The notes beneath the pieces were generated by a model that saw only the letters and a list, made by a program, of their open reading frames with translations, ran no database searches and was not told where the DNA came from. Position numbers and translations under genes: made by a program. Shown in pieces: positions 1 through 43,396 of a DNA stretch of 43,396 nt. Position 1 is the first letter of the stretch. Each line of letters opens with the position of its first letter. Location: the NCBI GenBank assembly GCA_029238785.1, contig JAQWFN010000036.1, positions 1 through 43,396 of the forward strand, in the 5' to 3' direction. This DNA is from Flavobacteriales bacterium (GTDB taxonomy: Bacteria; Bacteroidota; Bacteroidia; Flavobacteriales_D; Sanyastnellaceae).

Positions 1-311
1 CGAGCTAAGGCCAAAGCCAAGGAACAAGAAAAAGAAAATGTGATTGATTATCTAGCAGATAAAGCTGCAGATGCCAGTTACACAAGAAAACAAAACAAAG
101 AAAACGGAGAAGCTCAAGATGTTCAACTTACAAGAATCTACCGTGATGGTGAGATGAATCGTCAAGACAAATTGAGCGAAACGGAGCGACTGAAAGAAAA
201 GCAACTCGAAAAAACAGCCGATGATGCTGAAAGCGCAACTGCAAGAAGAAACGATGCAGATCAAGATTTGGAAGAGCTTGAGATTGAGGCAGAAAAGCTT
301 TCTAGAAACGA
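1..311 (+). other. Displaced 3' coding piece of the adjacent TPR-like gene
   Basis: Forward frame 1 is open from base 1. Its first 35 codons (starting RAKAKAKEQEKENV, ending NKENG) repeat the last residues of the reverse-strand gene at 302-2392. It then continues for about 68 more codons with Glu/Lys/Arg-rich, coiled-coil-like sequence (EAQDVQLTRIYRDG onwards). The reverse-strand gene, in contrast, runs into a stop two codons after the shared part. I infer that this forward piece is the natural continuation of that gene, turned around by the inverted repeat. The tail that follows after 311 is only the arm read backwards and is Leu/Phe/Cys-rich nonsense. This is not an independent gene. Confidence 0.8.
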
Positions 312-418
312 CCGTTTTCTTTGTTTTGTTTTCTTGTGTAACTGGCATCTGCAGCTTTATCTGCTAGATAATCAATCACATTTTCTTTTTCTTGTTCCTT
401 GGCTTTGGCCTTAGCTCG
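1..418. repeat. Perfect 107-bp inverted repeat at the left end
   Basis: Bases 1-107 are the exact reverse complement of bases 312-418; identity stops at 108 against 311. Because one arm begins at base 1, the repeat may extend further outside the window. The 204-bp spacer (108-311) carries the true continuation of the neighbouring gene in the opposite orientation. Seen directly. The simplest explanation is a fold-back chimera or an assembly-graph artefact at a contig end, since the arm length is close to a typical k-mer overlap. A real invertible segment is the biological alternative. Confidence 0.95.
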
Positions 419-2392
419 TGCTTCACTTGCTCGTGCCTCTCGGTAGTACTTCTCAGCTTCGTCTTCAGTGCTCGTATTGGCATTGTTCATGAACTCCTCT
501 TGTCTGCGGCGTTCTTCTTCTTCAGCTGCTAAACGTTCAGCTTCCTTTCTGTCGGCTTCCTCTTTCGCTTGTTGTTCTCTTCGAAGGCGCTCCTCCTCCA
601 TCAAACGTTCTTTCTCTTCGCGATCTGCGTTTGCAAGGGCTTCAGCAGCTCTTCGCTCTTCTTCACGCTTCAAGCGTTCTGCTTCTGCGGCATCGTTTTG
701 AGCTAAGGCAGCTCGCTCAGCTAAGAGTTCATCGATTCTGGCGATTCTCGACTTTGGATATTTTTCGTTGGCTTTGATTTTTAGAGCCGCTTCGTAATCT
801 AGGCGAGCATCTTCGAGAAGATCTTTATCAAAAGCAACATTGGCTTTATCAATCAGTGCTTGGTATTCGTTGTCTACTTTCTCTCGCTCTGCATTAGCTG
901 CTTCTGCCTCTTCGTTGGATTGTCTATCGCGAATGATTTGATCAATCTTATCCAACCTACTTTGAGGAAATTTCTCGTTTGGTTTCACTCCCAAAGCTGC
1001 CTGATAATTTTCTTTCGCTGCCTCTAAATTATCTTTATCAAAATCCTCATTCGCTTTGTCCAAAAAGGCCTGATATTCCTTATCAATTCTATCTTGCTCT
1101 GCATTCGCCGCAGCTTCTTTATCGGCAGCTAAAGCCGCAGCTTCCCGCTCTTTAATCAGTTTATTGATCTCGTCGATTTTATCTTTTGGCAGCGACTCTT
1201 CAGGCTTAATTGTTCTCGCCTCTTCGAAGTTTCGAAGTGCTGTTTTCAATTCATCTGAATCGATGTTTTTCTGTCCTAAAGCAATTGCTTCTTGGTATTT
1301 ACGCTCGCGTTCGGCAGCGGCAGCAGCTTCTGCCTCAGCGTTGTCAAGACGTTTTCTAGCTTCAGCGATTTGATCTCTTGGGTAGCTTTCTTTCGGCATG
1401 AAATCGAGCGCTGTTTCATACTTGCCTATTGCCTTTTCGTAGCTCCCCTCTTTAAAAAAACCGTCTCCTGCAGCTACAAGTTCATCGTATTGTTGGCGCA
1501 GTTCTAGCGCTTCCAAAAGCTTCTCAATTTCTGCAAGTTTGTCTTTGGGTTCGCGCTCTTCTGGCTTCAAATCACGGGCTGCTTCAAAATCTGATTTTGC
1601 CTCTTTGTAGTCTTCCGTTTTGATGCGATTGTTACCAGATGCGATCAAACGCTGGTATTCCGCTTCTCTATTCGCTAGCGCATTTTGTTCATCGAGTTTT
1701 TTCTGGGCTAAAGCCAACTTTTCTGGCGCTGGTTCTTTATCTGGGAAAATGTCTAATGCTGCCTCAAACTTAGCAATGGCATCTTCATACTTCTCCTCGC
1801 CCATTTTCTGATCACCCTTGGAAACAAGTTCATCAAACTCTTTGAGCATCTTTTCCATGTTCTCCGCCAGCTTCTCTAATCGATCAAATTCATCCTCGAT
1901 TTCTTCCTGAATTTGCTCTGTGTAAGCGAAATCAAATTCAATAGAATTACGCTGTGGATCAAAGGTAGCTATACCAATGGGTTTGTCTAGAATTGAGGTA
2001 TTGAAGCCTTCTTGCATTTCGAAGATCGACATGTCCATCGACATTTGAAAACCACCCCTCATGTCTTCCTCAGGAATGTCTTTTGTGCGTAACTCAATGG
2101 TTTTAGCGACGAAATCGAGCTTGGAGAATTGAATCTTGTAATCGAAACCAAGAGGCAATTCCAAGCTGTATTTACCACTACTGGTAGTGGTAAAACTATC
2201 GTATTGTTTTCCGTTTTGATAGACGGTTACCTGAACAGATTCCAATTTTTTCATCGAAAAGCTGTCCTTGATATTTCCTTGAATATCGAGGATGTCACTT
2301 TGCGAAAAGGCCAAAGTACCAATGATGGTGAAGCACACCATCATCGCAACCTTAAAAATGGTTCCTATATTAAAAGCTTGTTTACCTTGCAT
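302..2392 (-). CDS. Exported TPR-like repeat protein with coiled-coil tail, 3' end broken
   Basis: The 696 residues seen start with a signal peptide (about 1-31, ending TLAFSQ). A carboxypeptidase-regulatory-like beta domain follows (about 34-100, with the SGKYSLELPLGFDYKI pattern). Next come about five TPR-like helical repeats of 45-75 residues, each with a KYEDAIAKFEAALDIFP-type core and a following P-x-x-K/R-L/I-x-x-I segment (about 185-560). The end is a highly charged Glu/Arg/Ala coiled coil. Bacteroidetes have many such envelope proteins; none has a function I can name. The last two residues and the stop come from the inverted-repeat junction at 311/312, so the real C terminus is missing; its continuation lies on the forward strand at 108-311. 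It is divergent from the FAD oxidoreductase gene, with a 43-bp gap. Envelope location is inferred from the signal peptide. Confidence 0.8.
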   Translation of the reverse strand: MQGKQAFNIGTIFKVAMMVCFTIIGTLAFSQSDILDIQGNIKDSFSMKKLESVQVTVYQNGKQYDSFTTTSSGKYSLELPLGFDYKIQFSKLDFVAKTIELRTKDIPEEDMRGGFQMSMDMSIFEMQEGFNTSILDKPIGIATFDPQRNSIEFDFAYTEQIQEEIEDEFDRLEKLAENMEKMLKEFDELVSKGDQKMGEEKYEDAIAKFEAALDIFPDKEPAPEKLALAQKKLDEQNALANREAEYQRLIASGNNRIKTEDYKEAKSDFEAARDLKPEEREPKDKLAEIEKLLEALELRQQYDELVAAGDGFFKEGSYEKAIGKYETALDFMPKESYPRDQIAEARKRLDNAEAEAAAAAERERKYQEAIALGQKNIDSDELKTALRNFEEARTIKPEESLPKDKIDEINKLIKEREAAALAADKEAAANAEQDRIDKEYQAFLDKANEDFDKDNLEAAKENYQAALGVKPNEKFPQSRLDKIDQIIRDRQSNEEAEAANAEREKVDNEYQALIDKANVAFDKDLLEDARLDYEAALKIKANEKYPKSRIARIDELLAERAALAQNDAAEAERLKREEERRAAEALANADREEKERLMEEERLRREQQAKEEADRKEAERLAAEEEERRRQEEFMNNANTSTEDEAEKYYREARASEARAKAKAKEQEKENVIDYLADKAADASYTRKQNKENGRF

Positions 2393-2435
2393 TAATTCGG
2401 ATTCGGGGCGAATATCTTTATTATAACGTAAAAAT

Positions 2436-3581
2436 ATGGAATTTAGTTATTGGGAACGAGCGTCTTTCTTAGGAAATACTAAATATTGCGTGCTTGGTGC
2501 GGGAATTGTTGGACTCTCAACAGCCTTTCACTTGGCTAAAAAGCTGCCTGGAAAAGACATTCTGGTGGTAGAAAAATCTCCTTTTTCTGGAGGTGGCAGC
2601 ACAAAAAATGCAGGTTTCGCATGTTTTGGAAGTCCTACTGAAGTATTGTCAGACCTAGAATTGATGGGCGAAGCGGCCTGCAGCGAGCTCATTCAACTTC
2701 GTTATAAAGGACTTCATCTTTTGAGAGAAACATTGGGCGATGAAAACATCGAATACAGTGCTTGTGGTGGTTTAGAATTATTTTCTCAGGTGGATAAAAT
2801 TAAATCCAAGAGAAATTACGAAACCGTGCTTGAAGCGCTTCCAAAACTCAATAATTTCATGTTGAATGCCCTTGATGAACATCATATTTATGAGGCATTG
2901 GATGATCCTGCTGGTGTTTACGGACTCAAAAGCATTGAAGGAGGCATCAACAACCGCCTCGAAGGGTCTATAAATACAGGAAAAATGATGCGCAGTTTGA
3001 TTAAGAAGGTTGAAGACGCCGGCGTGAGAATCGTTCGAGGAATGGAACTGCTCTCATTTGAAGACAAGAGCGAGGGTGTGCACTTGCATTTTGACTTTGG
3101 TAAATTGAACTGCGATAAATTATTTATTTGTACCAACAGCATGAGCAGAAGTATTTTGCCCGATGCTGACATCATGCCTGGGCGAAACATGGTGATGGTC
3201 ACTTCCCCCATTTCGGAATTAAAATTAAAAGGCACTTTTCACATGAGTGAGGGTTACCTCTACTTTAGAAACATTGGTGATCGATTACTGATTGGCGGCG
3301 GAAGGCATTGGGCAGGTGAAGAAGAAAACACTTTGGAACATGGAAGCAATCCCAACATCAAGAAAAATCTCATTGAACTACTTGAGAAACAACTCTTAGT
3401 AGATATCCCTTTTCAAATAGAACATGAATGGTCTGGCTTTCTTGGTCTGGGTAAAAGTAAAATGCCCATACTTAAAAAAGTGAGTAAGAACACCTATTGC
3501 GGAATTAGGATGGGCGGAATGGGGGTGGCCATTGGAAGTGAAATTGGCAAACAACTAAGTGCTTTATTTCTAAAAGAATAA
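2436..3581 (+). CDS. FAD-dependent oxidoreductase, DAO (D-amino acid oxidase-like) family
   Basis: The 381-residue protein has an N-terminal Rossmann FAD-binding motif GAGIVGLSTA at residues 21-30, followed by a beta strand ending in Glu (DILVVEK) that would hold the adenosine ribose. The GGGSTKNAGFACFG segment around residue 55 is the typical second FAD contact of the family. The C-terminal end GIRMGGMGVAIGSEIG matches the conserved FAD-closing motif. These are features of glycine/sarcosine oxidase-type enzymes that oxidise a substrate amine; the actual substrate cannot be read from sequence. It has no signal peptide and is probably cytoplasmic. A near-consensus Bacteroidetes -7 box (TATCTTTA, 2413-2420, one mismatch) lies 16 bp before the ATG. 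The gene stands alone between divergent and unrelated neighbours. Confidence 0.85.
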   Translation: MEFSYWERASFLGNTKYCVLGAGIVGLSTAFHLAKKLPGKDILVVEKSPFSGGGSTKNAGFACFGSPTEVLSDLELMGEAACSELIQLRYKGLHLLRETLGDENIEYSACGGLELFSQVDKIKSKRNYETVLEALPKLNNFMLNALDEHHIYEALDDPAGVYGLKSIEGGINNRLEGSINTGKMMRSLIKKVEDAGVRIVRGMELLSFEDKSEGVHLHFDFGKLNCDKLFICTNSMSRSILPDADIMPGRNMVMVTSPISELKLKGTFHMSEGYLYFRNIGDRLLIGGGRHWAGEEENTLEHGSNPNIKKNLIELLEKQLLVDIPFQIEHEWSGFLGLGKSKMPILKKVSKNTYCGIRMGGMGVAIGSEIGKQLSALFLKE

Positions 3582-3626
3582 CCTTTTTGAACTGCTTGCG
3601 TAGAAAGGAGAAACAATTCTTTTATC

Positions 3627-5858
3627 ATGCGTGAGTTACTTTCAATTTTGTTCGCCTGCTTGTTGATAACAGCAACAACAGCACAAGGAGTAGATAGTAC
3701 GGCTACAGACGACTTCAATGTTGACTCAAGTACTACAAGCACCGCAGTTCCAGCACTGAAGCTTAAGCCTAGAGTAGGTTTGGGAATTGGTCCAATGGTT
3801 TTTATTGGTGATGTTGGTAGTGGTAACAAAGCCAACCATCTTGGTGCCGGTAAAATGGCACTTACCCTAGATGTATCTAATCGATTAAATTCGTTTTTAG
3901 ATGTTCGCTTATACAGTACTTTTGGGAAGGTACAAATCACAGACTATGCTGGCGATACTCCCTTCGAATTTAAATCAACACTAAGAAATGGTGGAGTGTC
4001 TTTGACCTACAACTTCGACCACTTCTTAAAGCCTAATCGTTCAATTGAACCTTGGGTATCTGTTGGTTTTGAGAGCATTGAATTCCTTTCAAAAGCCGAT
4101 TTAAAAGACGCCAATGGATTTGACTATCATTATTGGAATGATGGTAGAATCATGAACATGGATCAAAATGGAGCTAATGCAGACGAAGCCATTCAGATTT
4201 ACAAAGACGGTGTTTACGAAACTGATTTAAGAGAAATGAACCTCGACGGAAGAGGGAGATATGCAGAGCGCACTTGGGGGATCCCAGTGGGTGCCGGTTT
4301 CCAATTCTTGTTGAGTGATCGTTTCCAAGTACGTTGTGGAACTCAAATGACCTTTGGAATGAGCGACCTTATCGACAACCGCACTGCAGATAGTGATGGT
4401 CCGCGAAAAGGTAATGCCGCGAATGACCGCTTCCTATACAGTTCAGTTGCGCTCAATTACGATTTGAGCATTAGACCGAAAGTAAGGGAATTACCTCCAA
4501 TGGAATTCATGGATGAAAATGGTGAAATGATGCTTGTGAGTTTGAGCAACGATGGCGATAATGACGGCGTTAACGATATGGATGATGAATGTGCTGGAAC
4601 TCCAGAAGGTGCTCCGGTAGATAGCAAAGGTTGCCCTACAGATTCTGATGGCGACGGTTATGCTGATTACATGGACGACGAGCCAAATTCAGCACACATG
4701 AATGTTGATGCTTTTGGTGTTGCCATGAGTGATGAAGATACCTACCAGCGCTATTTGATGTGGAACGATTCTATTCCATGGAAAACAAGTACATGGTCTG
4801 AAAACTACGCCAAACTTAATTCAGATCCTGGACACTGGAGTAACCGCTACAGCGTTCAGGTTGGAGCTCAAAGTGAAGGCCTCTCTCAATCACAAATCAA
4901 TGCGATTCTTTCCTTGAAAGACATCACGATGATTACAGAAAACAACGACCAGATTTACGTTGCTGGGAACTTTGAAAACCTTCCTGATGCGGTTAAGCGA
5001 AAAATTGAGCTAAGCAATAATGGAATTCAAGGAAGTGTTGTTTCAAAAGATGGTGAAGAGCCATTGGTTAACGTTGGTGAAGAGGCAATAGCCCTGGAGA
5101 ACTCAATGCGTGAAGAGATGCGTGTTGAAGAATTGGAATTACTTGCTGCAATGCCTATTGAAAATGCACTAGAAACGGTGAATGTTAATGATCCTGACAG
5201 CGCTATGCTTGCAATCGAAAATGCAATAGAAGCCGTTGGTGCAAACGAAGAAGGTTTTGTTTTTAGAGTTCAAGTGGGTGCATTTCGAGGCACCTTGAAT
5301 GAGGACATCTTCGCGGGAATTAATGATATTATTTCTTTAACCGGGCAGGATCAACTTACAAGATACATGACCTCGAGCTACTCAAGCCTAGAAGAAGCTG
5401 CAGAGCGCAGAGTAAAATTGTTGACTCAAGGTTTTGAAGGATCGTTCATTGCAGCCTTCAAAGATGGTGAGCGCGTAACATTGGCTTCTGCAGGAGCAAA
5501 AGTACTTCGTCCAGAAAACGACATCACTTATGACCTTGAGAACAACTCAATTGACCCAAGCTTTGTTACTTTCAAAGTTCAACTTGGTGCATTTGATTTG
5601 GAAATCCCTACTGCTACTTTGGATAGTTTCCTCGAACTTGGCGGGATTTCTTCAGACAAGAACAAAGATGGATTAACCCGTTACTTCTCCCTGTCCGTTG
5701 ATTCATACGAAAGCGCAGAAATGCTGATGAATCAGGCCTTGGACTTGGGCATTGAAGAAGCCTTTATTGTTGGTGACTTCAATGGAACTACCATTACCGT
5801 TGGGGAAGCACTAAGCATGAGGGGTGAAGTTGCTCCTGTTACTGCTAGTCAAGATTAA
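3627..5858 (+). CDS. Outer-membrane beta-barrel protein with TSP3 calcium repeats and three SPOR-like modules
   Basis: The 743-residue protein has a signal peptide (1-19, ending TATTAQ). An outer-membrane barrel-like region (about 45-295) with alternating hydrophobic strands follows. Residues about 305-355 are Asp-rich thrombospondin type 3 calcium repeats (DGDNDGVNDMDDECAGTPEG, then DSDGDGYADYMDDEP). The C-terminal part holds three SPOR-like modules, each starting with an R/K-x-x-VQ-V/L-GA strand: YSVQVGAQ (about 406), FRVQVGAF (about 543) and FKVQLGAF (about 645). OmpA-like Bacteroidetes proteins often combine a barrel with TSP3 repeats and a peptidoglycan-binding domain. SPOR domains bind denuded peptidoglycan glycans, so here they may replace the OmpA domain as the cell-wall anchor (inference). 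The last 14 bp overlap the convergent gene at 5845-7404. Confidence 0.8.
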   Translation: MRELLSILFACLLITATTAQGVDSTATDDFNVDSSTTSTAVPALKLKPRVGLGIGPMVFIGDVGSGNKANHLGAGKMALTLDVSNRLNSFLDVRLYSTFGKVQITDYAGDTPFEFKSTLRNGGVSLTYNFDHFLKPNRSIEPWVSVGFESIEFLSKADLKDANGFDYHYWNDGRIMNMDQNGANADEAIQIYKDGVYETDLREMNLDGRGRYAERTWGIPVGAGFQFLLSDRFQVRCGTQMTFGMSDLIDNRTADSDGPRKGNAANDRFLYSSVALNYDLSIRPKVRELPPMEFMDENGEMMLVSLSNDGDNDGVNDMDDECAGTPEGAPVDSKGCPTDSDGDGYADYMDDEPNSAHMNVDAFGVAMSDEDTYQRYLMWNDSIPWKTSTWSENYAKLNSDPGHWSNRYSVQVGAQSEGLSQSQINAILSLKDITMITENNDQIYVAGNFENLPDAVKRKIELSNNGIQGSVVSKDGEEPLVNVGEEAIALENSMREEMRVEELELLAAMPIENALETVNVNDPDSAMLAIENAIEAVGANEEGFVFRVQVGAFRGTLNEDIFAGINDIISLTGQDQLTRYMTSSYSSLEEAAERRVKLLTQGFEGSFIAAFKDGERVTLASAGAKVLRPENDITYDLENNSIDPSFVTFKVQLGAFDLEIPTATLDSFLELGGISSDKNKDGLTRYFSLSVDSYESAEMLMNQALDLGIEEAFIVGDFNGTTITVGEALSMRGEVAPVTASQD

Positions 5859-7404
5859 GATCTTCAGCTATTTTTCGGACCACATTTTGTCCGTCCATAG
5901 CTGCAGAAACAATACCACCGGCATAACCCGCTCCTTCACCACAAGGGAACAAACCTTGAACCTGAACATGAGCTAAAGTTTGTCGATCACGTGGAATACG
6001 AATTGGGGAGGATGTCCGACTTTCGGGAGCTGTGAGTACGGCCTCGTTGGTGAGATATCCTCTCATTTTTTGTCCGAAAACCTCAAAAGCCTTCGCCAAA
6101 CGCTCCGCAATAAATGGAGGCAATACTTCACGTAAATTCACAGCCACCAATCCCGGTTGGTAAGAACAAACAGGCAAATCTTTCGATACCTTGTTTTGAA
6201 CAAAATCAATCATTCGCTGTGCTGGAACTGCCTGCGTTGATCCTGCCGCTTTCCAGCATGCTTCTTCCACTTCTTTTTGAAGATCCAAAGCGCCAAAAGT
6301 TCCTGTGTAGCCTGCTTTGTCGAGCAATTCATCGGTGATTTCAACAACGATACCCGAGTTCGAGTAAGGGTTGTTTCTTTTCGATGGGCTCCATCCGTTG
6401 GTAACTACTTCTCCTGCAGCGGATGCGCAGGGGGCTATAATTCCGCCCGGACACATACAAAAGGAGTACACTCCTACTCCATCAACTTGTTCTACTAAAG
6501 CGTAGGAGGCTGGGGGAAGGTGCTCGCCTCGCAATTCTCCTTTGTATTGAATTCTATCAATCAAATCTTGACTGTGTTCGATGCGAACTCCTAAGGCGAA
6601 GGGCTTTCTTTCCAAGCTCACACCTGCATCGCGAAGCAAATAAAAAACGTCTCTTGCAGAGTGTCCCGTAGCCAAAATCAATGCTTCTCCCCGAAAATCT
6701 TGCTCTCCGGCCTTCGCCCCAATGCATCTTCCCCCTTCAATAATCAAATCGTCTATTCGAAGGTTAAAATGCACTTCACCTCCAAATTTCTCAATCGTTT
6801 CGCGCATATCGACGATAATCTGAGGCAATTTATTGGTTCCAATGTGCGGGTGGGCATCGATCAAAATATCTTCAGACGCACCGTGATGAACCAAGCGTTG
6901 AAGGATGTCTTCAATTTTACCTCGTTTGTGCGAACGGGTGTACAACTTACCGTCTGAATACGTTCCAGCACCGCCTTCACCAAAACAATAATTTGAATCT
7001 TCATTCACAATGTGCTCCTTATTAATCGCCGCAAGATCTCTTCTTCTGTCGCGCACATTCTTTCCTCGTTCGAGAACAACAGGCTTCAAACCAAGCTTCA
7101 AACATTCTAGTGCCGCGAAGAGTCCGGCCGGACCAAAGCCAACGATAACAACTCTCGGCTTATCCGCTACGTTTTGGTAATTCGGTTCGAATTTAATTTT
7201 CGTATCCGCTTCACCCACAAGAAAAACCTCCAATCGCAATCGATAGACTACAGGACGTTTGCGAGCGTCTATAGAACGTTTGAGCAGTTTAATTTCACCA
7301 ATATCTTCTGCTTGCACCCTTAAGATTGAAGCCGCCATGGTTTTCCAAAAGTCCTGATTTTCATGATCAATAGGAAGTGCAGTGATATCGATAATTCTCG
7401 CCAT
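5845..7404 (-). CDS. FAD-dependent dehydrogenase of the COG2509 type
   Basis: The 519-residue protein has a short N-terminal alpha/beta domain (1-70). A Rossmann FAD motif follows (VVIVGFGPAGLFAALE, residues 85-100), and then the family signature FGEGGAGTYSDGKL at 141-154. The C terminus carries the second FAD contact (FPCGEGAGYAGGIVSAAMDG). This matches the widespread but uncharacterised family of NAD(P)/FAD-dependent proteins often annotated only as FAD-dependent dehydrogenase; the reaction is unknown. It is predicted to be cytoplasmic. It converges on and overlaps by 14 bp the SPOR protein gene, and it is divergent from the E1 dehydrogenase gene. No terminator separates the two converging genes. 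Confidence 0.85.
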   Translation of the reverse strand: MARIIDITALPIDHENQDFWKTMAASILRVQAEDIGEIKLLKRSIDARKRPVVYRLRLEVFLVGEADTKIKFEPNYQNVADKPRVVIVGFGPAGLFAALECLKLGLKPVVLERGKNVRDRRRDLAAINKEHIVNEDSNYCFGEGGAGTYSDGKLYTRSHKRGKIEDILQRLVHHGASEDILIDAHPHIGTNKLPQIIVDMRETIEKFGGEVHFNLRIDDLIIEGGRCIGAKAGEQDFRGEALILATGHSARDVFYLLRDAGVSLERKPFALGVRIEHSQDLIDRIQYKGELRGEHLPPASYALVEQVDGVGVYSFCMCPGGIIAPCASAAGEVVTNGWSPSKRNNPYSNSGIVVEITDELLDKAGYTGTFGALDLQKEVEEACWKAAGSTQAVPAQRMIDFVQNKVSKDLPVCSYQPGLVAVNLREVLPPFIAERLAKAFEVFGQKMRGYLTNEAVLTAPESRTSSPIRIPRDRQTLAHVQVQGLFPCGEGAGYAGGIVSAAMDGQNVVRKIAEDLNLD

Positions 7405-7493
7405 AGCTGCAAAAATACACTTCTGAGCTCATATCTAAATCAACTAAATCTTCATCTGCGCTGAAAAGGGCTATTTCAAATCATCGGAACTTG

Positions 7494-7501
7494 TACATTT
7501 G
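7494..7501 (+). promoter_or_regulatory. Promoter -7 box TACATTTG upstream of the E1 dehydrogenase
   Basis: TACATTTG is a perfect match to the Bacteroidetes primary sigma -7 consensus TAnnTTTG and sits inside TTGTACATTTG. It lies 19 bp before the ATG at 7521, so transcription would start near 7508. This argues against the in-frame TTG at 7491, which overlaps the promoter. No TTG is seen at the -33 position. Confidence 0.7.
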
Positions 7502-7520
7502 TGCTTCAGAAAACGAGTTT

Positions 7521-9530
7521 ATGTCAAGCGAAATTGCAACAAGCATTCAGTACAACAATCCTGGTTTGAACAACCAAGAATTGATCGACCTATACAAAGC
7601 ATTACTACTTCCTCGAATGATTGAGGAGAAAATGTTGAGTCAACTCCGACTCGGGAAGATTTCCAAGTGGTTTAGTGGAATTGGTCAGGAAGCAATTTCT
7701 GTTGGCGTAACTCAAGCCCTTCATCAAGACGAGTTCATTCTACCTATGCACCGTAATTTGGGTGTTTTTGTAGGGCGAGGAATTCCTTTGAGCAGACTAT
7801 TTGCTCAATTTCAAGGAAAAGAAAGCGGTTTTACTAAAGGTCGCGATCGTTCTTTCCACTTTGGAAGCATCGAGCACCGTGTTGTTGGAATGATTTCCCA
7901 CCTTGGTCCGCAACTCGGTATTGCAGATGGTATTGCCTTGGCCAATAAACTTGGGCAAACGGAAAAAGCCACCTTTGTATTTACTGGCGACGGTGGAGCA
8001 AGTGAAGGTGATTTTCACGAGGCGGTTAACGTAGCTGCAGTGTGGCAATTGCCCGTGATTATTGGTATTGAAAACAACTCTTGGGGACTTTCCACACCGA
8101 GTTCAGAGCAATTTCGTTGTGCCCAGTTCGTTGATAAGGCCATTGGCTATGGAATTCCTGAGGAGGATGCCATTTTGGTTGATGGGAACAACATTTTGGA
8201 CGTGTACACCGCAGTTAAAAAAGCCGCTGAATCGATCCGCAAAAATCCTCGTCCGATCATCATGGAGTTCAAAACATTCAGGATTCGCGGACACGAGGAG
8301 GCTTCTGGCACCAAGTACTATCCTGAGGGCATTATTGAACAATGGGAGCAATTAGACCCTGTGGTGAACTTCGAACAGTTTTTGCATGAGGGTGGTGTAA
8401 TTGATGCCGATTTCATTGCTGCTGCGAAGAAAGAAATTAAAGATGAGATCAGCACTGCTTTGAAAACCGCTTACGCTGAAGACTTAATTACCGTAAGCAC
8501 TGAACGAGAAGTAGGCGATGTTTTTAAGGACTTTACTTTGGATGAAGTAGCACCTGGAAGCAGCACTAAAGAGATGCGTTTTATTGATGCTATTTCCGAT
8601 GGTTTGAAAACCGCAATGGAGCGTCATGACAAGCTCGTTTTGATGGGACAAGACATTGCAGATTACGGTGGTGTTTTTAAAGTAACAGAAGGTTTTGTTG
8701 ATGATTTTGGCAAAGACCGTGTTCGCAACACTCCGCTTTGTGAATCTGCAATTTTGGGCGCTGCGCTTGGTTTGAGCATGTCGGGCTACAAAGCCATGAT
8801 GGAAATGCAATTTGCAGATTTCGTGACTTGCGGATTTAATCAAATCGTGAACAACCTTGCAAAACTCAACTACCGTTGGGATGAAAATGCCGATGTGGTG
8901 GTTCGAATGCCTACAGGCGCAGGCGTTGGTGCTGGTCCGTTCCACAGCCAAAGCAACGAAGCTTGGTTCTTCCATACACCCGGCTTAAAAATTGCCTACC
9001 CTGCATTTCCAGCAGATGCAAAAGGGTTGTTATTGAGTGCTTTTGAAGATCCTAACCCCGTTATGTTCTTTGAGCACAAAGCCTTGTACAGAAGCATTAG
9101 TGCTGAGGTACCCGAAGGTTATTACACCATTCCTTTTGGTAAAGCCGCTCGTTTGAGAACTGGCGATAGTGTGAGCATCATTACTTATGGTATGGGTGTT
9201 CATTGGGCCCTTGCTGTGCTCGACAAGCACCCAGAGATTAGCGCTGATTTGATTGATTTGCGTACCCTCTCTCCTTTAGATACCGAGAGCATTTTCGAAA
9301 GTGTGAACAAGACCGGAAAAGCCATTGTCCTTCATGAAGATTGTTTGACTGGTGGTATTGGTGGTGAAATCTCCGCACTCATACACGAGCACTGCTGGAA
9401 AGCCTTGGATGCAGCTGTTGTGCGTTCTGCCAGTATGGACACTCCGGTGCCTTTTGCTGTGCCTTTGGAAAACAACTTTTTGGCAAGCGATCGCTTTGAG
9501 CAGCAACTCTTGCAATTGTTGGATGCCTAG
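7521..9530 (+). CDS. Fused 2-oxoacid (branched-chain) dehydrogenase E1 alpha/beta
   Basis: This 669-residue single-chain E1 uses thiamine diphosphate to decarboxylate a 2-oxoacid and pass the acyl group to lipoyl-E2. The first half (about 15-325) is the alpha subunit, with the ThDP motif GDGGASEGDF at about 157-166 closing with ENN. The second half (from about 345, TKEMRFIDAISDGLKTAMER) is the transketolase-type beta subunit, with MGQDIADYGGVFKVTEGF and FEHKALYR. In many bacteria these are two genes; fused forms are common in Bacteroidetes and are usually assigned to branched-chain 2-oxoacids. I cannot tell branched-chain from pyruvate specificity. E2 and E3 genes are not adjacent. The ATG was chosen because the upstream TTG lies in the promoter. 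Confidence 0.88.
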   Translation: MSSEIATSIQYNNPGLNNQELIDLYKALLLPRMIEEKMLSQLRLGKISKWFSGIGQEAISVGVTQALHQDEFILPMHRNLGVFVGRGIPLSRLFAQFQGKESGFTKGRDRSFHFGSIEHRVVGMISHLGPQLGIADGIALANKLGQTEKATFVFTGDGGASEGDFHEAVNVAAVWQLPVIIGIENNSWGLSTPSSEQFRCAQFVDKAIGYGIPEEDAILVDGNNILDVYTAVKKAAESIRKNPRPIIMEFKTFRIRGHEEASGTKYYPEGIIEQWEQLDPVVNFEQFLHEGGVIDADFIAAAKKEIKDEISTALKTAYAEDLITVSTEREVGDVFKDFTLDEVAPGSSTKEMRFIDAISDGLKTAMERHDKLVLMGQDIADYGGVFKVTEGFVDDFGKDRVRNTPLCESAILGAALGLSMSGYKAMMEMQFADFVTCGFNQIVNNLAKLNYRWDENADVVVRMPTGAGVGAGPFHSQSNEAWFFHTPGLKIAYPAFPADAKGLLLSAFEDPNPVMFFEHKALYRSISAEVPEGYYTIPFGKAARLRTGDSVSIITYGMGVHWALAVLDKHPEISADLIDLRTLSPLDTESIFESVNKTGKAIVLHEDCLTGGIGGEISALIHEHCWKALDAAVVRSASMDTPVPFAVPLENNFLASDRFEQQLLQLLDA

Positions 9531-9678
9531 TGAAGTATTCAAGCTAGGGCGGTTTCGAAGCTACTTCGATGAAATTCATCTTGAAAGCGACTAACATTCT
9601 GCTTTCTTCTGTGAATTGGTGGATTTGTTTTTCTAAAAAAAAGGACGTAACTTCTTAGGAATTAAGACCTTAACAATT

Positions 9679-9975
9679 ATGGCCACAAATCGCTCTCAAC
9701 TTAAACAGGCTGTGCACTCCATGCTCAATGACGTGGTTGAGCAGTGCTTTCATCATTTGATTCACTATCCGCATCAAACGGCAAAGATCAACAAGATTAT
9801 AAAAGATGCTACAGATGAAATCAACTATCAGTTGATTCGCATTGACGCCCATGATTTTAATGAGGAATCCTTGGAATTGAATCAGCATTACCAAATCATT
9901 TCCAAAGACGTTCATAAGAAGAGCATCCGCCTTTTGAGCGATTTGCAGAATGTTCAGAAAGAGCAATCAGCTTAA
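9679..9975 (+). CDS. Small helical protein of unknown function
   Basis: The gene encodes 98 residues, all soluble and predicted mainly helical, rich in His, Gln, Asn and Ile, with no signal peptide, membrane segment or cysteine cluster (one Cys near residue 23, in EQCFHHLIHYPHQ). I do not recognise a family. An antisense frame covers nearly the same bases, but its composition (runs of Leu, Met, Phe and Cys) is less protein-like, so I prefer the forward reading. The gene sits alone between the E1 gene and a convergent membrane TPR gene 10 bp downstream. Its role is unknown. Confidence 0.65.
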   Translation: MATNRSQLKQAVHSMLNDVVEQCFHHLIHYPHQTAKINKIIKDATDEINYQLIRIDAHDFNEESLELNQHYQIISKDVHKKSIRLLSDLQNVQKEQSA

Positions 9976-9985
9976 TTGGGGCTTT

Positions 9986-10528
9986 TTACCTTCTTCCTCC
10001 GCCTTGTTGGCGAACCACTTTAGGGTTTTTAATCGCTTGTTCGATGGTTTTGATGTCTTTCTTCATCATACCACGCTTATCCAATCGTTTCGCTTCATTG
10101 ATTAATTGAATGGCCTCATTGCGCTTGTTACGAGAAGCGGCTACCATTGCCATGTTCAATTTAGCCATGGCCTTATCGTGGTCCATATTCAGCCCCAGTT
10201 GAAGTGCTTTTCTGAAGTTCTTATCAGCACTGTTCAAGTTCGTACTCACTTCAGTTAGCCCAATCAAGTAGTACCAGTAACCTTGTTGTTTTTTCCAAAG
10301 TTTATCTGGATTTACTCGATCTAGCCACGTTCGCGCTTTGGCGAAGTCTTGTTTTCTAAGTTGAAAGAGTGCAACAATCATTCGCAGGCTTCGAAGGTTA
10401 ATCAATACCAGTATTGCCGAAACGAAAATCATTCCTATGCCCGAGCCCCAATTACCTGTTACAAACAAATAAACAGTGTAGGCCAAAGAGAGGGCTGCTA
10501 TTAAAATCTTTATTATTCTTGTATCCAT
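9986..10528 (-). CDS. Membrane-anchored TPR protein of unknown function
   Basis: The 180 residues (from the chosen ATG) begin with two hydrophobic helices: IIKILIAALSLAYTVYLFV, then GIGMIFVSAILVLINL. A basic loop follows, then a cytoplasmic helical region with at least one recognisable TPR unit (NFRKALQLGLNMDHDKAMAK and RNEAIQLINEAKRL). The C terminus is basic and glycine-rich (RQQGGGRR). Such two-helix plus TPR proteins are common in Bacteroidetes with no assigned function. An upstream in-frame ATG at 10546 lies at the predicted transcription start of the box at 10548-10555, so the downstream ATG at 10528 is preferred. It is divergent from the bacilliredoxin gene. Confidence 0.75.
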   Translation of the reverse strand: MDTRIIKILIAALSLAYTVYLFVTGNWGSGIGMIFVSAILVLINLRSLRMIVALFQLRKQDFAKARTWLDRVNPDKLWKKQQGYWYYLIGLTEVSTNLNSADKNFRKALQLGLNMDHDKAMAKLNMAMVAASRNKRNEAIQLINEAKRLDKRGMMKKDIKTIEQAIKNPKVVRQQGGGRR

Positions 10529-10547
10529 GCTTGCAGTTAATCGCATG

Positions 10548-10555
10548 CAAAGCTA
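10548..10555 (-). promoter_or_regulatory. Promoter -7 box TAGCTTTG (reverse strand)
   Basis: On the reverse strand the sequence reads TAGCTTTG, a perfect TAnnTTTG match, 19 bp before the ATG at 10528. It decides the start of the membrane TPR gene. No clear -33 TTG was found. Confidence 0.6.
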
Positions 10556-10570
10556 AAACTTATAACGCAC

Positions 10571-10912
10571 ATGGCACGCATCACGTGGAAAAGCATACAA
10601 ACAGAAGCCGACTTTCGAGAGGCAATCGCTGAAAGTAAGGAACGAACTGTCATCATCTTCAAGCACAGCACGCGCTGTTCTGTGAGCTTCATGGCGAAAA
10701 AAAATTTAGAAATGCAATGGGATATTGATGAAGCCAAAGCGAGCATCTATTATCTAGACTTAATCGCTTTTCGACCAATATCCAAGCTAATTTCACAAGA
10801 GCTGGGCGTTGAGCATCAATCTCCTCAGGCCATTGTGCTTAAAAACGAGTTGGTTGTTGACGCGCGTTCGCACAGTGAGATATCAGTGGATGCCTTACAC
10901 ACATTCTTGTAA
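10571..10912 (+). CDS. Monothiol bacilliredoxin, YtxJ/BrxC family
   Basis: The 113-residue thioredoxin-fold protein carries the family signature FKHSTRCSVS, with a single cysteine (Cys36) in place of a CxxC pair. YtxJ/BrxC proteins remove bacillithiol from S-bacillithiolated proteins or take part in that cycle in the cytoplasm. The rest of the fold is visible: IYYLDLI strand, then the cis-Pro region QSPQAIVLKNELVV, where the family has SPQ before the strand. Its presence implies that the organism makes bacillithiol, as many Bacteroidetes do; no biosynthesis gene is in this window. The start ATG follows the divergent gene by 42 bp. Confidence 0.85.
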   Translation: MARITWKSIQTEADFREAIAESKERTVIIFKHSTRCSVSFMAKKNLEMQWDIDEAKASIYYLDLIAFRPISKLISQELGVEHQSPQAIVLKNELVVDARSHSEISVDALHTFL

Positions 10913-10953
10913 AATTGCGTATCTTGTGCATGCTATAACCTGAAAACAACCGC

Positions 10954-11574
10954 ATGCAACGTCTACTCCTTTTAAGCACCTTTTTGGTGTTTACGCTTTG
11001 TCTTTACGGACAATCTTCCAATTCCATCCACATCAAAAACGCGTATTTCATTACTGGTCAGCCCATTTTCGGTTTGGGTTTTGAGCGTGCTGTACACCCT
11101 TCTCTTTCACTCATGCTTAGCGCTGAATACGGCAGGTACGCTTCTGTGGAAGAAGAACTACTCAGTGCTAGTATAGAGAGTTACAATCTCAGTGGCTTTG
11201 GTCTTCAAGGAGAATTGAGATGGTATTGCTTTCAAGCCAAGCACGAGCAACAGCGCGGATTATTCTTAGCTGGAACATTAAAACAGCGTTGGATGACTGA
11301 ATATCAAGCTGAAGGAATATCAGCTTTTCAAAACCAGCTTGAGCTCAATAATTTGAACGTTCAAGAGCGTTGGGCCAGCGGACGTTCGATTGGATTACTC
11401 ACAGGATATCGGGTGACTTGTGGAAGCAGCAAACTCGCTTTTGAAATCCTTGCTGGAACCGCCTATGAATGGCAAGATTGGCGCAATGTTTCAAGCACTT
11501 CCACTCCCTCATCAGACAGCAAAACGTGCCGCTTTATTCCCAGAGCAGAGTTAGGCATTGTTTACACGCTCTGA
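10954..11574 (+). CDS. Small exported protein, probable outer-membrane beta-barrel
   Basis: The 206-residue protein has a clear signal peptide (1-20, LLLLSTFLVFTLCLYGQ). The mature part alternates hydrophobic and polar residues with many aromatic strand ends and short loops (GLGFERAVHPSLSLMLSAEY, FGLQGELRWYCF, LAFEILAGTAYEW) and finishes in a strand with a hydrophobic end (ELGIVYTL). This pattern fits a small eight-strand outer-membrane barrel of the kind found throughout Bacteroidetes. I do not recognise a specific family or substrate. It follows the bacilliredoxin gene by 41 bp in the same direction, but no functional link is evident. Confidence 0.65.
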   Translation: MQRLLLLSTFLVFTLCLYGQSSNSIHIKNAYFITGQPIFGLGFERAVHPSLSLMLSAEYGRYASVEEELLSASIESYNLSGFGLQGELRWYCFQAKHEQQRGLFLAGTLKQRWMTEYQAEGISAFQNQLELNNLNVQERWASGRSIGLLTGYRVTCGSSKLAFEILAGTAYEWQDWRNVSSTSTPSSDSKTCRFIPRAELGIVYTL

Positions 11575-11589
11575 ACGAACTCTTTTTAC

Positions 11590-11597
11590 TAAATTTG
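11590..11597 (+). promoter_or_regulatory. Promoter -7 box TAAATTTG of the ORF-3-like/miaA/mutS2 group
   Basis: TAAATTTG matches TAnnTTTG perfectly and lies 27 bp before the ATG at 11625. It likely drives the three closely spaced genes that follow. It also shows that the upstream in-frame extension back to 11469, inside the previous gene, is not used. The -33 TTG is not at the usual spacing. Confidence 0.65.
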
Positions 11598-11624
11598 TAC
11601 CCGATTTTTAACGGGATAAAGGCC

Positions 11625-12212
11625 ATGAGCATCATTAAAGTTCGTGTTGTTGCAGACACAGAAGAAGACATCTTTCGCGATATTGAAATTGAAGCTACTG
11701 ATACCTTCGAGCGGCTTCATAAGAGTATTATTGCTGCTTTCGACTTTAGAGAAGACGAAATGGCCAGCTTCTACATGAGCAATGATCAGTGGGAAAGAGG
11801 AGAAGAAATTGCGCTTATGGATATGGGTCCTGCCGATGACGGCCTCCCTTTCAAAAGCATGAGCAACACTGTATTGTCTGACATGATTACCGAGCCCGAT
11901 CAGAAAATCGTTTACGTTTATGACTTCATTCGCATGTGGTGTTTCTACATCGAAGTGGTAGAGATGAAAAAACGTGCGCTTTCAACGATTTACCCCAAAG
12001 TTTCTATGGTCTTTGGTACTAGTCCGGAACAAGATCAAAAAGAAACCGATTTGTTTGATGACCTTCTGATTGACGGAGAAGATGCTCCTGCCGCTAAAGT
12101 GAAACCAGAGCTCACTGGAGACCCTGAGATCGATGCGTATTTGATGGAGGATGATGAAGATGAAGATGGTGGTTTTGAAAACATCGACGACCTCGGTGAT
12201 GAATACTACTAG
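11625..12212 (+). CDS. pRiA4b ORF-3-like (IS1096 TnpR-like) domain protein
   Basis: The 195-residue protein reads MSIIKVRVVADTEEDIFRDI, then TDTFERLHKSIIAAFDF, then MASFYMSNDQWERGEEIAL, then KIVYVYDFIRMWCFYIEV. This is the order of motifs of the plasmid pRiA4b ORF-3 family, a small alpha/beta fold found in many bacteria and in some transposons as a passenger. Its biochemical role is unknown. The C terminus (about 165-195) is an acidic tail (EDDEDEDGGFENIDDLGDEY). The gene is 6 bp upstream of miaA and is almost certainly cotranscribed with it, so here it is a chromosomal housekeeping neighbour; no transposon is present. Confidence 0.8.
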   Translation: MSIIKVRVVADTEEDIFRDIEIEATDTFERLHKSIIAAFDFREDEMASFYMSNDQWERGEEIALMDMGPADDGLPFKSMSNTVLSDMITEPDQKIVYVYDFIRMWCFYIEVVEMKKRALSTIYPKVSMVFGTSPEQDQKETDLFDDLLIDGEDAPAAKVKPELTGDPEIDAYLMEDDEDEDGGFENIDDLGDEYY

Positions 12213-12218
12213 AATTAA

Positions 12219-13145
12219 ATGAAGCCCCTACTTATCGTTGTTGTTGGTCCTACTGCAATTGGAAAAACAGCGCTTTCTATAGCGCTTGCAAAGGCCCTGA
12301 ACACGGAGATCATTTCCTCAGATTCAAGGCAGTTTTACAAAGAACTCGCTATTGGTACTGCCAAACCTACGGAAGAAGAAAGGGCTGAAGCCGTTCACCA
12401 CTTTGTTGATTTTCTGAGCATAAATGAGGAATACAGCGCTGGTCAGTTCGAACGCGATGTGATTGCATTCCTCGACAACTTTTTCAAAACAAAGTCATGT
12501 GCTGTCATGGTTGGCGGTTCGGGTCTTTTTGTAAAAGCTGTGATAGAAGGCTTAGATGATCTTCCACGAAATACCATTCATCGCGAAGCACTCAACGAGC
12601 GTTTTGAAAAAGACGGAATAGCTCCGCTTCTGGAAGAACTAAAATCACTCGATCCAAAGGTTCACGATTATCTCGATGTTCACAACCCACAGCGTGTGAT
12701 TCGCGCATTAGAAGTATGTTTAGCAAGTGGTAAACCCTACTCTGCTCAGCGTTTGAATCAAGCGAAAGAGCGCCCTTTTGATGTGCTGCTCCTTGGGCTA
12801 TCGGGAGAACGGGAATGGATTTATGAGCGGATCAATCAGCGCACCTTGCAAATGATGGAAGAAGGATTTCTAGATGAAGCCCGATCTGTTTTTGAGTACC
12901 GCAACTTGAACGCCTTAAAAACCGTGGGTTATACCGAGCTTTTTGCTCATTTGAACGGCGAATATGATTTAGAAAGAGCCGTTGAACTCATTCAACAGAA
13001 CACACGTAGGTTTGCTAAACGACAACTTACCTGGTTCAAAAAGAGCACAAATACCCATTGGATGGACGCCCAAAAGCCGGAGGAAATTGTTAGTTGGGTA
13101 AAAAATGAGCTCGCCAATCGAACAAGCGAGAGCTCAAATCGTTAA
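12219..13145 (+). CDS. miaA: tRNA dimethylallyltransferase MiaA
   Basis: The 308-residue enzyme adds a dimethylallyl group to the N6 of A37 in tRNAs that read codons starting with U. The P-loop GPTAIGKT is at residues 10-17. The DSRQFYKELAIGTAKPT segment (35-51) is the conserved substrate-binding region, and NPQRVIRALEV and KTVGYTEL are the usual family motifs further on. Length is normal. It starts 6 bp after the stop of the ORF-3-like gene and ends 8 bp before mutS2, which suggests one transcript. Nothing odd is seen. Confidence 0.95.
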   Translation: MKPLLIVVVGPTAIGKTALSIALAKALNTEIISSDSRQFYKELAIGTAKPTEEERAEAVHHFVDFLSINEEYSAGQFERDVIAFLDNFFKTKSCAVMVGGSGLFVKAVIEGLDDLPRNTIHREALNERFEKDGIAPLLEELKSLDPKVHDYLDVHNPQRVIRALEVCLASGKPYSAQRLNQAKERPFDVLLLGLSGEREWIYERINQRTLQMMEEGFLDEARSVFEYRNLNALKTVGYTELFAHLNGEYDLERAVELIQQNTRRFAKRQLTWFKKSTNTHWMDAQKPEEIVSWVKNELANRTSESSNR

Positions 13146-13153
13146 TTGAGAGC

Positions 13154-15265
13154 ATGCAGACCATTATTGACGAACAAACCGTAAAAGATTTAGAATTCGA
13201 CCTCATTCGAATCATGCTTCACGACATGTGCAATTCTAGCACGGCGAAGGCAAAAATGGCTGAACTTGCCCCATTTAGAAAACCGAATGAACTCGAAAAA
13301 GCTTTGCGCGAGCTCAAAGAGTTTCACCGCATTCGTACTGAGGGCTACTCTTTCCCCGCCATTGACTTCGATGAGTTATTAAAAGAGATCAAGCTCCTTA
13401 GTATCCCAGGCTCTGTTTTGCCTGAATTTAGCTTCCTCAGCATCTTGTCCGCATCCCGCTTGGTAAATGACTTGGTGCAGTTTTTCAAAAAAGAAAAAGG
13501 TGTCTTTGAGGAATTAGAATTGTTGATGAAGGATGTTTATTACACCCAAGACATCATCAAACCCATTGAACAGGTATTTAGCCCGAGAGGAGACATCAAA
13601 GACGAGGCCTCTCCGGCCCTCGCTTCCATTCGAAAAGAAATTGTTGCCTGCCGCAGCCGCATTACGCGTCAATTCAACCGCGAATTGAAGAACATGACAG
13701 ACAAGGGACTTCTCGGCGATGTGAAGGAGGCTTACCTTCAAAACCGTCGGGTTTTAGCCATTCAAAGCTCGCACAAACGCAAGGTAAACGGCATCGTTCA
13801 AGGGACTTCTAAAACAGGAAACCTCACTTATATTGAGCCTCAATCTGTGGTGGCCATGAACCATGAATTGGAAATGGTACACGACGATGAGCGAAAGGAA
13901 ATTAGGAGAATCTTGGCTGCACTGACAGAAAGCATTCGCGGACATGTTGAGCTGATTGAATCCTACCAGAAACTTTTAGTGGCCCTTGATTTCATCAACG
14001 CTAAGTGTCGTCTAGCCATTCAACTGAAATGCAGCATGCCTTCGTTTCAAAAAGACAATCGCGTTGAATTAATTGAGGCCTACCACCCTATTCTCTTGCT
14101 CACCAATGAACGCGAGGGGAACAAGACCTTTCCGCAAAGCTTAACGCTCGATCTGGAACACCGCATGTTAGTGATCTCTGGTCCGAATGCTGGTGGAAAG
14201 AGCATCACCTTGAAAACCGTTGGACTTCTGCAATTGATGTTTCAAAGTGGTTTGATGATTCCTGCCGACCAGAACAGCAAGCTCTCGTTTTTCAGGTTTA
14301 TTCTTACCGACATTGGCGATAACCAGAGCATTGAGAATCAATTGAGTACTTATTCTTACCGTTTGAAGCGGATGAAGCACTTTTTGGACATCACCAACAA
14401 GAACACGCTTTTGCTTCTGGACGAGTTTGGAACCGGTTCTGATCCGGATTTAGGCGGTGCTTTGGCTGAAGTGTTTTTTGAAGAACTCTACAAACGGAAT
14501 GCTTTTGGGGTGATTACTACGCATTACTCCAACATTAAACTGCGCGCTGCGAACATGAACGGCGCCCTGAACGGTTCGATGCTCTTCGACAAAGAATCTT
14601 TAGAACCCTTGTTCAAATTGGATATTGGTCAGCCTGGAAGCTCCTTCACCTTTGAAGTAGCAGAAATCAACGGCATTCCACAGCACCTCATTGAAGACGC
14701 CATTTCAAGGCTTGACGACAGGAAAGTGAAAATGGACCGACTCATTGCGGATTTACAAAAAGAGAAGGCGCATTACCGAGCCAAAGCGCATCAGGTGAGT
14801 CAAGAAGAATTGAAGACAAAAACCCAAGGTTTGGAGTTTGAACGCTTGCGGATGAAGTACGAGCAGAAGGAACTCGCCCAGCAAAAACTCATTGAAGAAA
14901 ATAACCTCAATATCAACCGGGGAAGAAAGCTCAGTGCTTTTATCAATGCCTATGAAGTCAGTGCGAAGGGCAAAAACCTCAACAAAGAATTGCTTGCCGA
15001 GGTGAACAAGTACATTGCCATGGAAAAGGCAAAAATTGTTGACGCCAAGAAAGCCGCCGAACTCAAGGCAAAAAGTCAGTCGAAAAAGAAACAAGTCGCC
15101 AAACCTAGAACCAACCAGCACTTGATAAAAGTAGGTTCAACCGTTAAGCTCATTAACGGAAAAGAGAAAGGCACCGTGCTTGAGTTGGACGCTGAGAATG
15201 CCACTGTTGCCTTTGGTGTTTTCAAAACGAAAGTGCGTTTGAACCGCTTAAATTTCGTGCGTTAA
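13154..15265 (+). CDS. mutS2: MutS2-family ATPase lacking the Smr nuclease domain
   Basis: The 703-residue protein is MutS-like. It has core and clamp helices (1-300), a Walker A motif GPNAGGKS near residue 342, a Walker B/signature region LLLLDEFGTGSDPDLGGALA near 420, and an ITTHYSNIK H-loop. A long coiled coil follows (about 520-640) and then a small beta-barrel, KOW-like end (VGSTVKLINGKEKGTVLEL). Canonical MutS2 of about 780 residues ends with an Smr nuclease domain that nicks DNA or acts on collided ribosomes; no such domain remains here, since the protein stops right after the beta-barrel. It may therefore act without its own nuclease. It is the last gene of the miaA group and converges with the giant secreted gene 15 bp away. 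Confidence 0.88.
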   Translation: MQTIIDEQTVKDLEFDLIRIMLHDMCNSSTAKAKMAELAPFRKPNELEKALRELKEFHRIRTEGYSFPAIDFDELLKEIKLLSIPGSVLPEFSFLSILSASRLVNDLVQFFKKEKGVFEELELLMKDVYYTQDIIKPIEQVFSPRGDIKDEASPALASIRKEIVACRSRITRQFNRELKNMTDKGLLGDVKEAYLQNRRVLAIQSSHKRKVNGIVQGTSKTGNLTYIEPQSVVAMNHELEMVHDDERKEIRRILAALTESIRGHVELIESYQKLLVALDFINAKCRLAIQLKCSMPSFQKDNRVELIEAYHPILLLTNEREGNKTFPQSLTLDLEHRMLVISGPNAGGKSITLKTVGLLQLMFQSGLMIPADQNSKLSFFRFILTDIGDNQSIENQLSTYSYRLKRMKHFLDITNKNTLLLLDEFGTGSDPDLGGALAEVFFEELYKRNAFGVITTHYSNIKLRAANMNGALNGSMLFDKESLEPLFKLDIGQPGSSFTFEVAEINGIPQHLIEDAISRLDDRKVKMDRLIADLQKEKAHYRAKAHQVSQEELKTKTQGLEFERLRMKYEQKELAQQKLIEENNLNINRGRKLSAFINAYEVSAKGKNLNKELLAEVNKYIAMEKAKIVDAKKAAELKAKSQSKKKQVAKPRTNQHLIKVGSTVKLINGKEKGTVLELDAENATVAFGVFKTKVRLNRLNFVR

Positions 15266-15280
15266 GGCTTTCCTAATCAC

Positions 15281-18200
15281 TTACCTTAGGATGTTTACGT
15301 GTCCTTCGTAGAAAGTTGATTCCTCGCTACCCACCAGTCTGATTTTCGCTCTCCAGTTGTACACGTCATCTGCCACAAAGGTGTTGTTATTGTCTCTGAA
15401 ATCGCCCAGCCAACCTTCATTGGGGTCGTTTGTTGAGAACACCTCAATCCCCCATCGGTCAAAAATCTGAAACTCGTAGAACTCCAATAAACCTTCACCC
15501 AGAAGCACCGGTTGGAAGAAATCATTGATGTTATCATTATCCGGGGTGAAGGTGTTTGGAACGTAGAAGTTGAACTCCTCTTGCACGCTCACCTCTTTTG
15601 ATGTACTGCTCTGACATCCATCTACCGTAGCCACAACAAGGTTAATGGTGTAGGTCCCCGGCACATCGTAAGTGTGCTCCGGATTGATCTGGGTTGAAAC
15701 GTAATCATCGCCAAAATTCCAGAACCATATATCAGCACCTACCGAGTTATCAAAAAGTTGAATGCTCGGGTCGTAAACGCTCATGAGTTCTGGTTCAACA
15801 AAGAAATCAGCAATAGGAACATCAAAAACGGTAATGTAATTGTCGATAAACAATGTATCCAAGCAACCTTGATCGCTTTGAACAACGAGGTTAAGGTCAT
15901 ACACGCCATCGTTGGTATAGACATGGAAAGGGTCAGCTGCTTGACCTGAAGTTTGATCTCCAAAATTCCACAAGTAAGTATCTGCGTCTGTGGATTGATC
16001 AAGGAATTGCACTTGCAGTGGTTCACAGCCTTGGGTTAGGTTGGATGAAAAATCAGCTACTGGTGTGGGGTGAATGGTGAAAAATGACGTTGTTTCATCT
16101 ACACAACCGTAGGCGTTACTTGCGCTAAGGCTGATGGGGTAAATTCCCACTCCCTCAACTGTGAAAGCAGGCTCAGAGGTATTTGCATCACCAAATGCTC
16201 CGAAATCCCATTCAAAGTTATCTGCATAAATACTGTTGTTCGTTATTTGAACATCAATAGGATCTTGGCAGGTGCTTGTTTCGCTCATCTCGAAATTAGC
16301 GACCGGCGTTGGACTCACTACTACAGTTAGCATGAAAGTGTCTGCACAAAGCTGTAGGTTTTGAGCGATCATTTGAATATCGTAAGACAAAGGATCAGCT
16401 CCTGGGTTGAAGAAAGTGTGGTTTGGGTTGGCACCGCTACCCGTCTCGTTATCACCGAAATCCCATTGGTAGAACAATCCGTTGTTGGTTTCATTATTGA
16501 AGTTCACCGTGAAGGGACTACATCCAACGGTTTCAGCCACAGAAAAAGAAGCTTCAGGCGCTCCATAGACCGTAAAGTTTTGTGTTATGGATGCCGGACA
16601 GTCGTTTAAAGCGCTAATGACCGACATCGTCACTGGGAAGGTTTGGCCGCTTTCAAAGGTGTGAAAAGGATTAGTGACATTCGAAGTATTCCCATCACCA
16701 AAATCCCAATCAACGTTGATCACATCTGGTGTTTGGTTGATGAACTGCACCGCTTGATCTTGACAAACATCAGGCACATCCGTGGTAAACACCGGGTCTG
16801 GAGCTTCAAATACGTTGATCACAATTTGAGTGGTATCGAAACTACAGCCATTATCGGCAAACTGATACACCGTGTAAACACCAGCGTCGAGGAAAGTGTG
16901 CGTGGGACTTGGGGTGTTTGTTACGTTCAAATCACCGAAGTCGTAAGATACCGTTGTGGCTCCTTCTGAGAAATCAGTGAATTCTACCTCAAGCGGCTCA
17001 CAACCTTCCGTAAGGTTGGTGTTAAAGAAAGCGCTCACCGTGTTTGGGAGCACCGTCACCGTGTAGTCGAAGGTATCTACACCACATTCATTCGTGGTGA
17101 TGAGCGTAATGGTATAGTCTGTTGGTAAAGAATCCGTAGTGAATATATGCGTTAAGGGCTCTTCCAAGGTACTTGTTCCCCCATCGCCGAAGTCCCAATC
17201 AAAGGTATCAGGATTACCAACTGAAGTGTTTGCAATATTGATGGTCCAAGGAGAGCAGAAGAAGTCGAGATCAGTTCCAAACTCAGCCACGGGTTGAGGG
17301 AAAACCGTAATCTCATCCACTGCCACATCACTTCCACAGTAGTTTGTTGCGATGAGGCTCACTTCGTAAATCACATCGTCTGGACCTTGCTGGTAGATGA
17401 CATTTGCTGGAGTAATGTCTAGGCTACTTGTTGTAGCTAGGTCCCAGAGGAAGCTCAATTCTTGGCCCACAGAAAGGTTTTCAAAGGCCACGTCTAAAGG
17501 TGCACATCCGTTGTTAGGTGATACCGCGAAGTCAGCCATTGGCGGGTTGATGATGCTGGTTTGAGTGAAGCTAGTATCGCTACAACCAAGATCGTTAAAG
17601 GCAATAAAAGTAATATCAAAAAGGCCCTCATCAGGATAGGTGTAATTTGGTTCGAAGAGGAAATCTTCATCTGTATTTCCCCAATCCCATGTGTAAGAAG
17701 TAGCTCCTGTTGTGTTGTTTTCAATTTCAATTGCACTGTTTGTACAAGCGTTGGGATCAACAAGAATATCTGCCAAAGGCACAGGCAGTACTTCAATAGC
17801 TAAATTGATGGTGTCGCTACACCCTGTTAATGGAGAGGTATACCAATAGAACAAATCGCTTGTACCAGCACCAATGCTCGGATCAAAAATTCCAAGAGCA
17901 TCATCAACAATTCCATTTCCTTCCCATGTTCCACCGAGGGGCGAAAAGTCTTCTAAACTTTGTAAGCCAACATTTCCGCAAAACTCACTTGAGCTACCAG
18001 CATCGAGCACTGCCAAGGGAAGTACCTCTACTTCAATCGAATCAATACTATAACAAGTTCCACTTCCAAACTCCATGTATAGTGTAAAAATACCGTCGTT
18101 AGTAAGCAAAGGATCAAAAACACCTGTAGCGGCATCAATCACCCCATCACCAAACCAGTTGACATCGGCTACTGGACTAAAACCAGCAAGTTGTAGTGCG

Positions 18201-21200
18201 CCATTGTTCAAGCAAATGCTTTCATCAGGTCCTGCATCTGCAATTACAGGGGCAATCACATCAACCAAGATCGAATCGCTTGCGCCACAGCCGATGCCGT
18301 CGGTATATTCATAAACCAAGTAGTAGCTGCCAATACCCGGACTCTCAAAAATCCCCCATGGATCCGTGATCCCTGGTCCGCTCCACTCGCCCACTCCTGG
18401 AGCAATTGGGGAGAAGCCTGTTAATACTTCAGGAATTTCTTGATCACACAAAGTCAAATCAACACCCGGATTAATGATGGGTGCCGAGTTCACAAAGACG
18501 GTAACTTGGTCATTTCCCGCGCAACCCACCGCATCAACTACGGTAACACTGTAGCTTTCGGTTATGGACGGAGAAGCCCAAGGATTGGAAATCCCCGTGT
18601 TGTTCAAGCTCGTGCCACCAGACCAAGAGAAGGTGTCAAAAGGAGGGTTATCGCCCGAAGGAATGGCTTCCAATTGCACGCTGTCTCCTTCACAAATGGT
18701 AGCGTCCAGACCTATTGTTACTTCCGGTAAGGTGTACACTTCAATAGCTAGATCATCAGAGGTTTCGCAAGTTCCTGTTCCGATGGTATAGGTGAGGGTT
18801 TGAACTCCCGTAGTGCTTGGAGTAAAGAGTCCGCCAGCACTAACGTTGTTCCCAGACCAAGTTCCCCCAATAGCTAATTGCACAGGAGGAGCGTTTAAAC
18901 AAAGCGCAAAATCATTTCCGGCGAAGGCATTTTGTGGGTCAGTTACGCTTACTTCAATCGAATCAACATCGAAGCAGCCAGCAATATTGGTGTAGGTGTA
19001 ATACAAAAAGAGATCCCCCGCTTGCTGAGGAGTGAAGATGCCATCACTCGTTACGCCTTCTCCTGTCCACACACCAGTGCCATTAGCATCGCTCAAGGGA
19101 CTATAGCCCGTTAAGACCTCGGCGATGGGTTGATTGCACAGGGTCAAATCGGGTCCCGCCTCTACAATTGGTAGGGGTAAAACGTTTACATCAATGCTTT
19201 CGCTCACCACACAACCGTTGTCGTCTTCAATGGTGAAGGTATAGGTGCTTGTTGCATTTGGCGATGCGATTGGGTTGAAAGAACTTGGATCATCTAAACC
19301 TACAGCACTGGTCCAAGTAGGATTAATGTAAGGAGCAGCGCCATCGCTCACCACAGCGTTCAATTGCACCTCATCGCCAGCACAAATGTTTTCATCTGTT
19401 CCAAGATCGATTGTTGGAATTTCGAATACCTCTACTGAGAGCACATCGCTTGACAAACAAGATCCGCCGCCCAAAGTGTAAGTAAGGTTTGTTGTTCCCA
19501 CAATACTTGGGAAAAACTCACCACTTGGAGTAACGTTGTTTCCAGACCAAGTACCTCCTGGTGTTGTTGCCACAAGTTGAACTGAACTTGCTGATTCACA
19601 GAAGGTCACATCCGGACCAGCATCAGCGCTTGTTGGTTCAATCACTTCGATGTCGAGAACATCACTATTGATACAGCCGTTAGCGTCGGTAAAGGTGTAG
19701 GTTGCCGTGAAATTTCCAGCTGCACTTGGTGTGTATACTCCAGTTGGAGTAATATTGGCACCCGACCAAACCCCGGTTCCTCCTGTTGTTGGAGAGAAGC
19801 CTGCAATTTGTTCACCTACAGGCTGGTTACAAAGTGTTATAGGCAAGCCTGCTTCTACCACCGGAAGTGGATTCACAGAAAGTGTCGCATTTGTTATTCC
19901 TACACATCCGTTGGCATCTGTAACAGTCACTTGGTAGTTCGTGCTTGTTGGAGGACAAGCGTTTGGAGTAGCTATTGTTGGATCAGAGAGACCTGTAGCT
20001 GGAGACCAAGCATAGTTCTGATAAGGAGCTGTACCGCCAGATACCGAGAGTGGTAATACAGCGCAATCTCCGGCACAAATGGCATTCATAGCCGCAATAC
20101 TGGGAATCGGTAATGGGTGTACATCAAGGGTAATGCTTTCACTCGCCGGGCAGCCAATGGCTGAAGTGGCATTTACTGTATAGGTGCTCAAGCCAGTGGG
20201 CGTAGCGATTACTGTTGAGCCAGACGTTGTATTCAAGTCTGGATCAAAACTCCAAGAGTAATTCGTTGCGCCGCTAGCGCTTAAAGTTACGCTTGAGCCG
20301 TTACAGACCGTTTGGTCTGGATCTGAAGCACTTATCAAAATATCTGGTGCACTTTCTACTACGAATGACTCCGTATCGACATCGGTTCCACATTCGTTTG
20401 TAACACTTAAAGTAACCGTGAAAGATCCGTCTGAGTTGTACACAATTGTTCCTGGTGAAGCCGTGTTGGCTGAAGCAGGTGTTCCTCCGGGAAAGTCCCA
20501 AGTGTAATTGCTAATTGTTCCTCCCCCATTATCGATAATTGCGGATGGGTTTACGCTGGCTCCTTCGCAGAAGTTGGGTATGGGGTTAATTGTAACCGTA
20601 GGTGGTTCCGTGACCGATACAGGAAGGGTATAAATGGAGCTTCCACAAAGGTTGGTTACGGTTAACCTCACCGTATAATTTCCGGCTTGGGTAAAGAGAA
20701 ATTCGGGTTCAATGCTTGTTGCAGAGCCGGAGGCAAAACTAACTCCGGTGCTAGGAATCACTTCCCATAGATAGGTTTCTTGATCGCAGAGTTGAAGTGA
20801 ACTTGAAAGGTTTTCTGGAATCACGTTTAATGGCGCACAACCCGCTTGTGGATCTAGGGTAAATAGTGATTCCGGAGGTGGTGTGGCGCATATTTCTTGA
20901 GATACAGTTTGGCTACCACATGGATTCGACCCCACCATGGTAACGGTATAGGTCCCCGGATCGAAGGAAGCCGAAAATCCATTAGCGTCGTTCAAGGTTC
21001 CTCCTGTGATGGTCCAACCTGTAGCTGGAGAAATGCTCCATTGTGCAGCCATCAAACTGGTACATACACCGTTATTATTAAAGAATGCGTTAGTACTGGT
21101 ATTAACAAACTGAAAAGACGGCGTGTTCGAGCACCACTCGTTTCCGGGAAGTACATCCATAGATACCGTTGGTGGTGAACTGGTTTGAACCGGCTCGAAA

Positions 21201-22342
21201 GTAGAGGATGATTGTCCACAAGGATTCGACGCTATGATTCTCACATGAAAAGAATTAGCGAAGCCCCCTAAACTTGTCACCCCACAAGAAGAACCGTTGA
21301 ACACATGCTCAACCGCTGGTGGCGGTGGATGGGTGAAAATCTCATTTGGTGATCCATCGTTGTAAGAAACCGTGTATATCGTTCCTGGAGGATTGTTCTG
21401 CGTATTGAGAATTGGAAAGCTTAGGGTTTCAGTAGGCGCACACAAACCAATGGTATTTCCTCCACCAAGTGCTACTGAAGGGTTATTCCCAACAAAGACT
21501 TCATAAACCTCGGTTGATACGCAGCCGTTTTGTCCTGTTACGGTAACACTTAAATCGAAGAAGCCTGTTTCTGCGTATGTGTGATTCAAACTTGCCCATG
21601 TTGCTCCTGTAAAGGGCGCCGTACCATCGCCCCAATCAACAACATAAGAAGTGTTGGTAGCTTGTGTTGTTGAAGTGTTGTTAATTGAAATATCGAAGAG
21701 CGTACCCGGTGGTCCGCACATCACAAAAGGTGTAAAGATGTCCACGTCTGCAATAGACGCATCAGGCGATTCTGTGACATTAACCGTTTGACTCGTTGTG
21801 CTGCTACATCCGTTATCATCCGTTACTGTTAGGGTTACCGTGAATGAGTCCGTACCATCACCTGGTGCTAGAAATTCATGGCTTGGGTTCTGGTCTGAGC
21901 TTGTATTCCCCTCAGATCCTGGATTCCCAAAATCCCATTCGTAAGTGAGGTCGCTGCCAGAGGAGGTATTTATGAAAAGTACTTCCTCGCTGGAACAAGG
22001 GTCGTTTTGAACTACATTGAAATTGGCCACTGGATTATTGAGGACGGTGATGGTCACCTGATCGCTATCGTCGCAGTCGTCTGCTTCTAATTCTACGGTA
22101 TAGGTTGTTGTCGTAGTTGGACTAACCGTTGGATTTGCCACATCTCCAAGCCCATTTGACCAATCAAGCTCTGGGTTGACTCCTTCCACAACCGTAGGAT
22201 TTCCGCCGAGAACAACACTTTCTCCAAGGCAAATGGTTTGGTTTTCACCAGCATCTACCTCGCACTGAGCAAGAAGGTTGTGCCCCAATGTACTTCCAAG
22301 CAAGAAGAACATGAATAAATAACGTTTCAAAAAAGTAGACAT
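15281..22342 (-). CDS. Giant secreted multi-PKD protein with T9SS type B (gliding-associated) C-terminal domain
   Basis: About 2,353 residues from the chosen ATG. The N terminus (MSTFLKRYLFMFFLLGSTLG to LLAQ) is a signal peptide. The body contains about 13 PKD-like Ig domains with W-D-F-G-D type turns (YEWDFG, FDWDFGDG, YLWNFGDQ, WFWNFGDD) in the N-terminal and C-terminal thirds. Between them is a block of about ten Cys-pair modules starting AGPDxxxC (repeat entry at 17778-20112). The last 96 residues (FYVPNTFTPDNDNINDFF, FQIFDRWGIEVF, DDVYNWRAKIRLVG) are the gliding motility-associated C-terminal domain, a type B T9SS sorting signal. It is probably a cell-surface adhesin or matrix protein. 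The start at 22342 is chosen over an upstream in-frame start because a promoter lies between them and the signal peptide begins there. Confidence 0.92.
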   Translation of the reverse strand: MSTFLKRYLFMFFLLGSTLGHNLLAQCEVDAGENQTICLGESVVLGGNPTVVEGVNPELDWSNGLGDVANPTVSPTTTTTYTVELEADDCDDSDQVTITVLNNPVANFNVVQNDPCSSEEVLFINTSSGSDLTYEWDFGNPGSEGNTSSDQNPSHEFLAPGDGTDSFTVTLTVTDDNGCSSTTSQTVNVTESPDASIADVDIFTPFVMCGPPGTLFDISINNTSTTQATNTSYVVDWGDGTAPFTGATWASLNHTYAETGFFDLSVTVTGQNGCVSTEVYEVFVGNNPSVALGGGNTIGLCAPTETLSFPILNTQNNPPGTIYTVSYNDGSPNEIFTHPPPPAVEHVFNGSSCGVTSLGGFANSFHVRIIASNPCGQSSSTFEPVQTSSPPTVSMDVLPGNEWCSNTPSFQFVNTSTNAFFNNNGVCTSLMAAQWSISPATGWTITGGTLNDANGFSASFDPGTYTVTMVGSNPCGSQTVSQEICATPPPESLFTLDPQAGCAPLNVIPENLSSSLQLCDQETYLWEVIPSTGVSFASGSATSIEPEFLFTQAGNYTVRLTVTNLCGSSIYTLPVSVTEPPTVTINPIPNFCEGASVNPSAIIDNGGGTISNYTWDFPGGTPASANTASPGTIVYNSDGSFTVTLSVTNECGTDVDTESFVVESAPDILISASDPDQTVCNGSSVTLSASGATNYSWSFDPDLNTTSGSTVIATPTGLSTYTVNATSAIGCPASESITLDVHPLPIPSIAAMNAICAGDCAVLPLSVSGGTAPYQNYAWSPATGLSDPTIATPNACPPTSTNYQVTVTDANGCVGITNATLSVNPLPVVEAGLPITLCNQPVGEQIAGFSPTTGGTGVWSGANITPTGVYTPSAAGNFTATYTFTDANGCINSDVLDIEVIEPTSADAGPDVTFCESASSVQLVATTPGGTWSGNNVTPSGEFFPSIVGTTNLTYTLGGGSCLSSDVLSVEVFEIPTIDLGTDENICAGDEVQLNAVVSDGAAPYINPTWTSAVGLDDPSSFNPIASPNATSTYTFTIEDDNGCVVSESIDVNVLPLPIVEAGPDLTLCNQPIAEVLTGYSPLSDANGTGVWTGEGVTSDGIFTPQQAGDLFLYYTYTNIAGCFDVDSIEVSVTDPQNAFAGNDFALCLNAPPVQLAIGGTWSGNNVSAGGLFTPSTTGVQTLTYTIGTGTCETSDDLAIEVYTLPEVTIGLDATICEGDSVQLEAIPSGDNPPFDTFSWSGGTSLNNTGISNPWASPSITESYSVTVVDAVGCAGNDQVTVFVNSAPIINPGVDLTLCDQEIPEVLTGFSPIAPGVGEWSGPGITDPWGIFESPGIGSYYLVYEYTDGIGCGASDSILVDVIAPVIADAGPDESICLNNGALQLAGFSPVADVNWFGDGVIDAATGVFDPLLTNDGIFTLYMEFGSGTCYSIDSIEVEVLPLAVLDAGSSSEFCGNVGLQSLEDFSPLGGTWEGNGIVDDALGIFDPSIGAGTSDLFYWYTSPLTGCSDTINLAIEVLPVPLADILVDPNACTNSAIEIENNTTGATSYTWDWGNTDEDFLFEPNYTYPDEGLFDITFIAFNDLGCSDTSFTQTSIINPPMADFAVSPNNGCAPLDVAFENLSVGQELSFLWDLATTSSLDITPANVIYQQGPDDVIYEVSLIATNYCGSDVAVDEITVFPQPVAEFGTDLDFFCSPWTINIANTSVGNPDTFDWDFGDGGTSTLEEPLTHIFTTDSLPTDYTITLITTNECGVDTFDYTVTVLPNTVSAFFNTNLTEGCEPLEVEFTDFSEGATTVSYDFGDLNVTNTPSPTHTFLDAGVYTVYQFADNGCSFDTTQIVINVFEAPDPVFTTDVPDVCQDQAVQFINQTPDVINVDWDFGDGNTSNVTNPFHTFESGQTFPVTMSVISALNDCPASITQNFTVYGAPEASFSVAETVGCSPFTVNFNNETNNGLFYQWDFGDNETGSGANPNHTFFNPGADPLSYDIQMIAQNLQLCADTFMLTVVVSPTPVANFEMSETSTCQDPIDVQITNNSIYADNFEWDFGAFGDANTSEPAFTVEGVGIYPISLSASNAYGCVDETTSFFTIHPTPVADFSSNLTQGCEPLQVQFLDQSTDADTYLWNFGDQTSGQAADPFHVYTNDGVYDLNLVVQSDQGCLDTLFIDNYITVFDVPIADFFVEPELMSVYDPSIQLFDNSVGADIWFWNFGDDYVSTQINPEHTYDVPGTYTINLVVATVDGCQSSTSKEVSVQEEFNFYVPNTFTPDNDNINDFFQPVLLGEGLLEFYEFQIFDRWGIEVFSTNDPNEGWLGDFRDNNNTFVADDVYNWRAKIRLVGSEESTFYEGHVNILR
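17778..20112 (-). repeat. Three tandem triads of Ig-like modules inside the giant protein
   Basis: This protein-level repeat covers about 780 residues in ten modules of about 78. Three module types alternate in a fixed order: III (PxIxLGxDxxICxGDxVQL, ending TVxDxxGC), I (EAGPDLTLCNQP, then GVWTGEGVT, GIFTP, GC) and II (DAGPDxxxC, then GGTWSGNN, GxFxPS, LTYTxGxGxC). Type III modules begin near 20112, 19418 and 18724, so the period is about 694 bp, or 231 residues. A tenth module ends the block. Each module has one conserved Cys near its start and one near its end, likely a disulphide. I infer growth by duplication of a three-domain unit. Confidence 0.75.
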
Positions 22343-22386
22343 AGCTAGGCGAAAAAGTAGTGATTTCCAGAGGTGAAACCATGAAT

Positions 22387-22417
22387 CAAAAGTAATGGTT
22401 GCATCAGCCAGAAACAA
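22387..22417 (-). promoter_or_regulatory. Complete Bacteroidetes promoter for the giant secreted gene
   Basis: On the reverse strand a TTG (22417-22415) is followed after exactly 20 bp by TACTTTTG (22394-22387). This matches the two-part Bacteroidetes promoter, TTG at -33 and TAnnTTTG at -7. Transcription would start near 22380, leaving a leader of about 38 nt before the ATG at 22342. It is the best-formed promoter in the window. Confidence 0.8.
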
Positions 22418-22442
22418 AAAAAGGGGACTATTTGCCCCCTTT
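22416..22442 (-). terminator. Rho-independent terminator of the serine protease gene
   Basis: Read on the reverse strand: AAAGGGG, a 9-nt loop, CCCCTTT, then further T residues (seven T in a row in all). It starts 24 bp after the stop of the protease gene at 22466. Its T-tract runs directly into the -33 TTG of the next gene's promoter, so termination and re-initiation are packed together. Confidence 0.85.
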
Positions 22443-22465
22443 CTTGCTTGTAATAATTTTCGACT

Positions 22466-24220
22466 TTAGATCTTACTCCATTTCTTGGTTTGAGATAAGC
22501 CGTTTTCGTCTTGCAATGTGATGTAATAAATCCCTGCTGGCAATTCGCTTAATGCGATGCGTGCAACCGGACCAGAGATCAACTCTTCGGCAACAAGTTT
22601 ACCTGTTTGATCGAAGACCAAAACTGTATGGTTGATGCTTGAACTCTTAATTCTAAGGTTCAGGAAATCGCTTGAAGGGTTAGGAGCGATGAAGAATGAC
22701 TCATAACCTAAGGTAAATTCTTCTGTACTCAGCGCTGGGTTGCAAGAACCTTCGCCATTTCTGTAAGCACCATCAAGAACTACGGTTTCAACACCAGATG
22801 TTGTTCCAACAGGATCTAACCAAACTTTTAATTTCTGATCGGCAGCGTTTGGGTTGTTGGTCCAGTGGTAAGACATTTTCCCATACTGATCTGGCGCATT
22901 TGGTCCGAATTGTCCACTTTGCACACAATCGGAAAAACCAGAAGAAAGGGTTCCGATGATTCTATGCTGTTCATTGTAAAGCGGTGATCCTGAAGAGCCT
23001 CCTTCTGTTGTTCCGTGGTTGGTTTCTGTTGCCGACCATCTCACTTCCCAGTGTGAGCCTGGAGCTCCCCACCAGATGCTTTGCGCTGGCTGCGTGTATT
23101 CGGAAATCTTTTTGATGTCGCCCGATGGGTGGTGAATACCTTTTCCAGATGGAGAAGTAGTATTCGTTGCGTCCCAACCTGCGAAGTACGGGTTATAGTT
23201 ATCTGGGATATCATCTTCTACTTCCAAGAGCAAGAAATCAGAGCCGTCGAAGCCGTTTGATGAATCGTCGTTTGAATCGGCCAAACGAATGGCTCCTGTT
23301 CTGTTTCTAGCGCTGCTGAAACCAAGTGTACCACATTCTTCCCACTCTGGAATACCGTCGTCGTTGGCATCTGCTGCCGGACGCTCATAATTGAACCTGA
23401 ATTGCAAAAAGGCCATGTCTGCATCTGAAACTGTTGGTGCACAGTGCATTGCAGAAAGTACATATTGACGACAATCAAAAGCCGTAGTGTTTACCAAGGA
23501 ACCAGAACACAAACCAATATCGTTACCATCGGTAATTCTCATTCTTACCACACCGTCTCGTTCTTTTGTCCAAAACTCCCCTTCTGGGCAATTCACGTTA
23601 ACTTGACAAGATCCGGCAGAGCTCCCACCTCTCTCAGCATCAGCTAATTCTGAAGGGGGATAAACCATTCTAAAAAAGTGACCAGCTCCCATCAAATCGA
23701 GAACAGCTTCGCCAACAACATCTGCAGGCTGCACATATTCAATGGTAATGCTTTCGCCCCACATGTCGTTGGTCATGAAACGCATGTGATCGTTATTTTC
23801 TTCGCTAGTAATAGGTCCTTCGAAATAAGTACGGTCTGCATTGTAGATAAACATCGCGCTTCCTTCTGGCAAATAAAAACCGTCGAAATAAGCACAAACA
23901 CTCATGGCATCTGGCGAGTGTAAAGTAGCACGCCAAACTTTGGTTCCGTCAGACAATTCAGTCCATGTACCAAAATTGGATGCATTTGCGTCATGAAAAA
24001 TAACCCTTCCGTTGATGGTTTGACCTTTTGTTGCTTCGAGTTGATCAGCGCGCGCCATCAATTCGTCAAAAGAAGTTCCAGACAAGGTGAGGGTTTCGCA
24101 TGTCCCCAGATCACTAGCGTTCGTGAAGCCTAGCGGACGTTCAATCGTTGCTTGTGCAAAAAGTGAGGTGCTCAATGCGAGCATGAATAGAGATGATAAA
24201 AATGCGTATTTATGTTTCAT
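22466..24220 (-). CDS. Secreted trypsin-like serine endopeptidase with T9SS type A sorting domain
   Basis: The 584-residue protein has a signal peptide (1-23, LALSTSLFAQ), a propeptide-like N-terminal region (about 24-200) and a trypsin-fold domain. The catalytic triad can be read: His259 in YVLSAMHC, Asp328 in SDFLLLEV and Ser410 in GGSSGSP. Several cysteine pairs (for example CQVNVNC at 205-211) suggest disulphides. The overall pattern resembles lysyl endopeptidase-type (S1) enzymes. The last 75 residues (FIAPNPSSDFLNLRI, LVFDQTGKLV, LPAGIYYITL) are a type A T9SS C-terminal sorting domain, so it is probably exported across the outer membrane and then anchored or released. A near-consensus -7 box, TATTTTCG, lies upstream on the reverse strand. 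Confidence 0.92.
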   Translation of the reverse strand: MKHKYAFLSSLFMLALSTSLFAQATIERPLGFTNASDLGTCETLTLSGTSFDELMARADQLEATKGQTINGRVIFHDANASNFGTWTELSDGTKVWRATLHSPDAMSVCAYFDGFYLPEGSAMFIYNADRTYFEGPITSEENNDHMRFMTNDMWGESITIEYVQPADVVGEAVLDLMGAGHFFRMVYPPSELADAERGGSSAGSCQVNVNCPEGEFWTKERDGVVRMRITDGNDIGLCSGSLVNTTAFDCRQYVLSAMHCAPTVSDADMAFLQFRFNYERPAADANDDGIPEWEECGTLGFSSARNRTGAIRLADSNDDSSNGFDGSDFLLLEVEDDIPDNYNPYFAGWDATNTTSPSGKGIHHPSGDIKKISEYTQPAQSIWWGAPGSHWEVRWSATETNHGTTEGGSSGSPLYNEQHRIIGTLSSGFSDCVQSGQFGPNAPDQYGKMSYHWTNNPNAADQKLKVWLDPVGTTSGVETVVLDGAYRNGEGSCNPALSTEEFTLGYESFFIAPNPSSDFLNLRIKSSSINHTVLVFDQTGKLVAEELISGPVARIALSELPAGIYYITLQDENGLSQTKKWSKI

Positions 24221-24395
24221 GAAAGCTTGATTTTGCCCGAAAATACAATAAATGCTAGGAATGTGAAGATTGGAATTCCTTAGTAATGGGAATCCAAAGC
24301 CGAATAGCTCCTACTTACAAGCGATTAAACACTAAAATAACGCAGGTGTTCTTTTTCTTGATGATGAATGGATAGAAAGTCCGAATTTTAGCACG

Positions 24396-26768
24396 ATGAA
24401 GCACCTACTCAATAAAATCCTCCGCAGAAAGAAACTGCTCTTGACGGTATTTTCTGTGCTCTTTTTGGGATTGATTTGGTGGTGGTTTTTTTCCATCCCC
24501 AAAGTGCTTTTTGAAGCGCCGTGCAGCAGTGTCGTTTACGCCAATGACGGTGCCTTACTCGCAGCTCGAATTGCCGATGATGAGCAATACCGCTTCCCCT
24601 TAAACCAAGAGGTTCCTGAGAAATTCGCCACCTGCATTACCGCCTTTGAAGACCGTTCCTTTTACGATCATTCTGGGGTGAATTGGGGGAGTCTGTTTCG
24701 TGCGCTACAACAGAATATTGACCAAGGTGAAGTGGTTTCGGGAGCGAGTACCATTAGCATGCAGGTGATTCGCCTCAGCAGAAACAACCCAAAACGAAGC
24801 TATCTGGAGAAAGCCTTAGAAATTCTTCGGGCTTTGCGTTTGGAAGTGCGTTATTCAAAAGCAGAAATATTGGCTTTCTACGCCAGTCATGCTCCTATGG
24901 GTGGAAATGTGGTTGGCTTAGATGCAGCCGCATGGAGGTATTATGGAAGGTCGGCAAAGGAACTATCTTGGTCGGAAACCGCCGCTCTAGCCGTCCTCCC
25001 CAACGCTCCTGGAGTGATCTATCCTGGAAGAAGTGAACTTCCTTTTAAAGAAAAACGCGATCGGCTTTTGGCCTATTTACATGACGAAGGTCATTTCGAC
25101 GAACTTGATTTCGAACTCGCCAAAGCAGAAGCGCTACCCTCCCGCCCCAAAGCACTCCCCAGAAAAGCCATGCACTTGATGAATTCATTGGAGCGAGAAT
25201 ACGGGAAGGGCAAATCTTATACAACGAGCATTGACAAGTACTGGCAAGAACAAATAACGGCCATAGCTACTCAGCACGTTCAAACATTGGAGAGCAACCA
25301 CATTTACAACGCCGCCGTTTTGGTAACGAAAATCAGCACGGGCGAAGTTGTTGCCTATGTGGGGAATGTTTCTGGTGATGGACATGGAAGGGCGGTTGAC
25401 ATTATTCACGCCCAGAGAAGTACAGGCAGCATTTTAAAGCCCCTTCTATTTGCAAGCATGATCGATGAAGGTGAGCTCCTTCCTCATGAGTTGCTTAAAG
25501 ACATCCCCACCAACATTAACGGATATCAACCTGAAAACTACACCAAGACCTACATGGGAGCTGTGGCAGCATCAGAGGCACTGGTGAGAAGTTTGAACGT
25601 TCCAGCTGTTCGAATGCTTCGCGAACACGGCTTGGAGAAATTCCACATACAATTACAAGATTTGGGTTTTGAGCACCTGAACAAGCCCAGTTCGCATTAC
25701 GGTTTGTCTTTAATTCTTGGCGGAGGAGAAACCACACTGTGGGAATTGAACCGCTGCTATGGTGGCTTGGCCAGAAGTCTGTCTTACTTCACTGAGCACA
25801 GCAGCACCTACCCTGATTACTTCATTGACGATTTGAATATCCTGACCAACTCAGAAGCAAAACATTTTGGAAGAAAGGGCAGCAAGCCATTGTCTGCTGC
25901 AAGCGTTTATCAGATGCTGGAAGTGATGAAAGGCGTTAACCGACCAGAAAGCGAGTTGGGTTGGGAATACTTTAATGGAAGCCGACCAGTAGCCTGGAAA
26001 ACAGGAACGAGCTTTGGTCACCGCGATGCTTGGGCCTTAGGAATCACCGGTGAATATGTGATAAGTGTTTGGGTGGGAAATGCCAGTGGCGAAGGAAGGC
26101 CTGGGCTCACTGGCGCGAGGGCTGCCGGACCAATATTGTTTCAAGTTGTTGATTTGTTGCCGAAGAGCTCTTGGTTTTCTGTGCCTTGGGATGAGTTAAA
26201 TGAAATAGAAAGCTGTGAAAAAAGTGGCGAACGTTTGGGTCCTCATTGCGAAGCATCGCGGTTGATTTTAATTGGTGAGGCCGGCTTGAGAAAAACCGCT
26301 TGTTCTCATCATCAGCTCGTTTTTCTTGATGAAGCAAAGCAGCATCGGGTAAACCGTTCATGTTATTCAGGAGAAATCGTCAAGGAAAACAAATTTGAAT
26401 TGAGTCCGGCAGAAGCTTGGTACTACCGCAAGCATCACCCAGAATATAGCCCACTCCCCCCCTGGCACCCCGCTTGTTTAGAAGGCGTTGAGCAGCAGAA
26501 CATCCAGATGATTTACCCTAAAGACAATGACGTCATCAGCATTCCCATTAATGTAGCGGGAGAGCAAGAGCAAGTGGTTTTAGAAGCCGCCCATGCTCTA
26601 GGTGAGAGTAGCTTGTATTGGCATTTAGATCAAACTTACCTCGGTTCTACCAAGCTCTTCCATCAGATGACCATCTCTCCCCTTCCGGGAACTTATACCT
26701 TAGTACTAAGTGATGATTTCGGGGAAATATTGACACAAAAAATCACCATTGTTGGCGCTGTGCGCTAA
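24396..26768 (+). CDS. pbpC: Penicillin-binding protein 1C (bifunctional peptidoglycan synthase)
   Basis: The 790-residue protein begins with a cytoplasmic basic stretch and one membrane helix (about 14-34). A family 51 glycosyltransferase domain follows, with catalytic Glu85 in FEDRSFYDH and the GASTISMQ motif at 116-123. The transpeptidase domain has SILK (345-348), SLN (399-401) and KTG (535-537), so all three active-site motifs are intact. The C terminus (about 690-790) is the BiPBP_C-type beta domain of PBP1C. The enzyme polymerises and may cross-link peptidoglycan on the periplasmic side. In many bacteria it pairs with an alpha-2-macroglobulin-like gene; none is next to it here. It is divergent from the protease gene, with a 175-bp gap. 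Confidence 0.93.
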   Translation: MKHLLNKILRRKKLLLTVFSVLFLGLIWWWFFSIPKVLFEAPCSSVVYANDGALLAARIADDEQYRFPLNQEVPEKFATCITAFEDRSFYDHSGVNWGSLFRALQQNIDQGEVVSGASTISMQVIRLSRNNPKRSYLEKALEILRALRLEVRYSKAEILAFYASHAPMGGNVVGLDAAAWRYYGRSAKELSWSETAALAVLPNAPGVIYPGRSELPFKEKRDRLLAYLHDEGHFDELDFELAKAEALPSRPKALPRKAMHLMNSLEREYGKGKSYTTSIDKYWQEQITAIATQHVQTLESNHIYNAAVLVTKISTGEVVAYVGNVSGDGHGRAVDIIHAQRSTGSILKPLLFASMIDEGELLPHELLKDIPTNINGYQPENYTKTYMGAVAASEALVRSLNVPAVRMLREHGLEKFHIQLQDLGFEHLNKPSSHYGLSLILGGGETTLWELNRCYGGLARSLSYFTEHSSTYPDYFIDDLNILTNSEAKHFGRKGSKPLSAASVYQMLEVMKGVNRPESELGWEYFNGSRPVAWKTGTSFGHRDAWALGITGEYVISVWVGNASGEGRPGLTGARAAGPILFQVVDLLPKSSWFSVPWDELNEIESCEKSGERLGPHCEASRLILIGEAGLRKTACSHHQLVFLDEAKQHRVNRSCYSGEIVKENKFELSPAEAWYYRKHHPEYSPLPPWHPACLEGVEQQNIQMIYPKDNDVISIPINVAGEQEQVVLEAAHALGESSLYWHLDQTYLGSTKLFHQMTISPLPGTYTLVLSDDFGEILTQKITIVGAVR

Positions 26769-26873
26769 ATAAAAAAAGTAATTTCGGGCTTAACCTTTTT
26801 TAACCGCAGCAGTAAAAGCAAGTTGGTACTTTTATTGCTAGTCCTTAGATTGAACGAAAATCCCAAAAATAAA

Positions 26874-28484
26874 ATGGTGAAGAAATGTATATCCTACGTA
26901 ATGCTCTTCGCGGCATTAGGATGGAGCACGGCACTGTCGGCTCAAACCATCGACCAGAAAAAAACGAGTGAAAAATTCAGCACCCTCTTGTACTACATCG
27001 AGCAGATGTATGTTGATTCTGTTGATTCTGAAGCTTTAGTAGAAACTGCCATTGTTGGCATGTTGGAAGAACTTGACCCACACAGTTCTTACATTTCAGC
27101 TGCTGATGTTCAAGAGGCCAACGCTCCTTTAAAAGGTAACTTTGACGGTATTGGAATTCAGTTTAACATTTTGAAAGACACCATCCTCGTTGTGTCGCCC
27201 ATCAGTGGTGGTCCGAGCGAGAAATTGGGCATTCAGGCTGGGGATAAGATTGTCATTATCGATGGCGAAAACGTAGCTGGCGTAGGAGTGAGCAATAACG
27301 ATGTGCGCGATAAATTGATGGGACCAAAAGACACTAAGGTGACCGTAGGCATCAAGCGAAAAGGGAGCAAGAAACTCTTGGAGTTTGAAATTATTCGCGA
27401 CAAGATTCCAATTTTTTCAGTGGATGCTTCATACATGGTTGATGATGAAATTGGTTATGTAAAGGTTAATCGTTTTGGTAAAACCACCATGCAAGAACTT
27501 CGCGAAGCCCTCATGAAAATGAAGTCGCAAGGAATGAAGGACCTCATTTTGGATTTACAAGGAAACGGTGGTGGTTATTTGCAAACCGCTATTGATATGG
27601 CCGATGAGTTTTTGAGCGAGCAAAAGTTGATTGTGTTCACGCAAGGGCGTTCTTTTCCCAAGGACGATTTTTATGCGCGAAGAGAAGGCTTGTTTGAGAA
27701 GGGACGTTTGGTTGTTTTGATTGATGAAGGATCTGCTTCCGCTTCGGAGATTGTTTCTGGAGCCATTCAAGATTGGGACAGGGGATTAATTGTTGGGCGA
27801 AGATCATTTGGTAAGGGCTTGGTTCAACGACCAGTTCCGCTTCCCGATGGTGCTGAGGTTCGCTTGACCGTTCAAAAGTATTATACTCCTTCAGGGAGAT
27901 GCATTCAGAAACCTTATGACGAAGGTGTTGAGGCTTATAGAAATGAGAAGTACGACCGATATGAAAGTGGTGAGTTGTATTCTTTAGACAACATTGATTT
28001 GCCCGATTCGCTTAAGTTCGAAACCAACGTGAAAAAACGCACCGTTTATGGCGGTGGAGGGATTTTGCCGGATATTTTCGTTCCGGTTGATACCAGCATG
28101 ACCACTGATTACTTTATGGATCTAATCCGCACCGGCATCATGAACCGTTTTGCCTTGGAGTACACCAATGAGCACCGTCAAGAAATGATGGAGGTGTTTA
28201 ATACTTCAGCTACTTTCAGAGACAACTTTGTGATTACCGATAACATCAAAAAAGAACTTGTTGCTTTGGCAGAAAGTGAAGAGGTAGCGTTTAATGAAGA
28301 AGAATGGAATATTTCTAAAGAAGCCATAGAGATTCGCTTGGCCGCTTTAATAGGACGAAACCTTTACGACTATAATTTGTTCTTTGAAATTATCAATGAG
28401 TTAAGTCCGGCATACCAAAAGGCTATCAAAACTTTAAAAGATGGAACTTTTGAAAAGGCGAACCTTGCTCATCGTGACTTTTAA
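26874..28484 (+). CDS. Carboxy-terminal processing protease (S41 family, CtpA/Prc-like)
   Basis: This 536-residue periplasmic serine protease has a signal peptide (1-24, LGWSTALSAQ) and a PDZ domain (about 85-165, GIGIQFNIL to VGIKRKG). The S41 catalytic domain contains LDLQGNGGGYLQTAIDMADEF, Ser289 in GSASASE and Lys314 in SFGKGLVQ. The 25-residue spacing of the Ser-Lys dyad is that of Prc/CtpA. Such enzymes trim or degrade envelope proteins from the C terminus. An in-frame start 17 codons upstream (26823) would put extra hydrophobic residues before a normal signal peptide and overlaps a promoter-like region (TACTTTTA at 26827), so the ATG at 26874 is preferred. Confidence 0.92.
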   Translation: MVKKCISYVMLFAALGWSTALSAQTIDQKKTSEKFSTLLYYIEQMYVDSVDSEALVETAIVGMLEELDPHSSYISAADVQEANAPLKGNFDGIGIQFNILKDTILVVSPISGGPSEKLGIQAGDKIVIIDGENVAGVGVSNNDVRDKLMGPKDTKVTVGIKRKGSKKLLEFEIIRDKIPIFSVDASYMVDDEIGYVKVNRFGKTTMQELREALMKMKSQGMKDLILDLQGNGGGYLQTAIDMADEFLSEQKLIVFTQGRSFPKDDFYARREGLFEKGRLVVLIDEGSASASEIVSGAIQDWDRGLIVGRRSFGKGLVQRPVPLPDGAEVRLTVQKYYTPSGRCIQKPYDEGVEAYRNEKYDRYESGELYSLDNIDLPDSLKFETNVKKRTVYGGGGILPDIFVPVDTSMTTDYFMDLIRTGIMNRFALEYTNEHRQEMMEVFNTSATFRDNFVITDNIKKELVALAESEEVAFNEEEWNISKEAIEIRLAALIGRNLYDYNLFFEIINELSPAYQKAIKTLKDGTFEKANLAHRDF

Positions 28485-28496
28485 AGATGAAATGAC

Positions 28497-28504
28497 TAAA
28501 TTTG
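28497..28504 (+). promoter_or_regulatory. Promoter -7 box TAAATTTG upstream of the DUF1573 lipoprotein
   Basis: TAAATTTG is a perfect TAnnTTTG match, 30 bp before the ATG at 28535 and 12 bp after the stop of the protease gene. It suggests that the lipoprotein and the DUF3108 gene are transcribed separately from the protease. Confidence 0.65.
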
Positions 28505-28534
28505 ACATGTTAAATCAAAAAATGCTTAATAAGA

Positions 28535-29089
28535 ATGAAAGGATTTAAATTATTGATGGTAGCCGCTTTGGCAACAGTTTGGATGAGTTCATGTACAGAA
28601 GGTACTGAGCAAGTGAGTAAACCAATTGGTGATGCTAGTGGGGATGTAGCTCAAACTACTTCGAACACTGATAAAACGAATGGCACTTTTGATGCCCTTC
28701 AAAGCCAAAAAGCTGATGCAAAGGCAAAAGAGAAGGAGACAACTTCTTCTGAATTACTTCCAAAAACAAGCATTGAATTTGAATCTAATGATCATGATTT
28801 TGGTGTGATTGATGAGGGTGATCGTGTTGAGCACTTGTTCAAATTTAAGAACACAGGTTCTGAGCCATTGATTCTTGAGAAATGCAAAGGTTCTTGTGGA
28901 TGTACAGTTCCTGAGTGCCCAAAAGAGCCAATCGCTCCTGGTGCTGAAGGTGAAATCAAGGTTGTTTTCAACTCTAAAGGGAAGAAAAACAAGCAAACAA
29001 AAACGGTGACTATTACAGCTAACACTGAGCCTATTCAAACACAATTGAAGATCATGGCTAATGTAACTCCTGAAGCTCCTGCGCAATAA
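28535..29089 (+). CDS. DUF1573 lipoprotein
   Basis: The 184-residue protein begins with a lipoprotein signal (LATVWMSSC, lipidated Cys20). A low-complexity linker rich in Thr, Lys, Asp and Ala follows (21-80). An Ig-like DUF1573 domain (about 85-182) then shows the usual HDFGVIDEGDRVEHLFKFKN start and the CKGSCGCTVPECP cysteine region. DUF1573 proteins are very common in Bacteroidetes and lie in the periplasm or at the outer membrane; their function is not known. It ends 3 bp before the DUF3108 gene, and a strong terminator lies just inside that gene, so most of its transcripts may stop there. Confidence 0.88.
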   Translation: MKGFKLLMVAALATVWMSSCTEGTEQVSKPIGDASGDVAQTTSNTDKTNGTFDALQSQKADAKAKEKETTSSELLPKTSIEFESNDHDFGVIDEGDRVEHLFKFKNTGSEPLILEKCKGSCGCTVPECPKEPIAPGAEGEIKVVFNSKGKKNKQTKTVTITANTEPIQTQLKIMANVTPEAPAQ

Positions 29090-29092
29090 GCG

Positions 29093-29872
29093 ATGGCTTC
29101 AGTGCGAAAAACATATTTAAAGCCCCAATTTTGGGGCTTTTTTCTGCTCTTGACTTTCATGAGCCAAGCTGCTTTTGCTCAAAACACCCCCTTCAAAAAG
29201 GGCGAGCAGCTCAAGTATGAGTTGGTTTACAATTGGGGTTTGATATGGGCTAAGGCCGGAGCTGTGACCTTCACTGTTGGCGATACGCTAGTCGACAAAA
29301 AAAAGTATTTCCACTTTCATAGCTATGGAACAAGCTATGAGCGTTGGGATTGGTTTTACGAAGTGCGCTCTACCTACGAGTCTTGGGCCGATGAGAACAT
29401 GGCATCGCAGCGCTTTATCCGAAATGGAAAAGAAGGTTCCAATTTTTATAACCGCGTTTATGATGTAAAACCTTCAGGAATTTACGCTACTTTCAAAGAT
29501 GAAAAAGGCAACACTACCTACAAATCCATGCCCTATTCGCCTGAAGCAAGGGACGTGATTACCGCAGTGTATTACTGCAGGACTTTGGACTTTGATCGCT
29601 ATCAAAAAAACGATTCCATTCCTTTGACCTTTTTTCTTGACGGCAACATTTTCCCAAGCTACGTGCGTTTTCTTGGCGAAGAAGAATGGGTTCATCCAAA
29701 AACGGGTGTCGTTCATCAATGCTGGGTGTTCAAACCAAAGCTGATCGAGGGAACCGTTTTTAAAGCAGGCGAAAACATGACCGTTTACGTCACCAAAGAC
29801 AAACTCAAGATTCCGGTGTACATTGAAACCGACCTAGTTGTGGGTAAGGCTAAGGTGTTTTTATTGGAATAA
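29093..29872 (+). CDS. DUF3108 exported protein
   Basis: The 259-residue protein has an N-terminal signal (YLKPQFWGFFLLLTFMSQAAFAQ) and then the DUF3108 pattern: PFKKGEQLKYELVYNWGLIWAKAG near the start, a WDWFYEVRSTYESW segment, a DVITAVYYCRTLDF centre and a C-terminal barrel-like part (KLKIPVYIETDLVVGKAKVFLLE). DUF3108 proteins are periplasmic, of unknown role, and resemble lipid- or lipoprotein-binding barrels. The start lies 3 bp after the DUF1573 stop. Unusually, an intrinsic terminator hairpin (29119-29143) sits inside codons 9-17, so the signal-peptide code and the terminator share the same bases. A second ATG at 29158 would remove the signal and is unlikely. Confidence 0.85.
   Translation: MASVRKTYLKPQFWGFFLLLTFMSQAAFAQNTPFKKGEQLKYELVYNWGLIWAKAGAVTFTVGDTLVDKKKYFHFHSYGTSYERWDWFYEVRSTYESWADENMASQRFIRNGKEGSNFYNRVYDVKPSGIYATFKDEKGNTTYKSMPYSPEARDVITAVYYCRTLDFDRYQKNDSIPLTFFLDGNIFPSYVRFLGEEEWVHPKTGVVHQCWVFKPKLIEGTVFKAGENMTVYVTKDKLKIPVYIETDLVVGKAKVFLLE
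29119..29143 (+). terminator. Intrinsic terminator embedded in the DUF3108 signal-peptide codons
   Basis: Arm AAAGCCCCAA (29119-29128) pairs perfectly with TTGGGGCTTT (29131-29140), and the T run continues to 29143 (six T in a row). By form it is one of the strongest rho-independent terminators here. It lies 30 bp after the DUF1573 stop but also 26 bp inside the next gene, so it may act as an attenuator for that gene. Confidence 0.85.
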
Positions 29873-29885
29873 GTTTATCTTTTCG

Positions 29886-29910
29886 TCTTCAGGTGATTTG
29901 AAGATTTTTT
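29886..29910 (+). terminator. Rho-independent terminator after the DUF3108 gene
   Basis: TCTTCA (29886-29891) pairs with TGAAGA (29899-29904) across a 7-nt loop, followed by six T. It lies 14 bp after the stop at 29872. The short AT-rich stem makes it moderate in strength. Confidence 0.65.
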
Positions 29911-29950
29911 GAAGCCAGAACCCCAATCACACCTTATTTAAAAACACCCT

Positions 29951-29971
29951 GGGGACAGCACCCCTGTCCCC
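29951..29971. repeat. Perfect 8-bp stem hairpin GGGGACAG/CTGTCCCC
   Basis: GGGGACAG (29951-29958) and CTGTCCCC (29964-29971) flank a 5-nt loop. There is no T-tract on either side, so it is not a classical terminator. It could be a processing signal, a barrier to 3' decay or part of a dispersed repeat. Confidence 0.8.
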
Positions 29972-30090
29972 TGACATAAAGGTACAAAGCAAAAAAACAT
30001 CGCGCTTGACGACTTTACTTTCGATAAGTTTTCTTTTGTGCTTGAAAAAACTGAGTTTGGATCATCTAAAATTCAGCCTCAAATCCAACA

Positions 30091-30118
30091 TCTCGAGCCC
30101 CGACTCTCGAGCCCTAAG
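30091..30118. repeat. Tandem heptamer cluster A (TCTCGAG-type)
   Basis: Four consecutive 7-mers read TCTCGAG, CCCCGAC, TCTCGAG, CCCTAAG. Units 1 and 3 are identical. The consensus YCYCGAN is the same as in cluster C at 30506-30540. Confidence 0.7.
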
Positions 30119-30155
30119 CAAAACCTTCAGGCTTCATCGTGACTTCCTCTTCTTT

Positions 30156-30185
30156 GTCTTGATACAAAGAAGCAAAGATCAAGAC
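30156..30185. repeat. Inverted repeat GTCTTGAT/ATCAAGAC
   Basis: GTCTTGAT (30156-30163) is the exact reverse complement of ATCAAGAC (30178-30185), with a 14-bp A-rich spacer. A second overlapping inverted pair (CTTTGT with ACAAAG) uses the left arm, so two alternative hairpins are possible. Confidence 0.7.
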
Positions 30186-30416
30186 TGAAGTTCAATCCCT
30201 TGAACTGCTGAAGCAATAAAAAACATCTCCACCCAAACTCGCTATCGCTCAAACAGTGGGTTCCGATGCCTTTTATTACTTCGCATTTCTACGGATCACT
30301 CACTTAGGTCGGCCCTTTTTTTTAGAGTGAGAATGAAATTGAGTGCGTAAAAGATGCATTCTGGATTAAGACTATATCATCCCATCTCAAGAATTTCGCA
30401 ACAAGTATCCAGAAAT

Positions 30417-30444
30417 GAATTAAGAATGACGAATTAGGAATTTT
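30417..30444. repeat. Tandem heptamer cluster B (GAATTAN-type)
   Basis: Four consecutive 7-mers read GAATTAA, GAATGAC, GAATTAG, GAATTTT. Each begins GAAT. The unit length matches clusters A and C, but the sequence is different. Confidence 0.7.
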
Positions 30445-30505
30445 TGAAGGCGGGTAGTAATGATGAACTCTGGAAAACGTCCATTAAAAGACCTAAACGC
30501 AGGTA

Positions 30506-30540
30506 TCTCGTATCTCGACTCCCGAATCCCGACTCCCATC
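30506..30540. repeat. Tandem heptamer cluster C (TCYCGAN-type), abutting cydB
   Basis: Consecutive 7-mers read TCTCGTA, TCTCGAC, TCCCGAA, TCCCGAC and TCCCATC, and the last reaches the cydB stop codon at 30539. Units share TCYCG. This is the same family as cluster A, 390 bp away. Confidence 0.75.
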
Positions 30541-31579
30541 AATAGCTTGTTTCGTCCATTTCAACTTTTCCTTTGAAGGTTTTGTAGACAAAGCCAAAGT
30601 AGAACGCTATTAGCGGAACACCTATGGCGGCAATGGTGAGGAGAATTTTTAGGGTTTTTGTTGATGAAGCCGAATTGTAAATATCTAGGCCTGCTACATC
30701 TGGATTGGTGGATGGTAAAAGGAGCGGGAATTGCTGAATAAACACCAACATCATCATCAAAGCAATGATCAGCGAGGAGGCAGCAAAGGCAAGTGGATAT
30801 TTCTTTTTCTTCACCCATTTCGTCAGTAAAACCAAAAGAATCATCACCAATAGAGGAACAACGAATAACCAAGGATGGACTTCCATACGTGCAATAAACT
30901 GAGGATAAAAAATCACGGTAACTACGCTCAATAACGCAAAGAGTGTTAAGAAAATGCGCAAAGACCATCGAATCATGATGGTGAGCTTTGCATAGAGACG
31001 ACCTTCTGTTTTCATCGATAAAAACACAGCGCCATGAAGTGCATACAAACCAACAAGCGTTAGTCCGATTAAAATGGGGTAAGGCTTCAAGAAAAATAAC
31101 AATTCGCCATGGAACTCTTGTTGTTCGTTAAGGGGCAAACCAATGATCACATTCCCCAAGGCAACACCAAGTAATACGATAATCACCAGGCTTGAAAGTG
31201 AATAACTGACATCCCAAAACTGACGCCACCATTTCATGGGTTCTTTACTTCTGAACTCGATAGAAATGGCCCTTCCAATAATTGCCGCAAGCAAGAGCAT
31301 AAAAGGCACGTAGAAGGCGGAAAAAGCACTTGCATAAACAATAGGGAAACCAGCAAATAAGGCTCCTCCTGTGATGACCAGCCACACTTCATTTCCGTCC
31401 CAAAGCGGACCAACAGCGTTTAAGGCGATTCTTCTACTGAGGTCTTTTTTGAAAAACAAATGCAGCACACCTGCTCCCAAGTCGAAACCGTCTAAAATGG
31501 CATAGGCGGTGAAGGTGGCTCCAATGACCAAGTACCACCATGTTTGAAAGTCTACTCCTAAAAGATATCCGGTTTCCAT
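30539..31579 (-). CDS. cydB: Cytochrome bd quinol oxidase subunit II
   Basis: The 346-residue membrane protein has about eight to nine hydrophobic helices. The N-terminal region (WWYLVIGATFTAYAILDGFD, then NAVGPLWDGNEVWLVITGGA) is the conserved CydB signature. It pairs with CydA in the inner membrane to oxidise quinol and reduce oxygen to water at low oxygen tension. Length is slightly below the 379 of the E. coli protein, normal for the phylum. Its ATG overlaps the cydA stop in a TAATG arrangement, so the two are translationally coupled. No CydX-like small gene or cydCD is seen next to it; its stop touches heptamer cluster C. Confidence 0.95.
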   Translation of the reverse strand: METGYLLGVDFQTWWYLVIGATFTAYAILDGFDLGAGVLHLFFKKDLSRRIALNAVGPLWDGNEVWLVITGGALFAGFPIVYASAFSAFYVPFMLLLAAIIGRAISIEFRSKEPMKWWRQFWDVSYSLSSLVIIVLLGVALGNVIIGLPLNEQQEFHGELLFFLKPYPILIGLTLVGLYALHGAVFLSMKTEGRLYAKLTIMIRWSLRIFLTLFALLSVVTVIFYPQFIARMEVHPWLFVVPLLVMILLVLLTKWVKKKKYPLAFAASSLIIALMMMLVFIQQFPLLLPSTNPDVAGLDIYNSASSTKTLKILLTIAAIGVPLIAFYFGFVYKTFKGKVEMDETSY

Positions 31580-32943
31580 TACGCTAGAGTTTGTTGGTGA
31601 GTAGCATTCTTTGCAAGGTCTTCAGCTTTGTACGGACCGTGTTTTATTTTGCGATGAAGGAGGTACACAAAGAGTCCGAATAACCAGATGTAGATAATGG
31701 TAAAGAGCACTAAACTAAACCAAACTTGGTTTGCAGTTACCGTTGCAGACAAAGCATCTGATGTTCTCAAGAGTCCGTAAACCACCCACGGTTGTCTGCC
31801 CATTTCGGCCGTAAACCAGCCCACTTGATTCGCAATTTGGGGCAGGAAAACCGCCAGCACAAACACCTTCAAAAGCCATTTTGATTCGAAAAGCTTTCCC
31901 TTCCACCACATGAAGGACGCGAAAAGTGTTAAGCCAATGAGCGCCATTCCAATGGCCACCATGATGTGATAGAACTGGAAAACAGCGTTCAATTGAGAAG
32001 GCTGTTCATCTTCTGGGAAAGCGTCTAAACCGCTTACATTAGCGTTTGGATCTCCATGCAATAAGAGTCCCAATCCTCCAGGCACAGCAAGGCCAGTGGT
32101 TTCTTTACTCTCTTTATCTACCCAACCCAAAATGTACAAGTCTGCTGGAGCGTCGGCTTCGAAATGACCTTCCATTGCGGCGAGTTTTGCGGGTTGGTGT
32201 TCTGCTACGACTTCTGCGCTGGAATGACCAGAAAGCAATTGAGAAAGTGCGGAAACAGTAGCTACAACAAGCGCTATTTTGAAGCCTTTTTTTGCCATTT
32301 CAAGATGTCTGCCCTTTAGAATATAATAGGCCATGATGCTCATCACCAAAAAAGAACCTGCTAAGAAGGCACCCAAATAAACGTGCGTTAAACGGTCGAT
32401 AGCACTGGGGTTGAATACCATCGCCCAAAAGTCGATGATCTCTGCCCTGGCCTTCATTCCTTCGCCAACAATATGGTAGCCTGTTGGTGTTTGCTGCCAT
32501 GAATTGGCCACAACAATCCAAATAGCAGAAAACATGGAGCCTAGCCAAACACCAATTGTTGCTATGAAGTGAACCCAAGATTTTACCCTGTTCCAACCAA
32601 AAAGCAAAATGCCCAAGAACCCTGATTCGAGGGCAAAAGCAAAAATGCCTTCTGCGGCCAAGGCAGAACCAAACACATCACCAACATAACGAGAATAAGT
32701 GGCCCAATTGGTGCCAAACTCAAACTCCATCACAATGCCCGTTGCTACTCCAATTCCAAAGATGAGCGCGAAGATTTTAATCAAAAAACGGGTGAGGTCT
32801 TCATACACCTGCTTCTTCGTCCAAAGAAATGCTCCCTCTGTGAGCACAATAATTAATCCTAACCCAATACTTAAAGGTGGGTAGATGTAATGAAATGCTA
32901 CGGTAAATGCGAATTGTATCCGCGCTAATACTTCAACTTCCAT
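31579..32943 (-). CDS. cydA: Cytochrome bd quinol oxidase subunit I
   Basis: The 454-residue membrane protein has the haem ligands expected for the family: His18 ([13 protein letters not shown]), His187 ([14 protein letters not shown]) and a Met in [10 protein letters not shown]. It also has Glu99 and Glu106 in the [16 protein letters not shown] helix and the GRQPW motif. The quinol-binding Q-loop is short, so it is a short-loop (qOR1-like) CydA compared with the 522-residue E. coli form. It oxidises quinol and, with CydB, reduces oxygen. A terminator-like palindrome lies 9-35 bp before its ATG, and a -7 box lies about 120 bp upstream, suggesting leader-based control. Confidence 0.95.
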
Positions 32944-32951
32944 GATTCAGG

Positions 32952-32978
32952 CAAAAAAAAATCGGACAATTGTCCGAT
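32952..32978 (-). promoter_or_regulatory. Terminator-like palindrome in the cydA leader
   Basis: On the reverse strand ATCGGACAATTGTCCGAT (32978-32961) is a perfect 18-bp palindrome (7-bp stem, AATT loop) followed by a run of T (nine in a row counting the stem's last T). Its T-tract ends about 9 bp before the cydA ATG. It has the form of an intrinsic terminator, and a perfect palindrome of this size is also typical of a dimeric repressor's operator. Which it is cannot be decided from sequence. Confidence 0.75.
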
Positions 32979-33063
32979 CGTGAAATTCTTAAATAAAAAA
33001 GGGTGTTCAGCGCTATTCTGCTGTTCAATCTCTAGGTCTATGTTTCGTGTTTTAAACATATTT

Positions 33064-33071
33064 CAAAGGTA
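33064..33071 (-). promoter_or_regulatory. Promoter -7 box TACCTTTG upstream of cydA
   Basis: The reverse strand reads TACCTTTG, a perfect TAnnTTTG match. Transcription would start near 33057, giving cydA a leader of about 115 nt that contains the palindrome at 32961-32978. A TTG lies 27 bp upstream, too far for the usual spacing of about 20. Confidence 0.6.
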
Positions 33072-33146
33072 CAATGCCAGATTCCTTCATCAGTAACCCA
33101 AGTTACATTATCGCCTTTTTTTTAGAGCTGATTTTGCACTCACAAC

Positions 33147-33380
33147 TCACTTCAAAAGCTCATCTATAGCCGCGGCTAAACTTCGGTCTTTATCGGTCAC
33201 TACATGACCCGCATCGTGGGTATTGAGCTCGATGCGCACGTAGTTGTAAGCATTGTGCCAGCTCGGGTGGTGTTGATGAGCTTCGGCCACAAAAGCCACT
33301 CTCGTCATGAAGGTGAAGGCCTCTTGAAAATCTTTGAAGCGAAACTCTCTAATTAGTCGGTTATCTCTTTCGTACCACAT
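33147..33380 (-). CDS. Pterin-4a-carbinolamine dehydratase
   Basis: The 77-residue protein carries the family signature [20 protein letters not shown], with active-site His37, His38 and His55. The N terminus ([17 protein letters not shown]) is the usual helix. The enzyme dehydrates 4a-hydroxytetrahydropterin during pterin recycling after aromatic amino acid hydroxylation; no hydroxylase gene is in this window. It is short, but such lengths are normal for bacterial members. It is transcribed in the same direction as cydA, 203 bp upstream of it, with a promoter between them, so it is probably not part of the oxidase operon. Confidence 0.92.
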
Positions 33381-33465
33381 CAGCTTAGGGTTTTAGTAAA
33401 TGTACAAATTCAAAAAGTTCATCCCTAGCGATTACAATTCCTTAACCATCGTGTAAATTAGCGCC

Positions 33466-34668
33466 ATGGAAAACATTCCCTTCTCCCCTCCTCGAGTAGA
33501 TCAACTTACTGTAGATGCAGTAACAGAAGTGCTTTTGTCTGGCTGGATCACCACTGGACCAAAAACCCGACAACTCGAAGCTGAGATCAGAGATTACCTT
33601 CAGGTGAAGGAAGTGCTTTGTTTGAACAGTTGGACCAATGCCTGCGAGCTGATGCTGCGAAAGTTTGGTGTTGGTGAGGGGGATGAAGTGATTATTCCTT
33701 CCTATACCTATGCGGCCACTGCGAATATCGTGATCCACTTGGGAGCGACGCCCGTGATGCTCGACATCGATCCGCGTACATTTCATATCACAGCAGAAAG
33801 CATTTCCAAAGCCCTGACACCAAAAACAAAGGTGGTGATGCCCGTAGACATTGGTGGTTTGCCCGTGGCTTATGACGAAATCATGTCGGTATTGAAAAAT
33901 GCGCCTTTCTCAGCCAATAGTGCTTTGCAAGAGCAGTTGGGCCGACCACTATTCATGAGTGATGCTGCCCATTCTTTTGGGGCTTCTTTTAATAGCGCTC
34001 GTGTTGGACTCCAAGCCGATGTCACCGGTTACTCTTTTCATGCCGTTAAAAACCTCACCACCGCAGAAGGTGGCGCTTTGTCTTTTAATCTTGGAAATGG
34101 CATTGACAACGAAGCCTTGCGCAAGTCAATCAATATTTCCGCACTTCATGGGCAGACCAAAGATGCCTTGGAAAAAACACAAGGGAGCTCTTGGCGCTAC
34201 GATGTGATTGAAGCCGGGTTTAAGTGCAATATGACCGACCTTCAAGCGGCCATTGGTTTGGTGGAGTTTGCTCGTTATGATGATACCCTAGCGCGAAGAA
34301 AAGCCATTTGCCAGCGTTATCTTGATGGTTTTGCCGATTGCGATTGGTTCATTGCACCGCATTTTCTCGATGCCAAGCGCGAAAGCTCCTACCACCTCTT
34401 TATGCTGAGAATTGAAGGTGCTAGTGAAGATCAAAGAGATCGGGTGATGGCGCTTGTTCAAGAAGCAGGTGTGAGCGTGAATGTTCACTTTCAACCCCTC
34501 CCCTTGTTGAGCTTCTACAAAGGCTTGGGCTATCGCATCGAAGATTACCCAAACAGCTTTAAAGCCTACTCAAGCGAGATTTCTTTGCCCGTTTATTACG
34601 ACCTGAGCGATGAACAAGTAGATCGAGTGATTACTACTGTAAAAAGCGCTGTTGCCAAAGTCCTATGA
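33466..34668 (+). CDS. DegT/DnrJ/EryC1/StrS-family PLP aminotransferase
   Basis: This 400-residue sugar-nucleotide aminotransferase binds PLP through Lys195 in GYSFHAVKNLTTAEGGAL. Asp166 in MSDAAHSFGA should contact the PLP nitrogen. Other family blocks are FSPPRVDQLTVDAV, SGWITTGPKTRQLE and EVIIPSYTYAATAN. Such enzymes make 4-amino or 3-amino sugars for surface glycans. Here the next gene, overlapping by 4 bp (ATGA), is a phosphoglycosyl transferase, an arrangement like PglE/PglC in bacillosamine-type glycan initiation. The exact sugar is not known, and the dehydratase and acetyltransferase that would complete a bacillosamine route are not in this window. Confidence 0.9.
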   Translation: MENIPFSPPRVDQLTVDAVTEVLLSGWITTGPKTRQLEAEIRDYLQVKEVLCLNSWTNACELMLRKFGVGEGDEVIIPSYTYAATANIVIHLGATPVMLDIDPRTFHITAESISKALTPKTKVVMPVDIGGLPVAYDEIMSVLKNAPFSANSALQEQLGRPLFMSDAAHSFGASFNSARVGLQADVTGYSFHAVKNLTTAEGGALSFNLGNGIDNEALRKSINISALHGQTKDALEKTQGSSWRYDVIEAGFKCNMTDLQAAIGLVEFARYDDTLARRKAICQRYLDGFADCDWFIAPHFLDAKRESSYHLFMLRIEGASEDQRDRVMALVQEAGVSVNVHFQPLPLLSFYKGLGYRIEDYPNSFKAYSSEISLPVYYDLSDEQVDRVITTVKSAVAKVL

Positions 34669-35264
34669 AACGTTTCTTCGATTTTCTGATTGCTCTTTTT
34701 GCCTTGGTGATGCTCCTCCCACTGTTTCTTGTTCTCGGTATCTTGGTGATGTTGAGTGGAAAAGGTGGCGTGTTTTTCAGGCAAGAACGCATTGGGAAAA
34801 ATCGTGTTCCGTTTTTGCTGCTCAAGTTTCGAAGCATGCGTGTTGATGCAGAACAATCTGGTCAGCTAACCATCGGCGATCGCGATCCGCGCATTACGCC
34901 CATTGGTGTTTTTTTAAGAAAGTCGAAATTAGACGAATTGCCTCAGTTAATTAACGTCTTGAAAGGCGAAATGAGCTTGGTTGGTCCGCGACCAGAAGTA
35001 GCAAAATACCTCGCTTTTTACCCAGAAAAGTACTTGAAGGTACTCGATGTGCGTCCGGGAATTACCGACCCAGCATCGATTGCTTTTATTGAAGAAAGTG
35101 AGATTTTGGCTCAATCTGCAGCTCCTGAGAAAACCTACATCGAAGAAATCTTACCTCAGAAATTGGCCTTACAACTTGCTTACGTTGAAGAACAAGGCGC
35201 TTTAAAAGACCTCAAGGTTATTTTTAAGACCCTTCAGCGGATTATTCAGACGCTGCTGCGGTAA
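34665..35264 (+). CDS. Small phosphoglycosyl transferase (PglC/WcaJ-type sugar transferase)
   Basis: The 199-residue protein starts with a hydrophobic re-entrant or membrane helix (FLIALFALVMLLPLFLVLGI, about 7-29). The family blocks follow: GGVFFRQERIGKN, LLKFRSMRVDAE, then the Asp90-Glu91 dyad in SKLDELPQLINVLKGEMSLV and GPRPE. It transfers a sugar-1-phosphate from a UDP-sugar to undecaprenyl phosphate at the inner membrane, the first step of a surface glycan. It lacks the large N-terminal membrane domain of WcaJ, so it is the short PglC-like form. It overlaps the aminotransferase gene (ATGA), so the pair is coupled. Its last 23 bp overlap the convergent SirB1-like gene. Confidence 0.92.
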   Translation: MKRFFDFLIALFALVMLLPLFLVLGILVMLSGKGGVFFRQERIGKNRVPFLLLKFRSMRVDAEQSGQLTIGDRDPRITPIGVFLRKSKLDELPQLINVLKGEMSLVGPRPEVAKYLAFYPEKYLKVLDVRPGITDPASIAFIEESEILAQSAAPEKTYIEEILPQKLALQLAYVEEQGALKDLKVIFKTLQRIIQTLLR

Positions 35265-36129
35265 AGGCCTCTTGCAGTTGTTTCAACGACTCCACTTTGC
35301 TTAGATTGTCTTGCTGCGTGAAGGCGAAAATAAGGTTGGTAATCATCCTGTTGATGATTTCCGTGTTGTTGCAAGGACGGTAGTATTTTACCTCTTGTGG
35401 TAGGTTGAGGTGAAATAAGAAAGCGTCGATTTCATTGATCAAAGTAATGCTCCCCTCAGCGAATGGATTGATGTAGAACAGCACTCCTTGCTCATCCGGA
35501 TCATCGTTGTCCATTCCACAATGGTTTTCATCCATATAACAAAGAATGAAGTGGTTGGGGAGGTTGACGCCGTAAATTGGAATTTCCAAGCTGTTTGCCA
35601 AAACCTGGTAAAGAATCGCTAAAGAAAGTGGGTTTCCTTTTTTCTGGCTCAGCACATCACCAATAAAACTATTCTGAGGAGAAACGAAGTCTTTTTTATT
35701 TCCTTCAAAACCATAAACCGTATAAAGAATGTGGTTGATCACATTCACTTGTTCGAAGGCCGTAAGGCTATCGTTCAGTTCTAGCCAAATGTCTTGACGA
35801 ATTTTTCTGATTTGATGACGAATTTCGTCGATATCGCAAGACGGGTATTGAAACTGATGCACCAACAAAGCACCTTCCAGTAGATCATTATCTGGCAACT
35901 TTTTCCATTCGATCAAACGGTCTTGAACCGAATTGGTTTGAATGGATCGAATAAGATGCTCAAGACGTTGTTGGAAGAGATCACCGTAGTTATTGAGTTC
36001 AGAATACCTTTCCAACTGCGGAATGATAATTTCTCCCTTTGCTACAATGGCCTGTTCAATGTGGTTGAAGATGCCTTCATCAGGATCTTCCAACAAGGTA
36101 ATTAATGCATTGATTTCGGCGGTGCTCAT
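35242..36129 (-). CDS. SirB1-family transglutaminase-like protein
   Basis: The 295-residue soluble protein shows the SirB1/transglutaminase-like core: INHILYTVYGFEGNKKDF, then SFIGDVLSQKKGNPLSLAIL, IPIYGVNLPNHFILCYMD and VLFYINPF. In this family the usual transglutaminase catalytic cysteine is replaced; here the equivalent position reads KKGNPLSL, so the protein is probably not a classical transglutaminase. The N-terminal half is helical repeat-like (ARM/HEAT-like, 1-100). Function is unknown. Its 3' end overlaps the convergent sugar transferase gene by 23 bp, and it is preceded by a perfect -7 box. Confidence 0.85.
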   Translation of the reverse strand: MSTAEINALITLLEDPDEGIFNHIEQAIVAKGEIIIPQLERYSELNNYGDLFQQRLEHLIRSIQTNSVQDRLIEWKKLPDNDLLEGALLVHQFQYPSCDIDEIRHQIRKIRQDIWLELNDSLTAFEQVNVINHILYTVYGFEGNKKDFVSPQNSFIGDVLSQKKGNPLSLAILYQVLANSLEIPIYGVNLPNHFILCYMDENHCGMDNDDPDEQGVLFYINPFAEGSITLINEIDAFLFHLNLPQEVKYYRPCNNTEIINRMITNLIFAFTQQDNLSKVESLKQLQEAFTAAASE

Positions 36130-36159
36130 AATGACTATCCCAGGTTATTGGTACTTGGT

Positions 36160-36167
36160 CAAAGTTA
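36160..36167 (-). promoter_or_regulatory. Promoter -7 box TAACTTTG upstream of the SirB1-like gene
   Basis: The reverse strand reads TAACTTTG, a perfect TAnnTTTG match, 30 bp before the ATG at 36129 and 42 bp after the nucleoside phosphorylase stop. It implies separate transcription of the SirB1-like gene. Confidence 0.65.
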
Positions 36168-36209
36168 AGCGCAGAGAAACACCTCACGATTGGGCGGCTT
36201 CGTACTTTT

Positions 36210-37109
36210 TCACATTGAATGTGTTAATCGTTCCAAAACCACGTCTATCAAGCGGTTCACAACCACTTGTGGCTTATCAACAAAGCGATTCTGATAACGG
36301 TTAGCAAGTATGGCACAGCAGGTTAGCATTTTGTGTCCGAGTGCTCCACCCAAAGCATAAAGTCCGGCACATTCCATTTCAAAGTTGCTCATTTGCTCCC
36401 CTTTGTGCTCAAAGGTGTTGAGGTCGCGAATGATGGACGGGTTTCGAAGTGGGAGACGGAGGTTTCTGCCTTGCGGACCATAAAAACCATTGGCCGTTAG
36501 GGTGATGCCTTGTGTCATATCGTGGGCAATGTTCTTCAGGAGTTCGGGGTTTCCCTTCGCCCCGTATAAGGCCGGGTAAGGCGCCACCCAGCTCATTTGT
36601 TCAGAAAAAGCTGCAATCAATTCCTTCACATCTTCCTCCATCTCAAGGTCGTAATGAAAAGGCACACTGTCCATTCCAAAGGCGTATTTCGAGGCAACAA
36701 AAGACCCTATCTCAATGTCAGGACGCAGCGCGCCACTTGTTCCAACGCGAATGATTTCCAATGCTTGAAGTTCTTTTTTAGGGCTTCGCGAAGCAAAATC
36801 CATGTTCACCGCTGCATCCAATTCATTCAAGACGATATCGATGTTGTCTACCCCAATTCCCGTTGAAAGCACCGTGATTTTTTGTCCGTTCAAACGCCCG
36901 GTGTGCACCGCGAACTCTCTTGCTCGCCGTTTCGTTTCCACCGCATCAAAACGCATGGAGATGGTTTCTACCCTATCCGGATCGCCCACTACAATGATTT
37001 TACTCGCCACTTCTCCCGGTTCAATGCCCAAGTGGTAAATGCCGCCGTGTTCGTTCAAGATCAGTTCTGCTTCGCCAACCGGCTTTGTATTGAGGGACTT
37101 TGCTTTCAT
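36210..37109 (-). CDS. Nucleoside phosphorylase, uridine phosphorylase-like
   Basis: The protein has 299 residues from the ATG at 37109; a GTG seven codons upstream is possible but less likely. It shows the phosphate-binding and ribose-binding blocks of the NP-I family: IIVVGDPDRVETIS, VLSTGIGVDNIDIVLNEL, IIRVGTSGAL and SNFEMECAGLYALGGALG. This set is closest to uridine phosphorylase (Udp). It would split a nucleoside with phosphate into base and ribose-1-phosphate in the cytoplasm for salvage. It is about 45 residues longer than E. coli Udp (253), with extra residues in the middle (about 165-200). Substrate preference cannot be fixed from sequence alone. Confidence 0.88.
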   Translation of the reverse strand: MKAKSLNTKPVGEAELILNEHGGIYHLGIEPGEVASKIIVVGDPDRVETISMRFDAVETKRRAREFAVHTGRLNGQKITVLSTGIGVDNIDIVLNELDAAVNMDFASRSPKKELQALEIIRVGTSGALRPDIEIGSFVASKYAFGMDSVPFHYDLEMEEDVKELIAAFSEQMSWVAPYPALYGAKGNPELLKNIAHDMTQGITLTANGFYGPQGRNLRLPLRNPSIIRDLNTFEHKGEQMSNFEMECAGLYALGGALGHKMLTCCAILANRYQNRFVDKPQVVVNRLIDVVLERLTHSM

Positions 37110-37225
37110 TCGACGAAAATACCGCTTCACCCAAAGAAAAACGAATTTTATGCGCTTATGGATGATTAAAAAGGAAGATGATTTATTGAAAAAAGCATTT
37201 ATTTGTGGCCCTTATTCATCATTAC

Positions 37226-37720
37226 ATGGAAGTTGAAGTAAACGAAAGCAGGCCAAGTATTCCCGAATTGGCTTTAAAAGTTGGACATGGAAGGCGCATT
37301 GCCAACTTCGCTATAGACAAGGTGATTAGTCTTGCTGCACTGATTGTTTTGGGAATTTTCATCATGCCTGAGGCTTACCTCGATAGCGATAACAGTGTTC
37401 TTGACTATGTCTTGGAAGCCGTAGGTTTGCTCGTGTATTACTTGTTGGTTGAAGTTCCTACAGGAAGAACGGTGGGCAAGTTGGTGACCAAAACCGTGGT
37501 GGTTGATGAGCATGGAAACAAGCCCAGTGTGGGACAATTGGTGACGCGTTCTTTTTCTCGGATAGTGCCTTTTGAGCACTTCTCTTTTCTCGGAAACACG
37601 GCCAGAGGATGGCATGATCAGTGGTCGGACACCTACGTCATTATGCTTGAAGACCATCAGAAAAAGAATGAAGTGGATACCTTGGACAGCATCTTTTTGG
37701 ACGAAGGCGCTGACAAATAG
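37226..37720 (+). CDS. RDD-family membrane protein
   Basis: The 164-residue protein (from the ATG at 37226; a GTG at 37205 is unlikely) has the RDD signature start GRRIANFAIDKVISLAALIV and the family hallmark of a conserved Arg/Asp in helix 1. Two or three hydrophobic helices follow: LAALIVLGIFIM and YVLEAVGLLVYYLLV. The GRTVGKLVTKTVVVDEHGN loop and the SFSRIVPFEHFSFLG segment are typical. RDD proteins are small inner-membrane proteins of uncertain, probably transport-related, function. The protein ends in an acidic tail. A weak -7-like TTTATTTG (37198-37205) precedes it. Confidence 0.85.
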   Translation: MEVEVNESRPSIPELALKVGHGRRIANFAIDKVISLAALIVLGIFIMPEAYLDSDNSVLDYVLEAVGLLVYYLLVEVPTGRTVGKLVTKTVVVDEHGNKPSVGQLVTRSFSRIVPFEHFSFLGNTARGWHDQWSDTYVIMLEDHQKKNEVDTLDSIFLDEGADK

Positions 37721-37940
37721 ACCGCCGAAGGCCCTTCTTTCCGACCTTTTGTCAGTTCGAAAAACCCTTCCCTCGTCCCCTTCTTTCGTCTTCTAAAGCC
37801 CATTGAGCTTGATTTCTTGAGGAATTCCCTTCTAAAAGTCTTAATTTATGGAACGGAAATCGCTTAGACGAACATCCTATCAACAGGATGGTTTTGTGCT
37901 ATTTGTTCGATTGCCATGAAGCGTTGATGGACCCCATGAG
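37721..37940. other. Intergenic gap between RDD and rhomboid genes
   Basis: No gene is seen in these 220 bp. A small hairpin CATCCT (37873-37878)/AGGATG (37885-37890) is followed by GTTTTG, too weak for a clear terminator. I found no convincing -7 box for the rhomboid gene. Confidence 0.5.
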
Positions 37941-38744
37941 ATGTTAAAAGAAGACCGTAACAAATTATATGACGCATTGCTTTTCATTGCTTTATTCCTT
38001 GGAGTCATCTGGGGGCTATTCTTGTTTGAAGAAGTATTTGGGTGGCGTTTGAAGCAATATGGAAACCGACCTCGACGCTTGGAGGGTTTGATAGGAATTC
38101 TTACTTCTCCTTTGCTTCATTCTAACCTCAAGCACATTTGGGGCAATACCGTTTCGTTTTTCACCCTCTCTGCTTTTCTCTTTTTCTTTTACCGACAAAT
38201 TGCGCTGAAAGTCTTCATTTGGATTTACATCGCAGGAGGTATTTTACTTTGGCTGATTGGTGTTGGAGGAAATCACATTGGAGCGAGCGGACTCATTTAC
38301 GGCTTTGCTTCCTTTCTCTTTTTCGCTGGAATATTCAGGAACAACATGATGTTGCTTCGGGTGTCTTTGGCCGTGGCTTTTCTATACGGGTCGATTGTGT
38401 GGTGGGTGTTGCCTATTGAACCAGGCATTTCATGGGAAGGACATTTATCTGGTGCCATCGTGGGTTTTGCGCTTTCCTTGATTTATAGAACGCAGGGTCC
38501 GCAACGACCACTGTACCAATACGAGAAAGACGAAATTGCTCAGGCTCAGGCTGAAAAAGCTGCTTTAGCTGCAGCCCAAGCTTATGTTCAGGATTGGGAA
38601 GCGCAGGGAAAAGTGCCTTTGAATATCACTGAGTATCCTGCCTTGAACGAAGAAAACAACAGCTCCAGCACCGAAGTGAATGGCGGCCATGTGCGTTATA
38701 TTTACATCAGTTCCAAGGACAAGAATGCTGGTAAAACGACATAA
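37941..38744 (+). CDS. Rhomboid-family intramembrane serine protease
   Basis: The 267-residue protein has six predicted membrane helices in its first 185 residues. The catalytic dyad is visible: Ser116 in HIGASGLIYG and His168 in WEGHLSGAIVG. The helix-2 region HSNLKHIWGN (60-69) supplies the oxyanion-hole Asn69. These are the complete active-site features of a rhomboid, which cuts membrane helices within the bilayer. The C-terminal 80 residues are cytoplasmic-type, Ala/Gln/Glu-rich, with a predicted coiled coil (EIAQAQAEKAALAAAQAYVQ) and are not part of the fold. It ends at a strong terminator shared with the convergent dnaN gene. Confidence 0.93.
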   Translation: MLKEDRNKLYDALLFIALFLGVIWGLFLFEEVFGWRLKQYGNRPRRLEGLIGILTSPLLHSNLKHIWGNTVSFFTLSAFLFFFYRQIALKVFIWIYIAGGILLWLIGVGGNHIGASGLIYGFASFLFFAGIFRNNMMLLRVSLAVAFLYGSIVWWVLPIEPGISWEGHLSGAIVGFALSLIYRTQGPQRPLYQYEKDEIAQAQAEKAALAAAQAYVQDWEAQGKVPLNITEYPALNEENNSSSTEVNGGHVRYIYISSKDKNAGKTT

Positions 38745-38771
38745 AAAAAGGCGCTGATAGAGCGCCTTTTT
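38745..38771. terminator. Bidirectional intrinsic terminator between rhomboid and dnaN
   Basis: AAAAAGGCGCT (38745-38755) pairs perfectly with AGCGCCTTTTT (38761-38771) across GATAG. It has A-tract and T-tract on either side, so it can stop both convergent genes (stops at 38744 and 38798). Confidence 0.92.
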
Positions 38772-38797
38772 CATTTATAGTATGGTTGTAGCTGATC

Positions 38798-39919
38798 TTA
38801 GTTGTTCAGCATTACTGGCATCACAAGCATCAGCATGTCTTCGCTAGCATCATCGTTTTCTGCAGGAAGAATGATTCCTGCGCGGTTAGGAGCGCTCAAT
38901 TCCATTACAATGTTTTCTGTTGTAAGGTTTGAAAGCATGTCCATCACAAAACGCGAGTTGAAACCAATTTCCATGTCTTCACCTTCGTAGCTGCACGTGA
39001 GTCTTTCGTTAGCTTCGTTCGCGAAATCGAGGTCTTCAGCAGAGATCGACAATTCGCTACCTGAAATTTTCAAACGCACTTGATGGGTGGTTTTGTTAGC
39101 GAAGATCGACACACGCTTGATGGATTTCAAGAGGTCTTCACGACCAACAGTGAGTTTATTTGGATTGTCTTTAGGAATAACCGCTTCGTAGTTTGGATAT
39201 TTCCCTTCGATCAAACGGCACATCAAGGTGATTTGGTCGAATGTAAACAAGGCATTTGAATCGGTATAAGCGATTTTAATCGGCTCTTCAGAGCTCGCCG
39301 CATTGTTCTTCAAAAGCGTCAATGGCTTCTTAGGAACAATCAGGCTTTTTGTGCCTGGGGCATGAACATCTGTTCTCGCGTAACGCACCAAACGGTGGGC
39401 ATCTGTTGCAACGAAACGAGCGCTTTCTGCAGACAATTCAAAGAGCAAACCGCTCATTACCGGACGAAGGTCGTCGTTTCCAGCAGCGAAAAGTGTACTG
39501 TTGATCGCTTTAACCAAAGTATCACCGTCCATCACCATTTCTTCTTCACCTTCCAAGCTTGGTGCTTTTGGAAACTCATCTCCATTGGCTCCTGTTAACT
39601 TGTACTTACCAAAATCACAGCTAATTTCAATAGCGAATGTTTTTGGGTCGATGGTGAAGGTCAAGGGTTGAGTTGGAAAGGCCTTCAAGGTATCGATCAA
39701 AATTTTAGCTGGAATGGCAATAGTTCCTTCTTCATCTGCCTTAACATCCATTTTTGTTGTCATGGTAGTTTCCAAATCAGAAGCCGAAATAATGGCTTGA
39801 TTGGGGCTGATCTCGAACAAAAAGTTGTCGAGAATCGGAAGGGTGTTACTGCTATTGAGCACTCCGCTCAACATTTGAAGCTGCTTGAGCAGCACATTAC
39901 TGGTTACGATGAACTTCAT
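38798..39919 (-). CDS. dnaN: DNA polymerase III beta subunit (sliding clamp)
   Basis: The 373-residue protein starts MKFIVTSNVLLKQLQMLSGV and has the three-fold clamp repeat pattern: LPILDNFLFEI, then ANGDEFPKAP, then VMSGLLFELSAESARFVATDAHRLVRY and the C-terminal MLVMPVMLNN. It forms the dimeric ring that tethers DNA polymerase to its template. Length is normal for the phylum (E. coli has 366). An upstream in-frame start at 39961 would precede the promoter -7 box at 39940-39947, so the ATG at 39919 is right. It is not next to dnaA or recF, unlike in E. coli; dnaN is often separate in Bacteroidetes. Confidence 0.96.
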   Translation of the reverse strand: MKFIVTSNVLLKQLQMLSGVLNSSNTLPILDNFLFEISPNQAIISASDLETTMTTKMDVKADEEGTIAIPAKILIDTLKAFPTQPLTFTIDPKTFAIEISCDFGKYKLTGANGDEFPKAPSLEGEEEMVMDGDTLVKAINSTLFAAGNDDLRPVMSGLLFELSAESARFVATDAHRLVRYARTDVHAPGTKSLIVPKKPLTLLKNNAASSEEPIKIAYTDSNALFTFDQITLMCRLIEGKYPNYEAVIPKDNPNKLTVGREDLLKSIKRVSIFANKTTHQVRLKISGSELSISAEDLDFANEANERLTCSYEGEDMEIGFNSRFVMDMLSNLTTENIVMELSAPNRAGIILPAENDDASEDMLMLVMPVMLNN

Positions 39920-39939
39920 ATTACCGAGTTTACGGGAAG

Positions 39940-39947
39940 CAAATATA
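39940..39947 (-). promoter_or_regulatory. Promoter -7 box TATATTTG of dnaN
   Basis: The reverse strand reads TATATTTG, a perfect TAnnTTTG match, 20 bp before the ATG at 39919. It fixes the dnaN start. A TTG lies only 11 bp upstream, so a standard -33 box is not evident. Confidence 0.7.
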
Positions 39948-40039
39948 CTTTTTACAGCCAAAGGAGCATAATGAAAAGAAGCACTAGTTTTTCACATTTT
40001 TCCCAAGGGTCATCTTTCCTTTGTAAGTGCAAATCCTAG

Positions 40040-41626
40040 TCAGCGAATAATCTTGATTACCAAAGGGGGTAATTTGATGGTTCTTCCATCGTTTCCTTCC
40101 ACCATAATGTCCTCAAAATAAACCGTGTTGCCCGGACGAGCGCTCTTGACAAAGGTTTTGATTTCCTCGCTCAATCTCATGCTTCTACCGGTTTTTGATC
40201 GGGTGTTTGCCCCGTCACTTATCACCACCTCAAAGCTCATTAACTTGGGACGGGCAAGGTTAAAGATGAAGTCTTTGTCGTATTCCACAATCAAACTTTG
40301 AGCGGCGAGGTCGTTCACCTTCATTTTTCCACTGCCCGTTATGGTGTTGATGCGCGCATTGGGATCGGGTAATGATTTTATTCTGAAGGCCTCTTGGTTC
40401 ATGGTGGTCCAGTTACCATCCATCTTGGCTTGCACGGTGATGTTCATGTTGCCGCTGCTGCTTTTGTTTACCACCAAGGTGTATTTGCCCGGGGCCGTTT
40501 TATTGAGTTGATGATTTCCGTCAACCATCATCCTCACCTCATCATCGCCAAAACCTGGTACCGACACTGAAAAGGGATTATCCACCCCTTTGTACACGAC
40601 ATTCATGGCCGTTGCAGCGATGCTTGCGGAAGGCGCTACTACATTGAATTCCGACTCAAAAGGAAAGCTTTTCACTTGACCTTGGTTGTTCACCACTTCA
40701 ATTGCTCCAGAATAGCCTTGTTCGCCCACTGAAACATTGGGGATGATATAGTTACCACTCCCCGCTTCTACCTCGATGTATTGCTTGCTTCCGTCGCTGT
40801 TCAAGACATACATTTTGGGCGAAGAGGTAGAACTAAAGGCACCAAGAAACACTGAAGCTTCGTAATCTTGTCCGCGCACCAAGTAACTCGACTTTGGAAT
40901 CACCCTCGCCACCACCGTATCTACCGGAATATCGTCTTGTGCTACTTGCGAAAGCAGTTGTCCAACCGCATTGTACTCCAGGTTCAAAAGGTCGTTTTTT
41001 AGTTTATCATGAAGCGCAATCACCGCTGCTAGTGGAACATCGTAGTAGCTGTGTTTTTCCCATTCGCGAAGCTGACCTTCTACCTGCTTATCGTTAAAGG
41101 CAAAGGCGTTTTGATGGTTTGGGAGTTTGAATTTCGTCATGCTTTGGGAGATCTTCAGTTCTAGCGCTTGAATGCGTTCTTTGAGCACCTTCGCTTGGCC
41201 CTTGGAAATGTCTTCGTTTGCACCAACCATCATGTTCGTGGACACATCGTATTGTTCTTTTTTGTCGATGAAGGCCAAGTGAATCGTATCAGCCTCATCG
41301 AGTGTTAGTCCTTCCGTTTTCGAAATCATCTCCCGGTTCAGCGAATCAATGAAGGTGATGATTGATACTACTTCCGTATGAATTTCTTGAGCTGTTTTAT
41401 GATAGGGCTTCACCTTGGCTTCGTCCATTTTCAGCGAAAAATTAAACGACGACCACAGGGCATCGTTCCTCGACTCTGCGAGGGAAGCGCTTTCGATTAA
41501 GCCTTCATCAATCACCACAAAGGCGTCGAGAATTTCGCGTTGAACATTGAGGGCTAACATGGCCGTGAGTACGAGGTACATCATGCCAATCATTTTTTGT
41601 CGGGGTGACATTTTTTTCTCTGCCAT
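40040..41626 (-). CDS. gldM: GldM/PorM-family T9SS motor protein, outside a gldKLMN cluster
   Basis: The 528-residue protein has the GldM N terminus: SPRQKMIGMMYLVLTAMLAL, one membrane helix at about 12-30, then NVQREILDAFVVIDEGL. A periplasmic helical domain (about 35-230) and beta-sandwich domains follow (SYLVRGQDYEASVFLGAFSS, SSPKMYVLNSDGSKQYIEV, SGNYIIPNVSVGEQGY and the final FIFNLARPKLMSFEVVISD to KLPPLVIKII). GldL/GldM form the rotary, proton-driven motor that powers type IX secretion and gliding. Here gldK, gldL and gldN are absent: dnaN is downstream and a small secreted protein is upstream on the other strand. It may be a second GldM paralogue. The start at 41626 is chosen by homology (MAEKKMSPRQK). 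Confidence 0.9.
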   Translation of the reverse strand: MAEKKMSPRQKMIGMMYLVLTAMLALNVQREILDAFVVIDEGLIESASLAESRNDALWSSFNFSLKMDEAKVKPYHKTAQEIHTEVVSIITFIDSLNREMISKTEGLTLDEADTIHLAFIDKKEQYDVSTNMMVGANEDISKGQAKVLKERIQALELKISQSMTKFKLPNHQNAFAFNDKQVEGQLREWEKHSYYDVPLAAVIALHDKLKNDLLNLEYNAVGQLLSQVAQDDIPVDTVVARVIPKSSYLVRGQDYEASVFLGAFSSTSSPKMYVLNSDGSKQYIEVEAGSGNYIIPNVSVGEQGYSGAIEVVNNQGQVKSFPFESEFNVVAPSASIAATAMNVVYKGVDNPFSVSVPGFGDDEVRMMVDGNHQLNKTAPGKYTLVVNKSSSGNMNITVQAKMDGNWTTMNQEAFRIKSLPDPNARINTITGSGKMKVNDLAAQSLIVEYDKDFIFNLARPKLMSFEVVISDGANTRSKTGRSMRLSEEIKTFVKSARPGNTVYFEDIMVEGNDGRTIKLPPLVIKIIR

Positions 41627-41871
41627 CTTAAGAACATTTAAAAGTGAAACCAAGGAAATGTGCTTCGCGAAGCAAGCTCTTCCCCCCTTGTTACTATTTT
41701 TGCAGGAAGGGATACTTCAACAGAAGCGCTACTAATCATGCAATGGAGAAAAGGTGGAAAAGGAACAGGAAAGGATTTTATTTTCACCCAGAAACAACCT
41801 TTTTGCCTAAATTCACATCTTATAAATGAAGGAATGAATTTTATACCTTCGGGAAATAAATGCAGAAAACC

Positions 41872-42228
41872 ATGAAAACGCTACTTCTTACTTTCGGATT
41901 AATGCTTGCGGGCAGCGGCTTATTCGCACAAATGACCGCAACAGATGAGTTAATTCGCGTTGAAGTTTCAGAGAACTCTACTCGAAACGAATTGCTTGAA
42001 ATCCGCCAAGCTCTTGCTGAATACAACATCGATTTCCGCTACAACGGCGTGAAATGGGCCGATGAAATGTTGAAGTCGATTGGTTTGCAAGTGATTGCTG
42101 AAGACGGCAGAACCCGCGAATTTGTTCTTCCACAAATGAACGCCAACAGCAAAATTGTTTTGATCTACCGTTTAAATGGTACTGAGGACGCTGATTTCTG
42201 CTTGGGCATTGAAGGCGCCTGCGAATAA
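41872..42228 (+). CDS. Small secreted protein with a signal peptide
   Basis: The 118-residue protein (from the ATG at 41872) has a signal peptide (LLLTFGLMLAGSGLFAQ) and a single small alpha/beta domain. A near-consensus -7 box, TACCTTCG (41844-41851, one mismatch), puts transcription start near 41858, so the ATG at 41860 would be nearly leaderless and 41872 is preferred. The core (IRVEVSENSTRNELLEIRQA, then YNIDFRYNGVKW) recalls a repeat unit that I associate with the C-terminal part of Bacteroidetes BlaR1-type M56 peptidases; this is a weak recognition. Two cysteines near the end (DFCLGIEGAC) could form a disulphide. Function is unknown. Confidence 0.72.
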   Translation: MKTLLLTFGLMLAGSGLFAQMTATDELIRVEVSENSTRNELLEIRQALAEYNIDFRYNGVKWADEMLKSIGLQVIAEDGRTREFVLPQMNANSKIVLIYRLNGTEDADFCLGIEGACE

Positions 42229-42251
42229 TAAAACAACAAAGACATTATTTG

Positions 42252-42283
42252 AAAAGACGAGCTTGAGGGTTCGTCTTTTTTTT
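42252..42283 (+). terminator. Rho-independent terminator after the small secreted gene
   Basis: AAAAGACGA (42252-42260) pairs with TCGTCTTTT (42271-42279) across a 10-nt loop, and the T run continues to 42283. It lies 24 bp after the stop at 42228. Confidence 0.85.
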
Positions 42284-42652
42284 GGGGTGATTTTTTGGAG
42301 GACAGCAGCAATTGGTTTTGAACAAAGCGCGTCATTGCTGAATGCCAATTCAATACGTGCTTTTTTTAGTGAACCAGACGCTAGGCATCAGTCCGTTTAA
42401 AGCACAAGGTGAACACCTTCAACATGATTGCCCCATCACATAAGTACATCATCAAAAACTTCATAAATTACTTGCACGCCATCAGCAAGCGCAAGATCTT
42501 CTGAGACTCAAGCAATGTAGGGCACCTTTCTGTTCTGAATGGGCGCCTTTTTCAAGAGCTTTATTGGGTTTTGTTTTTTGGGGTGATGGCGAAGGCTTGA
42601 TCCCTGTGATTGTGCTGCTAAGTGAAACCGTAGGTATTGGTAGCAATCAGTT

Positions 42653-42683
42653 AGCCGTAGAATAAACGTTTAATTCTGCGGCT
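42653..42683. repeat. Imperfect hairpin AGCCGTAGAAT/ATTCTGCGGCT
   Basis: AGCCGTAGAAT (42653-42663) pairs with ATTCTGCGGCT (42673-42683) with one G-T wobble; the loop contains AAACGTTT, itself a palindrome. There is no T-tract, so it is not a terminator. Confidence 0.75.
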
Positions 42684-42705
42684 TTGAGTCTAGTGAAATG
42701 GATAA

Positions 42706-42750
42706 GTTATAATGGGGCTATGAGCAATTGCTCATAGCTGCTTGTTATGC
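42706..42750. other. Possible attC-like recombination site
   Basis: A perfect 20-bp palindrome, CTATGAGCAATTGCTCATAG (42718-42737), is flanked on the left by GTTATAATGGGGC and on the right by CTGCTTGTTATGC. The right end GTTATGC (42744-42750) equals the 3' core sequence of Vibrio cholerae VCR sites. ATAA (left) can pair with TTAT (right), leaving an unpaired middle as in folded attC sites. It is followed by TTAGGCGTTA (42767-42776), and an AT-rich gene begins 50 bp later, as in a cassette. No integrase gene is in view, so this is suggestive only. Confidence 0.35.
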
Positions 42751-42799
42751 ACAATAAAAAAAAGAATTAGGCGTTAAAAAAACTTGAAAAAACTGTATA

Positions 42800-43396
42800 A
42801 TGAAAAAAGCAATTTTACTATTTACCATTTTATTATCAATTCTAAGCAGTTGTAAAAAAGATGATAATAAAAATCCAGAGGAATGTTACTCAAATACTAA
42901 TGCACAGACTATAGTTCATGACGGTCTCAACAGAGAATATGTGTTGTATATACCAAACTCTTATGATGGAACATCTTCTGTTCCACTAATGCTAAATTTT
43001 CATGGGTTTGGTGGTAGTGCAAGTGATTATATGCAAGAAGCAGATATGCGCTCATTGGCAGAAACTGACACTTTTATTTTAATCTATCCTCAAGGTAGTT
43101 GTTTAGATGGTTTATCTCATTGGAACGCTTGTCCATTAGGAGGAGACAATAAAAGTAATGCTGATGATTTTGGATTTGTTGAATCCATGATAACTGAAAT
43201 CTCATCTCAGTATAATGTAGATATGGAGAGAATTTATGCTGCTGGATACTCAAACGGAGGCATGATGGCATATGGACTTGCGAATTATAAAAGTGATTTA
43301 ATTGCTGCAGTGGCATCCGTTTCTGGAGCAATGTTAGATTGTACAGGACCTACAAGTCATCCAATGCCTGTAGTGCATCTTCACGGAACTTCTGAT
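42800..43396 (+). CDS. Lipoprotein esterase of the PHB depolymerase/LpqC type, truncated by the window end
   Basis: The ATG is at 42800, and 199 codons are open to the window end with no stop, so the gene is truncated at its 3' end. The N terminus (LFTILLSILSSC) is a lipoprotein signal with Cys18 as the lipidated residue. The body is an alpha/beta hydrolase: HGFGGSASDYM (68-78) forms the oxyanion region, YPQG (96-99) follows, and the nucleophile Ser151 is in GYSNGG. The last residues HLHGTSD place the catalytic Asp at the very end, Asp199; the catalytic His would be in the missing part. Such enzymes cleave polyhydroxybutyrate-like polyesters or feruloyl esters. The coding region is AT-rich compared with its neighbours, which suggests transfer. 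Confidence 0.88.
   Translation, partial: MKKAILLFTILLSILSSCKKDDNKNPEECYSNTNAQTIVHDGLNREYVLYIPNSYDGTSSVPLMLNFHGFGGSASDYMQEADMRSLAETDTFILIYPQGSCLDGLSHWNACPLGGDNKSNADDFGFVESMITEISSQYNVDMERIYAAGYSNGGMMAYGLANYKSDLIAAVASVSGAMLDCTGPTSHPMPVVHLHGTSD

Follow-up and report, generated by a model that had tools for sequence, protein, structure and literature searches.

Intergenic heptamer arrays are known from cyanobacteria as STRRs, and small dispersed intergenic repeats also as the REP/REPIN sequences that occur with RAYT. In Xanthomonas and Nostoc, G-rich repeats with a period of 7 and the unit GGGANTN form convergent pairs and lie close to the gene on their 5′ side; the available portion of that report describes them as generally not associated with mobile elements and makes no mention of S23, four helix or intervening (Rehm 2015, PMC4692102). 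TAACTGA arrays occur in five Bacteroidetes, several of them mixed with other heptamers, and the part of that paper at hand demonstrates no role for them (MacGregor 2015, PMC4679880). Slippage, regulation and G-quadruplexes are the explanations of bacterial heptamer arrays offered in these portions of the two papers (PMC4679880, PMC4692102). The 23S rRNA intervening sequences (IVS) have terminal inverted repeats that form a stem cut by RNase III and a protein, S23p/IVP, with no known function, and in the Coxiella IVS two or three tandem heptamers (GACAGAT) precede the S23p start, according to the accessible sections of the paper (Warrier 2016, PMC4990558). A four-helix-bundle gene also lies behind guanylate kinase in Flavobacterium columnare, in a text whose available part lacks the word heptamer (PMC5524665).

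The locus compared here lies in a window of 43,396 bases, by which we mean the whole stretch of DNA analysed, and has heptamer arrays at both ends of one unit, G-rich to the left and C-rich to the right, a two-ended criterion that we propose here for the class and that does not come from the published IVS definition. By description only it is like the STRRs, and it shares with REP/REPIN sequences the character of a small dispersed intergenic repeat, but it lacks a stable hairpin, and Y1_Tnp had no match in the genome. The 23S IVS with its S23p/IVP gene is likewise a small element with inverted ends, and members of its IVP family sit between converging arrays both in this genome and on plasmids, whereas the window unit lies outside rRNA, between two protein genes, lacks an IVP gene (PF05635; an ORF search of the window gave no IVP-like ORF) and has non-complementary ends. 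With the Xanthomonas and Nostoc repeats it shares tandem GGGANTN heptamers, two or more of which stand on its minus strand (GGGAGTCGGGATTCGGGAGTC), but its locus holds no GGGAATC unit (of the 12 array loci of this genome, 1 has such a heptamer beside a unit), the array has three consecutive G-tracts instead of four (at least four occur in 6 of the 12 loci), and the other end is GAATKAN. TAACTGA arrays are similar in being intergenic and missing from the corresponding site of a close relative but have another unit and, in the parts described, neither paired ends nor an element; the earlier note on this DNA knew of no described role for such repeats in Bacteroidota, where heptamer arrays had already been reported, with no role demonstrated (PMC4679880). 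Heptamer repeats and IVS elements are each already known, and the general link between them is the new part; none of the papers listed in searches of the open-licence literature dealt with it, the nearest being the heptamer remark on the Coxiella IVS in the portion available (PMC4990558). Such a link would give the arrays an origin and the IVP protein an element, may account for a type of bacterial repeat that has been known for a long time and is testable via sister strains and RNA excision.

The composite unit and its surroundings

Three clusters of heptamers had been noticed in one intergenic region, and pattern matching against shuffles of the window places all three far above chance. Three consecutive TCYCGAN units, with up to two mismatches, matched four times (at 30091, 30506, 30513 and 30520), always in this same region, as against 0.02 matches expected and with four matches reached in none of 100 shuffles; the corresponding figures for GAATKAN were two matches (30417 and 30424), 0.05 expected and one shuffle in 100. 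The positions first given for the clusters were off by no more than a few bases; Table 1 lists the right array by its period-7 stretch, and TRF called 30503–30517 and 30512–30537 in that array and 30417–30442 in the left one. The count of three does not stand in its original sense, since alignment of the copies revealed that the GAATKAN and TCYCGAN arrays bound one unit with a core of ~65 nt; the cluster at 30091, the weakest of the three, is a solo array.

Table 1. Features of the intergenic region and its flanking genes (window coordinates).
Feature	Position	Strand	Remarks
DUF3108 gene, other flank	29093–29872	+	converges on cydB-like gene
40-nt stretch with GGGGACAGCACCCCTGTCCCC	29947–29986	+	83% to G000:C38
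Solo C-rich array, weaker	30091–30118	+	TCTCGAG-CCCCGAC-TCTCGAG-CCC, three units, 1 mismatch
Separate dispersed repeat, 239 nt	30121–30359	+	90% identity to G000:C51:313–550
Left array of composite unit	30417–30443	+	GAATTAA-GAATGAC-GAATTAG-GAATT, G-rich strand on +
Core of composite unit, ~65 nt	30437–30502	+	sequence model R1
Right array of composite unit	30503–30537	+	GTATCTCGTATCTCGACTCCCGAATCCCGACTCCC; minus strand reads GGGAGTCGGGATTCGGGAGTC...
Cytochrome bd oxidase subunit II gene (PF02322)	30539–31579	−	flank abutted by right array

The core was found at six places in this genome (G000, 3.11 Mb) by model R1, five of them full and one cut by a contig start; the model was built from five of the six copies, the one at the contig start being a new match, and two further matches in the genome are weak (E 0.06 and 0.46). 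Among 99 related genomes R1 had no convincing match, and weak ones (E 0.0015–0.008, one in each of six genomes) were taken as chance. Pairing of the two array families was assessed independently of the core by counting a GAATKAN chain wherever it exceeded the shuffled 95th percentile. Such a chain lay to the left of 7 of the 12 TCYCGAN arrays of the genome, on the same strand and 38–125 nt off, whereas the three other combinations of side and strand gave 0 of 12 each; the remaining five arrays had no left partner by this test.

In the window, the right array begins 1 nt past the stop codon (30539–30541) of the cytochrome bd subunit II gene. The two arrays of the unit, which belong to different families, do not pair (duplex −5.9 kcal/mol versus a shuffled mean of −8.9). 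A stable RNA or terminator was considered and rejected: the whole unit folds no better than shuffles (z +1.0), and no Rfam family matched in the window at gathering scores. No GAATKAN partner was seen for the solo array in its flanks, which were inspected by eye only, and the segment around it (30085–30122) folds as a hairpin (z −2.4). The neighbouring 239-nt repeat, which contains TTCTTTGTCTTGATACAAAGAAGCAAA and whose copy at C51 (L002) is followed by a short TCYCGAN-like stretch, has partial matches in G001, G025 and G006, and 30115–30370 is well structured as RNA (z −2.9). Elsewhere in the window, at 15281–22417, lies an ORF of 2378 aa whose final ~220 residues are similar to the termini of several large ORFs found in stretches of the same-genus congener (G001).

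Distribution and placement of the arrays

Both unit families recur throughout the genome and not at the chance level that the earlier note had set as the test. TCYCGAN pairs (TCYCGANTCYCGANTC) gave 24 matches, in 12 distinct arrays, and GAATKAN triplets (GAATKANGAATKANGAAT) 13 matches, in nine arrays, while the control, the same pattern read backwards, gave zero for each. TCYCGAN pairs were present in 10 of 100 genomes (24 matches in G000, 41 in G019, 39 in G031 and one to three in seven others), the reversed control matching four times across the 99 relatives; GAATKAN triplets were present in 16 of 100, with 12 control matches in the 99 relatives, eight of them in two genomes. The array pattern is also present in 45 IMG/VR stretches. 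In the array-rich relatives G031 and G019 (L258–L260, L268, L272–L275) several arrays lie no more than a few hundred bases from a contig end, so that short-read assemblies may undercount such arrays.

A motif-free scan of 286,259 bases found three period-7 arrays at a score of at least 13, versus a shuffled mean of 0.2. All three belong to the TCYCGAN and GAATKAN families, so this sample gives no sign of a general seven-base copying process, which was accordingly set aside. A larger sample of the genome (865,484 bases) held four arrays at that score (three without the window), one of them of another unit (CCAAATT), and 904,220 bases of the congener held one, also of another unit; the motif-free excess over the congener is therefore small. 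At a score of at least 15, the own sample held six arrays at lag 21 and three at lag 7, 21 being three times seven.

The arrays mostly follow a rule of position relative to genes. Read along the G-rich strand, the nearer called ORF was on the 5′ side in all nine scored TCYCGAN arrays (3 of 12 unscored) and in seven of eight scored GAATKAN arrays (1 of 9 unscored), a small called ORF overlapping two scored arrays of each family; the G-rich words GGGA, GAGA and GAAT had no such polarity in the intergenic DNA of the genome (fractions 0.41–0.56). Exceptional is the left array of the window itself, 544 nt from its 5′ gene and 99 nt from the gene on the other side. On the G-rich strand, seven arrays have their start between −7 and 6 nt from a stop codon, and others lie 24–88 nt from a start codon, so that the suggested link to convergent gene ends is right in part. 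In the relatives G031, G019 and G032 the edge rule is weak (12 versus 6, with crude gene calls).

Beyond these genomes, 80 loci with TCYCGAN arrays were analysed out of at least 120 stretches listed; the 80 come from many phyla (Xanthomonas and other Lysobacterales, cyanobacteria, Acidobacteria, Vibrio, Chloroflexi and others), a mix that does not amount to a taxonomic census. A G-rich period-7 array lay within 250 nt to the left of the C-rich array at 23 of the 80 listed loci, and at one of the 23 also to the right. Gene calls at these loci are crude, with 49 arrays falling within called ORFs that are probably spurious, the DNA being GC-rich, and six unscored, and of the 25 scorable arrays 21 hug the 5′ gene (21 versus 4; medians 11 versus 158 nt).

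We compared 18 own array loci with stretches of the congener and judged the five at which a gene next to the array could be aligned; loci lacking such a gene (e.g. C91, C33) did not enter the five. The genes that flank the window unit have orthologues there (cytochrome bd subunit II, 92%; DUF3108, 81–82%). Neither the TCYCGAN nor the GAATKAN pattern matched anywhere in the congener, and no array of these families was seen in it at the five judged loci (C5, C32, C39, C44 and C92, with C39, C44 and C92 judged by eye). At C32 this genome has 129 nt, comprising a GAATKAN-type array, a spacer and a TCYCGAN array, flush with both stops, where the convergent genes of the congener have 7 nt between their two stop codons; at C5 the congener has instead a gap of 566 nt that contains an open frame of ~170 codons. 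Presence in this genome may reflect gain and not loss in the congener. At C44 (L037, ~1550–1780) there is also a tandem repeat with a 53-bp period and CGACCCCGCTGGG, in about four copies, which was not seen at the congener locus.

IVP genes between arrays and a proposed origin of the unit

The rule of a G-rich array to the left and a C-rich array to the right led us to genes of the 23S_rRNA_IVP family (S23, four-helix-bundle). At C92 of this genome, an ORF flanked by TCYCGAN-type arrays, G-rich on its left and C-rich on its right, matches PF05635 (E 7.6e-20), and no IVP was found in the congener's C92 stretch. A second IVP gene (C36) lies between inverted 21-mer arrays, these two being the copies known from the stretches examined, and repeats of both bracketing kinds recur in intergenic regions of the genome. 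The 21-mer arrays at C36 (CCTAAACCGGAGCAAAGCGAC and its complement) occupy 11026–11105 and 11806–11860 of L430; L081 (3621–3681) is also listed for this array, and inverted 21-mer arrays surround an IVP gene in the congener (L281, 1–600, by eye only). Further IVP ORFs are array-flanked in Phormidium (L137), Xanthomonas codiaei (L139), G031 (L263, L264) and L203, with the opposite polarity at L263, whereas L273 has an array on one side only and L250 has none. The search for IVP ORFs covered all 120 listed stretches, and an IVP-like ORF was also seen in L307 (E 3.5e-5). In L203 (4447–4954), the IVP-like ORF sits tightly between TAATTCG and CGAATTA arrays, i.e. GAATTAN-type element ends.

To avoid selection by arrays, plasmid IVP genes were picked by protein alone, giving a set of 23 loci from which near-duplicates, partial matches and some others had been excluded. 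By script, 10 of 18 were bracketed by a G-rich array on the left and a C-rich array on the right within 100 bp, versus 1 of 83 other complete annotated genes in these stretches. Counted by reading, and within 300 bp, 11 of the 18 were bracketed (12 with L411, which is mixed) and none had the reverse polarity. Two of the five additional IVP genes were bracketed, by nearly the same element in both; at nine of the 23 loci the full pattern was lacking or confined to one side. Among 18 partners, the best duplex was the one between the actual left and right flanks at 10 of 18 loci. In 11 of the 12 bracketed plasmid IVP loci with annotated neighbours, the left array begins no more than 13 nt from the end of the upstream gene, as the edge rule of this genome would have it.

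Reciprocal empty sites were found on three Nostoc plasmids (pC052_D, pNsp_a and pNsp_c) that have the genes A-B-C in common. The A-B junction carries an array-IVP-array block in pC052_D and pNsp_a, where pNsp_c has 3 bases from stop to start, and the B-C junction carries a different block in pNsp_c, where the stop and start codons overlap in pC052_D. The A-B insert spans array to array, and the B-C insert has 37 further bases past the right array. In these cases, then, heptamer arrays and IVP gene arrive together, and inspection of the sites by eye suggests a target-site duplication of three to five bases (ATG; TTCTA), overlapped by array letters.

Set beside the pairing rule, the core family, the absence from the congener and the array-IVP-array anatomy with its reciprocal empty sites elsewhere, the stretch 30417–30537 is probably one dispersed intergenic unit of ~120 nt and a gene-less, diverged relative of IVP insertion elements. 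It shares its plan, its polarity and the sequence of its right-hand unit with the ends of the C92 element; having neither an IVP gene nor complementary ends, it is called a relative by inference and not a member of the class. In the class plan that we propose, a G-rich heptamer array would form the left edge and a C-rich one the right, with the outer edges near the neighbouring genes, and full-length members would carry an IVP (S23p) gene between arrays that are often mutual reverse complements. In the transcript, the two arrays could then pair as a stem that encloses the IVP gene, by analogy with the 23S IVS. Array-bounded units would insert at gene junctions, harming neither neighbour, and in the lineage of this genome the GAATKAN array, core and TCYCGAN array would have arrived as a block. 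The window unit may descend from IVP elements and may have moved, once with help in trans, rather than been copied by recombination; heptamer number would now change by slippage while gene-less forms persist. More tentatively, bacterial intergenic heptamer repeats at large (GGGAATC of Xanthomonas, the STRRs of Nostoc and those of Bacteroidota) could be the termini of one widespread, unrecognised class of IVP mobile elements that insert at gene or operon junctions with or without the gene, 23S IVS being the best-known site and the seven-base period being made by movement, a generalisation that we regard as possible but short of probable.

Heptamers, as Mrazek reportedly found in 2007, are the commonest long simple sequence repeats of bacteria, with slippage said to be the proposed cause, and we count this for the somewhat unlikely alternative that the arrays are ordinary GGGAATC/GGGANTN repeats grown by polymerase slippage beside genes, their pairing and edges marking where growth was tolerated. 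The unit on the G-rich strand fits the (GGGANTN)n of Rehm 2015, the same portion of that paper reports, for Xanthomonas, pairs that converge and a position close to the 5′ neighbour (PMC4692102), and the six own loci with at least four consecutive GGGN4 tracts (counted anywhere in the locus) point the same way; but slippage does not predict a second array family, different from the first, whose side and strand are constant, a shared core, an array-spacer-array arrangement at C32 where the congener has 7 nt, or arrays that are gained and lost together with an IVP gene. If the arrays were instead recombination substrates, with array-ended intergenic cassettes swapped or gene-converted among loci and no dedicated mobility, one could understand why arrays stay while the spacers between them vary (core, 21-mer repeats, unrelated DNA or IVP gene), yet C32 and the Nostoc plasmid sites resemble insertions where no array had stood, and we consider this distinctly unlikely.

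It is less likely still that the arrays are selected as protein- or RNA-level signals, such as a terminator, an insulator or a G-quadruplex. Their position directly behind stop codons would suit such a role, but the window unit has no stable RNA fold, its array has only three consecutive GGG tracts, and the arrays are absent at the five judged congener loci and patchy in relatives (10 of 100 genomes for TCYCGAN pairs). G-rich arrays that converge are oriented like the repeats of fused telomeres, which we count for the very remote alternative of terminal repeat addition by a resident telomerase-like RT, considered together with REP-type spread by RAYT. A bacterial enzyme, DRT10, does make tandem-repeat cDNA, as stated in the available part of its description (PMC12632851), but neither RVT_1 (PF00078) nor Y1_Tnp had a match at E 0.001 in G000, G019 or G031. 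Among the three origins proposed in the earlier note, namely mobile-element traces, protein-binding arrays and an unusual copying process, the evidence favours mobile-element traces, and the scan of 286,259 bases gave no sign of the last in its general seven-base form.

As to the reach of the IVP family, the C92 protein as query matched one plasmid record and had no relative in viral contigs, and three other IVP queries matched 29, 13 and 32 plasmid records. IVP genes were seen inside type III-B and type I-D cas clusters (L407, L410 and L411, on Picosynechococcus, Anabaena and Pseudanabaena plasmids), between ribonucleotide reductase genes (L418) and between an Fe-S assembly gene and sufB (L417).
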